Below are positions 1 to 52,106 of a DNA stretch of 52,106 nucleotides, piece after piece (the stretch's first letter is position 1; each line of letters begins with the position of its first letter). The notes beneath the pieces are model-generated. The model ran no database searches. It was not told where the DNA came from and saw only the letters and a program-made list of their open reading frames with translations. This DNA comes from Deltaproteobacteria bacterium. Lineage in GTDB: Bacteria > Myxococcota > XYA12-FULL-58-9. The stretch is taken from the NCBI GenBank assembly GCA_016218825.1, contig JACRCV010000089.1, forward strand, positions 1 to 52,106, in the 5' to 3' direction. Made by a program: the position numbers and the translations under genes.

Positions 1-28
1 AAGCAACGACATTCCCTTCTGGTTTCAT
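1..28 (-). CDS. Transposase N-terminus (partial, runs off window)
   Basis: An ATG at 28-26 on the minus strand opens a frame (MKPEGNVVA) that continues past the window edge. A GAGGAG ribosome-binding site lies 8 nt upstream (42-37). Only nine codons are visible, so the identity rests on context: it sits just inside a terminal repeat whose partner at the other end of the window is joined to a Tn5-like transposase C-terminus. Both fragments are on the minus strand, as expected for two IS copies in the same orientation. Confidence 0.4.
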
Positions 29-96
29 GTGAACCGCTCCTCAGCCGTGGCAGATCATCGAATCCGACCGAAGGCAAGCCGACGCGCCGCAGGAAA

Positions 97-164
97 AAGA
101 TGTGTGGAAGAGTCAGCCCGGGTGGGGCGGGCAACATCGGCCAAGCCCGAGAACTCGATCGCCC
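97..164. repeat. IS terminal inverted repeat, left copy
   Basis: Positions 110-164 match the reverse complement of 51942-51996 at 52 of 55 bases. The match extends with the same spacing through AAGATGTG (97-104), giving 68 bp in total. The two copies diverge abruptly after 164 / before 51942. The adjoining 9 bases (165-173 and 51933-51941) are not direct repeats of each other. Confidence 0.7.
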
Positions 165-213
165 TGACAGACCACCCAGATCAGCGACGCGCGCCCGACC
201 GCGACGCCCCGGC

Positions 214-3200
214 TCAATTGGCGAGCGCGCCGGCCGCCGCCTTGAGGCGCTCGTAGACGTCCTTGAACAGCGGCCAGCGCATGTGCGGCAGGTGCACGGT
301 GCAGCGCTGCAGCGCGACCTCGGCGCCCGCGACGTCATGGCGCGCGATCGCCACCCGCAACAGGTGCAGCTCGCCCGCGATCTCGACCTCGCGCAGCCCG
401 GCGCGCACCGCCTTGCGGAAGCCGTCCTCGCACATCGCCGCGCCCGCCTCCGGATCGATGGTGAGCGCCACCACCAGCCCGAGGTGCACCTGCGCCTCGG
501 CGACCACGGCTTGCTCGCCGAGCTCGAGCGCGATCGACAGGCCGCGGTCGAGGTGTTTCTGGGCCTCGTCCAGGCGCCCCTCCCACAGATGGCACTGGCC
601 GAGGTTGACGAGGTCGGCGGCCTCGTCGCGCCACAGCCCGAGCGCCCGGTCGATGCCCAAGACCTCGGCGAAGCCGCGCCGCGCGTCCTCGAACCGCAGC
701 CCCTGCATGTCGCAGTAGGCGATGTCGGCGGTCGCCTGCCCGCAGAGCTGCAGCATGCCGGCGCCCTTCGCCGCCTCCTGCACCCGGACGTAGATCGCAC
801 GCGCGGCGTCGAGCTTGCCGTCGTCGGCGAGCAGGTTCGCCCGGGCGATGTCGATGCGGCCGGTGCGGAAGACGTCGTCGCCGCAGTTCTTGCGGGCCTC
901 GGCGAGCCAGTGCTCCGCCTTGTCACCCTCGTGCGCCAGCTCGTGGGTCCGGGCAATGAGCCGGGCGGCGTCCGAGCGCAGCAATGGATCGCGCGCCGCC
1001 TGGAACGCCCGCGCCAACCGGTCGCGCGCCCGCTCCGGCCGGCCGTCGTGCAACAGCGCGTCCCCCATCCACAAGTCGATGGTGCAGCGCAGGCCGACGT
1101 CCAGGTCGGCGCTGTGGTGCTGCACGAGCTCGCGCCCCAAGCGCAAGACGTCGCCCGGGAAGCCGAGCCGCGCCGCGGCGACGAGCTGCATCACCTTGAT
1201 CTGGGCGACGGTGAACGACGCCGGGCGCCTCTCCACCGGCAAGCGCTCCACCACCCGCGTGAAGCGGTCGCAGAGGGTGCGGGTCTCGCGATCCATGCCG
1301 GCGGCCGCCGCGATCCGCGCCGCCTCCTGGTACCAGCGCGCCGCCGCCTCGAGATCGCCGGCGCGCTCGCGATGCATCGCCAACATCCCCGGGCTGGTCT
1401 CTTCGACCTTGTCGCCCTGGCGCTCCATCGCGTCGGCGATCTGCCGGTGCACGTCCTGGCGCTCGCCGTCCGGGATCGTGCCGTAGGTCACGGCGCGGGT
1501 GATGTCGTCGTGGAACACGTAGGTGGCCTCGCCGTCCCCCTCCGGGCTGATGACGCCGTGGCTCACGAGCTTGGCGACGCCGTCGTCGAGGAGCCCGGGC
1601 TCGAGATCCGCGGCCGCGATCAGCTCCAGCAAGCCGCGCCCGAAGCGCTGGCCGATGACGCTCGCGACCCGCAACAGGCGCCGCTCGACCACCGACAGCT
1701 GCTCGAGGCGTGCCATCACCACCTGACTCAAGGTCCGCGGCACCACGTCCTCGAGCATCTGGATCCCGGGCTCGGCCGGCACGATGACGCCGCCGCGCTC
1801 GCACAACAGGTTGCGCCCCGCCAGGAAGCGCACCACCTCGATCAGGTGCTCGGGGTTGCCGCCGGTGCGGTCCTTTACGAAGGCCGCGACCCCAGGGTCG
1901 ATGTCGGTGGCGCCGAGCTCGTGGCGCATCACCTCGATGGTCTGCTCCAGGCTCAAGCTGGCGAGGGTAATCTCCTCGTCGAACACCCGCCGGACCTCGT
2001 TGACCGTCGGCTCGGGGCGATAGGTGGCGACCAAGAGGAAGCGCGCGTCTCGGGGCACGGTCGACATCCGCATCGCGAGCTCGAGGGTGAGGGTGTCGCC
2101 CAGGTGCAGATCCTCGAGGATCACCATCACCGGACCACGCTCGGCGCGGGCGCCGAGGAAGCTGACCACCGCGCCCAACACCCGCTCGCGCGCCTGCGGC
2201 TCGGCCAGGTCCGAGAGCGCCTCGGTGGTGCCGTCTGGGCGCACCACCGGCTCGAGCAGCGCCATCAGGTCGGCGACGCCTTCGGCCTGCGCGAAGCCCG
2301 ACAGCCCCTTGCGGATGCGATCCCGCCGCGCGGCCTCGGAGTCGGACGCCGAGATCCCGAGGAAGTTGTGGAAGATGTTGACGATCGGCGCCAGCGGCAG
2401 CGACCGGGTGGCGTAGCGACAGCGGCCGATGACGCCGATGCCGCCCGCCGCCACCCACTCGTCGATCAGGTTGGCGAGCACGAAGCTCTTGCCGGCGCCC
2501 GCCGGGCCGACGACGCCGATGAAGCGCCCCCGGCCGCGCGCTGCGTCCCCGGCGATCGTCAAGAGCCTCTCGGTCTCGGCGCGCCGGCCGGCGCAGAAGC
2601 GCTGAAACTGCCGCCGCCGCACGTAGCGCGCCTTGCCCTCGGCGGCGCTCAACACCGCGAACAGCTGCAAGGGGCCGGCGCGGCCCTTGACGAGGATCTC
2701 TGGACGCGCGGCGGTGGCGAACTCCTCGGCGACGTGCTCGATCACGGTGTCGGTCGCCACGACCTCGAAGGGCTCGGCGGCGTTCGCCGCCCGCGCCGCG
2801 ACGTTGACCGCGTCACCCACCGCGGTGATGTCGTGCTTCAGATCGCTGCCGATGGCGCCGAAGTAGACCTTGCCCTGGTGGACGCCGGTCTGCACCACGA
2901 CGTTCTGCTTCTTCGAGATCGTGAAGCTCTTCAGCCGCGTGTTGGCGTCGAGAGCGGCGAGCAGCGCGCGCTCGGCGTCGTTCTCCTGCGGGTGATGCAG
3001 CCCGAAGAGGACCATGATGCGGTGGCCGCGCTCGGCGACGTCCACCTTGGAGACCACGCCGCCGTACTTGCGATAGGCGCGCAACAGCGACCGGGCGACG
3101 TTGAGCGCCAGCTCCGGGGCGCTCGCCTTGTCGTCCAGGCCGGAGATCTCCTGAAACAGCACGACGACGTCGCGCAGCTCGCCCGGCAGCCGCCAGCCCA

Positions 3201-3990
3201 TCGGCGTGCTCCGCAGGTGCTCCGCCAGCGGCTGGGGCACGAAGGGCTCGAGCAGCGCGATCTTCTCCTCGATTTGGGTCTCGACCCGACCATCGAGGCT
3301 AGCCACCTTGCGCGTCGCCGGCCAGCTGCGCAGCGCCCGCAAGATGCCGCGATCCGCGAGCCGCTCGATGGTCTCGGCGTCGGCGCCGAGGAGGTCGAGG
3401 GTGGAGCGGTCGGCGACCACCGCGCCGGGCTGCGCGAGCTTCTGCAGCGCCACCGCCCGGTGCACGACCGAGCCGGCCGAGACGATGCTGCGGCGAATCA
3501 TGTCGCCGACGATCCACAGGTGGATCTCGCCGCTCGCGACCCCGACCCTGAGCATCAGCTCGTGACGCTGACCGCCGGGCATCCGCCCCATCTCGCCGTG
3601 CATCAGGCGTTGGGCGGCGAGCGCCGAGGCCGCGCAGCGCGCGGCGTGCTCCGGGCCGCGGAACACGACGGTGGCCGAGTCGCCGCCGAAGTGCACCACG
3701 TAGCCCTCGTACGGAAACATCGCCTGCTCCAACAGCGCCTCGAACAGGTGATCGAGGATCTCGGAGAGCTGGCTCAACCCCTCGCCGCCTTTGGCCGCCA
3801 GCTTCTCGCAGACCGCGGTGAAGCCGACGAGGTCGGCGAACAGCACGCTGCCGCTGAAGTGCTGCGACTTGATGGCGGCCTCGGTGGGGTCGCTGAGCAC
3901 CGCCTCGACGACGTGGTAGGGCACGGTGCGGCAGAGCGCCGACAGATAGGCGGCGCGCGGCGCGGTCACCTTGGTCGGCGGCTTCGGCAT
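214..3990 (-). CDS. Soluble adenylyl-cyclase-like protein: two cyclase domains, AAA/P-loop NTPase, TPR-like tail
   Basis: This 1258-residue protein has the order of soluble adenylyl cyclases (sAC/ADCY10 type). The first cyclase domain (about 45-185) carries the metal-binding pair D53 (FADLVGFT) and D104 (FGGDS). The second (about 270-425) lacks the first Asp (LFQEISG) but has the N/R signature GDAVNVAARA near 392-401. A P-loop GPAGAGKS (495-502) and Walker B VMVILEDLH (621-629) follow, then about 500 residues of helical repeats. Complementary residues on C1 and C2 suggest one composite active site. The position of the adenine-selecting Lys in C1 appears to be His100, so nucleotide choice is uncertain. 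The likely product is cAMP, in the cytosol. The ATG at 3990 overlaps the stop of the upstream gene (TGATG), implying translational coupling. ATP rather than GTP use is inference. Confidence 0.9.
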   Translation of the reverse strand: MPKPPTKVTAPRAAYLSALCRTVPYHVVEAVLSDPTEAAIKSQHFSGSVLFADLVGFTAVCEKLAAKGGEGLSQLSEILDHLFEALLEQAMFPYEGYVVHFGGDSATVVFRGPEHAARCAASALAAQRLMHGEMGRMPGGQRHELMLRVGVASGEIHLWIVGDMIRRSIVSAGSVVHRAVALQKLAQPGAVVADRSTLDLLGADAETIERLADRGILRALRSWPATRKVASLDGRVETQIEEKIALLEPFVPQPLAEHLRSTPMGWRLPGELRDVVVLFQEISGLDDKASAPELALNVARSLLRAYRKYGGVVSKVDVAERGHRIMVLFGLHHPQENDAERALLAALDANTRLKSFTISKKQNVVVQTGVHQGKVYFGAIGSDLKHDITAVGDAVNVAARAANAAEPFEVVATDTVIEHVAEEFATAARPEILVKGRAGPLQLFAVLSAAEGKARYVRRRQFQRFCAGRRAETERLLTIAGDAARGRGRFIGVVGPAGAGKSFVLANLIDEWVAAGGIGVIGRCRYATRSLPLAPIVNIFHNFLGISASDSEAARRDRIRKGLSGFAQAEGVADLMALLEPVVRPDGTTEALSDLAEPQARERVLGAVVSFLGARAERGPVMVILEDLHLGDTLTLELAMRMSTVPRDARFLLVATYRPEPTVNEVRRVFDEEITLASLSLEQTIEVMRHELGATDIDPGVAAFVKDRTGGNPEHLIEVVRFLAGRNLLCERGGVIVPAEPGIQMLEDVVPRTLSQVVMARLEQLSVVERRLLRVASVIGQRFGRGLLELIAAADLEPGLLDDGVAKLVSHGVISPEGDGEATYVFHDDITRAVTYGTIPDGERQDVHRQIADAMERQGDKVEETSPGMLAMHRERAGDLEAAARWYQEAARIAAAAGMDRETRTLCDRFTRVVERLPVERRPASFTVAQIKVMQLVAAARLGFPGDVLRLGRELVQHHSADLDVGLRCTIDLWMGDALLHDGRPERARDRLARAFQAARDPLLRSDAARLIARTHELAHEGDKAEHWLAEARKNCGDDVFRTGRIDIARANLLADDGKLDAARAIYVRVQEAAKGAGMLQLCGQATADIAYCDMQGLRFEDARRGFAEVLGIDRALGLWRDEAADLVNLGQCHLWEGRLDEAQKHLDRGLSIALELGEQAVVAEAQVHLGLVVALTIDPEAGAAMCEDGFRKAVRAGLREVEIAGELHLLRVAIARHDVAGAEVALQRCTVHLPHMRWPLFKDVYERLKAAAGALAN

Positions 3991-5897
3991 CAGTACAACA
4001 CCCGCTGGCGCACGATCGAGAGCTCGGCGCTCGTGCCGTCGGCGCGCTGCACCGTGAGGCGCACCACGGTGCCGTCGCCGCCGCGGATGCGCTCGATCGC
4101 CTCGTCCATGCTCAGCCCCTTGGCGGCGGTGCCGTCGATCGTCACGATCACGTCGCCTTGCACCAGGCCCACCCGATCTGCGCCGCCGCGGTCGACGACG
4201 CTGACGATCGCGAAGCCGTCCTTCGTCGGCTTGAGCGCCGCGCCGATCCCCGACATCTCGGTCTTCTGCTCTTGGCCTTCCGGCACCGGCGACAGCTCGA
4301 TGACGAGCGGCCCGACGTCGGCGTCGGCCTCGGCGTCGAGGCCGGAGACCAGCCGCGTGTTGAACCCGACCGCAGCCACGGAGAGCGTCCGCCGGCCGGT
4401 CGCCACCCCCGCGAGCGAGAACGCCCCCGCGGCGTCGGTCACCGCCGAGGTCTGCACCGGGGTCACGGCGTCGGCGTCCGAGAGGTCGCCCTCGATGGTA
4501 ACGCGCGCCCCGGCGACCGGCCCGCCGGGGTTCGCGGCGACGACCGTGCCGTGGACCCGGCCGCCGTGCTCGAGAGCGACGTCGGCCACCGCCGGCGGTC
4601 GGCCGGGCGACGGTACCGCGACCTCCTGCGGCTTCGAGGCCGCATAGCCGGCCGCCGCGATCCGCAGGACCACCGGCCCGGTCGCCAGGCCGGTGACGGC
4701 GTAGCGGCCGTCACCGTCGAAGAACGACAGCGTCCGCGCGCTGCGCTCCTTGCCGCGGCTCGAGACCAACACCGAGAACGCAACGACCGCGGCGCCGTCC
4801 TTCTTCGCCGTGACCCGCCCGGTGACGCTCGCGCCCTCTTTGAGCTTCAGGGTGATCGGCCGGTCGCTCGGCGCGACGTCGTCGGCGCTCGCCGGGCCGT
4901 AGCCTTCGGCGCTCGCCACCACCTTATAAGCAGAGTCCTCGGCGACCAGGACCGGGATCGCGAAGCGCCCCAACAGGTCGGTCACTGCGGTGGCACCACC
5001 CGGGCCACCACCGCCGTGTTTGCCCTGAGGGGCGCTCGGCCGCGCGGTGACGAGCGCCGCCTCGACCGGCTCGCCCGCGGGCGTGACGACGACGCCGACG
5101 ATACGGCCATTCGTGGCGGTCTCGGCCTTCGCCATCATGATGATAGTGACGGTCACGTCGGTCTGGTCGTCGACCGCGATCTCCTTGCGGCCGCCGAGGT
5201 AATCGGGGTGGCGCGCGGTGAGGAGCACGTTGCCGGGGGCCTGCAGGCTGAACGCGCCACCGGCGTCGGTCTTGGCGACCGCGGCGTCGAGGTCGGAGCC
5301 CTGCAGGCCGCGCCGCACCGCGGTCACCGTGGCCGCGGCGACCGGCTTGCCCTCGTCGTCGACCACCCGGCCGTGGATGGTGATCTGCGGCGTCAGGTGG
5401 ACCACGACGCCCTGCACCGCGAGCCCGGCGCGGGCCTCGAACAACACCGGGCTCTGGCCGAGCCGCGGCGCGAAGTCGGCGAACCCTTCGGCGGCGACCG
5501 CGGCCAGCTCGTAGCGTCCCGGCGCCGGGGCCCGAAACAAGAAGCTGCCGTCGCGAGCCGCGGTGACCGAGTGGACCGCGCCGTCGTGAAGCAGCGTCAG
5601 CTCGGCTCCCGGCACCGGGCGGTTGTCGGCGGCCGAGAGCACCTTGCCGCCGAGGCTGCCGAGCCCGGCGTCCTCGTCCCTGGCCGCGGTGGCCGGCACC
5701 AGCTCCACGGCCGGCGGTGTCACCCACACCGCCTCCCGGGCGGCGGGCGGCGCGAGCTCCGATGAAAGATCGGTCATGGAAGGTGCGGCGACCTCCGCCG
5801 GCGGGGGCGCGTCGTCGGCCGAGAAGCGCAACCAGACGGCAAGGCCCATGGTTACGAGCCCGGCAAGGGCGAGGATCGATGCGCGGCGGCGATTCAC
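3990..5897 (-). CDS. Membrane-anchored protein with carboxypeptidase-regulatory-like repeats and C-terminal PDZ domain
   Basis: I chose the GTG at 5897, which is preceded by GAGGTGG at good spacing; an upstream in-frame start at 5987 lacks support. The 635-residue product begins NRRRASILALAGLVTMG, a signal anchor. About five beta-sandwich repeats of the CarboxypepD_reg type follow (pattern G.V.d..g.PV.gA.V....G.F...), and the last 85 or so residues form a PDZ domain (GLVQGDVIVTIDG). It is probably exported and anchored in the inner membrane, with its repeats in the periplasm. Its stop overlaps the start of the cyclase gene, so the two are one transcription unit; a sensory or scaffolding link to the cyclase is inference. 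No protease domain is present. Confidence 0.85.
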   Translation of the reverse strand: MNRRRASILALAGLVTMGLAVWLRFSADDAPPPAEVAAPSMTDLSSELAPPAAREAVWVTPPAVELVPATAARDEDAGLGSLGGKVLSAADNRPVPGAELTLLHDGAVHSVTAARDGSFLFRAPAPGRYELAAVAAEGFADFAPRLGQSPVLFEARAGLAVQGVVVHLTPQITIHGRVVDDEGKPVAAATVTAVRRGLQGSDLDAAVAKTDAGGAFSLQAPGNVLLTARHPDYLGGRKEIAVDDQTDVTVTIIMMAKAETATNGRIVGVVVTPAGEPVEAALVTARPSAPQGKHGGGGPGGATAVTDLLGRFAIPVLVAEDSAYKVVASAEGYGPASADDVAPSDRPITLKLKEGASVTGRVTAKKDGAAVVAFSVLVSSRGKERSARTLSFFDGDGRYAVTGLATGPVVLRIAAAGYAASKPQEVAVPSPGRPPAVADVALEHGGRVHGTVVAANPGGPVAGARVTIEGDLSDADAVTPVQTSAVTDAAGAFSLAGVATGRRTLSVAAVGFNTRLVSGLDAEADADVGPLVIELSPVPEGQEQKTEMSGIGAALKPTKDGFAIVSVVDRGGADRVGLVQGDVIVTIDGTAAKGLSMDEAIERIRGGDGTVVRLTVQRADGTSAELSIVRQRVLY

Positions 5898-6014
5898 GGC
5901 CACCTCATGCCACCCTGTGCGGCGGGTGTCCAACGCGTCCGAACCGGCGCTCAAAGGTGGCCGACGCCGCGAGACCGAATCTCGCACCTCGCCCGCATCT
6001 GCTGCCGAGAATCT

Positions 6015-6026
6015 CGATAGCTATCG
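6015..6026. promoter_or_regulatory. Perfect 12-bp palindrome, candidate operator
   Basis: CGATAGCTATCG is a perfect palindrome in the divergent spacer between the PDZ-protein gene (start 5897, minus) and the unknown gene starting at 6059 (plus). A GACAAT hexamer at 6035-6040 could be a -10 element for the rightward gene, which would put the palindrome near its -35 region. No -35 element is recognisable. Confidence 0.35.
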
Positions 6027-6058
6027 CGCCAGCGGACAATAACGCGGGAGGTCTCGCC

Positions 6059-6493
6059 ATGATTCGCCTCGACGCTCAAACCGCCGCCAACGCCAAAGTT
6101 CACCTCGAGACCAACGACGGCCAGACCTTCGCCGTGGTCGACGTGTACAACTTCGACCCGGCCATCAGGAAGGTGGTCAGCGACGCGCTCCCCACCGAGA
6201 AGCCGGTGTTCCAGTTCTGGGACAAGCTCTCCTACCGCGGACCGCTCTATGAAGGGCCGCAGCTCCGCAGCGGCTACGATCCATCGATCTTCCGCTCCGA
6301 GACCAAGTACCTCGGGATGACCGCCGATGGCTGGGATCACCACCAGATGCGGGTCGAGGTCAACGATCCGGCCGTCTTCATGCAACACCTGAGCGACATG
6401 GGAGTCACGCTGGCGGTGCCCACCAGCACCTATGCCGCCCGCGGTGTGACCGCCTACATGAACGCCGCGATCGACACGGTGTTCATCGGCTGA
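6059..6493 (+). CDS. Hypothetical protein, 144 residues
   Basis: The ATG at 6059 has GGGAGG upstream. The open frame extends further upstream but has no comparable start. The product is a soluble, acidic, aromatic-rich protein without signal peptide or membrane segment. I do not recognise a family. Features are a mid-region WDKLSYRGPLYEGPQ and a DGWDHHQMRVEV stretch. Its stop lies 11 nt inside the convergent DcrB-like gene. It may belong with the neighbouring peptide/GMC island, but only position suggests this. Confidence 0.75.
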   Translation: MIRLDAQTAANAKVHLETNDGQTFAVVDVYNFDPAIRKVVSDALPTEKPVFQFWDKLSYRGPLYEGPQLRSGYDPSIFRSETKYLGMTADGWDHHQMRVEVNDPAVFMQHLSDMGVTLAVPTSTYAARGVTAYMNAAIDTVFIG

Positions 6494-6971
6494 GACCGAT
6501 GCGCGCCGCGAGGCCGTCGAGATCCCTAGTGCCGGTCGTGATCGTCACCACCGCCTGGTGACCGTCGACCGCCGCGGCCACGAAGTGGCGCTGAAAGATC
6601 TGCAGCCCGCCGGGCCCGGTGAGGGTCACGTCTTGCCAGACGAGCTCGCGACCGTGACAGGTCGACGTGCCGGAGGCCAGAACCCTGAAGGTCCGGTCGC
6701 GGTGAACCATCGCGCGGTTGTCGGCCTCGAAGATGGAGCTGTCGAAAGGACCCGGGACCGCGGCGCGCCGCGCGACCACCAGGCTCGGGCGCACCACCGG
6801 CGCCGTCTTCTTGGTGTGGGCGAGCTCGGGGACGGGCGTGGTCTCGGAGACGAGCACGAAGCGAAACAGGCTCTCGTCTTGCGCCCCCTCTGGAACCGAC
6901 AGCTCGAGACCGTGCAAGTGCCGCGTCATTCTGGAACCCAAGGAGGAGTCAGGCGACCGAGGCGATCTCAC
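6483..6971 (-). CDS. DcrB-like / DUF1795 family protein
   Basis: The frame encodes up to 162 residues. The GTG at 6971 has GAGGAG 8 nt upstream; an ATG at 6929 (148 residues) is an alternative that matches where conserved-looking sequence begins (MTRHLHGLELSVP). The pattern, an N-terminal LSVPEGAQDES strand followed by a beta-rich body with GRELVWQDVTLTGPGG and a C-terminal AVVTITTGTRDLDGLAARIG, resembles DcrB/DUF1795 domains, some of which act as type VI secretion effector adaptors. No type VI gene is present here. It is convergent with the preceding gene (11-nt overlap) and divergent from the peptide/GMC operon. Family call moderate. Confidence 0.6.
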   Translation of the reverse strand: MRSPRSPDSSLGSRMTRHLHGLELSVPEGAQDESLFRFVLVSETTPVPELAHTKKTAPVVRPSLVVARRAAVPGPFDSSIFEADNRAMVHRDRTFRVLASGTSTCHGRELVWQDVTLTGPGGLQIFQRHFVAAAVDGHQAVVTITTGTRDLDGLAARIGLSR

Positions 6972-7147
6972 GCCCTTCGCTCCTCACCCTCGGCCCCGTC
7001 TATCACGCCCGTCTCGTACGCGTCACCTCGAGGGCGCGAGCGTCCGCGTCACGGCGGAGTCACGTCGTATGGGGCGCGGCCTCGCCTTGACGCCCCCGCA
7101 TCGACATGGGAAGTCTTCCGCAGTCGAGGGGGAGAAGGATATCAGCC

Positions 7148-7243
7148 ATGAAGAAGCTCTTTCCGAAGCCCGTGACCACTCCGGTCGAGGCGCCGCGCCC
7201 GGTGCCCGAGAGCACCTGCTGCAAGATCTCCTGCTGTAAGTGA
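7148..7243 (+). CDS. Short Cys-pair peptide (31 residues), coupled to GMC oxidoreductase
   Basis: The ATG at 7148 has AAGGA 8 nt upstream. The peptide is 31 residues: a basic, Pro-rich front (MKKLFPKPVTTPVEAPRPVP) and a compact tail ESTCCKISCCK with two Cys pairs separated by KIS. It has no signal peptide. The stop (TGA 7241-7243) overlaps the GTG start of the oxidoreductase (7240-7242), and no other ribosome-binding site is visible for that gene. The oxidoreductase is thus likely translated by re-initiation after this peptide. The leader-plus-core look recalls ribosomally made, modified peptides or small metal-binding peptides. That function is inference; a purely regulatory upstream ORF is the alternative. 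Confidence 0.65.
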   Translation: MKKLFPKPVTTPVEAPRPVPESTCCKISCCK

Positions 7244-8745
7244 CAGACGGGACTCGCCGCCGGTCGGGTCCTCGTACCTCCCCTCCTAGAGCATCACAGG
7301 TCGCGGCCGACGAAGCCGCCGACGTCATCGTCGTCGGCGGTGGCCTGTCCGGGCTCATCGCCGCCGAGCGCCTCGCGTCCGGGGGCGCGTCGGTCTTGGT
7401 GCTCGAGGCCGGAAGGGTGCTCGAACGACGCTTGCCGTCGTGCGACGTCGTCCACTACCGCGAGACCATCAAGCCCCTGACCCAGGTCGACGCCGACGCC
7501 TGGGCGTACCGCACCAGCGGCATCTCCTTCGACTGGATCCGCGTCCGCGCCGGCGGGGGCCGGTCGCTGGTCTGGGGCGGCTGGCTCTTGTGGCCGGAAG
7601 CACAAAACTTCAAAGACGCCGCCGCCGCCGACCAGCCGTGGCCGTTTCCGATCGAGGCCATCGCCACCCACATCCGCCGCGCCCGCAACCTCCTGAACAT
7701 CCGCCAAGCGCCGATGCCGCCCCACTTCGCCGCAGTCGGCGCCAAGCTCGGCCTCGAGGTGGAGGAAAAGCTCGCGGCCGTCGGCCCGTGCGGCTGTCGC
7801 GCCTTCGTCTCCCTCGACTGGCGCCGGCGCTCGACGTTGCGCCCCAATCGGGTCGTCCTCGAGCTCCTCGCCAACCGCCGCGGCCGCGTGACCGGCGTGT
7901 CCTACGTCGACGCCGAGACCGGCGCCCGCGGCATCGCGACCGGCCGGGCCGTGGTCCTCGCCGCCTCCCCAATCGAGACCGCCCGCCTGCTCCTCGCGAG
8001 CCCCGGCGCCGCGCCGGCGAACGCCCACGGCCTCGTCGGCACCGGGCTCACCGACCATTTGGTCGCGAGCTACCTGGTGCTCGTGCCACAGCCGGCGCCG
8101 GCGACCGAGCCGGCGACGCCGATGGACCGGGCCGCGTTCGTGCCGCGCTTCGTAAACCTCGGCCGCAAGAACCGCCGCGACTACCCGGGGGGCTTCACGC
8201 TCGAGCTCCACGGCCCCGAGCCACTCTTGGAGCTCGGCGCCGACGGTATCCGCGCCTTGGGTCTGGATCCGACGGCCGCGGCCGACGCCTCCTATTTTCT
8301 GGTCCACGCCATCGGCGAGACGCTGCCGCACCCCGATCGCAAGGTGACGTTGGATCCGGATCGCCTCGATCGCTACGGCCGCCGGATCCCGGTCATCCAC
8401 CAGGCACAAAGCGACGCCGAGCCGCGCCGCGCCCGCGACATGGAGGAGACCGCGCTCGCGGTCGCCGACGCCCTCGCGACCCCGGGGAGCCGCATCTTCC
8501 CGCTCCGCGAGACGTTGACGCCGGGCGGCATCGCGCACGAGGCCGGCGGCGCGGTGCTCGGTCGATCGCCACAGCGCGCGGTCACCGACCTGTGCGGCCG
8601 GGTGCAAAACCTCCGCGGCCTCTACGTCGCCGACGCCTCGCTGATGCCGACCGGCCTCGACCGACCGCCGACCCTCACGGTGCTCGGGCTCGCGATGAAC
8701 ACTGCCGACAGCCTCCTCGAGCACCTGGCGACCGGCGCGCTCTGA
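7240..8745 (+). CDS. GMC-family FAD oxidoreductase
   Basis: The product has 501 residues. The N-terminal dinucleotide-binding motif VIVVGGGLSGLIAAERL (about 29-45) is followed by LVLEAG. AGGGRSLVWGGW (about 105-116) corresponds to the second FAD-contacting segment. The C-terminal GMC domain has the candidate catalytic His in HEAGG, and LYVADASLMPTGLDRPPTLTVLGLAMNTA (about 460-488) matches the usual D-S-x-x-P/N-x-x-x-T substrate/FAD region. Family members oxidise alcohols, sugars or sterols; the mycofactocin peptide cofactor system also uses one (MftG). The GTG start is fixed by overlap with the upstream Cys-peptide stop. No secretion signal is seen, so it is probably cytosolic. The substrate cannot be read from sequence. 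Confidence 0.9.
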   Translation: MTDGTRRRSGPRTSPPRASQVAADEAADVIVVGGGLSGLIAAERLASGGASVLVLEAGRVLERRLPSCDVVHYRETIKPLTQVDADAWAYRTSGISFDWIRVRAGGGRSLVWGGWLLWPEAQNFKDAAAADQPWPFPIEAIATHIRRARNLLNIRQAPMPPHFAAVGAKLGLEVEEKLAAVGPCGCRAFVSLDWRRRSTLRPNRVVLELLANRRGRVTGVSYVDAETGARGIATGRAVVLAASPIETARLLLASPGAAPANAHGLVGTGLTDHLVASYLVLVPQPAPATEPATPMDRAAFVPRFVNLGRKNRRDYPGGFTLELHGPEPLLELGADGIRALGLDPTAAADASYFLVHAIGETLPHPDRKVTLDPDRLDRYGRRIPVIHQAQSDAEPRRARDMEETALAVADALATPGSRIFPLRETLTPGGIAHEAGGAVLGRSPQRAVTDLCGRVQNLRGLYVADASLMPTGLDRPPTLTVLGLAMNTADSLLEHLATGAL

Positions 8746-8757
8746 GCCGGGGGGACG

Positions 8758-9867
8758 TCAGGCCGCGGTCGCCGACACCAGCGCGCCGAGCGCCGCCGGC
8801 TTGGCGAGGATGGTGTAGCCGCCGCGGCGGTGCAGAATACCGTCCACGAGCCAGCGGCTCATCGCGCGCCGGATCGAGCGGACGTTGACGCCGAGGGTGT
8901 TCGCGAGGCCCTCCTGGCTGAGCACCAAGCGGATCTTGATGCCGTCTTTGACCGGGGTGCCGTACTTCTCGGCGTAGGTCTGCAACAACCCGGCGAGGCG
9001 CGCCTCGATGGGATCGAAGGCCAGGGCCTCCTGCTGCCGAATCGAGGTGATCAGCCGCCGCGCCTGCTCGACGAGCAGGTTGTGTACCAACACCGGCGAG
9101 CGCCGGATGGCGAGCGCGAAGACCGCCGCCGGCACCCGCACCAGCTCGCTCTTCTCCAAGACCTCGATGGAGCCGACGGCGCTGTTCTCGGCCAACAGCT
9201 CGGTGTGACCGATCAACGCCGGCGCGCTCCGGATCTCGGTCGCCAGCGCCCGCCCATCGGGCGCCGCGTGGCGCTGCAACGCCGCGCCGCAGAGCAGCAC
9301 CCAGACGTCGAGATCGCGCTCGCGCGCGCCATAGACCAACTGCCCGACCGCGCGCCGCTCGACGCGGCCGGCCTGATACAGCTCGGCGACGACCGCCGGC
9401 GCGACCCCGGCGAACACCGGAAACGCGAAGAACTGCGCCCGCCGCCGCTCGGCATCGGCAGCTTCGTCACGGCCCTCGTCGCTCGACGGCGCCGCGGGCC
9501 CGCGCGCCTGAGTCGCGGCCGGAGTCTCGGGGCCAAGCGACGCAGCACCCTCGAGATCAAGAAGCTCGGCGTCGGCCGCCGCCTGCAGCCTCCGGGCGCT
9601 CGGCATCGGCACCGAGCGGTGCGCTCGCAACCGATGCGACGGCACCAGCCGTGCCGCGCTCGACCCCACCGGCGGCCCCACCACCGCCGCGGCGCTCGAC
9701 CCCGAGCTCGACGCCAACAACCGCCGCGCCCGCGCCGACGGCGGCGGCACCGACACGCTCTCGACGCGGCCGCCCTGCCGCACCGTGACCGGGACCTCGC
9801 GGAGCCCGGCGCTTTCCGCAACCAACGCCGCCAAGTGCTCCCCGACGACTCGACCTGCATCTGACAT
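8758..9867 (-). CDS. Crp/Fnr-type transcription regulator
   Basis: I chose the ATG at 9867 (369 residues), preceded by GAGGG; the frame stays open to 9966. A low-complexity N-terminal stretch of about 140 residues precedes a cyclic-nucleotide-binding-type beta domain (FPVFAGVAPAVVAELYQAG, about 145-260). A long helix follows and then a winged helix-turn-helix (VLSQEGLANTLGVNVRSIRRAM). Overall layout matches Crp/Fnr regulators, with an unusually long N-terminal extension. No Cys cluster for an iron-sulphur centre is visible. It converges on the GMC gene with a 12-nt gap. A cyclase gene in the same window makes cAMP a possible ligand (inference). Confidence 0.85.
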   Translation of the reverse strand: MSDAGRVVGEHLAALVAESAGLREVPVTVRQGGRVESVSVPPPSARARRLLASSSGSSAAAVVGPPVGSSAARLVPSHRLRAHRSVPMPSARRLQAAADAELLDLEGAASLGPETPAATQARGPAAPSSDEGRDEAADAERRRAQFFAFPVFAGVAPAVVAELYQAGRVERRAVGQLVYGARERDLDVWVLLCGAALQRHAAPDGRALATEIRSAPALIGHTELLAENSAVGSIEVLEKSELVRVPAAVFALAIRRSPVLVHNLLVEQARRLITSIRQQEALAFDPIEARLAGLLQTYAEKYGTPVKDGIKIRLVLSQEGLANTLGVNVRSIRRAMSRWLVDGILHRRGGYTILAKPAALGALVSATAA

Positions 9868-9960
9868 GTGGCCCTCACTGCGGTGCAAAGAAGCCGTCCA
9901 CCGTTCGAGAAGGTTATCGGGTGCCAAGTGAGACCAACGGCGCACCCAAAGCCCGCGCCC

Positions 9961-9972
9961 GGACAAATGTCC
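9961..9972. promoter_or_regulatory. Short inverted repeat upstream of Crp/Fnr gene
   Basis: GGACA-AA-TGTCC lies about 95 bp upstream of the regulator start, in the divergent spacer shared with the patatin gene. An AT-rich patch containing TGTGA (10004-10008), within AGAT-N7-ATCT (10000-10014), follows. One or both may be operators for the regulator; neither is a canonical Crp or Fnr site. Confidence 0.3.
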
Positions 9973-10095
9973 GCGGGCGCATCGGCGCGCGGGCCCGGCA
10001 GATTGTGATTATCTTTCCGGAAGTTGCATGAGAGGCGGGACGGGGTGGCCGGCGCTCGGTGGTGTCTCACAGGGCGGCTGTGGTAGGCGTTGCCG

Positions 10096-11598
10096 ATGGT
10101 GAGAGGGCGCAAGCCGGAGCGGAAGGATCACGAGCGCGATCTGGCGAACGCCCGGACCTACGCCGAGTGGATGGCGGCAGCGACCGAGCTCGACCGCAGC
10201 GAGGGCAAGGACGACTGGCGCGACGACGACCGCTCGCCGCATTACGACTTCGAGCTGCTGGACAATCGCCTCGCTGAGCTGCGGACGCTGCGCGACCGCG
10301 GCAACGTCCAGGAGCTGGTGTTCTGGCTGCAGGAAGGCCTGCACGGCAACTTCGCCAACCTGTCGAACCCGGCCCTCTACGGCTATGCCCGCAGCGGCAC
10401 CAAGAAGCTCATCGCCAGCTACGTCTTCGAGGTCGCGCGGGTCTTGAACTACCTGTGCGAGACCGAGCTGCAGGGCATCACCATCGACGAGCGCTTCCGC
10501 TTCTTCAAGCGCACCGGCAAGGTCTTCGGCCGCTCGGCGCTGATGCTCTCCGGCGGCGGCGCGCTCGGCATCTTCCACCTCGGGGTCATCAAGGCGCTGT
10601 GGCTCGCCGGCCTGTTGCCGCGCGTGATCTCCGGCTCCAGCGTCGGCTCGATCGTCGCCGGCGTCGCCGGCACCCACAACGACGACGAGCTGCCGAGCTT
10701 CTTCGATCCGGCGCACCTCAACACCGCCGCCTGGCAGAGCCTCGGCATCCTCGAGGGCCTGAAGAAGCGGGCGCTGATGAGCCCGCAGAAGCTCGAGGCC
10801 TGCCTCGACGACAACATCGGCGCCATGAGCTTCGTCGAGGCGTTTCAGCACACCGGCCGGATCATCGACGTCACGGTGTCGCCGGTCACCGAGCACCAAC
10901 AGCCGCGCCTCCTCAACTACCTGACGGCGCCGAACGTCCTGGTGACGAGCGCCGCCGAGGCCTCGTGCGCCGTGCCCGGGCTGTTCCCGCCGGTCGCCTT
11001 GAAGGCCAAGAGCTTCACGCGCGAGATCGTGCCCTACCTACCGACGATGCGCTGGCAGGACGGCACCCTGAAGAGCGACCTGCCGATGTTGCGCCTGAGC
11101 CGGCTGCACAACGTCAACCACTACATCGTCAGCCAGACGAACCCGTACGTGCTGCCGTTCATCCGCCGCCGGCGCGCCGGCAAGGGGTTCTTGCCGATGG
11201 CGCGCGGCCTCGTGACCTCGAGCCTCGCGGTCAACAGCAAGCACCTGTTGGACGTGACCCGCGCTCACCTGAACAACGGCGGCCTGGCGCGCGTCCTCGA
11301 CGAGGTCTACGGCATCGTCGACCAGCGCTACCGCGGCGACATCACCATCGCCCCGAAGATCGAGCTCGCCAAGATCCGACGGATGTTCTCCGAGCTCTCC
11401 CGCGACCAGGTCGCGGAGCTGATCCTGGACGGCGAGCGCGCCACCTGGCCGCACATCGAGCAGATCCGGATCACGACCGCGATCAGCCAGACCTTCGACC
11501 AATGCATCCAACGGCTGAAGATCAGCCAGAACCAACACCCCGCCGGGCCCGTCATGGTCAGCGTCCCGTGGGAGCGCCGCGCCCGACCGCGTCCCTAG
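10096..11598 (+). CDS. Patatin-like phospholipase with N-terminal DUF3336-like region
   Basis: The ATG at 10096 gives 500 residues; a TTG two codons earlier is possible. An N-terminal helical region of about 145 residues resembles the DUF3336 segment seen in yeast TGL-type and bacterial lipases. The patatin fold follows, with oxyanion loop SGGGALG (about 152-158), nucleophile elbow GSSVG (Ser182) and an Asp-Gly (QDGTLKSDL, about residue 320) completing the Ser/Asp dyad. The expected activity is lipid acyl hydrolysis. There is no signal peptide. It is convergent with the next gene, with a 17-nt gap. Confidence 0.92.
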   Translation: MVRGRKPERKDHERDLANARTYAEWMAAATELDRSEGKDDWRDDDRSPHYDFELLDNRLAELRTLRDRGNVQELVFWLQEGLHGNFANLSNPALYGYARSGTKKLIASYVFEVARVLNYLCETELQGITIDERFRFFKRTGKVFGRSALMLSGGGALGIFHLGVIKALWLAGLLPRVISGSSVGSIVAGVAGTHNDDELPSFFDPAHLNTAAWQSLGILEGLKKRALMSPQKLEACLDDNIGAMSFVEAFQHTGRIIDVTVSPVTEHQQPRLLNYLTAPNVLVTSAAEASCAVPGLFPPVALKAKSFTREIVPYLPTMRWQDGTLKSDLPMLRLSRLHNVNHYIVSQTNPYVLPFIRRRRAGKGFLPMARGLVTSSLAVNSKHLLDVTRAHLNNGGLARVLDEVYGIVDQRYRGDITIAPKIELAKIRRMFSELSRDQVAELILDGERATWPHIEQIRITTAISQTFDQCIQRLKISQNQHPAGPVMVSVPWERRARPRP

Positions 11599-11608
11599 CT
11601 GGATCCAG
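11599..11608. terminator. 10-bp palindrome between convergent genes
   Basis: CTGGATCCAG directly follows the patatin stop and lies in the 17-bp gap before the end of the convergent gene. It is a perfect palindrome but has no U-tract, so a terminator role is weakly supported. Confidence 0.2.
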
Positions 11609-11615
11609 GGAAGCC

Positions 11616-13094
11616 CTACGGCCGCCACTCGACCGCGACCCCGACCATCGGGCCGCCGTAGGACACCGACTTGAAGCACTTGTCGCCCCGGCCCCAGTAG
11701 TGGTCGGCGTTGTAGGACTCACACTTCGACTTCGGCGCCGGAATGTCCGCGAACAGCCCGGCGCCCCCCAACGACGCGGTGGCGAACAACGAGTCGGCGA
11801 GGCCGTTGCCCATCAGCAGCAGCCGCAGGCCCAACTCGCCGTATGCAAAGCCGGAGGCGCCGCCGCCGCCTTGCGCCAATACCCACGAGCTCCCGCCGAC
11901 CGGCACCTGCAGCCGGCCGACGGTGCCGCCGTAGTGCAGCTCTTTGTGGTAGTAGATGAAGGTGTTGCGCGCCTGGAGGTGGATGCCGTCCTCGGCGCCG
12001 AGCCGCGCCACCTGGGCGATGGACGTGCCGTAGTTGACGTTGTCGAACTTCCCGGTGATCGCGCCGACGCCCTCGGCCGCGGCCCGCGAGTCCGCGACGC
12101 CGGCGTCGAGCTCGTTGTTCACCGCCGACCACCCGGCCCCGAGGCCGACCTCGAACACCCGGGTGTCGTACGACAGGACGACGTTGCCGGCGGTCGCGAA
12201 GATGTTGCCGACGTCCACGAGCCCGACGCCGAGCGGCTCGAGGATCGCCTGGAGGTGAACCGGCGCGTCCATCCGGTAGCTGACGCGGGCGTCCGAGACC
12301 GTGCCGACGCCGGCGGCGCCGAGCGCGAAGAAGGGCCGGAGCGAAAAGGTCGCCGACCAGACCCCGGCGGCGCGCGGCGGCAAGAACCGGCTGGAGGTCG
12401 GCTCCTTCGTCGACACCCGCGCCTTGGCGCCCACCGGCACCGCCTCGTTCAAGCCGAGCCCCACCTGAGAGTGACCTTCGGACACCACGTTGACGACCCC
12501 GACCGCCACGACCTGTTCGCGGATCGCGGCCTCTTCGGCCGACGCCAGGCTCACCTCTTCCTCGAGGAAGAGCTCGATCTTCTGGCCGCGCGCCACCCCC
12601 GCGCCGGTCCCCAAGTTGGTGACCACGCCGTCGGTGCGACTCTCGATGACCTCGCCGACCCGCGCCGGCGCCGGCGCCGGCCGGCCGGCGTCCGCGACGC
12701 TCCCGGCAACCGCCGCCGAAGTGCTCGCCGCTGCCGCTGCCGTTGCCGCCGCCTCGCCGGTCTCGGCGACCACCCGCGCCGCGACCGAGGTGATCTCCGC
12801 CCACACCTGGCCGAGGGCGACATGGAGGCCGGTGACCCGTCCGCCGAGGTCCTTCTGCGCCGCCAACGTCGGTGCGGTCGGCGTCGCGAGGGTGAAGATC
12901 GCGACCCCTTGCTCGCCGCAGGCGACGTAGAGCCGATCGGCCGCCGCCACCACCGCCAGACCGGCACACGGCAGCGACACGGTCGTCACCTGACCGTCGG
13001 CCGCGGTGGCGAGGAGCTTGTCCTGATGAACGGTGTACCTGACCGGGGACGGCTGCGACACGAGCAGAAGGACGGCGAGCGTGAAGAGCGACAT
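11616..13094 (-). CDS. Probable outer-membrane beta-barrel-like secreted protein, unknown family
   Basis: The ATG at 13094 follows AAAGGGGG; a GTG two codons earlier is possible. The 492-residue product starts with a Sec signal (MSLFTLAVLLLVSQPSP). Residues 20-120 look like short WD/YVTN-type beta repeats (DRLYVACGEQGVAIFTLATPTAP). A low-complexity Ala linker and a barrel-like segment (GQKIELFLEEEVSLAS) follow. The C-terminal half alternates Gly/aromatic strands and ends in VGVAVEWRP, as in outer-membrane barrels. I do not recognise the family. Confidence 0.75.
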   Translation of the reverse strand: MSLFTLAVLLLVSQPSPVRYTVHQDKLLATAADGQVTTVSLPCAGLAVVAAADRLYVACGEQGVAIFTLATPTAPTLAAQKDLGGRVTGLHVALGQVWAEITSVAARVVAETGEAAATAAAAASTSAAVAGSVADAGRPAPAPARVGEVIESRTDGVVTNLGTGAGVARGQKIELFLEEEVSLASAEEAAIREQVVAVGVVNVVSEGHSQVGLGLNEAVPVGAKARVSTKEPTSSRFLPPRAAGVWSATFSLRPFFALGAAGVGTVSDARVSYRMDAPVHLQAILEPLGVGLVDVGNIFATAGNVVLSYDTRVFEVGLGAGWSAVNNELDAGVADSRAAAEGVGAITGKFDNVNYGTSIAQVARLGAEDGIHLQARNTFIYYHKELHYGGTVGRLQVPVGGSSWVLAQGGGGASGFAYGELGLRLLLMGNGLADSLFATASLGGAGLFADIPAPKSKCESYNADHYWGRGDKCFKSVSYGGPMVGVAVEWRP

Positions 13095-13220
13095 GGGCAC
13101 CCCCTTTCGGACCGATGGCGGCCGAATCCTAGTGCGAAACTCGAGCGACGGCTACCGGGAATCGACCCGCGGGGTCATCGAGGCGTTGACCGCGGCCGGC
13201 GCCGAAGATAGGCGGCGCTC

Positions 13221-13769
13221 ATGAACGTACATCGCTGCCCGTGGTGGCTGACCTATGCCTTCGACAATCCACTGCGGCGGCTGCTGCACGATCCGGAGAA
13301 GATCCTGAAGCCCTATATAAAGGAGGGCGCGCGGGCCGCCGACCTCGGCTGCGGGATGGGCTACTTCACGCCGACCCTCGCCAAGCTCGTCGGCGCGCGG
13401 GGTCGGGTGCAGGCGATCGATCTGCAACCGCAGCAGCTCGCCCGGGTGCGAGCGCGGGCGCGGCGCGCCGGCGTCCTCGATCGGGTCGAGCTCGTCACCG
13501 CCGAGCCGGAGCGCCTGGGTCTCACACCGCCGGTCGACTTCGTCCTCGCCTTCTGGATGGTGCACGAGGTGCCGAACGCCGCGGCCTTCTTCACCGAGAT
13601 CCGGAACAGCCTCGCGCCGCACGCCACGGTGCTGATCGCCGAGCCCAGGGTGCACGTGCGCTGGCGACCCTTCGCGGCAACCCTCGACCTCGCCCGTACG
13701 CTCGGCTTCGTCGCCGCCCCGGTGCACACCATCCGCTTCAGTCACGCGGCGGTGCTGACGCTCGCCTGA
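13221..13769 (+). CDS. Class I SAM-dependent methyltransferase
   Basis: This 182-residue protein has motif I AADLGCGMGYFTPTLAK (about 39-55), an acidic loop VQAIDLQ and the post-motif VDFVLAFWMVHEVPN. It resembles the UbiE/Methyltransf_11 type. The N-terminal segment (PWWLTYAFDNPLRRLLHDP) is seen in small methyltransferases acting on lipids or arsenite, so the substrate is open. It stands alone, divergent from the barrel-like gene. Confidence 0.85.
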   Translation: MNVHRCPWWLTYAFDNPLRRLLHDPEKILKPYIKEGARAADLGCGMGYFTPTLAKLVGARGRVQAIDLQPQQLARVRARARRAGVLDRVELVTAEPERLGLTPPVDFVLAFWMVHEVPNAAAFFTEIRNSLAPHATVLIAEPRVHVRWRPFAATLDLARTLGFVAAPVHTIRFSHAAVLTLA

Positions 13770-13871
13770 ACGAGATCGCCGAAGACAACCTGCGCCCCGA
13801 CGCTTCGTAGGGACGTTCACGGCGGCCAACGCCCGGAGCTCGACCGCCGGCGGGACTCGTTGGTGGGCGGC

Positions 13872-14054
13872 TCAGAACAGCGGCGGTTGCGGCCCGGGGA
13901 TGATCCCGGCGAGATCTGGGTCCTCGCCCGGCACCCCCGGCTTGTCGGCGCGCTCGGCCTTCTCTTTGCGACGCTGGGCGCGCTTCTCCGCCTTCTCGTG
14001 CTGGTGCTGCTGCCGCTCCTTCTCCTTCTGGCGCTTCGTCACCCCCGGATTCAT
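13872..14054 (-). CDS. Small highly charged protein (60 residues)
   Basis: The ATG at 14054 has GAAAGG upstream. The N-terminal two-thirds is almost wholly Lys/Arg/Glu/Gln (TKRQKEKERQQHQHEKAEK...), a single charged helix; the tail is Pro-rich and acidic (GEDPDLAGIIPGPQPPLF). Similar small basic-acidic proteins recur in delta-proteobacteria, from memory. The function is unknown; nucleic-acid or ribosome association is only a guess. It lies downstream of the RNA helicase on the same strand, so co-transcription is possible. Confidence 0.65.
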   Translation of the reverse strand: MNPGVTKRQKEKERQQHQHEKAEKRAQRRKEKAERADKPGVPGEDPDLAGIIPGPQPPLF

Positions 14055-14113
14055 GGTCTCACGCCTTTCTCGCGCGAGCGCCGTTACGTGCTGCCGGCGG
14101 CTCCGCGCGGACC

Positions 14114-15226
14114 TCAGCCAGCGACGGCGAGCGGCATCCTAGTCAGCCGCTCGATGTCGCGCAAGAAGCCACGCTCGTCGTGGTCGCAGAACGACAGCGC
14201 CAGCCCGGTGGCGCCGGCCCTGCCGGTTCGCCCGATGCGATGCACGTAGCTCTCGGGCTCGTTCGGGATGTCGAAGTTGATCACGTGGCTGACGTCGTCG
14301 ACGTCCAGGCCGCGCGCCGCGACGTCGGTCGCGACCAGCACCCGCGCCCGGCCACGCTTGAAGTTGTCGAGCGCCCGGGTGCGGGCGCCTTGGGACTTGT
14401 TGCCGTGCAGCACCTCGGCGTCGACCCGCGCCACCCGGAGCTTGCGCGCCAGCTTGTCGGCGCCGTGCTTGGTCCGGGAGAACACCAATACCCGAAACGC
14501 ATCGGGGCGCTCGAGGACGCGGAGCAACAAGCCGAGCTTCTTCTGGCGCTCGACGTAGTACACCTTCTGCTCGACCTTCGCCGCCGGCGCCGCGACGCGG
14601 TCCACGGCCACGAACGCCGGGGTCTTCAAGATGGTGTCGGCGAGCGCGCGGATGTCGTTCGGCATCGTCGCCGAGAACATCAGGTTCTGCCTGACCTTGG
14701 GCAAGGTGGAGACGATGCGGCGAATCGGCTGGATGAAGCCCATGTCCAGCATCCGGTCGGCCTCGTCGAGCACCAAGATCTCGACGGCGTCGAGCCTGAC
14801 GTGGCCCTGCTGCATCAGATCGAGCAAGCGCCCGGGCGCCGCGACGACGATGTCGACGCCGGCCCGGAGGGCGGTCACCTGCGGGCCCTGCGAGACCCCG
14901 CCGACGACGACCGCGCTCCGCAAGCCGCTGTGGCGACCATAGGCGGAGAAGCTGTCGTTGACCTGGGCGGCGAGCTCGCGGGTCGGCACCAAGACCAGGG
15001 CGCGGATGCGGCGCGGCCCGGTCACCGCTCGGGTCATGAGATGTTGGAGGATCGGCAGCGCGAACGCGGCGGTCTTGCCGGTGCCGGTCTGGGCGCAGCC
15101 CATGAGGTCGCGGCCCGCGAGCACCTCGGGGATGGCGCGCGCCTGGATGGGGGTGGGAGTGGTGTAGCCCTCTTGGCCGACGGCCGCGAGGAGCTTGGGA
15201 TCGAGCTTGAGCTCAGAGAAGAGCAC
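14114..15226 (-). CDS. DEAD-box ATP-dependent RNA helicase (RhlE-like)
   Basis: I chose the GTG at 15226 because AGGAAAGG lies 6-7 nt upstream and the product then begins [19 protein letters not shown], the normal RhlE-like start; the open frame runs to 15310. The 370 residues contain the Q motif (PTPIQ), Walker [15 protein letters not shown], the FSAT motif, and the C-terminal RecA-like motifs [10 protein letters not shown] and [10 protein letters not shown]. It lacks a long basic tail. The role is RNA unwinding, probably in ribosome assembly or cold adaptation. The transcript probably has an 80-90-nt leader. Confidence 0.95.
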
Positions 15227-15319
15227 GGAATACCTTTCCTGGTCCTGACTAGCCGACCGGAAAATCCCGTGCGAGCTGCCAACAACCGAGTGCACCCTCC
15301 TTACGCGCATCGGCCTAAC

Positions 15320-15333
15320 TTAGCAACTGCTAA
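15320..15333. promoter_or_regulatory. Inverted repeat TTAGCA-AC-TGCTAA, candidate operator
   Basis: This perfect 6-bp inverted repeat with a 2-bp spacer lies between the divergent helicase and antitoxin genes, about 22 bp upstream of the antitoxin -35 element. It could be the autoregulatory site of the Phd-like antitoxin or part of the helicase promoter. It is one of the few AT-rich spots in the region. Confidence 0.4.
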
Positions 15334-15354
15334 ATGCCGCGCCAGCCTCGCAGC

Positions 15355-15383
15355 TTGACCGACATTGAGGTCTGGTCTAGTCT
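15355..15383 (+). promoter_or_regulatory. Predicted sigma-70 promoter of toxin-antitoxin pair (leaderless transcript likely)
   Basis: TTGACC (15355-15360) and TAGTCT (15378-15383) are separated by 17 bp. Transcription would start about 7 nt further on, at or within a base or two of the antitoxin ATG (15390). No Shine-Dalgarno sequence precedes that ATG, consistent with a leaderless mRNA. TCTAG/AGTC repeats overlap the -10 region. Confidence 0.5.
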
Positions 15384-15389
15384 AGTCAC

Positions 15390-15626
15390 ATGAAGGTCAA
15401 CATCTACGACGCCAAGACTCGGCTATCGGAGCTCATCGACAAGGCCAACGATAACCAGGAAGTCATCATCGCCCGGGCCGGGCGGCCGGTGGCGCGTCTG
15501 GTGCCGTACGTCGAGAAGGCGGCGCCGCGACGGTTGGGTCTGCTCAAGGGCGACGTATGGGTGGCGGACGACTTCGACGCGCCGCTCCCCGACCAGGTGC
15601 AGGCCGACTTTGACGGCGGGTCGTGA
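15390..15626 (+). CDS. Phd/YefM-type antitoxin
   Basis: This 78-residue protein starts MKVNIYDAKTRLSELIDKA and continues VIIARAGRPVARLVPY, the characteristic N-terminal DNA-binding fold of Phd/YefM antitoxins. The C-terminal part (GDVWVADDFDAPLP) is the disordered toxin-binding tail typical of the Phd partners of VapC-like toxins. Its stop overlaps the toxin GTG (GTGA). It should neutralise the toxin and repress its own operon. Confidence 0.92.
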   Translation: MKVNIYDAKTRLSELIDKANDNQEVIIARAGRPVARLVPYVEKAAPRRLGLLKGDVWVADDFDAPLPDQVQADFDGGS

Positions 15627-16003
15627 ACTACCTGCTCGACACGCACGCCCTCATCTGGGCGCTGCAGGAACCGAAGAAGCTCGGCAAGGGCGCGCGGGGC
15701 GCGCTCGAGAGCGGTCAGAACGTCGTGTGGGTGAGCGCCGCGAGCGCGTGGGAGATCGCCATCAAGGCCGGGTACGGCAAGATCCGGTTTCCCCTGGCAG
15801 CGCTGCCCGAGGCGCTCGGTGATGCGGGTTTCGTCGAGCTCGCGGTCAACCTACGTCACACCATCGTCGTCAAAGATCTGCCGCCGATCCACCGCGACCC
15901 CTTCGACCGCCTGCTCGTCGCCCAGGCGCTCGAGGAGGGCCTGGTGCTCATCACCCACGACGAGGCCCTCAGCGCTTACCAGGTCCGGACGTTGTGGGAC
16001 TGA
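15623..16003 (+). CDS. vapC: PIN-domain toxin, VapC family
   Basis: This 126-residue PIN-domain ribonuclease has conserved acidic residues in LLDTHALIWAL (D6), SAWEIAIK, RDPFDRLLVAQA and ITHDEAL. It begins at a GTG overlapping the antitoxin stop (GTGA) with no separate ribosome-binding site, the usual arrangement limiting toxin synthesis. Its last 35 nt overlap the end of a convergent 109-residue ORF. Confidence 0.92.
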   Translation: MNYLLDTHALIWALQEPKKLGKGARGALESGQNVVWVSAASAWEIAIKAGYGKIRFPLAALPEALGDAGFVELAVNLRHTIVVKDLPPIHRDPFDRLLVAQALEEGLVLITHDEALSAYQVRTLWD

Positions 16004-16298
16004 CATCGATCCCCAGGGAGGCGAGCTTGCGCGCCAGCCCCTCCGGCGTGTTCAGCGTGTGCACGTAGCCGTCCTCGTGCTCGTAGGAGATCAGGCCACC
16101 GCCCGCCGGGAAACGAACCACGAGCACCGGATGCTTCGCGCGCGCCGAGCGGTGCCGCTCCACCGGCAGCGCCGCCCCGACGAGCTGCGGCGGCGACAGC
16201 CGCGCCTTCGGGATCGTGTAGCGCCCCGGACAGCCGGGGATCGGGCGCCAGCTCCAACTCGCCCAGAACGCGTCAAATGACGTCGGCGGCTCGGACAT
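15969..16298 (-). CDS. Hypothetical protein, 109 residues
   Basis: The ATG at 16298 follows a G-rich stretch (GGGGTGGGGT). The sequence looks like a folded domain: WRPIPGCPGRYTIP near residues 17-30, then HPVLVVRFPAGGGLISYE and YVHTLNTPEGLARKLASLGI. This last motif is, from memory, common to short uncharacterised proteins of myxobacteria and relatives. There is no signal peptide and no assigned function. It overlaps the toxin gene end-to-end by 35 nt and is transcribed toward it; the MscS gene lies upstream on the same strand. Confidence 0.7.
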   Translation of the reverse strand: MSEPPTSFDAFWASWSWRPIPGCPGRYTIPKARLSPPQLVGAALPVERHRSARAKHPVLVVRFPAGGGLISYEHEDGYVHTLNTPEGLARKLASLGIDVSPTTSGPGKR

Positions 16299-16345
16299 AC
16301 CCCACCCCCCCGCCCGCCCCGAGCGAGGCGTAGACGAAGCCTGAT

Positions 16346-17458
16346 TCAGCGAGACGGCTGTTTGGGCCCGAGCTCGGTCGGGGTTGACGGCAGCGCGGCG
16401 AAGCGCGCCCCGGCGGCAGCCACGACGTCGATGGCCTGGAGCAGCACCGCCTCGCGCCGGCGCAGGAACTCGTCCCAGTCGATGGTGTCGAACCAGGCGG
16501 TGATGCCGATCACGATCCCCTGCGGCGTGATCTCGGTGACGCGGACGCTCATCCCGTCGGCGCAGGTCTTCGGGCCCGCCGCCAACGCCTGCGTGACCTG
16601 AGCGCACACCTGCTCGAGCTGCGCCCGACTCGTGTGGTGCGCGAGGACCACCTGGGTCGCGAGGCGGATTCGATCGCGGGCCGCGAAGGTCTCGAGCCGC
16701 ATCTCGGCGAGCTTGCCGTTCGGGAAGCTGACGACGGTGCGGTCGAGGGTGCGGATCTTGGTGGAGCGCAAGCCGATCGCCTCCACGGTGCCGCTGACGT
16801 CGTCGACGCGGACGAGGTCGCCCTCGCGAAACGGCTGGTCGGCGCCCAGAGTGAAGGCGCCGAACAGGTTCTCCAGCGTCTTCTGCGCCGCGAGCGCGAC
16901 CGCGAGACCGCCGATGCCGAGGCCGGCGACGAGGCTCGCCACCGGATAACCGAGGGCGCCGAGCAGCGCCACGAACGCGAAGACGACGACCGTGACCTTG
17001 GCGATACGCGCCGCGAGCGGCACCAGCGCGCGTGACGCCTGGCGCTCGTGCACCCAGGCCGATTGCGCCACGGCGTGGCGCAGCACGTCGATGGCCCGGT
17101 ACGCCATGAAGAACAGCGCGAACAGCAGCATCACCCGCAGCGCGGTGCGGACGCCGTGGCCGGCCGTGGGCTCGAGGGCGAGGTAGGGCAGCGCGACCCA
17201 GGCGAGCACCACCGTCCAGGCGAGCGTCAGCGGCCGACTTGCTTGCAGCGCCAAGGCGTCGTCCCAGGTCACCCGCGTGCGGCGCGCCGCGCGCGCCAGC
17301 AGCCGGGAGGAGACGCGACCGAGCGCGACGCCGAAGAGCAGGGCGGCCGACAGCACCACCCACAGGCCCCACCACTGCCACCACAACATCCCGGCCGGGC
17401 CGGGCTCCTGGAGGAGATCGGGGAGATGGGCGCGCAGCCACTCCTGGATGGTGCTCAT
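16346..17458 (-). CDS. MscS-family mechanosensitive channel
   Basis: The ATG at 17458 has GAGG 6-7 nt upstream. The 370 residues contain about five membrane segments. The last is the Gly/Ala-rich pore helix VASLVAGLGIGGLAVALAAQKTLENLFG (about 173-200), followed by the beta domain with GDLVRVDDVSGTVEAIGLRSTKIRTLDRTVVSFPNGKL, diagnostic of MscS. The C-terminal alpha/beta part is normal. It should be an inner-membrane tension-gated channel for osmotic release. It is divergent from the methyltransferase gene, with a 99-bp spacer. Confidence 0.93.
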   Translation of the reverse strand: MSTIQEWLRAHLPDLLQEPGPAGMLWWQWWGLWVVLSAALLFGVALGRVSSRLLARAARRTRVTWDDALALQASRPLTLAWTVVLAWVALPYLALEPTAGHGVRTALRVMLLFALFFMAYRAIDVLRHAVAQSAWVHERQASRALVPLAARIAKVTVVVFAFVALLGALGYPVASLVAGLGIGGLAVALAAQKTLENLFGAFTLGADQPFREGDLVRVDDVSGTVEAIGLRSTKIRTLDRTVVSFPNGKLAEMRLETFAARDRIRLATQVVLAHHTSRAQLEQVCAQVTQALAAGPKTCADGMSVRVTEITPQGIVIGITAWFDTIDWDEFLRRREAVLLQAIDVVAAAGARFAALPSTPTELGPKQPSR

Positions 17459-17557
17459 ACGAGACCTCAGTCACAACCACGGCGGCGACGCAACCCTTGC
17501 CTTTCGAGTCGCGCCGATCAAGATCCGCCCCCCGAGAGCTTCGACCAGGAGTTGCAC

Positions 17558-18625
17558 GTGACGAGATCCGACCTTCCGGAGAGCAAGACCGCGGCGGCCG
17601 CGATCTTCGAGGCGCAGCGCCTGGCGTTCGCACCGCTCGCCTTTCAGGTGGCGCGGGTGCTGCGCGACACCGGCGTCCTCGCGGCGCTGTGCGACAGACA
17701 GGCCGGCATGGACCTCGTGGAGCTCGAGCGCCAGACCGGCCTGTCACGCTACGCGTTGCGCGTCCTCACCGAGGGCGGGCTCGCGACCGGGCTCTTGCGG
17801 CAGAAGGGCAACAAGCTGGTGTTGTCGAAGACCGGCTTCTTCGTAGAGAACGACCCGATGACCCGCGCCAACATGGACTTCGTCGGCGACGTCTGCTTCC
17901 AGGGGAGCTTCCACCTCGACGAGGCGATCCGCGCCGGCAAGCCCGCGGGGCTGAAGGTCTTCGGCGACTGGCCGACGATCTACGAGGGCCTGGCCGAGCT
18001 GCCGCCGCAGGCGAAGAAGAGCTGGTTCGCCTTCGACCACTTCTACTCCGACACCGCGTTCCCCGAGGTGCTGCCGCTGGTCTTCGCCCGCAAGCCCAAG
18101 GCGCTCTTCGACATCGGCGGCAACACCGGCCGCTTCTCCGAGGCCGCCGTCGCCTTCGATCCCGACGTCACGGTGACCATCCTCGACCTCGAAGGGCAGC
18201 TGCAGGTCGCGCTCGCGAACGCCGCCCGGCGCGGGCTGGCGGACCGGATCAAGGGCCACGCCATCAATCTGTTGGACCCGCAGGCGACGATCCCGAAGGG
18301 CGCGGACGCCATCTGGATGAGCCAGTTCCTGTGCTGCTTCGCCGAGGACGAGGTCGTGGCCATCCTGCGCCGGGCGAAAGCCGCGATGGGACCGGACGCC
18401 CGGCTGTTCATCCTCGACACCTATTGGGACCGCCAGAAGCACGACGTCGCCAAGTACTGCCTGCAGATGAGCTCGCTGTACTTCACGGTGATGGCGAACG
18501 GCAACTCGCGGATGTACCACTCGCAAGACATCTTGGACTGCGTGAAGACCGCGGGCCTGAGCGTGACGCGGCAGACCGACCACCTCGGGGTGAGCCACAC
18601 GTTGTTCGAGTGCCGGCGGGGGTAG
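17558..18625 (+). CDS. O-methyltransferase-like SAM-dependent methyltransferase
   Basis: The GTG at 17558 has AGGAG 7 nt upstream, giving 355 residues. An N-terminal winged-helix/dimerisation region (FQVARVLRDTGVLAALCD ... GLSRYALRVLTEGGLATGLL) precedes a Rossmann domain with motif I LFDIGGNTGRFSEAA (about 185-199), TILDLEGQL and the acidic IWMSQFLCCFAEDEVV. This is the layout of hydroxyindole/caffeate-type O-methyltransferases, often found in secondary metabolism. No biosynthetic cluster is visible around it, so the substrate is unknown. Confidence 0.88.
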   Translation: MTRSDLPESKTAAAAIFEAQRLAFAPLAFQVARVLRDTGVLAALCDRQAGMDLVELERQTGLSRYALRVLTEGGLATGLLRQKGNKLVLSKTGFFVENDPMTRANMDFVGDVCFQGSFHLDEAIRAGKPAGLKVFGDWPTIYEGLAELPPQAKKSWFAFDHFYSDTAFPEVLPLVFARKPKALFDIGGNTGRFSEAAVAFDPDVTVTILDLEGQLQVALANAARRGLADRIKGHAINLLDPQATIPKGADAIWMSQFLCCFAEDEVVAILRRAKAAMGPDARLFILDTYWDRQKHDVAKYCLQMSSLYFTVMANGNSRMYHSQDILDCVKTAGLSVTRQTDHLGVSHTLFECRRG

Positions 18626-18638
18626 CGGCAGCCACACC

Positions 18639-18653
18639 TGGCACCGAGTTTGC
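18639..18653 (+). promoter_or_regulatory. Sigma-54 (-24/-12) promoter
   Basis: TGGCACCGAGTTTGC matches the RpoN consensus TGGCAC-N5-TTGC exactly. The -24 GG (18640-18641) and -12 GC (18652-18653) are spaced by 10 nt. It lies 14 nt after the methyltransferase stop and about 29 nt before the GTG of the next gene, predicting a start near 18665 and a short leader containing GGGATGAG. An AAA+ activator should be required. Confidence 0.6.
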
Positions 18654-18681
18654 GCTGTGATATCCTCGGGATGAGACTCTC

Positions 18682-20256
18682 GTGGCTACCGCAGCGTTCC
18701 ATCGACCAAGACCTCGACGCCTCGGCGTGGCGCCCGCCGCCCTCGTCGTCGTGTGGAGCGCGGCCTGCGGCAAGGAGACCCCCACCGCGACCCCGGTCAT
18801 GGACGCGGACGCCGAGCAGTCGCGGCTCTACGTCGATCGGGTGACCGGGGTGGCCGCGGACGGCGTCGACAAGGCCAACATCCGCGTCGAGCTCAAGAAC
18901 CGCCGGCACGAGGCCCTGGTCGACCGCGAGGTCATGCTGATGGCGACGCCGTCGGACGTGCTGCTGGCGCAAGCCGCGGCCTTCACCGACGCCGACGGGG
19001 TCGTGACCGGCACGGTCGCCGCGACCCGGCTCGTCACCGTGACGATCTCGGCGATCGTCGACCCGGTGTCGACCGGGCTCGAGCTCGCCGACCATCCGAC
19101 CGTGGAGTTCGTGCTCCCGGCAGGCAGCGAGGCGCCGGTGCTCGGGCCGTTGCGCCTCGGGACGACGACGTCGACGACGATCGAGATCTTGCAGCCGACG
19201 CTCTCGACCGCCGGGTTCCCGACGCCGACGATCAGCGCCTTCGTGGGGGTCGACGGCACGATCGCGGTCGCAAACGGCGTCGTGACCGGAGCGAGCCAGG
19301 GTCCGGTGGACGCAGCCACCGCCGGCGTCACCTTCCACGACCTCGGCGCCGCCACCGCGCACCGGGTGATCGTCGTCGCCCAAAACCTCGTCGCCAGCTC
19401 CACCGCCTGGACCCTCGCCACCACCTTCGACCTGCCGATGCAGCTCTGGACCGACCACACCCCGGTCAACCAGGGCTGCACCAAGACCCAGGCCGACCGG
19501 GTGACCTGCGCGCTCACCGAGGGCACCGCGGCGCTGGCGCTCAAGGGCGGCGCCTCGCAGCCGGAGCGCCTGGTGGTGACGAACGGCACCGGGACGCCGC
19601 TGCAGCTCGACGTGGTGACGCCGACCGCGGCCGCCGCCGCCGAGGTGACGCTGTGCGTGTTCCTCGACGAGTTCGCCCGTTCGCAGACGACCCTCGGCAC
19701 CGGCGAGGTAGGGTGTGTCCGGCAGCTCAGCACCACGTACCCGACGCTGCGCTGGCGCGCCGGCACCCAAACCGGCCTGGCGGTACAGCCGGGGGCGACG
19801 CTCTACATCGCGACCTTCGGCGCCCCGTACGTCGACCACCGGGTGCAGCTGACGACCCGGGCGCTGACGAACGGCGTGCTCGCGGCGCGGCAGCCGAAGA
19901 CCTTGGCCACCTACCCCTGCTCGGGTGTGCCGACCACCTCGACGTGGAGCGTCTGGAAGAACTACGGCCAGGCGGCGTGGGTGGTGGGCGGGGCTTCGAT
20001 CGATGCCTACTCGCCGACCGCGGGCGCGGCGCTGGCCCAGGTCACGAGCGCCTGCGTCGTCCTCCAGGACGACCAGCTCGTCGAGCGCTGGCGCTCCTGC
20101 AGCAACACCGGCGGCGTGGCGGCGAACGTGAGCGGCAACGTGATGTTCGTGGCGCAGAACGTGTTGCCCAGCTGGTCCATCGCCGTCCAGGCGACCAACA
20201 CCTGCCCGTCCGGGCGTGGCAGCTGGGGCTACAACGCCTACCTCTGGATCTGGTAG
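18682..20256 (+). CDS. Lipoprotein with bacterial Ig-like (Big_1/invasin-type) domain
   Basis: The GTG at 18682 gives 524 residues. A signal peptide ends in lipobox WSAAC|GK (about Cys29). Residues about 48-135 (YVDRVTGVAADGVDKANIRVELKN ... TDADGVVTGTVAATRL) look like a Big_1 domain as in intimin/invasin. A Thr-rich beta region with a fibronectin-like stretch follows, then a C-terminal module of about 120 residues containing WSVWKNYGQAAWVVGG. It is probably outer-membrane anchored. An ATG at 18671 is in another frame and gives only a short unconvincing ORF. It lies just downstream of a sigma-54 promoter. Confidence 0.82.
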   Translation: MATAAFHRPRPRRLGVAPAALVVVWSAACGKETPTATPVMDADAEQSRLYVDRVTGVAADGVDKANIRVELKNRRHEALVDREVMLMATPSDVLLAQAAAFTDADGVVTGTVAATRLVTVTISAIVDPVSTGLELADHPTVEFVLPAGSEAPVLGPLRLGTTTSTTIEILQPTLSTAGFPTPTISAFVGVDGTIAVANGVVTGASQGPVDAATAGVTFHDLGAATAHRVIVVAQNLVASSTAWTLATTFDLPMQLWTDHTPVNQGCTKTQADRVTCALTEGTAALALKGGASQPERLVVTNGTGTPLQLDVVTPTAAAAAEVTLCVFLDEFARSQTTLGTGEVGCVRQLSTTYPTLRWRAGTQTGLAVQPGATLYIATFGAPYVDHRVQLTTRALTNGVLAARQPKTLATYPCSGVPTTSTWSVWKNYGQAAWVVGGASIDAYSPTAGAALAQVTSACVVLQDDQLVERWRSCSNTGGVAANVSGNVMFVAQNVLPSWSIAVQATNTCPSGRGSWGYNAYLWIW

Positions 20257-20290
20257 CCGCCGGTCTCTTCTCCCGCGGCGTGACCGGCGC

Positions 20291-20776
20291 TCAGGGCGAG
20301 TCGCAGGTGTCGGTGCACACGCCGCTGCCGCAGGTACAGCCGCCGCCGTCGTAGAGCGCGCGGCTGCAGAAGCCCGAAGCGATGCAGCAGCTGTCGCCGC
20401 GGCCCGGGAGCTCCTGGACGTCGACGGCGCCGGCGGCGCTGATGCTGCCTTGCGCGTCGTAGCCCAACACCACCACCCGGAAGCTGCCGCGCCGCGGCAC
20501 CGCCGGCAGCGTCACTTCCGTGCCGTCGAAGGGCTCGCGCACCCGCCCGGCCTCGGCGCCGCTTTGCATCACGGTGACCTCGAGGAGCCCACCGGCGAGG
20601 GCGCCGAAGGGCTGATCGGCGCCGCAGGCGACGAGGCCGACGCGCAACGACGCCTCGCCGCACGCCGCCGCACTCACCGCCGCCAGCAAGACCAAGGTCG
20701 ACGCCCACCGCCCCGAGCGCCCGCGTCGCTGTCGACCGCACCGGTGCGGTCCACCACCGTTGCCGCAAAGCGTCAT
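20291..20776 (-). CDS. Small Cys-rich lipoprotein
   Basis: The ATG at 20776 gives 161 residues. A basic N-terminus is followed by STLVLLAAVSAAAC|GE, a clear lipobox. Residues 50-115 form a beta domain (GGLLEVTVMQSGAEAG ... GSFRVVVLGYDAQG). The tail is rich in Cys (DSCCIASGFCSRALYDGGGCTCGSGVC). The family is not recognised. It is divergent from the first of the two large Cys-repeat lipoproteins (63-bp spacer) and convergent with the Ig-like lipoprotein, so it may belong to the same surface group. Confidence 0.7.
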   Translation of the reverse strand: MTLCGNGGGPHRCGRQRRGRSGRWASTLVLLAAVSAAACGEASLRVGLVACGADQPFGALAGGLLEVTVMQSGAEAGRVREPFDGTEVTLPAVPRRGSFRVVVLGYDAQGSISAAGAVDVQELPGRGDSCCIASGFCSRALYDGGGCTCGSGVCTDTCDSP

Positions 20777-20824
20777 CCCGACTCGCCACGGGGGAGTGCA
20801 AAACGTCCGCGCCCGCCCGGGTTC

Positions 20825-20833
20825 TGCTACCAT
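20825..20833 (+). promoter_or_regulatory. Candidate extended -10 promoter
   Basis: TG-C-TACCAT fits an extended -10 element and lies 6 nt before the ATG at 20840. There is no ribosome-binding site between, so a leaderless transcript is possible. No -35 hexamer is evident. Confidence 0.35.
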
Positions 20834-20839
20834 AGCACC

Positions 20840-22924
20840 ATGCCCTGCCGAGGCCACGCACCGGCCAACGTCGTCCCAACGCTCGCGTTCGCGTTCGCGG
20901 CGACTGCCTGCTCGAGCACGGTGACGAGCTCGGCCAACATCGCCTGCAACGTCGCGGCCGACTGCGGCGACGTCGGGATCTGCATCGCCGGGCTGTGCCG
21001 CGCCGACCTGATGTGCGTCCCGGGCGCGACCCTGCTCTGCCAATGCGAGGACGGCCGGCCGGGAGGCCAGGCGTGCGCCGCCGACGGCTCGGCGTACGCG
21101 AGCTGCGATTGCAGCTGCGCGCCGGAGTGCAGCGGCCGCCTATGTGGCGCCGATCCGCGCTGCGGCATCGCCTGCGGCGAATGCAACCGCGACCAGAGCT
21201 GTGCAGAAGACACCGGCCAGTGCGTCGGCGGCTGCCTGTCGGGGTGCATCGGCAGACAGTGCGGACCGGATCCGACCGGCTGCCAGGCGTCGTGCGGCAG
21301 CTGTGACCCGGACCAGACCTGCGACGATGGCGGTGCCTGCCGCGGCGGCACCTGCGAGCCCGACTGCGCGCAGATGATCTGCGGCCAGGACCCCCGCTGC
21401 GGCAAGAGCTGCGGCACCTGCGCCGGCACCCAGCAGTGCAACCTCGGCGCCTGTACCGGCTGTGACAAGGACTGCACCGGGATGAGCTGCGGCCTCGACC
21501 CGCGCTGCAACCAGAGCTGCGGCACCTGCCAGGACGGGTACGTGTGCGACACCGGCAACTGCCGCTGCGTCAAGCTCTGCGACGGCCGACAGTGCGGCCC
21601 GGACCCGCGCTGTGGCGAGAGCTGCGGCAGCTGCAACAACGAGCAGTCCTGCAGCGCCGCCGGCCAGTGCCTGTGCGCCAAGCTCTGCGACGGCCGACAG
21701 TGCGGCCCGGACCCGCGCTGTGGCGAGAGCTGCGGCGGCTGCACCGGCATCGACCAGTGCAACGCCGCCGGCCGCTGCTACACCCCGACGACCTGCAACC
21801 TCACGGTGACGCCGATGCTGCTCGGCAACCAGACCACGGTCTACAGCATCGCCGCGTCCTCGAACGGCAGCGGCTGCAGCGTGTCGCAGGGCGGCACCCT
21901 GATCGCCTCGGGCTGCAACATCAGCGGCTACACGATCGAAGGCTGGCGCTTCGCCGGCCACAGCCCGGGCTCGAAGCAGTTCGTGTTCAACGTCGCGAGC
22001 GGCCCGAACGGCGCCACCAGCTGCGCTGCCGTGGTCGTCGTCCAAGACTCCCCCTGGTGCACGGCGTGGGCGACACCGACCGCCGGCGACCAGAACACCA
22101 CCTTCGCGCTGTCCGCGGACTCGAACGCCACGAGCTGTCTGTGGCAGATCGACCAAGGCCAGAAGGTCGCCGGCGCCTGCACCGCCGCCAACGTGCCGTT
22201 CCAGGGCTTCGCGGTCGCCGGCCACGACACCTTCAACCCGCCGTCGGCGGCCAACCCGCACTGGGTCCATCTCTACGTGCTGAACGGCAGCAACCAGGAG
22301 GTGGCGAGCTGCAGCGCCGGCCTCAGCGTCAGGAACGCGCCGTGGTGCACCGTTTCGATCGCGCCGACCTCGGGCGACCAGAACACCAGCTTCGCGCTGA
22401 CCGCGGACTCGAACGGCAGCAACTGTCAGTGGCAGATCGATTCCGGCACCACGGTCGCCGGGCCCTGCACCGCGGCGAGCGTACCGTTCCAGGGCTTCAG
22501 CGTCGCCGGCCACGACACCTTCAGCCCGCCGTCGGCCGCGAACCTCCACACCGCCCGTCTCCTGCTGCTAAACGGCAGCAACGTCGAGGTCGCGAGCTGC
22601 GCGGCGAGCCTCAGCGTCGCGAACGCGCCGTGGTGCTACGTCGCGCTCGTCAACGCCACGACCGGCGCGGTGCTGACGAGTGTCGCGGCCACCGACTACG
22701 TCAAGATCGTCATCGACAACAACGGCACCTCGAGCTGCGCCCTCAATTGGTGGCTCAACGGTGCCGGCCAGGCGCCGGTGACGCTCGCGTGCGGCGCCTA
22801 TGCCAGTGACCCGTTCTATGGCTCGGGGCTCGGCGCCGGGAGCTACACGCTCGGCGTCAGCGCGCCCTACACCTCGGCGGGCGGCGCCGCGAGCTGCCCC
22901 AACGCGAGCTTCACCAGGTACTAG
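20840..22924 (+). CDS. Large Cys-rich repeat lipoprotein A
   Basis: The ATG at 20840 gives 694 residues. The signal peptide ends at LAFAFAATAC|SS. A Cys-rich N-terminal part is followed by six repeats of about 36 residues with eight Cys each; consensus C..xCxGRxCGPDPRCGxSCGxC......C....GxC (about residues 95-310). Then come about four beta-sandwich modules with repeated SNGSNCQWQI / FQGFSVAGHDTF patterns, each with a Cys pair. It is clearly exported and probably disulphide-rich on the cell surface; the function is unknown. It is the paralogue of the next gene, which follows after 10 nt, so the two are an operon. Repeats 5 and 6 contain a 58-bp DNA identity. Confidence 0.88.
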   Translation: MPCRGHAPANVVPTLAFAFAATACSSTVTSSANIACNVAADCGDVGICIAGLCRADLMCVPGATLLCQCEDGRPGGQACAADGSAYASCDCSCAPECSGRLCGADPRCGIACGECNRDQSCAEDTGQCVGGCLSGCIGRQCGPDPTGCQASCGSCDPDQTCDDGGACRGGTCEPDCAQMICGQDPRCGKSCGTCAGTQQCNLGACTGCDKDCTGMSCGLDPRCNQSCGTCQDGYVCDTGNCRCVKLCDGRQCGPDPRCGESCGSCNNEQSCSAAGQCLCAKLCDGRQCGPDPRCGESCGGCTGIDQCNAAGRCYTPTTCNLTVTPMLLGNQTTVYSIAASSNGSGCSVSQGGTLIASGCNISGYTIEGWRFAGHSPGSKQFVFNVASGPNGATSCAAVVVVQDSPWCTAWATPTAGDQNTTFALSADSNATSCLWQIDQGQKVAGACTAANVPFQGFAVAGHDTFNPPSAANPHWVHLYVLNGSNQEVASCSAGLSVRNAPWCTVSIAPTSGDQNTSFALTADSNGSNCQWQIDSGTTVAGPCTAASVPFQGFSVAGHDTFSPPSAANLHTARLLLLNGSNVEVASCAASLSVANAPWCYVALVNATTGAVLTSVAATDYVKIVIDNNGTSSCALNWWLNGAGQAPVTLACGAYASDPFYGSGLGAGSYTLGVSAPYTSAGGAASCPNASFTRY
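21571..21736. repeat. 58-bp direct repeat inside lipoprotein A gene (period 108 bp)
   Basis: Positions 21571-21628 and 21679-21736 are identical. They encode KLCDGRQCGPDPRCGESCG in repeats 5 and 6. The 108-bp period equals one 36-codon repeat unit, showing recent unit duplication or gene conversion. Confidence 0.9.
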
Positions 22925-22934
22925 GAGGAGCAGG

Positions 22935-24779
22935 GTGCGCACCGCGAGGAGGTTGGCTTCGGTCGGGCAAAGCAGGCGACCGGCGGGCGTCGTGCTCACG
23001 GCCTGTGGCCTCGTTGCCGGCGGTTGCACCAGCGTCGCCGCGAACCCGTACAACATCACCTGCTTGACCGACGCCGACTGCGGCGACACCTCGTTGTGCG
23101 TCGCCGGGCTGTGCCGCGACGATCTCGCCTGCGTGCCGGGGGAGACGAGCTTGTGCACCTGCGCCGACGGCCGCCTCGGGGGGACGACCTGTGATCCGGC
23201 GGGGCTCTCGCAGACCCCGTGCGACTGCAGCTGCGCGCCCGCCTGCGCCGGTCGGCTGTGCGGCAGTGACGCGCGCTGCAACGTCGTCTGCGGCCGCTGC
23301 AACCGCGACCAGCAATGCCAGAGCGACACCGGTCAGTGCGCCGGCGGCTGTCTGTCGGGCTGTGCGGGCCGGCAGTGCGGGCCGGATCCGTCCGCCTGCC
23401 TGGCGAGCTGCGGCAGCTGCAGCCCGGATCAAACCTGCGACGCGAACGGCCAGTGCAAGGGCGGCGCCTGCGAGCCCGACTGTTCGCAGATGGTGTGCGG
23501 CCTGGACCCGCGCTGCAGCCAGAGCTGCGGCACCTGCGCCGGCACGCAGCAGTGCGACCTCGGCGTCTGCACCGGCTGCGACAAGGACTGCAGCGGCATG
23601 ACCTGCGGCCTGGATCCGAAGTGCAGCATGAGCTGCGGCAGCTGCGCCGACGGCTACGTCTGCGAGGTCGGTCACTGCACCTGCGTGCCGAATTGCGCCG
23701 GGCGGGTCTGCGGCCCCGACCCGCGCTGCGGCGTGAGCTGCGGCGGCTGCAACAGCGACCAGATGTGCACCGCCGCCGGCCAGTGTGTGTGCGCCCCGAC
23801 CTGCGGGACACGGGAGTGCGGCCCGGATCCGCGCTGCGGCACGAGCTGCGGCACCTGCAGCGGCATCAAGCGCTGCAGCACCGGCGGCAGCTGCTACACA
23901 CCGACGACCTGTTCGTTCACGATCAGTCCGGCCGCCGGCAACCAGAACACCGACTTCTACGCCTACACCTCGACGAACGGCAGCAACTGCGCGGTGAGCT
24001 TTGACGGTCAGACGCCGATGGCCTTCGCGTGCAGCAACAACCCCAAGGTGTTCAAAGGCTTCGAGGTCGCCGGGCACACGCCGGGCTACAAGCTCATCAC
24101 GTTCTACGTCGGCGCCGGCCCGAACGGCGCCGTGAGCTGCACCGCGCCGATCACCGTCACCGACTCGCTGTGGTGCAGGACGTGGTGGGAGTCGGCGTTT
24201 ACCGGCACGCAGCTGTCGCAGTACCGCGTCGCCTGGGACTCGAACGGCAGCAGCTGCACCCGCCGCTTCTCCGCCGGCGACTGGACCGCGGCCGCGGCGG
24301 TCAGCTGCGGGCCCGCCGCGATCGACTACTTGGGGAGAAACGTCGCCGGCCACGACAGCTTCAGCCCGGCGGCCGGCACCAACACCTACACCTTCTTCCT
24401 GCAAGCCACCTCGACGCGCTTCGCCGGCGCCGCCGACTGCCAGCCGACCTTCGCGGTGACCAACGTCCCGTGGTGCACCCTGACGCTGTCGCCGCAGAGC
24501 TTCAGGGCCACGACCCCGGTCACCTACGAGCTCGACAACAACGGCATCGTCAGCGCCGGCTCGAGCAACTGCACCTACGACTGGACCGTGGACGACGGGA
24601 CCGGAAACGTCGTCGTCGTCGGCACCCCGAACGGGCCCTACGAGTGCGGCCACATCGGCCCGGTGTCGGGCGTCGGCACCGACTTCCCGGTGGGCAGCAA
24701 CGTCTTCACCCTGCACGTCAACACCAGCACCGCCGGCTCCGGGACCAGCTGCACGATCAACTTCACGCGGACGAACTGA
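22935..24779 (+). CDS. Large Cys-rich repeat lipoprotein B (paralogue of A)
   Basis: The GTG at 22935 has a strong AGGAGGAG overlapping the stop of gene A, giving 614 residues. Lipobox GLVAGGC|TS follows a signal peptide. The same layout as A follows: a Cys-rich head, six 8-Cys repeats (for instance CAGRVCGPDPRCGVSCGGC) and a C-terminal set of about three beta modules with SNGSxC and VAGHDSF motifs. Units correspond one-to-one with A, so the whole gene was duplicated after the six-repeat array formed. The function is unknown; surface adhesion or predation-related roles are speculation. Confidence 0.88.
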   Translation: MRTARRLASVGQSRRPAGVVLTACGLVAGGCTSVAANPYNITCLTDADCGDTSLCVAGLCRDDLACVPGETSLCTCADGRLGGTTCDPAGLSQTPCDCSCAPACAGRLCGSDARCNVVCGRCNRDQQCQSDTGQCAGGCLSGCAGRQCGPDPSACLASCGSCSPDQTCDANGQCKGGACEPDCSQMVCGLDPRCSQSCGTCAGTQQCDLGVCTGCDKDCSGMTCGLDPKCSMSCGSCADGYVCEVGHCTCVPNCAGRVCGPDPRCGVSCGGCNSDQMCTAAGQCVCAPTCGTRECGPDPRCGTSCGTCSGIKRCSTGGSCYTPTTCSFTISPAAGNQNTDFYAYTSTNGSNCAVSFDGQTPMAFACSNNPKVFKGFEVAGHTPGYKLITFYVGAGPNGAVSCTAPITVTDSLWCRTWWESAFTGTQLSQYRVAWDSNGSSCTRRFSAGDWTAAAAVSCGPAAIDYLGRNVAGHDSFSPAAGTNTYTFFLQATSTRFAGAADCQPTFAVTNVPWCTLTLSPQSFRATTPVTYELDNNGIVSAGSSNCTYDWTVDDGTGNVVVVGTPNGPYECGHIGPVSGVGTDFPVGSNVFTLHVNTSTAGSGTSCTINFTRTN

Positions 24780-24814
24780 GGGCGACGCGTTTCAGCGCCC
24801 GTCGGCGCCCGGCC

Positions 24815-26551
24815 TCACGGCTCCAGGACGTAGGCCAACGGCTGCTCGGTCACCGAGGTCACTTCCCCCTCGCAGCGGCGATCGACCGAGAGGAAGGTGT
24901 CGAGGCGCGAGCGGGTCCGGCACTGATAGACCGGCCGGTAGCCGGGCGCGGGGCCGGTGCGGACGAAGCCGGCCCGATGCAGCACCATCTGGCCGGCGCA
25001 GTCCGACCGCAACGACAAGAAGTGGTCGAGGCGCGGCGCCGGCCGGGCGACGGCGCAGCTATAGAGCGGCACCGTCCCGGCCACCGGCACCGTGAGCACG
25101 CGCCCGGGACTGCCTTCGCGACGATAGCCGGCCACGGTCACCGGCGTGGTGTCGGTCCAGTGCTCGGCGAGGGCGGCGTTGTAGTAACGAGTAAGCGGCG
25201 CCGTGGGTGGCGGGTCGCACAACGACCGCCGCAGGTTGAAGAGCGCCCGCACCTGGCCGGCGACGGTCGGCGCCGGCAGGCCGGTGTCGGGAAGGGCGAT
25301 CGGGAACATCGGCGTGTGCACCAGCGCGCCATAGCCGGCCGGGATGAAGCTCGAGCGCGGGTTGCACACCGGCTCCCCGGCCCCCGGACCCAAGATCCGC
25401 TTCAGGCCGGCGTTGAGCGCCCGCACGTAGGCCCGGGTCTTGACGATCAGGTCCGACAGCTCCGGATCCGGCACGCCGTCGGCGTCGCGGCTCAGATGCG
25501 ACGGCATCAAGAAGTAAACCTGACGCGAGGTGTGGGTGAGCAGCCACGCGGTGCCCTCGATGAAGGTCTCGAAGTTGGCGGGCGTGCCGCCGTCCTCCAT
25601 CGCCTGCGGCCCGCCCTCGAACAACACGTCGACGAACGCCGCGGTGGAAGAGGTGGCGCTGTAGAGCACGCTGTCCCGCGCCGCGACCCACCGCCGTACG
25701 TCGACCAGGAAGCGCGCCGCCACCTGCGGCTCGCCGGCGAAGGTGTTGGCCAGCACCTGCCACATCGTGGCGTTCAGCGACAAGCCGCTCGTGCCGCCGG
25801 GGATCGACAACAAACTGCCGTTTTCCCCCTGGATGGTCGGCTCTTGGTACCACATGGTGTGCCGGACGCTGACGCCGGCGTCGGTGAGATCGCGCAGGGC
25901 CGGCGGCAGGCCGCGCTCGGCGTCCACGACCAGGCTCTCGGTCGCGGCGTCGTAGGCGAAGTTGGTGTTGCTGAGCAGCGCCTCGGCGATGACGTTCTGC
26001 TGCGCGCTGGTCGTCGCGTCGCCGATCAACCCGAGGTTGGCGATGGTGCGGTGCACCGCGAGCCGATGCAGCATCGACGCGAAGACCGCGCTCGACACCG
26101 GCAGCTCGCCCTTGGTCGCGGCCAGGTACTCCTGGTAAGCCGCCTGGCAGCGGCGCACCACGTCCGCGACCACCACGGTCTCGCCCTCGACGGTGACCGT
26201 TTCGATGCCGCGGTGCTCGAGCTGGCGAACGTTCAGCTCGCAGACCTTCGGCCGGCCGGGCCAATGGCGGAGATAGCCGCCGTTCACCACCAGGAAGTAG
26301 TAGCCGTCCACCCACTGCCGCAGCGCGGCGAGGCGCGGATCGTCCATCTGCGCCGCCGCCAGCGCTTCGACCTTGGGGCCGACGTGCAACAGGATCTTGA
26401 ACCCGGCGCTGCCGGCGCCGATCCCGGGGGCGCTGAGGTCGTCGGCGCTCTCGGCGAACGCGTCGCCCGCGGGATCGAGCTCAACCTCGGAGCCGCAGCC
26501 GACAGTCCAGAGAAGAAACGCGCCAGCCAACCACTTCGTCATCGTCTGCAT
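24815..26551 (-). CDS. Lipoprotein of unknown function with C-terminal CEG-type repeat domain
   Basis: The ATG at 26551 has GAGGGG upstream, giving 578 residues with lipobox LLWTVGC|GS. Residues 40-400 form a large alpha/beta region with no family I recognise. The last 150 residues carry a repeated pattern, VPLYSC....RLDHFLSL..DC.G then PVYQCR..SRLDTFLSVDRRCEG, ending PLAYVLEP. Such Y.C....DHFLS...CEG segments occur, from memory, at the C-termini of many secreted myxobacterial proteins. It is convergent with lipoprotein B (35-bp gap). Confidence 0.75.
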   Translation of the reverse strand: MQTMTKWLAGAFLLWTVGCGSEVELDPAGDAFAESADDLSAPGIGAGSAGFKILLHVGPKVEALAAAQMDDPRLAALRQWVDGYYFLVVNGGYLRHWPGRPKVCELNVRQLEHRGIETVTVEGETVVVADVVRRCQAAYQEYLAATKGELPVSSAVFASMLHRLAVHRTIANLGLIGDATTSAQQNVIAEALLSNTNFAYDAATESLVVDAERGLPPALRDLTDAGVSVRHTMWYQEPTIQGENGSLLSIPGGTSGLSLNATMWQVLANTFAGEPQVAARFLVDVRRWVAARDSVLYSATSSTAAFVDVLFEGGPQAMEDGGTPANFETFIEGTAWLLTHTSRQVYFLMPSHLSRDADGVPDPELSDLIVKTRAYVRALNAGLKRILGPGAGEPVCNPRSSFIPAGYGALVHTPMFPIALPDTGLPAPTVAGQVRALFNLRRSLCDPPPTAPLTRYYNAALAEHWTDTTPVTVAGYRREGSPGRVLTVPVAGTVPLYSCAVARPAPRLDHFLSLRSDCAGQMVLHRAGFVRTGPAPGYRPVYQCRTRSRLDTFLSVDRRCEGEVTSVTEQPLAYVLEP

Positions 26552-26884
26552 GTGGACCCCTCGCTCCGGCGACCCGCCGCCGGAACCAAAGCGAGTGCAG
26601 CCGGCGTGCCAGCGACGACGCCAGCACCATCACAAATTTATTAGCTATTTCAATTTGTTGGCGCCGTTCGCCGGTTCTCGTCCCGAGCCCTGCGGCGAGG
26701 TGTCGGGGTGAGCTGGCCCCTCGCTGGGGACTGTCGTCCACAGCCGGTGCCGCTCCCGGCGGGTGTCCGTGAGCCGTCTTGCGGGGGTGCCGCGGCCGCC
26801 CACCGCCATCACCGACGGCACGGCGCTCGACAATCTCGCCGGGCTCGCGTGACGCGACGTCGCGCGGGGTGGTACATCGCCCGA
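26552..26884. other. 333-bp divergent intergenic region with AT-rich island
   Basis: No gene is seen between the divergent lipoprotein (26551) and glycosyltransferase (26885) starts. The stretch 26627-26663 is strikingly AT-rich for this genome and contains the inverted repeat described separately. It probably holds both promoters, but I cannot assign convincing -35/-10 pairs. Confidence 0.5.
26632..26658. promoter_or_regulatory. AT-rich inverted repeat ACAAATT-N13-AATTTGT
   Basis: Perfect 7-bp arms (26632-26638 and 26652-26658) flank a 13-bp AT-rich centre about 80 bp upstream of the lipoprotein start at 26551. This is a candidate regulator-binding site. Confidence 0.35.
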
Positions 26885-28612
26885 ATGGCGGCAGTGGCAG
26901 AGCATCCACCCTGCGAGCGCCGGCTCGGACCGGCCCTGGAGCTTTGGCGCGCCGCCTGGAGGCAGGCGCTGGCGGTTTCGGCCGCGCCGGCGACGGTGTG
27001 GGTGAGCCTCGGCGTCGTCGCCCTGCTGCTGCTCGTCGTCACCCTGCCGCTCGTCGGCGTCGCCGCCGCCGACAGCCGGATGGCGGCGGTGTTCTCGTCG
27101 GACGAGGAGCTCATCGCCGACGGCGCCCGGCGCATGGTGAGCATGCACACCCTCACCTACGCGTTCTACTACTACCCGCCGTTCTTCATGGAGCTCACCT
27201 ACGGCGCGACCTGGTTTCTGAAGACCGTCGGCGTGCCGCTGCAGGCGGCGGCGGTGATCGGACCGCGCGTCGTCGCCGCGCTCGCGTACGTGCTCGGCGC
27301 GGTCGGGGTCGGCGGGCTCGGGCGGCGGCTCTCCGGCAGCCTGACGGTGGGGCTCGTCGCCGCGCTGCTCTTTGCCACCGTCCCCGAGCTCTTTCGCTTC
27401 GCGATCCTCGCGCACCCCGACACGCTGCAGGCCGCGCTGCTCGTCCTCGGCACCTGGGCCCTGGTCGTCTACCTCGAGGCGGGCGGGCGCCGGGCGTTGA
27501 TCGCCGCGGCCGCCGCCGCCGGCCTCGCGTTCATGACCAAGTACGCCGGCGCCTTCCTGGTGCCGGTCGTCGGGCTCGCGATCGGTTGGCGGCTCTATCG
27601 CGACCGGCGACCCGAGCCGGCGCCGGGCGCGCTCGGTCGCGCCTTTCTCCGCGACAGCGGGGTCGCGGCGTTGGCGTTCGTGCTGGCGGGGATCGCCGGC
27701 GGCCTCGACCTGGTGCGCGACGTCGCGCCGTACTGGCGGTACATCAAGTTCCACAGCGACTACTCGCGCTTCGGCAACCTGGTGCGCGAGACCGCCTCGC
27801 CTCTTCACTGGCTCGAGCTGCTCGCCGGGGAGCAGGTCGCCGGCCGCACGACGACCTTGGCGTTTGCGCTCGGGCTCTTCGCGCTCGCCGGCTTCGCTTG
27901 GCAGCTGCGGCGCTCGCGACCACCGGCAGCGGTGGCAATTGCCGGGGGGACTCCGGCGTCGGGCGCCGCCTACGTTCTGATCGCGTTGTACGTCGCGCTC
28001 TACCTCGGCTTCCTGTTCTGGCGGGCGCGGCTGTTCGAGGCGCGCTATCTGATCCCGGTCTCCGGCCTCTTCGAGGTCGCGGCGGTCGGGCTCATGTGGG
28101 CGGCGACCGCGCGCTTGCGGGCGCGCGCCGTGCGGGCGCTGATGCGGGGGGCGCTGGTCGTCGCCTTCGGGCTCGCGCTCGTGCCGCGCGGACCGGCGTT
28201 GGCGGCCATCGTCCGCGAGCGGCTGTCGCACACCGACCACCCGTGCCTCGCGGTCGGCGGCTGGCTCGTCGACCACGTGCCGCGAGACACCGCGATCGTC
28301 TACGACATGTACACCTACGTGCCGGTCGGCTTCAGGAACGTCGCCGGCACCTGGGGGCTGCAGCGACAGCTCTTGGACGCGCGGCGCGCCGCGGTCGTGA
28401 TCACGAACGACAGCATCCGCTCCCGATACCGGGCCGACATCGACCCCGGCGACTGGCACGACGGCGCCGCCAACTTCGTCGCCGCGCGCGCGGCTTACGA
28501 CGACTTGGAGCACGGCCGCCTCGACGACTTCGAGCGCGTCGCCGAGTTTCCGCGCTGCGCGCACACGCGGATCTACGTAAGCCCGCGTCTCGCCACCCGC
28601 CTCGGGCCGTGA
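26885..28612 (+). CDS. Integral membrane glycosyltransferase (GT39/PMT-like, ArnT superfamily)
   Basis: The ATG at 26885 gives 575 residues, although the frame is open upstream. About ten membrane helices are interspersed with loops. The first large loop begins SSDEELIADGARRM, with the acidic pair typical of GT-C transferases, followed by YAFYYYPPFFMELTYG. A C-terminal soluble part (VYDMYTYVPVGF, RADIDPGDWHDG) is present. It probably transfers a sugar from a lipid-linked donor at the periplasmic face; donor and acceptor are unknown. Confidence 0.8.
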   Translation: MAAVAEHPPCERRLGPALELWRAAWRQALAVSAAPATVWVSLGVVALLLLVVTLPLVGVAAADSRMAAVFSSDEELIADGARRMVSMHTLTYAFYYYPPFFMELTYGATWFLKTVGVPLQAAAVIGPRVVAALAYVLGAVGVGGLGRRLSGSLTVGLVAALLFATVPELFRFAILAHPDTLQAALLVLGTWALVVYLEAGGRRALIAAAAAAGLAFMTKYAGAFLVPVVGLAIGWRLYRDRRPEPAPGALGRAFLRDSGVAALAFVLAGIAGGLDLVRDVAPYWRYIKFHSDYSRFGNLVRETASPLHWLELLAGEQVAGRTTTLAFALGLFALAGFAWQLRRSRPPAAVAIAGGTPASGAAYVLIALYVALYLGFLFWRARLFEARYLIPVSGLFEVAAVGLMWAATARLRARAVRALMRGALVVAFGLALVPRGPALAAIVRERLSHTDHPCLAVGGWLVDHVPRDTAIVYDMYTYVPVGFRNVAGTWGLQRQLLDARRAAVVITNDSIRSRYRADIDPGDWHDGAANFVAARAAYDDLEHGRLDDFERVAEFPRCAHTRIYVSPRLATRLGP

Positions 28613-28646
28613 GCGTCCGGACGCCGACGCGGCGGCGCCGGTTTCG

Positions 28647-28674
28647 TTCATCTCGTCCTGATCCGGTGTAGAAT
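28647..28674 (+). promoter_or_regulatory. Predicted promoter of the selenoprotein gene
   Basis: TAGAAT (28669-28674) is a good -10 hexamer. TTCATC (28647-28652) at 16-bp spacing is a weak -35. The predicted start is near 28681, giving a leader of about 30 nt that includes the GGGAGAGG ribosome-binding site. Confidence 0.4.
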
Positions 28675-28712
28675 CAACACCCGGAGCACGGGGGGATCGG
28701 GAGAGGTCAGCG

Positions 28713-29600
28713 GTGCCAATCGACCCGTATCGTTTCCTCGACTTCGCGACCCGCGAGATCATCAAGGCGTGGGTGAGCCGTGAGGCCCGCCACCCCCAGC
28801 CAATCCCGTGGACACCGATGGCCAAGCCGCTGTCCGAATGCACGGTCGCGCTGGTGTCGACCGCGGGCGTGGCGCGCCGCGACGACCGCCCGTTCGACCA
28901 GGAGCGCGAGCGCCGGGATCCGTGGTGGAGCGATCCCACGCACCGCTTGATCCCCCACGGCGCGACCGAGCGCGACGTGCGCCTCTACCACCTGCACATC
29001 GACACCCGCTTCGGCGCGCGCGACCTCGACGTCGTGTTGCCGATGCGGCGCCTCGGGGAGCTGGCGACAGCAGGCTACGTCGGGCGCGCCGCCGACACCC
29101 ACTACTCGATCGTGGGCTATCAGCTCCGAACCGAGGTCCTCGAGCGCGAGACCGCACCGGCGATGCTCGCGGACATGAAGAAGCGCGGCGTCGACGCGGT
29201 CGTGTTGATACCTGCCTGATCGTTCTGCTGCCGGTCCGTGGGACTGGTACAGAGGGTGCTGGAGGCCGGCGGCCTGTCGACCGTGTCGCTGTCGATGGTC
29301 CCGGCGTTCACCCGCTCAAGCGGTGTGCCGCGCCTGGCCGGCATCGCCTATCCGATGTCCCGGCCGATGGGGCGGCCGGGAGACGCCGAGGGTCAGCGAT
29401 CGGTGTTGCGCGCCGTTCTCCAGGTGCTCGACGCCGCGAAGACCCCGGGCACCTACGTCGAGCTGCCGTTCACCTGGCCCCAAACTCCGGCGCAGGCGCG
29501 CAGAGAGGCCACCGTGCGTCCGCCGATCTACAAGCTCCTGACCCGCAAGCCCTGGCTGCTGCGGAAGCTGTACGCCGGCGAGATCCCGGAGGAGCGTTGA
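28713..29600 (+). CDS. Selenoprotein candidate: glycine/betaine/sarcosine/D-proline reductase selenoprotein-B family, in-frame TGA = Sec169
   Basis: The GTG at 28713 (AGAGG 6 nt upstream) opens a frame that meets TGA at 29217-29219 and continues in the same frame to a true stop at 29598-29600, giving 295 residues with Sec at 169. The N-terminal part (PIPWTPMAKPLSECTVALVSTAGV, RRDPWWSDPTHRLIP, YHLHIDTR, DLDVVLPMRRLGEL, HYSIVGYQ) matches this family as I know it from proteobacteria. Around the TGA the sequence is VVLIPA-U-SFCCRSVGLVQRVLEAGG. Relatives commonly read LVPxCPxCHQSVGL, so U takes the place of the first Cys of CxxC (UxxC). A SECIS-like hairpin follows. It is likely a cytosolic redox enzyme; its substrate is unknown. 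A nonsense mutation is the alternative. Confidence 0.85.
29228..29252 (+). promoter_or_regulatory. bSECIS-like hairpin for selenocysteine insertion
   Basis: Immediately 3' of the TGA, CCGGTCC (29231-29237) pairs fully with GGACTGG (29241-29247), with one G-U pair. The 3-nt loop is GTG. The stem is extended by CTG (29228-29230) with CAG (29250-29252) around a TA bulge. The loop lies 18 nt after the TGA and begins with G; bacterial SECIS elements typically have 16-37 nt spacing and a G in the first loop positions. Confidence 0.7.
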
Positions 29601-29762
29601 GCCGCGAGCGCAGCGCGGGCTCGAACCCGGGCCATCCCGGTGTCGTGCCGGTGTCGGTGTCGATCACCGGGAGGTCGTCGGCAACGTCCGGCTGCGGGTG
29701 GCGTGGCTCGTAGGAGGCGTCGAGCTCGGCGGGGCACCTGCCGCTTTGCCCCCGGTCAGGGG

Positions 29763-29792
29763 TTGATAGTCGAGACGGCATCGAGGCAGTAT
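29763..29792 (+). promoter_or_regulatory. Possible promoter of beta-helix lipoprotein gene
   Basis: TTGATA (29763-29768) and CAGTAT (29787-29792) are spaced by 18 bp, about 49 bp before the ATG at 29841. This is only a moderate match. The rest of the 240-bp spacer after the selenoprotein gene holds nothing recognisable. Confidence 0.3.
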
Positions 29793-29840
29793 CGCGGTCA
29801 GGCACGTGCGTGTCGGCGCTGGCATCGGCGGAGGTCCTTG

Positions 29841-31532
29841 ATGGCGAAGACCGCGTTCGGGATCTGGGTCGCAGCCGCTTCGTTGTACGGCTGCACGCAG
29901 AGGACCGCGTTGGTGGTGAGAGTCAGCGCGGGCGACCACGACACCGTCCGCGACGATTCCGGCACGGACGAGCCTGACGGCGGAGCGGACGACACCGGCG
30001 CCGGCGATCCGCTGGATCGGTGCGACGGCGTGGTGTGCACAGCCGTCGATGCCTGCCACGAGGCGGGCGCCTGCGATCCGGCCACAGGGCTCTGCGCGAA
30101 TCCGGAGAAGCCGAACGGCGCGAGCTGCGACGACGGGGACTACTGCACGGAGGGGGACTCGTGTCAGAGCCGCGTCTGCACCGGCACCCCGATCCCGTTC
30201 TGTCTCTCCGTCGTATTCGTCGACGCCCAGGCCGCCGGCCGCGGCGACGGCACCACCTGGCAGGACGCGTTCGTGCGGTTGCAGGACGCGCTGGCGCTGA
30301 GCACCGCCGGCACCTTCGTATGGGTGGCCGGCGGTGTCTACGTTCCCGGCACGGCCAAGACCGACACCTTCCAAGTGGGCGGCGGCGTGGAGATCTACGG
30401 CGGCTTCTCGGGCAGGGAGACGAACCTGGACCAGCGCTCCTGGTCGGAGAATGTCACGGTGCTCAGTGGTGACGGCATCGGCAACGACGCCGGATTCGTC
30501 GGCAACGAGGAGAACGTCTACCACGTTGTGACCCCGGGCGGTGATTTCGCCGTCATCGACGGCTTCACCATCACCGGCGGCAACGCCGACTATCCGACCT
30601 ACGACCCCGCTCTCGGCCGGGACCGGGGCGGCGGCATCTACAACACCGAGCGCCTGACGGTGCGCCACTGCACCATCGTCACCAACAACGCCGCCTACAT
30701 GGGCGGCGCCATGTACTCCGCCGGCGCCGCGACCATCAGGAGCTCGGTCTTCAGGAACAACGTCGCCGCCAACGGTGGCGCGCTCGCCACCTTCGCCGAC
30801 CACACGATCGTGGATGGCCTGTTTCTCAACAACTCGGCCAGCAGCGGCGGCGCCCTGTTCCACTCGGGCGAGACATGGGTCGCCAGCCGCGTGACGAGCT
30901 GCCGGTTCATCGGCAACCGAGCGAGCTACAGAGGCGGGGCGGTCTTGGTGACGAACACCACCCCGCTCTTCGTAGGCTCGGTCTTCACCGGCAACCAGGC
31001 GAACGATAGGGGCGGCGCGGTACACACCGAATCAAACGGCCGCGACCGCTACGTGAACTGTACGTTCGCGAGCAATACCGCGGGGTGGGGCGGAGCCATC
31101 CGGTGCGACGACGTCGCGCCCACCCCCCATCCGATAATCGTCAACAGCGTGATCTGGAACAACGTCCCAGACGCCATCCCGGGCTGCAGCGCCGTCGCCA
31201 CCATCTCGTACACCTGCGTGCAGGGCGGCGCCGCCGGCACCGGAAACATCGTCGGCGATCCGCTGTTCGCCGACAGCAACGGCACCGACAATCTCCCCGG
31301 CACGCTGGATGACGATGCCCGCCTGACCGCTGCCTCCCCCGCCATCGACGCGTGCGACAACTCCGCTCTGCCCGCGGATCTGAGCGACCTGGACGGCGAC
31401 GGCAACATGGCGGAGCCGGTGTCTCTGGATCTCGACGGCTCACCCCGCTTCGTGGAGGTGTTGGGCGCGGGCGCCACCGGCAACGGCACGCCGCCGTTGT
31501 GTGATCTGGGTGCATACGAGCTCGTGCCCTGA
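29841..31532 (+). CDS. Parallel beta-helix surface lipoprotein (polymorphic-OMP-like repeats)
   Basis: The ATG at 29841 has GGAGGT 5 nt upstream, giving 563 residues. Lipobox SLYGC|TQ is near residue 18. An Asp-rich linker and Cys-rich DGVVC/DYCTEGDSCQS segments (about 55-115) follow. The main body is right-handed beta-helix with GGAMYS, GGALAT, GGALFH, GGAVLV and GGAVHT turns and FxxN strands, as in polymorphic outer-membrane proteins and pectate-lyase folds. The C-terminal GDPLFAD ... DLGAYEL motif marks the choice-of-anchor-Q type end. It is probably displayed on the cell surface; the ligand is unknown. Confidence 0.85.
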   Translation: MAKTAFGIWVAAASLYGCTQRTALVVRVSAGDHDTVRDDSGTDEPDGGADDTGAGDPLDRCDGVVCTAVDACHEAGACDPATGLCANPEKPNGASCDDGDYCTEGDSCQSRVCTGTPIPFCLSVVFVDAQAAGRGDGTTWQDAFVRLQDALALSTAGTFVWVAGGVYVPGTAKTDTFQVGGGVEIYGGFSGRETNLDQRSWSENVTVLSGDGIGNDAGFVGNEENVYHVVTPGGDFAVIDGFTITGGNADYPTYDPALGRDRGGGIYNTERLTVRHCTIVTNNAAYMGGAMYSAGAATIRSSVFRNNVAANGGALATFADHTIVDGLFLNNSASSGGALFHSGETWVASRVTSCRFIGNRASYRGGAVLVTNTTPLFVGSVFTGNQANDRGGAVHTESNGRDRYVNCTFASNTAGWGGAIRCDDVAPTPHPIIVNSVIWNNVPDAIPGCSAVATISYTCVQGGAAGTGNIVGDPLFADSNGTDNLPGTLDDDARLTAASPAIDACDNSALPADLSDLDGDGNMAEPVSLDLDGSPRFVEVLGAGATGNGTPPLCDLGAYELVP

Positions 31533-31935
31533 GCGCCGTGCCCTGAGCGCCGGAGCTCCTCGAGAAGTAGCGTCAGTGACGTCCTCGGGGTGGTTTGCGA
31601 GCCCGGCAAGGCCGGCCGTTGAGCGGGCCGTCATTGACAACTGCGATCCGGCAGTGGCATCTTCCCTCTTCCTTCGAAGCGCTACGGACTCAACCACCGT
31701 CCGCACTGAACCCGGGGCACCCTCCCCAAGGACGGGGAGAACCTCGTAGTCACGTCCCACGTTCGCGGTCCCGGACGGAAGCCCATGATGGGCCACCGAC
31801 ACGGTCCGTCCCAGTGGCTACCCCACCCGCCGGCGCCCGACGCGCGCCCCGGTGTAGGGCCCAGCATCGAACATGCACCGATCCCCCTCGCTGACGTCCA
31901 GTCGAGAGGTCCGGTTGCCGATAGGAGAAGCAGGT
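31533..31935. other. 403-bp intergenic region upstream of decaheme cytochrome
   Basis: No gene is seen. It contains several potential RNA hairpins: CTCCCC-N6-GGGGAG (31722-31739), which may end the preceding transcript although it lacks a U-tract, and a nested structure at 31773-31819 described separately. I searched by eye for a c-di-GMP (GEMM) riboswitch, sometimes found before multiheme cytochromes, and did not find its conserved core. Confidence 0.5.
31773..31819 (+). promoter_or_regulatory. Structured leader candidate upstream of cytochrome gene
   Basis: GGACGGA (31773-31779) pairs perfectly with TCCGTCC (31805-31811) and encloses a second hairpin GCCCA-TGA-TGGGC (31781-31793). An alternative helix GCCAC (31792-31796) with GTGGC (31815-31819) competes with both. 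Mutually exclusive pairings are typical of regulated leaders, but no ligand class is recognisable. Confidence 0.35.
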
Positions 31936-34900
31936 ATGAAGCGCAGGAGTAGCCTTGGAGTCGTTGCAGGGATTGGCGCGCTGGCGACGGTGCTCACTCT
32001 GGTCGCGGCTTGCGAAGGGCCCACCGGCCCGCTGGGCGCACCCGGCGAGAGTAGCTCCTGCACCGTGACCGACAACGGCGACGGCACCAAGACCGTGGCC
32101 TGCAGCGACGGCACCAGCGTGACCGTCGCCGACGCCACGCCGTGCACCGTGACCGACAACCTCGACGGCAGCAAGACCATCACCTGCGCGGACGGCACGA
32201 GCGTGACCGTCACCGACGGCCAGACCGGCGGCTCCTGCCAGGTCGTCGACAACGGCGACGGCACCAAGACCGTCACCTGCGATGACGGCACCGAGGTCAC
32301 CGTGACCGACGGCAGCAATGCGACCCTCGACCTCGGCATCGCCAACTTCCACGGCGTCGACACCCTCGTCGCCGGGCAGCTCGCGACGGCCGGCCGGTTC
32401 ATCGCGACCGCGTCCGTGACCGGCGTGACCGCCGACGTGGCGGGCGTCGTCACCGTGAACTTCACCGTGGCCAACGTGAAGGGCGACCCGGTGCTCGACG
32501 TCCTGAGTCCGAGCTTCACCATCGCCAAGCTCGTGGCGCCGGTCACCGGCGAGGCCTCGAGCCATTGGGTGCCTTACGTCAACAAGACCGTCACCGTCTC
32601 GGGCTCCGCGAACGGCGACTGGCCGAACCCGGACGGCACCGCCGCGAACCAGGGCACACGCGAACGAAACGGGACCCTCGTCAATCACGGCGACGGGTCG
32701 TACACCTACGTCTTTGCCACGAACCTCGCGACCGCCGCAGTCGGCGGCACCCCCATCGGTTACGACCGCAGCCTGACCCACCGGGTGGTCGTGATCATGG
32801 GTGGCGCCAGCGGCCCCACGGCGACCGCGTACACCGACTTCGTGCCCGCGGGCGGCGCCCTACCGCTGACGCGCGACATCGTTCGCACCGAGGACTGCCA
32901 GGCGTGCCACGGCTGGGACTTCCATGGTCACTCGGGCGATCGCCGGATCGTCGAGTCCTGCGTCGCTTGTCACGCACCGGCGAGCTCGGATCCGTACGGC
33001 GGCGAGTCCCTCGACATGACCGTCATGATCCACAAGATCCACGCGGGCGGCGAGCTCGCGAGCATTCCGGGAGCCGACGGCACGGTCTGGGACAACCCGG
33101 CCACCCTCGACGACGAGATGACCGACAACGGCCAGTACGCCCTCTGGAACGAAGGGAGCAAGCGCGAGTGGTGGAAGGCCGGGTTCCCGGCGATCCTCGA
33201 CAACTGCACCAAGTGCCACAGCGGCCGGGGCGTCGACGCCGACAACTGGAAGAACAAGCCGTCGCGTGCGGCGTGCGGCTCCTGCCACGACCTCACCTGG
33301 TTCGGCGCCCTGGCGACGGTGCCCGCCGGCATGGTCGCGCACTCGGGTGGCGAGCAGGACAACGACACGGTCTGCACTTCCTGCCACCAGAACACCAACG
33401 ACCCGATCGTGCCGCCGGTCCAGGTGCCGATCCCGACCGCCCACGACTTCATGAACAACGATCCGCGCTCCGTCGCCGAGTACATCCCGGAGATGTCGAT
33501 CGTGAACCTGCCGACGCACGTGGCGTCCGATCCGTACGGTGCCGGCCAGTACTTCGCGCCCGGCGACCCGGCGCCGATCGTCCGCATCCGCCTGCGCGAC
33601 AATGAGGGCGCCAACAAAGGCCAGTACATGACCGGCTGGGGCACGACCTTCTTCCGCGCCGACGACACGGTGAACGCCGTGCCGCCGGGTGACGGGCCCG
33701 AGAGCTGCACCTGTGGCAACGGCGTCCTGCCGAATGACACCGATCCCGCTTGCGACCTCGACGAGACGTGCGACGAGGACAAGGACGGCAAGTTCACCAA
33801 CTCCACCTTCTTCGTCTACGGTCCGCGCGCCCTGCGTAGCCCGGTGCTCACCTACAAGGCGCGGGCGCTCATGCGCGCCACCCAGCCCGGCCCGTTCTCG
33901 TTTGCCGTGAGCTCGACCACCCTGTCGTATGCGGCGGCGCTCAGCCTGATCGTGGACGGCGGCCAGACCGTCTACGACCGGAACCCCACCGGCGGCGACG
34001 TGCCGCGCGCCGGCGCCTTCAGCGTGCCGATCTTCCAGAGCGGCGCGAGCGGCGAGGTCCAGACCGCCGGGGCCACGACCACGACCTTCGTGGACGCCGC
34101 GCAGGCGAGAAACTTGAGCCAATCCGGCGAGGTCACCTGGCGCGACGACCAGTACGCCGGCTGGTGGATCACCTTCACCGACAACAGCGTGCCGGGCGCC
34201 TCGAAGTCGAGCGCGCAGATCAAGAGCAACGTCGGCGCGACCGTCACCTTGATGGCGGCCAACACCATGGTGAGCAACGGCCACATCATCACCTACACGA
34301 TGAACGCGGTCTCGGGGACCTACAGCGGCAAGGCCGACACCACCGGCACGCTCACGACCCTGACGGACAGCACGGCGCGCTGGGTCACCGACCGCTTCAA
34401 GGGCTTCACGCTGACGATCATCGACGGCGCCGGGAGCGCGAGCCCGCGCTCGGCCCTGGTGACGGGCAACACCGCGGACACCCTGACCCTGGCCACGTCC
34501 TTGAGCGTGGCCACCGACAACACGTCGGTCTACATGCTGACGCCGATCTCCACCGCCTCCGCCTCGGCGTCGACGCCGGATACGGCCTCGGTGACCACGG
34601 ACGAGCTCATCACCCTGTTCTCGGCCGTGCCGGCGTTCCAGGCGCGCGCCATCGCCTACAAGGAGACCAACTACCTGGGCGCGACGCTCTCGGCGACGCT
34701 GAGCTACAGCAACGACGCGCCCATCAACGTCGGTGACACCCAGATCCTCATCACCGCGGGCACCGCGATCGAAGGGCCCGCCAGCGGCAACCTGATCCTC
34801 GACAGCGGCACGGTCGACGAGGAGATCGTCGGCTACACGAGCTACGTCAACCCGTCGAGCGGCAACTCCTACTTCATCCTCGGCGGCACCAACTTCACCG

Positions 34901-36465
34901 GCGGCAAGACCGCCGCGCAGGTGGCGATCGGCTCGAGCAGCTTCAACGTCGCCGCGGACTCGGGTTGGAAGTTCCCCACGTCGGGGACGGTGACCTTCGA
35001 GCCGGGGACCGCCAACGCGGAGAGCGTCGCCTTCTCGGCGCGCACCGGCGATACCATCACCCTGGACGCCGCCACCACCCTGCTGCACGGCGCCAGCGCC
35101 ACCAGCACCGTGACCGTGTGGATCACCAATGGGAGCACCGGCGCGACGCGGGTCCACGCGCCCAAGGGCGCGATGCGGCTCTTTGGCGCCGGCGTCGGGC
35201 CGTTGGCGGGGACGACCCTGCCGGCTGGAGTCATCTACTTCTCGGTCGCCGCCGGCACCGGGATCCAATACCCGGCGACCGGCACGGTCGCCAACGGCAT
35301 GGCGCTCGTCATCGACCGGCTGCTCCTCCCCAGCGGGGCGCTGAACACCGGGGTGTCGGAGACCGTGGAGTGGACTCGCAAGGGCGACGTCTTCAGGATC
35401 ACGAGCCCGGCAGGCGGGACGGCGCTGGCCCACAGCACGTCGCCGACCCTCTTCTTCACGGTGCCGAACGCGTTCACGCTGCGGAGCCGCAACCGTGGCA
35501 GCTTCTTCAGCATCCAGGCGCAGGCCAGCACCCTGACCACGATCCCCACGAGCTTGTCGGCGACCAACCTGGTGTTCCAGGGCGAAGCCCTCGGCGCCTA
35601 CCCGGTGCACGTCCTCGGCAGCAGCACGGCGGGCGCCACCAGCACCACCGGCACCGCCAGCACGGTGTCGGTGTCGCTGGCCAAACAGACCGACGCGACC
35701 AAGGATGACCCGCTGACGGTGTTCGGCGCGGACGCGACGTCGGAGTATGTCGAGGTGAGACTCGACCCGGTCGACGACCTCCTGCCCGGCACCTACATCG
35801 CGAAGATCGAGTTCGCGGACCGCGGCGCCCTCACCTCGCCCGACGTCTACAAGACCCCGACCGTGTCGCGCATCAAGTTCAACGTGAAGAGCGGCGTCGA
35901 GGAGCTGCCGCCGGCGGCCAACTGCGGCTCGTGCCACACCGCCGGCGAGGACGATCCGGCCAAGCAGAACGTCGGCGCCGCCGATGATGATCAGGATGGC
36001 GTGCAGATGGCCGGCTTCGTCCTCGACCAGATGCGCCACCACAAGCTCTTCAACAACACCGCCGTCGACCTCTGCGGCGCCTGTCACGACTACCAGGCGC
36101 AGACCGCGACCGGCGAGTGGCAGGGCGCGCGGCCCATCTCGCGCCGCGTGCACGCAATCCACAACGGCGCCAACCTCACCTACCCGCTGGCGACGGTCGG
36201 CTACGGCAACGGCGACCCGATCCCGGGCCGCAACTGGGACATCACGCTGCCGCAGGACGTGCGCAACTGCGACGCGACCTGCCACCCGGCGAGCGGTCCC
36301 AACAAGACCAGCGGCACCTGGCAGACCAACCCGAACCGCGTGGCCTGTGGCGCCTGCCACGACTCCGATTCGGCGCAGGCGCACCTGAAGTCCATGGTCT
36401 ACGACCCCACGCCGGCCGCGCCCTACAACGGCGACGAGGTCGAGGCTTGCGGGAACTGTCACTAG
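31936..36465 (+). CDS. OmcA/MtrC-type decaheme c-type cytochrome lipoprotein, very large
   Basis: The ATG at 31936 has AGGAG 8 nt upstream, giving 1509 residues. Lipobox LTLVAAC|EG is followed by three repeats of TVTDNGDGTKTV..CDGTSVTV. Five CXXCH hemes lie at residues 321, 342, 424, 447 and 480. After an 845-residue beta-rich insert come hemes at 1330 and 1380, an unusual CX3CH (CDATCH) at 1445, then 1471 and 1505; the last His is the final residue. The 5+5 arrangement equals domains II and IV of MtrC/OmcA, which are only about half this length. Predicted role: surface electron transfer to minerals or other acceptors. No porin or periplasmic MtrA partner is in the window; the isomerase gene follows after 27 nt. 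Confidence 0.92.
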   Translation: MKRRSSLGVVAGIGALATVLTLVAACEGPTGPLGAPGESSSCTVTDNGDGTKTVACSDGTSVTVADATPCTVTDNLDGSKTITCADGTSVTVTDGQTGGSCQVVDNGDGTKTVTCDDGTEVTVTDGSNATLDLGIANFHGVDTLVAGQLATAGRFIATASVTGVTADVAGVVTVNFTVANVKGDPVLDVLSPSFTIAKLVAPVTGEASSHWVPYVNKTVTVSGSANGDWPNPDGTAANQGTRERNGTLVNHGDGSYTYVFATNLATAAVGGTPIGYDRSLTHRVVVIMGGASGPTATAYTDFVPAGGALPLTRDIVRTEDCQACHGWDFHGHSGDRRIVESCVACHAPASSDPYGGESLDMTVMIHKIHAGGELASIPGADGTVWDNPATLDDEMTDNGQYALWNEGSKREWWKAGFPAILDNCTKCHSGRGVDADNWKNKPSRAACGSCHDLTWFGALATVPAGMVAHSGGEQDNDTVCTSCHQNTNDPIVPPVQVPIPTAHDFMNNDPRSVAEYIPEMSIVNLPTHVASDPYGAGQYFAPGDPAPIVRIRLRDNEGANKGQYMTGWGTTFFRADDTVNAVPPGDGPESCTCGNGVLPNDTDPACDLDETCDEDKDGKFTNSTFFVYGPRALRSPVLTYKARALMRATQPGPFSFAVSSTTLSYAAALSLIVDGGQTVYDRNPTGGDVPRAGAFSVPIFQSGASGEVQTAGATTTTFVDAAQARNLSQSGEVTWRDDQYAGWWITFTDNSVPGASKSSAQIKSNVGATVTLMAANTMVSNGHIITYTMNAVSGTYSGKADTTGTLTTLTDSTARWVTDRFKGFTLTIIDGAGSASPRSALVTGNTADTLTLATSLSVATDNTSVYMLTPISTASASASTPDTASVTTDELITLFSAVPAFQARAIAYKETNYLGATLSATLSYSNDAPINVGDTQILITAGTAIEGPASGNLILDSGTVDEEIVGYTSYVNPSSGNSYFILGGTNFTGGKTAAQVAIGSSSFNVAADSGWKFPTSGTVTFEPGTANAESVAFSARTGDTITLDAATTLLHGASATSTVTVWITNGSTGATRVHAPKGAMRLFGAGVGPLAGTTLPAGVIYFSVAAGTGIQYPATGTVANGMALVIDRLLLPSGALNTGVSETVEWTRKGDVFRITSPAGGTALAHSTSPTLFFTVPNAFTLRSRNRGSFFSIQAQASTLTTIPTSLSATNLVFQGEALGAYPVHVLGSSTAGATSTTGTASTVSVSLAKQTDATKDDPLTVFGADATSEYVEVRLDPVDDLLPGTYIAKIEFADRGALTSPDVYKTPTVSRIKFNVKSGVEELPPAANCGSCHTAGEDDPAKQNVGAADDDQDGVQMAGFVLDQMRHHKLFNNTAVDLCGACHDYQAQTATGEWQGARPISRRVHAIHNGANLTYPLATVGYGNGDPIPGRNWDITLPQDVRNCDATCHPASGPNKTSGTWQTNPNRVACGACHDSDSAQAHLKSMVYDPTPAAPYNGDEVEACGNCH

Positions 36466-36492
36466 CGCGATAGGGGTGCGGGCCGCACTCAC

Positions 36493-37434
36493 ATGACGTC
36501 GGCCCGCACCCCCTTCGTTCGTCTCCTCCTCGTCGCGACCCTGCTCGAACCGCTCGCGGGCTGCAACGACGTCGTCACGCCGGCCGGCTCCGCGGATCCG
36601 GTCTGGGCCCGGGTGAACGGTCGCGCGATCACCGAGGCCGACCTCGACTTCCGGCTCAGGAACGATAGCCATCGGACGGAGATGCGCCCCGAGTACCGCA
36701 AGAACCTCCTCGAAGCGATCATCCGCGAGGAGGTCCTGGCCGGGCACGCGACCGAGCTCGGCCTCGACCGGGATCCGCAATATCAGCGGGGGCTTCGCCA
36801 GCTCGAGACGCAGGTCGCGGCGTTCCGGCGCCGGCGATTGACCGAGCTGCTTCTTTCCCGGGAAGTCTCGCGCCGGAGCGAGGTGAGCGAGGCCGAGGCG
36901 CGCCGCTACTTCGAGGCGCACGCCGGCGAGCTGCGGACCGAGGTCCACCTGCTGCAGATCCTCCAGCGCAGCGAGGCTGCCATTGGTCGGGCGCAGGCGG
37001 CGCTCGCGGCCGGCAAGAGCTTCGAGGAGGTCGCAGCGGGTCTCTCACCCGAGAAGGCGCCGCCACCGGGCCGCGAGCACTGGGACCTCGGCTACGCGCG
37101 CTGGCAACAGATCCCGGCGCCGTGGCGCGAAGCCGTGACGGCGCTGAAGCCGGGCGAGACCAGCGCCGTGATCAAGGGCCTCAAGGACCGCTTCTGGATC
37201 CTCAAGCTCGTCGACCGCCGCGACAATCCGGGGGTGACCTTCGAGTCGGAGCGGGTCACCCTGATCGACATGCTGCGCCGCGACCGGCGCGAGGAAACGC
37301 AGGCGCAGCTCGAGCGGGAGCTCCGCGACCGGGCGCGCATCGAGTACCTCAATCCATCGCCGCCGCCCATGCCATCCCGGGCTCCAGAGGCCGTCGGCGG
37401 CGCCGGCGCGGAGAGCTCGCCGAGAAGTCCGTAG
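36493..37434 (+). CDS. Lipoprotein peptidyl-prolyl cis-trans isomerase (PpiC/SurA-like)
   Basis: This 313-residue protein has lipobox EPLAGC|ND. A SurA/PrsA-type N-terminal helical chaperone region follows (VWARVNGRAITEADLDFRL, then LLEAIIREEVLAGHATELGL), and a parvulin domain at about 150-240 (VHLLQILQRSEAAIGRAQAALAAGKSFEEVAAGLSP ... LKPGETSAVIKGLKDRFWILKLVDRR). The C-terminus is Pro-rich. It is 27 nt downstream of the decaheme cytochrome and probably in its operon, suggesting a periplasmic foldase for the cytochrome (inference). Confidence 0.85.
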   Translation: MTSARTPFVRLLLVATLLEPLAGCNDVVTPAGSADPVWARVNGRAITEADLDFRLRNDSHRTEMRPEYRKNLLEAIIREEVLAGHATELGLDRDPQYQRGLRQLETQVAAFRRRRLTELLLSREVSRRSEVSEAEARRYFEAHAGELRTEVHLLQILQRSEAAIGRAQAALAAGKSFEEVAAGLSPEKAPPPGREHWDLGYARWQQIPAPWREAVTALKPGETSAVIKGLKDRFWILKLVDRRDNPGVTFESERVTLIDMLRRDRREETQAQLERELRDRARIEYLNPSPPPMPSRAPEAVGGAGAESSPRSP

Positions 37435-37502
37435 GCAGATGTAGGCGCAACGCCCACAACCTCCCGTCACGACGATGGCGAGCCGGCCGCGGCCGCGCCA
37501 AC

Positions 37503-37552
37503 GAAACACGTAACACCATGTTTCTATTAGATAAAACGTGGCGCAATTCCTA
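37503..37552 (+). promoter_or_regulatory. AT-rich promoter-like region before unknown gene
   Basis: This 50-bp stretch, including TTTCTATTAGATAAAACG (37521-37538), is strongly AT-rich against a GC-rich background and ends about 50 nt before the ATG at 37600. TATTAG or TAGATA could be a -10 element; no clear -35 hexamer is seen at 16-18 bp. Confidence 0.35.
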
Positions 37553-37599
37553 GCAACTCCCGGCAGCCGAGGCCGATGATTAGGAGAGAGGAGCAACGC

Positions 37600-38100
37600 A
37601 TGAGCGCTATGGCCAACGTCATCCCCCTGAAAGACCTGACGCCCAAGACCGACCGCTCCTACTACATCCGCAACAAGCAGGGCGACGTCGTTGGCCACGG
37701 CTACAAAGTTCCGAAGGGCGACTTCTCCCGCTTCCTCGGCTTCAAAGAGCCGACCGAGAAAGAGAAGCAAGGCGAGACGAGCGGCGCCCGCACCATCGAG
37801 GTCGCGATTCAAAAGCAGTTCAACCAGCTCGGCGAGGCCACGACCAAGAGCGGCTCCGGCGCGTTGAACCTCTGGGTCGCGTCCGGCCGCTTCGAGCAGC
37901 GCCCGGGTCAAGAGAAGGAAGCCATCGCCGCCAACATGGACGCGCTCAAAGAGAGCGTCGAGATGGGTCACGCGTCCGGGATGCAGTACCTGGAGATGCA
38001 GTACAAGTTCCAGTACCTGAGCATGAGCTTCGGCACCATCTCCAACCTGATGAAAGCCAGGAACGACTCGGTGAAGAAGGCGATCAACGAGGTCCGCTGA
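37600..38100 (+). CDS. Small helical protein of unknown function (166 residues)
   Basis: The ATG at 37600 has GAGGAG 6 nt upstream; an upstream in-frame start is less likely. There is no signal peptide. The N-terminal third is basic (TPKTDRSYYIRNKQGDVVGHGYKVPKGDFSRF); the C-terminal third is a long amphipathic helix (MQYLEMQYKFQYLSMSFGTISNLMKARNDSVKKAI). That helix faintly recalls type III secretion needle or inner-rod subunits, but no other secretion gene is nearby, so I do not call it one. Codons are less GC-biased than in the neighbours. An AT-rich promoter-like stretch (37503-37552) precedes it. Confidence 0.7.
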   Translation: MSAMANVIPLKDLTPKTDRSYYIRNKQGDVVGHGYKVPKGDFSRFLGFKEPTEKEKQGETSGARTIEVAIQKQFNQLGEATTKSGSGALNLWVASGRFEQRPGQEKEAIAANMDALKESVEMGHASGMQYLEMQYKFQYLSMSFGTISNLMKARNDSVKKAINEVR

Positions 38101-38130
38101 GCGCCGACTTGCAGCCACCCCCGCCGCACC

Positions 38131-39390
38131 TCACAGCCGCAACGTCAGCCCGAGCCCGCCCGACCACAGACGACCCGCGATCCGAATCGGGACCTCACCG
38201 GCCACGCCGGCGAAGGTCTGACGGTGATCGCGCAGCCCGACGTAGAGCAGGTGTAGATCGAGAGACAGCGGCCGCGGCAACACCATCGCCAGCGCCGTAG
38301 AGTCGAGGCCGAGCCCGAGGCCGACGCCGAAGTGATCGCTGTCGACGAACACCGCCCACGCGTCGCGCCCGACCGGGGTGGGCGCGTAGAAGCCGCCGGC
38401 GCGTAGCGTCAACACCTGGTCGCGCAGCGGCCAGCGCTGCTCCACCGCCAGGCGGCCGACGACGACGTCATCGAGGCGCTGCGGCACCGGGGTGCTCTGC
38501 GGCAACACCACCGGCACGCCCTCGGGCTCGACGCGGGTGCGCCACGTGGCGGTGAGCGGCGGCGCGGCCCGCCAGCGCTGGTACTCGGCGGCCAAGTGCA
38601 GGCTCAGATCGACGTGCCGCCAGGTGGCGCCGAGCACCAGGCGCGCCGGGGTGTAGAAGTCGGTGCCTGACACCGCGGCCTGCAGGTCGCCGGCGAAGGG
38701 GCCGATCGTCATCTCGGCGGAGGTGCCGATCTGCACGTCCATCTCCAGCGCCGCGCGGAACACCGCGGCGAACGACCAGTCGCCGGCGCGGCCGAGCGCC
38801 GCGACCGTCGGCGCCATCGCCACCGGTAGCTCGACCTCGACCGCGGCGTCCGCCTGCGCGTAGGCGTCGCTGCGCCTGAAGTAGAACGTCGTGCCGTTGC
38901 CGGCGGCGTCGGTGAGGACCGCGGCGCCGGTCGCGACCGCGAGCTCGATGTCGCCCACGGTCCGCGCGTAGGCGAGCCCGACGTCGATGGTGGTGCACTC
39001 GAGCCGGTTGGCGTCGAACAGCAGGCGCGGCCGGCCCGCGGGGACCACGTCGGTCACCAAGATCCGACTCCCGGGCATCGTCACCGCGAACGACAGCCCG
39101 AAGCGGCCGAGAACCGGCAGCCGCGCCGGAATGCTCAACCCCAGGCTCACGAGATCGACCGGCGCCAGGCTCTGGCGCGCGCCGTCGAGCGTCACCTGGC
39201 GCAGCGCCCGGCCGTAGCCGACCACCGCCGCGGCGTCGGCGGCGAGGGCCGCGTGCGCGGGGTTGTAGTACGCGCCGCTCGCCCCTGCGGGCTCGGCGAC
39301 CGCGGCGCCGGCCGTGGCCGCACCGGCGGCCGAGAACCCCAGCTGATCCGGAGCGGCGCCGAACAGCAGCGCCAGGAGCACCGGCGTCAC
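38131..39390 (-). CDS. FadL/OmpP1-like outer-membrane porin (second of pair)
   Basis: The GTG at 39390 overlaps the stop of the upstream gene (GTGA), giving 419 residues. A signal peptide (VTPVLLALLFGAAP) is followed by GFSAAGAATAGAAVAEPAGASGAYYNPAHAAL, the FadL-family hatch signature (..GA..A...D.. A.YYNPA.L). A 14-strand barrel-like sequence ends in GGLGLTLRL. It should transport hydrophobic compounds across the outer membrane. It is coupled with, and weakly similar to, the preceding FadL-like gene. Confidence 0.82.
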   Translation of the reverse strand: MTPVLLALLFGAAPDQLGFSAAGAATAGAAVAEPAGASGAYYNPAHAALAADAAAVVGYGRALRQVTLDGARQSLAPVDLVSLGLSIPARLPVLGRFGLSFAVTMPGSRILVTDVVPAGRPRLLFDANRLECTTIDVGLAYARTVGDIELAVATGAAVLTDAAGNGTTFYFRRSDAYAQADAAVEVELPVAMAPTVAALGRAGDWSFAAVFRAALEMDVQIGTSAEMTIGPFAGDLQAAVSGTDFYTPARLVLGATWRHVDLSLHLAAEYQRWRAAPPLTATWRTRVEPEGVPVVLPQSTPVPQRLDDVVVGRLAVEQRWPLRDQVLTLRAGGFYAPTPVGRDAWAVFVDSDHFGVGLGLGLDSTALAMVLPRPLSLDLHLLYVGLRDHRQTFAGVAGEVPIRIAGRLWSGGLGLTLRL

Positions 39391-40709
39391 GGCGACACCC
39401 CGGCGGCCGCGTCCGCAGGCGGCCACGACACCACCAGGCTCAAGGTCGCGGCGAGGACGAGACCGCCGCCCGCGATCGCCTCATAGCCGCGATTGGTGGT
39501 CTGGCGGCCGGGGACCGACGGCAGCTCGTCTTGGAGCTCTGCCGGATCCTTCGCCAACCGGCGGAACGTCATCCATTGGGCCTGCAGCGCCAGATCGACC
39601 CCGAAGCGGAAGCCGTCGCGCTCCAGCCCGTGGTAGCTCACGCCCAAGCCGCCCACCTGCTTGTCGCCGTCCACCAGGTTCGCAAGGCCGCCGCCGGCGC
39701 GAAACGGCGTCGGCTCGTAGGCGAGCCCTGCCCTGCCGGTCAGGCTGTCGTAGAGCGCGAGCTCGGCGCCGAGCGCGAGGCGCGGCACGTCCCGGGTGCG
39801 CACCGTCGCCCGGGTCGCGGCGATGCTCACGGTGTCGCCTCCTTGCGGCAACAGCGGCGGGATGGTGGCGTCGATCTCCGGAAACGGCGGCCGGTAGCGC
39901 GACCAGCGCCGCCACGACAGATCCGCGGCCAGCCGCAGCCGCCCGAGGTCGTACGCCGCCGCAAGCACGAAGGTCTCGGGCGTGAACAACGCCGCGGCGC
40001 GGAGGTCGACGGTCATTGGCTTGCCGTTGATGCTCAGGCGCACCGAGGTAGCCACCGGGACGCTGAACTGACCGCGGTAGGAGAGCCCGGCTCGCCAGGC
40101 CCCGAGGCGGACCTGGACGCCGGCGTTGTAGCTCGCCTGACTGTAGAACTCTTCTTGCACCGCGGCGCGGATCTCGGTGGCGCTGACCTGATCGCCTTCG
40201 ACCGCACCGCGGACCCCGGCGAAGTAGTTGGCGCTCACCCCCACCGCGACCGCGTCCACCGGACGCAAGGCGAGCACCGGCAGCGCCAGCAGCCGCTCGC
40301 TGCGGTTGTGGTAGTAGGGCAACGTCGGCGCGGTCGACGCTGGCGCCGCGACCACCAGGTGGCTCTCGGGGCCGACGTAGAGGAGCGCCCCGACCGCGAT
40401 CTTCCTCTCGAGCACCCCGGCGAGCGGCAACGGCGCCGTGCCCAACACCAGCACCCCCCACGGCCGCGGCAGCGGCACCCGGTCGCCGGCGAGGCGCAGC
40501 TCGGAGCGCACCGCTTCGGCGCCCACCGAGAGCTCGGTCCGGTCGGCGAAGCCGAGACCGCCGGGGTTGTAGAACGCCGCCGCGCCGTCGTCGCTGGTCG
40601 CGGCCGCCGCGCCCGCGGTCCCCATCGCCTTGCCGACATCGAAGACGTCGGCGACGCTGCCGTAGGCGACGCTCGGCGACAGCAGCAACACGGCGACGAA
40701 GCGGCGCAT
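39387..40709 (-). CDS. FadL/OmpP1-like outer-membrane porin (first of pair)
   Basis: The ATG at 40709 gives 440 residues. Signal peptide MRRFVAVLLLSPSVAYG; then VFDVGKAMGTAGAAAATSDDGAAAFYNPGGLGF, the N-terminal FadL pattern with N-P-G/A. Repeated amphipathic beta strands follow (LSYRGQFSVPVATSVRLSINGKPM, DLSWRRWSRYRPPFPEI). The C-terminus is slightly unusual, with a hydrophobic segment (GGGLVLAATLSLVVSW) rather than a terminal aromatic strand. It heads a two-gene operon divergent from ftsE. Confidence 0.82.
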   Translation of the reverse strand: MRRFVAVLLLSPSVAYGSVADVFDVGKAMGTAGAAAATSDDGAAAFYNPGGLGFADRTELSVGAEAVRSELRLAGDRVPLPRPWGVLVLGTAPLPLAGVLERKIAVGALLYVGPESHLVVAAPASTAPTLPYYHNRSERLLALPVLALRPVDAVAVGVSANYFAGVRGAVEGDQVSATEIRAAVQEEFYSQASYNAGVQVRLGAWRAGLSYRGQFSVPVATSVRLSINGKPMTVDLRAAALFTPETFVLAAAYDLGRLRLAADLSWRRWSRYRPPFPEIDATIPPLLPQGGDTVSIAATRATVRTRDVPRLALGAELALYDSLTGRAGLAYEPTPFRAGGGLANLVDGDKQVGGLGVSYHGLERDGFRFGVDLALQAQWMTFRRLAKDPAELQDELPSVPGRQTTNRGYEAIAGGGLVLAATLSLVVSWPPADAAAGVSP

Positions 40710-40757
40710 GGTCGAGCAATCACCACAGCGGCGGCGGCGGCGCAACCGCGACTCACC

Positions 40758-40786
40758 TTGCTCCTGATTTTCTTCGCCCCTATAGT
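40758..40786 (+). promoter_or_regulatory. Predicted sigma-70 promoter of the ftsEX operon
   Basis: TTGCTC (40758-40763) and TATAGT (40781-40786) with exactly 17-bp spacing lie 25 bp before the ftsE ATG. The predicted leader is about 19 nt. Confidence 0.55.
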
Positions 40787-40811
40787 CGGCGCGTGCCTCG
40801 AGGGCGCGGCG

Positions 40812-41468
40812 ATGATCCAATTCTTCCACGTCTACAAGTCCTTCGGTGTCGAGCAGCAGGCGCTCACGGACGTGACCCTCGAGATCGCCAAGGGCGAGTT
40901 CGTCTTCCTCACCGGACCGTCGGGGGCCGGCAAGTCGACGCTGATGCGGATGATCTTCTGTGCCGAGCGGCCGAGCCGCGGTCAGATCCTGGTCAACGGC
41001 CGCAACGTCGGCCGACTGCCGGGCGCCGCGGTGCCGTTTTTGCGCCGCCAGATGGGTGTGGTGTTCCAGGACTTCAAGCTCTTGCCGCGCAAGTCGATCG
41101 AGGACAACGTCGGCATCGCGCTGGAGATCGCAGACGTGCCGGCGCGCGAGATCCGCCGCCGCACCTACGCGGTCCTCAAAGAGGTCGGCCTGGCGCACAA
41201 GCTCCACCAGATGCCGCCGCGCCTCTCGGGCGGCGAGCAACAGCGGGTCGCGATAGCCCGGGCGCTGGTCAACGAGCCGCAGGTGCTGCTCGCCGACGAG
41301 CCCACCGGCAACCTCGACGCCGAGCGCTCCAAGGAGATCATGAGCCTGCTCTTCCACGCCAACGCCCGCGGCACCACCGTCGTCGTCGCGACCCACGACC
41401 GCGCCCTCATCGAGGCCTACGGCAAGCGCAACATCCACCTCGAGGCCGGGCGGGTGATCACCAGCTGA
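40812..41468 (+). CDS. ftsE: Cell-division ABC transporter ATPase FtsE
   Basis: This 218-residue protein begins [25 protein letters not shown]. Walker A GPSGAGKS is at 35-42, the Q-loop in [11 protein letters not shown], the signature [15 protein letters not shown], and Walker [13 protein letters not shown]. It is the normal FtsE length. The ATG at 40812 follows a weak GAGGGCG. The cytosolic ATPase pairs with FtsX, whose gene starts 8 nt after the stop, to drive conformational activation of murein hydrolases at the septum. Confidence 0.95.
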
Positions 41469-41475
41469 GGGAGCG

Positions 41476-42378
41476 ATGCGGCGGTTGTTCTACTTTGCCG
41501 GCCAGGCGCTGAGCTCGATCCGCGGCTCGCTCGGCATCAGCGCGCTCACCGCCGCCACCATCGCCGCGGCGCTCTTGGTCTCGGGGTTCTACGCCATGGC
41601 GCTGCAGAACCTCGAGAACCTGGCGCTGGTGTGGGGCCGAACCGCGACCCTGGCGGCGTATCTCGACGACAGTCTGCCGCAGAGCGAATGGGAGGAGACC
41701 CGCGCCGCGGTCGCCGGCCTGCCGCCGGTGGCAAAGGCGACCTTGGTGCTGCCCGCCGAGGCCCTGGCCCGGTTCGCGGCTCGCGGCCCGGAGGCGCGCG
41801 CCCTGGTCGCCGACGTCAGCGCCGACCTGTTGCCGGCCGCGATCGAGGTCGACCTGAGGGCGGGCTTCGCGGACCTCGCGGTCGTCGAGCGCCTCGCCAA
41901 GGAGCTCGCCGCGCTGTTCGGCGTGTCGAGCGTCGACTACGGCCAACAGGAGTTCGAGCGCCTCCGCGCCCTGCTCGAGGTGTTGCGCTACGGCGGGCTC
42001 GGCGCCGGGATCCTGCTCTTGCTCGCGACCGCGTTCATCGTCTCCAACACCATCCGCCTGACGGTGTACGCCCGCAAGGACGAGATCGGCATCTTGCGGC
42101 TGGTGGGCGCCACCCGCTGGTTCGTCCGCGTGCCGTTCTTGATGGAGGGCGCGGTGTGGGGCCTCGCGGGCGGCGGCCTGGCCGCGGCGACGATGTGGCT
42201 CGCGCACCTGTCGTTCGCGGCGCGCTTGAGCGTGGCGATCGCGGCGGTGGTCGGCGGCCTGAACGTCAGCCTCTTCGACCCGACGGTGGCGGCGCTGGTG
42301 CTCGGCGCCGGGTTTGGCCTCGGGGTGTTGGGGAGCGCGTTCGCGGTCGGCCGCTTCCTCGACGTGGAGGAGGCGTGA
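41476..42378 (+). CDS. ftsX: Cell-division protein FtsX
   Basis: This 300-residue protein has an N-terminal membrane helix (SALTAATIAAALLVSGFYA) and an extracytoplasmic domain of about 120 residues (ATLAAYLDDSLPQSEWEET...). The three-helix FtsX/MacB membrane module follows, with the conserved cytosolic loop RLTVYARKDEIGILRLVGATRWFVRVPF. The start follows the FtsE stop by 7 nt with GAGGGAGCG as ribosome-binding site; the stop overlaps the next start (GTGA). Confidence 0.95.
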   Translation: MRRLFYFAGQALSSIRGSLGISALTAATIAAALLVSGFYAMALQNLENLALVWGRTATLAAYLDDSLPQSEWEETRAAVAGLPPVAKATLVLPAEALARFAARGPEARALVADVSADLLPAAIEVDLRAGFADLAVVERLAKELAALFGVSSVDYGQQEFERLRALLEVLRYGGLGAGILLLLATAFIVSNTIRLTVYARKDEIGILRLVGATRWFVRVPFLMEGAVWGLAGGGLAAATMWLAHLSFAARLSVAIAAVVGGLNVSLFDPTVAALVLGAGFGLGVLGSAFAVGRFLDVEEA

Positions 42379-43400
42379 TCGCGGCGGGCGTCGCGCTGGC
42401 GCTGGCGCTGGCGCTCGCCGCCGAGCCGCCGGTGCTCGCCGAGCTCGAGCGCTTGGATCGGGCGCTCGCCGCCGCGGAGCGCGACATCGAGACCACCGAG
42501 ACCGAGCGGCAGCAGATCCAGAAGGAGCTCGCGGGGCTGGAGGCAGATCTGGCGGTGTCGACGACCCGCGCCGCCGCGGTCTTCGAGCGCTTCGTCCACC
42601 GGCTGCGGGCGCTGGCGAGGATGCCGCAGGGCGCGCGTCTGGTGCTCTTGGGCGGCGCTCGGTCGCTCTCGGACTACCTCGAGATGACGCGCCTGTTGCG
42701 CTTTATCGCCGCCCACGACCGCCGCCTGCAACAGCGTCACCTCGAGGAGTCGGCGCGCCTGCGCTCGCTGTCCGTAGCGCTCGGCAACCGCCGCGAGCGC
42801 CTCGCCGGGCTCGAGGCCGCCAAGCGCCTGTCCCGTGACCAGCTGGCGAAGACCCGTCAGGAGCGCCTCGATTGGCTCGCGGCCCTCGTCGAGAACGACG
42901 GCATGCGGCAGCGGGCGATCAAGGAGCAATCCGCCGCCGCCCGCACCCTCGCCGACAACTTGCGCAAGCGCGAGCCGTTGGGGCACCTGAGCGCCGATTT
43001 CGCCAAGAACCGCGGGCGGTTGCCGTGGCCGGCCGTCGGCCCGGTGGCGCTGAAGTTCGGTGAGCGACCCGCGCGGACGGAAGGGCTCGCGGTCAGCCAG
43101 AGCGGCCTCGAGATCCGCGCCGTGGCCGGCGCCAAGGTCCAGGCGATCGCTCCCGGCGAGGTGGTGTACGCCGACTGGCTGCGCGGCTACGGCGAGCTGG
43201 TGATCGTCGACCACGGCGACGGCTACCACTCGCTGGTGGCGCACCTGGCGACGATGAGCGTCAAGACCGGCGACGCGGTGCAGACCGGCACGACGCTCGG
43301 GACCGTCGGTGACACCGGCTCGCTCTTGGGGACCGGCCTGTACTTCGAGCTCCGGCAGCGGGGCCTGGCGATCGATCCGCTGCCCTGGCTGCGGCGCTGA
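42375..43400 (+). CDS. EnvC-like murein hydrolase activator (coiled coil + LytM domain)
   Basis: The GTG at 42375 overlaps the ftsX stop (GTGA), giving 341 residues. A signal peptide of Ala/Leu type (AAGVALALALALAAEPP) is followed by a long coiled coil (about 20-200) and a C-terminal LytM/M23 domain (GLEIRAVAGAKVQAIAPGEVVYADWLRGYGELVIVDHGDGYHSLVAHL). The zinc ligands of active peptidases appear lost (GLEI for HxGxD, YFELR for HFE), as in EnvC, so it should activate amidases rather than cut itself. It presumably docks on FtsX via the coiled coil. Confidence 0.9.
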   Translation: MIAAGVALALALALAAEPPVLAELERLDRALAAAERDIETTETERQQIQKELAGLEADLAVSTTRAAAVFERFVHRLRALARMPQGARLVLLGGARSLSDYLEMTRLLRFIAAHDRRLQQRHLEESARLRSLSVALGNRRERLAGLEAAKRLSRDQLAKTRQERLDWLAALVENDGMRQRAIKEQSAAARTLADNLRKREPLGHLSADFAKNRGRLPWPAVGPVALKFGERPARTEGLAVSQSGLEIRAVAGAKVQAIAPGEVVYADWLRGYGELVIVDHGDGYHSLVAHLATMSVKTGDAVQTGTTLGTVGDTGSLLGTGLYFELRQRGLAIDPLPWLRR

Positions 43401-43423
43401 ACCCGATCGAGCGAGGAGAGGGA

Positions 43424-44587
43424 ATGCGAGAGCAGGCGACGAGGCGGAGGCGGTGGCTCGAGCGCGGCTCTTGGCTCATGCTCGGCCTGATGTCGGGCGC
43501 CGCGACCACCGCGGCGGCGGGCGTCGAGACCCTGTACCAGAAGCTCGAGGTGTTGGCGGAGGTCTTCGGCCAGATCGAAAACCACTTCGTCGACGTCGTC
43601 GAGCCGAGCAGCCTGATCTACGGCGCGGCGCGCGGCGCGGTCAGCACCCTCGACGCCCACTCGGCGTTCTTCTCGCCCGAGGAGTACCGCGATCTGTTGT
43701 CGGCGACCGAGGGCGAGTACGCCGGCATCGGCATCGAGCTCTCGGGCCGAGCCGAGACCACCCAGGTGACCTGGGTGTTCGACGACTCGCCGGCGGCGCA
43801 GGCCGGCATCAAGAAGGGTGACCTCCTGGTCGCCATCGACGGCGAGGCGATCGACGATTTGCCCCTCGATCTGATCCACCAGCGCCTGCGCGGCCCGGTG
43901 GGCTCGAAGGTGGTGCTGAAGCTGCGGCACCCCGAGCGCGCCGACGTCTGGTCGTACACCTTGGTGCGCAGCTGGATCCGGGTGGTGCCGCTCGCCGCCA
44001 CGACCCTCGAGCCCGGGCTGGAGTACGTGCGGCTCAAGAGCTTCGCGCGCCGCGTCGCGCTCGATCTGGAGGCGCAGCTCAAGGCGCTGCCGCCGAAGAC
44101 CGGGCTGGTCCTGGACCTGCGCGGCAACCCCGGCGGGCTGTTCGACGAGGCGGTGGCGGTCTGTGACCTGTTCCTCACCGACGGTCCCATCGTCCAGGCC
44201 GCGGGCAAGGGCGGCCGGCTGCTGGAGCGCCGGTTCGCGCACGAGCGCGGCACGCAGCCGTCTTACCCGCTCGCGATCCTGATCGACGCCGACAGCGCAT
44301 CGGCGGCGGAGGTGGTCGCCGGCGCCCTCCACGATCGCGGCCGCGCCAGGCTCTTCGGCAGCCGCAGCTACGGCAAGGGCTCGGTGCAGAACATCGTGGC
44401 GCTCTCCGACGGCTCGGGGTTGAAGCTCACGGTGGCCCGTTACCTGACACCTTCGGGGGTCGCCATCGACGGCAAGGGGATCGAGCCGGACGTCAGCGTC
44501 GCAAACGCCCCGCCGGACGGTGACACCGACCCGGTGGTCGCCGCTGCGGTGGAGTGGCTGCGGCGCTCGACCGCGCCTCCCAGGTGA
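43424..44587 (+). CDS. C-terminal processing protease (S41, CtpA/Prc-like)
   Basis: The ATG at 43424 follows GAGGAGAGG, giving 387 residues. After a signal anchor (SWLMLGLMSGAATTAAAG) come the N-terminal helical region, a PDZ domain (GIGIELSG ... AGIKKGDLLVAIDGEAI, about 100-185) and the S41 catalytic core. By alignment with E. coli Prc, the catalytic residues are Ser293 (DSASAAE) and Lys318 (SRSYGKGSVQ). It is the last gene of the ftsEX operon (23-nt gap after the EnvC-like gene). It probably degrades or trims periplasmic murein hydrolases or their regulators. Confidence 0.92.
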   Translation: MREQATRRRRWLERGSWLMLGLMSGAATTAAAGVETLYQKLEVLAEVFGQIENHFVDVVEPSSLIYGAARGAVSTLDAHSAFFSPEEYRDLLSATEGEYAGIGIELSGRAETTQVTWVFDDSPAAQAGIKKGDLLVAIDGEAIDDLPLDLIHQRLRGPVGSKVVLKLRHPERADVWSYTLVRSWIRVVPLAATTLEPGLEYVRLKSFARRVALDLEAQLKALPPKTGLVLDLRGNPGGLFDEAVAVCDLFLTDGPIVQAAGKGGRLLERRFAHERGTQPSYPLAILIDADSASAAEVVAGALHDRGRARLFGSRSYGKGSVQNIVALSDGSGLKLTVARYLTPSGVAIDGKGIEPDVSVANAPPDGDTDPVVAAAVEWLRRSTAPPR

Positions 44588-44626
44588 GACCGGCCCCCGG
44601 GTGGGTCACGCAGACCCGGCCGGCGG

Positions 44627-44655
44627 TGGACGGCGGCATGCACGTCAGGTATAGG
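44627..44655 (+). promoter_or_regulatory. Predicted promoter of the hybrid kinase gene
   Basis: TGGACG (44627-44632) and TATAGG (44650-44655) with 17-bp spacing lie about 40 bp upstream of the GTG at 44696. Confidence 0.4.
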
Positions 44656-44695
44656 ATCCGGGCTCCAAGCATCGACCGGGGGGGGAGAGACGACG

Positions 44696-47929
<3,234 letters not shown>

Positions 47930-47942
47930 GGCCCGGCGGGCC
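47930..47942. terminator. GC hairpin between convergent genes
   Basis: GGCCC-GGC-GGGCC forms a perfect 5-bp stem directly after the kinase stop and before the end of the convergent glycoside-hydrolase-like gene. It lacks a U-tract, so it is a possible but weak bidirectional terminator. Confidence 0.3.
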
Positions 47943-47953
47943 CTGACGCGCGC

Positions 47954-49834
47954 TCACGGCACGTATTGCAGCTTCACCGCGTCGGCGCAGTAGCTCGCCG
48001 GCGCCGCCCCGGGGGCCGCGAGGGTCACCGCGGCGCCGACCGCGGCGTCGAACGGAAACGATCCCAGCAGGTTCCACTTGCCGCCGTTCGCCTGCTGGTT
48101 CACCGCGACGCTCTTGGCGCCGCCGTTGTAGGTGATCGTCACCGGCACGCTCGTCGCCCTTGACGGATACTGCGACCACCACAGGTAGACCTTGTAGGTC
48201 CCGGTCTTCGCGAGCGCGGCGCGCCAGGTGTAGGTGGCGCCGTTGCGGGCCCACAGGGAGCTGCTGCCGTACGGCAGCGTCCCGCCCGAGATCTGCCAGG
48301 TGCCGGTGTGCGAGGTGCCGGCACCGCCGTTGTCGACGATGACGTCGGGGACCGCGGGCGGCGGGGGCACGACGGCCGTTTGCCGCCAGACGTGCAACAC
48401 GGCGTCGGTGCTGATCGGCGGCGCGAACGACACGGTGCCGCCGCTGCGGCTGCCGGTGCCGAGCGGCGTGTGGGTGACGGGGTTGAACCACTGGTAGGCG
48501 TAGTCCCCGGCCGGCAAGCTCAGCGTGAAGCTCGCACCGGCGTTCGGCTGATAGACCAGGTACTCCTTGCCGGCGCTGACCAGGCAGTACCTCGTCGAGC
48601 ACGCGGTGTCGCTCGGGAGCATCGCCGCCAGGTCGTCGACGCCGTCGGCGAGCAGCAAGGTGTCGCCGAGCGCAGCGCGCACCGGATCGTACGCGGGGTT
48701 GATGACGCTGCTGTTCGAGTCGTAGGGGTCCATGTAGATCGGGTTGCCGCCGCGGGTGAAGGTCTTCCACACCCACTTCCGCATCGCCGGCACGTCGGTG
48801 ACGTTGTTCTGGTAGTAGGGCGACAGGTGGTCGGTGTCGCTGATGACGAGCTTGCCGGCGAAGGTCGCCGGCCCGCCCTCGACGTAGGCGCTCCAGTCGG
48901 GCGACACCCAATCGGCGTTGGACGCCAACATCGTCGTCCCCATGCCGCCGCCGCCGGTGAGGCCCACCGGATGCTGCTTCGGCTTCGAGGCCTCGTAGGC
49001 GCGGGCGTAGTCGACCATCGCCTTGTCCCAACGCACCGCGGGCGAGGTGCTCTCGCACATCCCCGGCGAGGTGTGACAGGGCTCGTTCACGGTCTCCCAC
49101 AGCAGGTTGTCGACGTCGTTGAGGGTGTCGACGAACTTCCGGACCAGGGCGCGCTCGATGCCGAGCGCGGCGCTGTCGGTGGTGAAGAAGCTCTTGCCGT
49201 CGGTGACGGAGAAGGCGCGCGCCAGCTCGGTGTTGATGTTGTTGTTCGGGTTCCAGGCCATCGACGCCCAGGTCGAGGTGTTGAAGCCGATCCCCGAGCC
49301 GAAGAACATCACCGAGCAGTACATACCGCGCGCCTGGACCCGCAGCACCCGGTCGCGCAGCAGGTCGAAGTACGCCTGGTTGAAGCTCTTCATGTCGAGC
49401 TTGGCCTTGCCGTCCTTGGCGACGCCCGGGCCGGGCCGGTTCCACGGCAGGTTCTGGTGGCTGATCGAGCTCCAGCCGGTCCAGAGGCGCACGAAGTTGT
49501 GGCCGTGCGCTTGTGACCAGTCGAGGAAGGCGTCGAATTGCGCCGCGGTCTTGGTGCCGCCGCCGCCTTGGATCAAGTACCAGGTGTGCGAGCCGGTCAG
49601 GTAGATCGCACGCCCGGTGTCGTCGGTGAAGTAACGGGGGTTCGCCGGGTGCAGCCGCAAGGGGCCGGTGGTGCCGAGCGCGGCGGCAGCGAAGGTGTCG
49701 AACGCGACCGCCGGCGCCGCGTCGGCCCCGTGGCTCTGGTCGCCGTCAACACCGTCCACCTCGACCTCGATCTCGGCACCGCAGCCGCCGCCGACCAGGA
49801 CCACGACCACGATCCATCGAGCCAACCACCGCAT
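47954..49834 (-). CDS. Secreted glycoside-hydrolase-like lipoprotein with golvesin-type C-terminal domain
   Basis: The ATG at 49834 has AAAGGAG 6-7 nt upstream (an ORF start at 49888 is rejected), giving 626 residues with lipobox VLVGGGC|GA. The catalytic part (about 60-420) resembles TIM-barrel apiosidase-like/DUF4038-type hydrolases: NPRYFTDDTGRAIYLTGSHTW, GHNFVRLWTGW, LLWETVNEPCH (a candidate acid/base Glu in NEP). A beta domain follows, then a C-terminal segment VIVDNGGAGTSHTGTWQISGG ... resembling golvesin/Xly cell-wall- or sugar-binding domains. It probably acts on extracellular polysaccharide; the substrate is unknown. Confidence 0.82.
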   Translation of the reverse strand: MRWLARWIVVVVLVGGGCGAEIEVEVDGVDGDQSHGADAAPAVAFDTFAAAALGTTGPLRLHPANPRYFTDDTGRAIYLTGSHTWYLIQGGGGTKTAAQFDAFLDWSQAHGHNFVRLWTGWSSISHQNLPWNRPGPGVAKDGKAKLDMKSFNQAYFDLLRDRVLRVQARGMYCSVMFFGSGIGFNTSTWASMAWNPNNNINTELARAFSVTDGKSFFTTDSAALGIERALVRKFVDTLNDVDNLLWETVNEPCHTSPGMCESTSPAVRWDKAMVDYARAYEASKPKQHPVGLTGGGGMGTTMLASNADWVSPDWSAYVEGGPATFAGKLVISDTDHLSPYYQNNVTDVPAMRKWVWKTFTRGGNPIYMDPYDSNSSVINPAYDPVRAALGDTLLLADGVDDLAAMLPSDTACSTRYCLVSAGKEYLVYQPNAGASFTLSLPAGDYAYQWFNPVTHTPLGTGSRSGGTVSFAPPISTDAVLHVWRQTAVVPPPPAVPDVIVDNGGAGTSHTGTWQISGGTLPYGSSSLWARNGATYTWRAALAKTGTYKVYLWWSQYPSRATSVPVTITYNGGAKSVAVNQQANGGKWNLLGSFPFDAAVGAAVTLAAPGAAPASYCADAVKLQYVP

Positions 49835-50061
49835 GGGATCTCCTTTCGAAGTGGGCCGGGTGCCCGTTCGCAGTGCCAAGATCGCCACGAAAGGTAGGTC
49901 CCCCGACGCCGACCGGTTTCAAATCCCCGGCGGCGGCGGCGAGCGCGTGGCGCTAGCGCGGCAAGTGCGCCGTATTCACGATGGAAATCTTCAGGGACCG
50001 ACGGCAGCGCACCGGCCGACGCTGGGAGTAGCGACGGCGCGCGGCGAGTCGAGGCGTACGC

Positions 50062-50505
50062 TCAGGGGCGAACCTGGAAGGAAGACCGCACCTCGATCGG
50101 CAGCGGCCCGACGTCGGAGGTGGCGGCCTCGATTCCGGCGCCGATGGCGATCACGTAGCAGGTGTCGGCGGCGAGCGCCGCGTCCGGCTTCAGGTGGACG
50201 ACCTGGTTGACCTCGAGGGTGGTGGTGACCGCGACGGTGGCCGAGGCGCCCGGGCACCCCTGCACCGCGGCGGTCTCGCACGGGGCGCGCCCCAGACAAT
50301 CGAGGCTGACGTCGGCGGCAGCCGCGGCGGCGTCTTTCACCGGGGCCGAGAAGTAGACCAAGGCCTCGACGCTCGGGCCGATGTCGATCGAGCCGTGCGC
50401 CGGCAGCACGCTGACGATCGACAGCACCTCCGGCACCACGACCTCGGGTTGGCCACAGCCCGCACCGAGCACCAGCGTCACGACCGCAACCGACATTCGC
50501 CACAT
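50062..50505 (-). CDS. Small lipoprotein with Ig-like (Big_5/SbsA-type) domain
   Basis: The ATG at 50505 gives 147 residues; a GTG four codons upstream is possible. Lipobox LVLGAGC|GQ is followed by one beta-sandwich domain: LSIVSVLPAHGSIDIGPSVEALVYFSAPV near 27-55, and the usual end PDAALAADTCYVIAIGAGI. This matches the bacterial Ig-like fold common in surface proteins. It is the second of two same-strand lipoprotein genes (52 nt after the TPR lipoprotein). Confidence 0.78.
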   Translation of the reverse strand: MWRMSVAVVTLVLGAGCGQPEVVVPEVLSIVSVLPAHGSIDIGPSVEALVYFSAPVKDAAAAAADVSLDCLGRAPCETAAVQGCPGASATVAVTTTLEVNQVVHLKPDAALAADTCYVIAIGAGIEAATSDVGPLPIEVRSSFQVRP

Positions 50506-50557
50506 GGAGCACCCCACCGGGTCGTAGATAGCGTCAGAAGCCGGCGCCGTTCAAGCC

Positions 50558-51877
50558 TCAACCGCCGTCGAGGGTCTTCAAGATCACCGGCGCCGCCGGG
50601 TGGTTCGGCGCCACCCTGATCAGGCGCGCGACCGCGGCGCGGGCTCGGGTCTTTGCCTGTTGTCGGACCGCGGCGGTGCTCCCTTTGCTGGCGAGCTCGG
50701 CCTCGATCGAGGCCAGCTCGACGAGCAGCGGCACGCTCTGGGGGTCGAGCTCGACGCCGCGCTCGACCGCGGTGAGCGCCGCCTCCGGCCGCGCCAGGCG
50801 TCGCTCCATGCGGGCGAGCCCGAGCGCGTGCGCCGCCACCTCGGGCTGCAAGAGCGTCAGGGCGCGGTAGGCGTCGCGCGCCACACGGTTCTCATCCACG
50901 GCCGCGGCGGTCGCCGCCAGCATCGCCGCGACGTCGACGTCGAAGGGATCACGGGCGAACGCTTCCGTGAGCGGCCGCAGCGCCTCGCGGGTCCGCCCGG
51001 TGGCCACCAGGCTGCTGCCGAGCACCCGCCAGGGCGCCGGATCGAGCAGGCCCATCGCGGTCGCCTGTTCGAGAAGGCGCGCCGCTTCGGCTTGAGCGCC
51101 GCGTTTCAGGGCCGCGAGCGCCGCGACCGTCAGCACCCGCGGATGCTCGACCTCGCCGGCCAGGGTCCGGATCTTCTCGAGCTCGTCGTCGGTCGCGGCA
51201 CCGCGCTCGAGCGCAGCGAGCACCTCGCTGACGGCCTGGTCGACGTCCGCCGCGAGCGGCGCCTCGCTCCTGGCGACGGCGGTCTGCAGCTGCCGGCGGG
51301 CGTGCCGGAGCTCGTCTTGGTCCGGGGTGATCGCCATGATCCCCCGCAGGATCTGGATGCTGTCCGCGAACCGGCCTTGCTCCAACTGGGCCTGGGCCAG
51401 CGCCAGGCGCGCGTCGACCCGCGTCGGCGCCAGCCCCGACGCGCGCTCCAACACCTCGACGGCCCGCGGCCAATCCCGAGCGGCGAGCCTCACCAACCCG
51501 AGGCGATAGGCGACCTCGGCCCGCCCTTCTGGCGCCACCGTGGCGAGGGCAAACTCGAGGCGCTCCGCCGCGACCTCGTGCTTGCCCTGGACGGCGGCGG
51601 CGAGACCGCTCAGGTACGCCTCGGTGGGCGCGCCGCGGGCACAGCCCGAGATCGGCGCCAGGAACGAGCCGGTGGCCCCGAGCTGTTGCCAGAGGTCGAT
51701 GTAGCGCCGCGCGACGCTCAGATCGCCCGGCGCCGCGCACAGCGCCCGCCCGTAGGCGGCGTAGCTCTCCGCCACCTTGCCCTGCCGGTAGAGCGCGTCG
51801 GCCTGAACCGCGAGCGGCGGCGCGACCGGCGCGGCGCAGCCCACGCCCAGGAGCAAGAACAGCGCCCGTCCATCCAT
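50558..51877 (-). CDS. TPR-repeat lipoprotein
   Basis: This 439-residue protein starts MDGRALFLLLGVGC|AA, a short lipoprotein signal. The remainder is tetratricopeptide-like helices: ADALYRQGKVAESYAAYGRAL, VAYRLGLVRLAARDWPRAVEVLERASGLAP, ARLALAQAQLEQGRFADSIQIL, and at least three more. It is probably outer-membrane anchored, facing the periplasm, as a protein-interaction scaffold; the partner is unknown. Confidence 0.85.
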   Translation of the reverse strand: MDGRALFLLLGVGCAAPVAPPLAVQADALYRQGKVAESYAAYGRALCAAPGDLSVARRYIDLWQQLGATGSFLAPISGCARGAPTEAYLSGLAAAVQGKHEVAAERLEFALATVAPEGRAEVAYRLGLVRLAARDWPRAVEVLERASGLAPTRVDARLALAQAQLEQGRFADSIQILRGIMAITPDQDELRHARRQLQTAVARSEAPLAADVDQAVSEVLAALERGAATDDELEKIRTLAGEVEHPRVLTVAALAALKRGAQAEAARLLEQATAMGLLDPAPWRVLGSSLVATGRTREALRPLTEAFARDPFDVDVAAMLAATAAAVDENRVARDAYRALTLLQPEVAAHALGLARMERRLARPEAALTAVERGVELDPQSVPLLVELASIEAELASKGSTAAVRQQAKTRARAAVARLIRVAPNHPAAPVILKTLDGG

Positions 51878-51907
51878 GGCGGCGACCGTACCAGGGGAGA
51901 CCGCCAG

Positions 51908-51933
51908 ACACCATGCTCGGACACCATGCTCGG
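51908..51933. repeat. Perfect 13-bp tandem duplication next to IS end
   Basis: ACACCATGCTCGG occurs twice back-to-back (51908-51920, 51921-51933), 8 bp from the IS boundary and upstream of the TPR lipoprotein gene. Confidence 0.8.
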
Positions 51934-51941
51934 AGGCGCAC

Positions 51942-52009
51942 GGGCGATCGAGCTCTCGGGCCTTGCCGATGTTGCCCGCCCCACCCGGGCTGACTCGGGA
52001 TCACATCTT
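51942..52009. repeat. IS terminal inverted repeat, right copy
   Basis: This is the reverse-complement match to 97-164: 52 of 55 bases over the outer part, plus AAGATGTG at the inner end with identical spacing. Confidence 0.7.
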
Positions 52010-52105
52010 CGCATCGTCGGTCATGGCGGCGTGCTGCTTGGCGGCGGCCCAGCCAACCATCCGCTGCTGGAGGGTGTCCCATCCGCGCCAAACGGTCTGC
52101 CAACC
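52001..52105 (-). CDS. Tn5-like (IS4 family) transposase C-terminus, partial
   Basis: Thirty-four residues ending at TGA 52003-52001: GWQTVWRGWDTLQQRMVGW then AAAKQHAAMTDDAKM. It lines up with the Tn5 transposase C-terminus as I remember it (W..LW.GW..LQ....G..AAK.......K-stop), including stop placement inside the terminal repeat. The rest of the gene is off the window. Confidence 0.7.
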   Translation of the reverse strand, partial: GWQTVWRGWDTLQQRMVGWAAAKQHAAMTDDAKM

Positions 52106-52106
52106 G

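Follow-up and report, generated by a model that had tools for sequence, protein, structure and literature searches.

A PrdB-like gene with an in-frame TGA, very probably read as selenocysteine, in a draft genome of the Myxococcota

PrdB is the selenoprotein subunit of D-proline reductase. PrdB-type selenoproteins with a UxxC motif are on record from the Sargasso Sea (2005; PMC1088965) and from the Global Ocean Sampling data (2008; PMC2398784), and a proline-reductase-type selenoprotein was reported from Anaeromyxobacter in 2006 (PMC1794560). Here we describe a related gene on a stretch of 52,106 nucleotides, hereafter the window, from a Deltaproteobacteria bacterium of the phylum Myxococcota (GenBank assembly GCA_016218825.1, contig JACRCV010000089.1), whose draft genome amounts to 6.5 Mb in 121 contigs and is 96.5% complete. 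Judged by its sequence, the gene is a divergent relative of PrdB within the GRDB/PF07355 superfamily, and the single TGA inside its frame is very probably read as selenocysteine (Sec), giving one selenoprotein of 295 residues. The features of the locus are collected in Table 1.

Table 1. Positions in the window of the PrdB-like gene, its in-frame TGA and the hairpin that follows
Feature	Position	Strand	Remarks
PrdB-like selenoprotein gene (probable)	28713..29600	+	GTG start, TGA stop; 295 residues including one Sec
In-frame TGA, putative Sec169 codon	29217..29219	+	TGA or Cys at the column in relatives; Sec machinery in the genome
Cys172 codon TGC, UxxC partner of Sec169	29226..29228	+	Invariant in the 20-sequence alignment
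SECIS-like hairpin	29225..29252	+	Upper stem 9 bp, lower stem 3 bp, apical loop
Hairpin upper stem, 9 bp	29229-29237 with 29241-29249	+	MFE fold
Hairpin apical loop GUG	29238-29240	+	MFE fold
Hairpin lower stem, 3 bp	29225-29227 with 29250-29252	+	MFE fold

Reading frame and family of the gene

When the in-frame TGA is left open in translation, the product consists of 168 residues, U and 126 further residues up to the stop TGA at 29598-29600, and reads VPIDPYRF...VVLIPA-U-SFCCRSVGLVQRV...GEIPEER, with U169-S-F-C172 as the motif around the TGA. The coordinates, the frame and the single TGA at 29217-29219 agree with a preliminary description made from the sequence alone, although the 127 codons that it counted after the TGA come to 126 sense codons in the translation. 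The GTG start is backed by the aligned starts of two relatives, L025 (MPIDSYRYLDFA) and L022 (MAIDSYRFLDFA). An ordinary list of open reading frames divides the gene into two (28713-29219, 168 aa; 29238-29600, 120 aa), just as had been foreseen for standard tools. Third-position GC is similar on the two sides of the TGA, 0.905 and 0.889. The length of the open frame by itself is weak evidence, since at 71% GC a local Markov model keeps a run of 126 codons open in 32% of cases.

The preliminary description had assigned the gene to the selenoprotein B family, and this is right at the level of the superfamily, for with PF07355 the joined protein scores 31 bits (E 2e-7), above the Pfam gathering score of 22; the closest curated family is PrdB and not glycine reductase protein B. 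The best NCBIfam match is PrdB TIGR04483 (E 1.3e-39), at 136.1 bits where the equivalog cut-off is 300, and it spans residues 28-255 and thus crosses the TGA. TIGR01918, which has a cut-off of 65 bits, gives 37 bits over model positions 221-413 only, which is not a full-length match. The PF07355 and TIGR04483 models were also matched by every one of the 17 family members scanned.

Relatives are present in 30 of the 195 genomes of the phylum that were searched, the window's own included, and outside the phylum they comprise clostridial prdB genes and one Roseomonas protein with Cys. The closest of them, L025, comes from another family of the phylum; over 293 residues it shares 74% identity with the window protein, and the same codon is a TGA. 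Identity to clostridial PrdB is about 30-34%. Asp104, Pro110, Gly187 and Arg207 are invariant in the alignment that includes PrdB, and the Sec/Cys position of UxxC aligns with that of Peptoclostridium and Terrisporobacter PrdB. A sequence search of solved structures found no relative.

Decoding of the in-frame TGA

The column of residue 169 holds UGA or Cys in all 20 aligned sequences and nothing else. In the loci of the same phylum that were read, TGA occupies it in nearly all (UPFC, UPVC, UPLC, UGTC, URLC), and L044 and L049 have Cys (CRMC). Outside the phylum, the Roseomonas protein has Cys as well (CPVCHQ). Homologues had been expected to show CPxCHQSVGL at this place; the Roseomonas motif begins in this way, but the usual residue in the phylum is UGA rather than Cys. 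The proposed UxxC motif is borne out by the TGA that most relatives carry and by C172, which the alignment retains throughout. The two Cys loci of the phylum look like a Sec-to-Cys (or Cys-to-Sec) conversion inside it.

Selection was compared across the TGA between the window gene and L025. The dN/dS ratio is 0.23 upstream and 0.14 downstream, so that purifying selection acts on the codons past the TGA no less strongly than on the preceding ones. After the TGA the two other forward frames have pN/pS > 1, and synonymous change exceeds nonsynonymous change in the frame of the gene and in one reverse frame that shares its variable third positions, and in no other.

Bacterial SECIS (bSECIS) elements are described by a loop of 3-9 nt, an upper stem of 4-16 bp, a G in the first two loop positions, a distance of 16-37 nt from the UGA and an MFE of at most -7.5 (PMC13188914). 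The hairpin behind the in-frame TGA agrees with all of these (loop GUG, 9-bp stem, 18 nt spacing, -20.5 kcal/mol), and for the 39 nt after the TGA the MFE of -20.5 kcal/mol compares with a shuffled mean of -11.6 (z -3.5). In this GC-rich window 18.6% of the 1008 TGAs satisfy the loose bSECIS rules and 0.4% have an equally strong hairpin, so that the one described here outranks 99.6% of all TGA triplets. Synonymous recodings that preserve the protein fold as well in 0.5% of cases, a result that is not significant for every relative singly. Among nine window-like sequences 96.8% of the stem cells are paired, against 46% for the best sliding-partner control, and three of the seven pairs are altered on both sides. 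In a second group of relatives the hairpin is displaced downstream by two to three bases, and a G-C pair is exchanged for C-G where two synonymous third positions face each other; in L044 and L049, the Cys homologues of this group, several stem pairs are broken. The hairpin thus appears to covary across relatives, on alignments that are short and hold few distinct changes.

The machinery that Sec would need is encoded in the same genome, as had been predicted. SelA (472 bits), a full-length SelB adjoining it (295 bits), SelD (378 bits; L018:1501-2430, contig C120) and tRNA-Sec (73 bits, anticodon TCA, also called tRNA-Sec (tca) by ARAGORN) all score above their cut-offs; a second tRNA-Sec match above cut-off is a tRNA-Ser. 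SelD has an in-frame TGA of its own (HCAGUASKI) and is itself a selenoprotein. An Rfam scan and ARAGORN returned nothing within the window, as expected because the tRNA-Sec lies on a different contig. Two observations had been named in advance as speaking against a selenoprotein, a residue other than Cys or Sec at the column and a lack of the Sec machinery, and neither was made: the 20 aligned homologues contain no such residue, and all four components were found in a genome that is 96.5% complete.

Could the gene simply be dead, an ancestral Cys codon (TGC/TGT) having mutated to TGA? Loss does occur in this subfamily, for the related loci L022, L023 and L048 are visibly shortened. We nevertheless reject a dead gene, because dN/dS is low past the TGA and the TGA codon is kept in L025, and we consider a pseudogene highly improbable: the same TGA persists across separate lineages whose proteins share 30-75% identity, the hairpin is retained with compensatory changes, and the genome possesses the Sec machinery.

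The AlphaFold2 model, built with 17 family members as input, consists of one domain that spans the TGA (pLDDT 91, pTM 0.91), in which strand 162-166 runs into the loop bearing U169 and helix 172-185 begins at C172. Comparison of this model with solved structures by Foldseek and VIA-align gave generic Rossmann-like matches only, none with Z >= 8, and no functional lead. The model bears on the possibility that 28713-29219 and 29238-29600 are two independently translated genes, which are exactly those that standard ORF calling yields, the second with a GTG 18 nt past the TGA. A split would cut the one predicted Rossmann-like domain and leave the second product without the strand that leads into the active site; moreover, PrdB-family models match both halves, and the Cys homologues are single proteins. 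Two separate genes are therefore about as improbable as a pseudogene.

Least probable of all is that UGA is reassigned genome-wide, for instance to Trp, or that a sequencing error has turned a Cys codon into TGA. It is true that TGC/TGT is one base from TGA and that the assembly is a draft, but the gene's own stop is a TGA near the end of homology, many species share the in-frame TGA in assemblies made independently, and either explanation would leave the SECIS-like hairpin unexplained. A general read-through code with UGA as Trp was rejected in particular, as relatives without UGA have Cys, never Trp, at the column.

The proposal of a probable selenoprotein is thus upheld by the TGA/Cys column, the Sec machinery, dN/dS past the TGA, the bSECIS-like hairpin and a fold predicted across the TGA. 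It is strongly supported, from sequence, that UGA codon 169 would be decoded as Sec by SelB and tRNA-Sec(UCA), and equally that the hairpin, which starts a few nucleotides past the UGA, would recruit SelB/tRNA-Sec. The product is modelled as a single alpha/beta domain with U169-x-x-C172 in the loop that joins a beta-strand to the next helix. From the UxxC arrangement, Sec169 would most likely be the nucleophile in a redox cycle that passes through a selenenylsulfide, with Cys172 as its resolving thiol.

Neighbouring genes and shortened relatives

Among the neighbours of the window gene are, upstream, a PMT_2 glycosyltransferase-like gene and, downstream, one with PMP-type repeats, which encodes a protein of 630 aa (29640-31529) and is followed by a gene for a multihaem MtrC/OmcA-like cytochrome of 1530 aa (31873-36462). 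No common neighbours were recognised among the window gene, L025 and L022. At 14 loci of the same phylum (L027, L032-L040, L042, L043, L045 and L052) a PrdB-like gene stands directly downstream of a Sec peroxiredoxin (TPVU; AhpC-TSA by Pfam) in which a TGA likewise stands in place of the peroxidatic Cys codon; this tandem of two selenoprotein genes is suggestive of a common function in peroxide or thiol redox chemistry. The literature searched, which does mention Prx/SelW and Prx-like/AhpD-like pairs, yielded no mention of a Prx/PrdB-like pair.

Three window-like relatives are shortened. L022 (2995-3713) lacks about 60 codons through an internal deletion, L023 (3001-3309) consists of the C-terminal third only, and L048/L060 is affected in that L048 lacks a middle piece. 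These cases hint at repeated loss or at assembly faults.

Function and comparison with known systems

In this 96.5% complete draft genome neither PrdA nor GrdA was matched, although either gene could lie in a gap; the same models find PrdA in Terrisporobacter (E 2e-296) and GrdA in the Peptoclostridium record. Because neither partner was found, the window gene is probably not a canonical subunit of D-proline or glycine reductase, and for the same reason, together with its motif, we moderately favour a stand-alone (orphan) selenol/thiol oxidoreductase. A possibility to which we give somewhat less than even weight is that the window gene, L025 and the shortened L022, L023 and L048 make up a selenoprotein subfamily of their own, patchy in its distribution, whose catalytic role has no connection with the amino-acid reductases, for example as a selenol-based reductant for an electrophile or peroxide. 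It is quite unlikely that the gene is a true PrdB of D-proline reductase working with a PrdA encoded elsewhere: TIGR04483 is its best curated family and it shares about 30-34% identity with clostridial PrdB, but the score stays far from the equivalog cut-off, no PrdA was found by a search that does find it in Terrisporobacter, and no prd genes were recognised among the nearest neighbours.

The probable selenoprotein reading corrects a gene that standard annotation would halve, and adds one more draft genome in which the selenocysteine machinery is complete. That no PrdA was matched in this genome, and that many of the relatives adjoin a Sec peroxiredoxin, is in keeping with the idea that a large share of the PrdB-like selenoproteins found beyond the clostridia do not serve as proline reductases.

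Among known systems, GrdB/GrdF/GrdH, protein B of the glycine, sarcosine and betaine reductases (PF07355, TIGR01917/01918), share with the window protein a distant homology in their C-terminal part; unlike them, the window protein has only 295 residues, with nothing to match the N-terminal half of the models, which are 431-435 residues long, and its genome yielded no GrdA partner. The PrdB-like proteins of the peroxiredoxin tandems belong to the same family, with Sec in UxxC and a SECIS-like hairpin, but they are about 32-38% identical to the window protein, have the motif URLCHRT, carry no extensions, show the shifted hairpin register of two to three bases and stand in tandem with a TxxU peroxiredoxin. 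PrdB itself (TIGR04483) and the marine-metagenome "PrdB" UxxC selenoproteins (PMC1088965, PMC2398784) are homologous over residues 28-255 of the window gene, and PrdB has Sec in UxxC at the same column and the same four invariant residues. The window gene differs from PrdB in falling far under the equivalog cut-off in a genome where no PrdA was found, in an N-terminal extension of about 28 residues that it has in common with L025, and in a C-terminal extension ending PPIxxLLxRKPWLLxxLYxGxIPE that recurs in L025, L022, L023 and L048. This kind of protein has been known since 2005, and the N- and C-terminal extensions are its sole unusual trait here.
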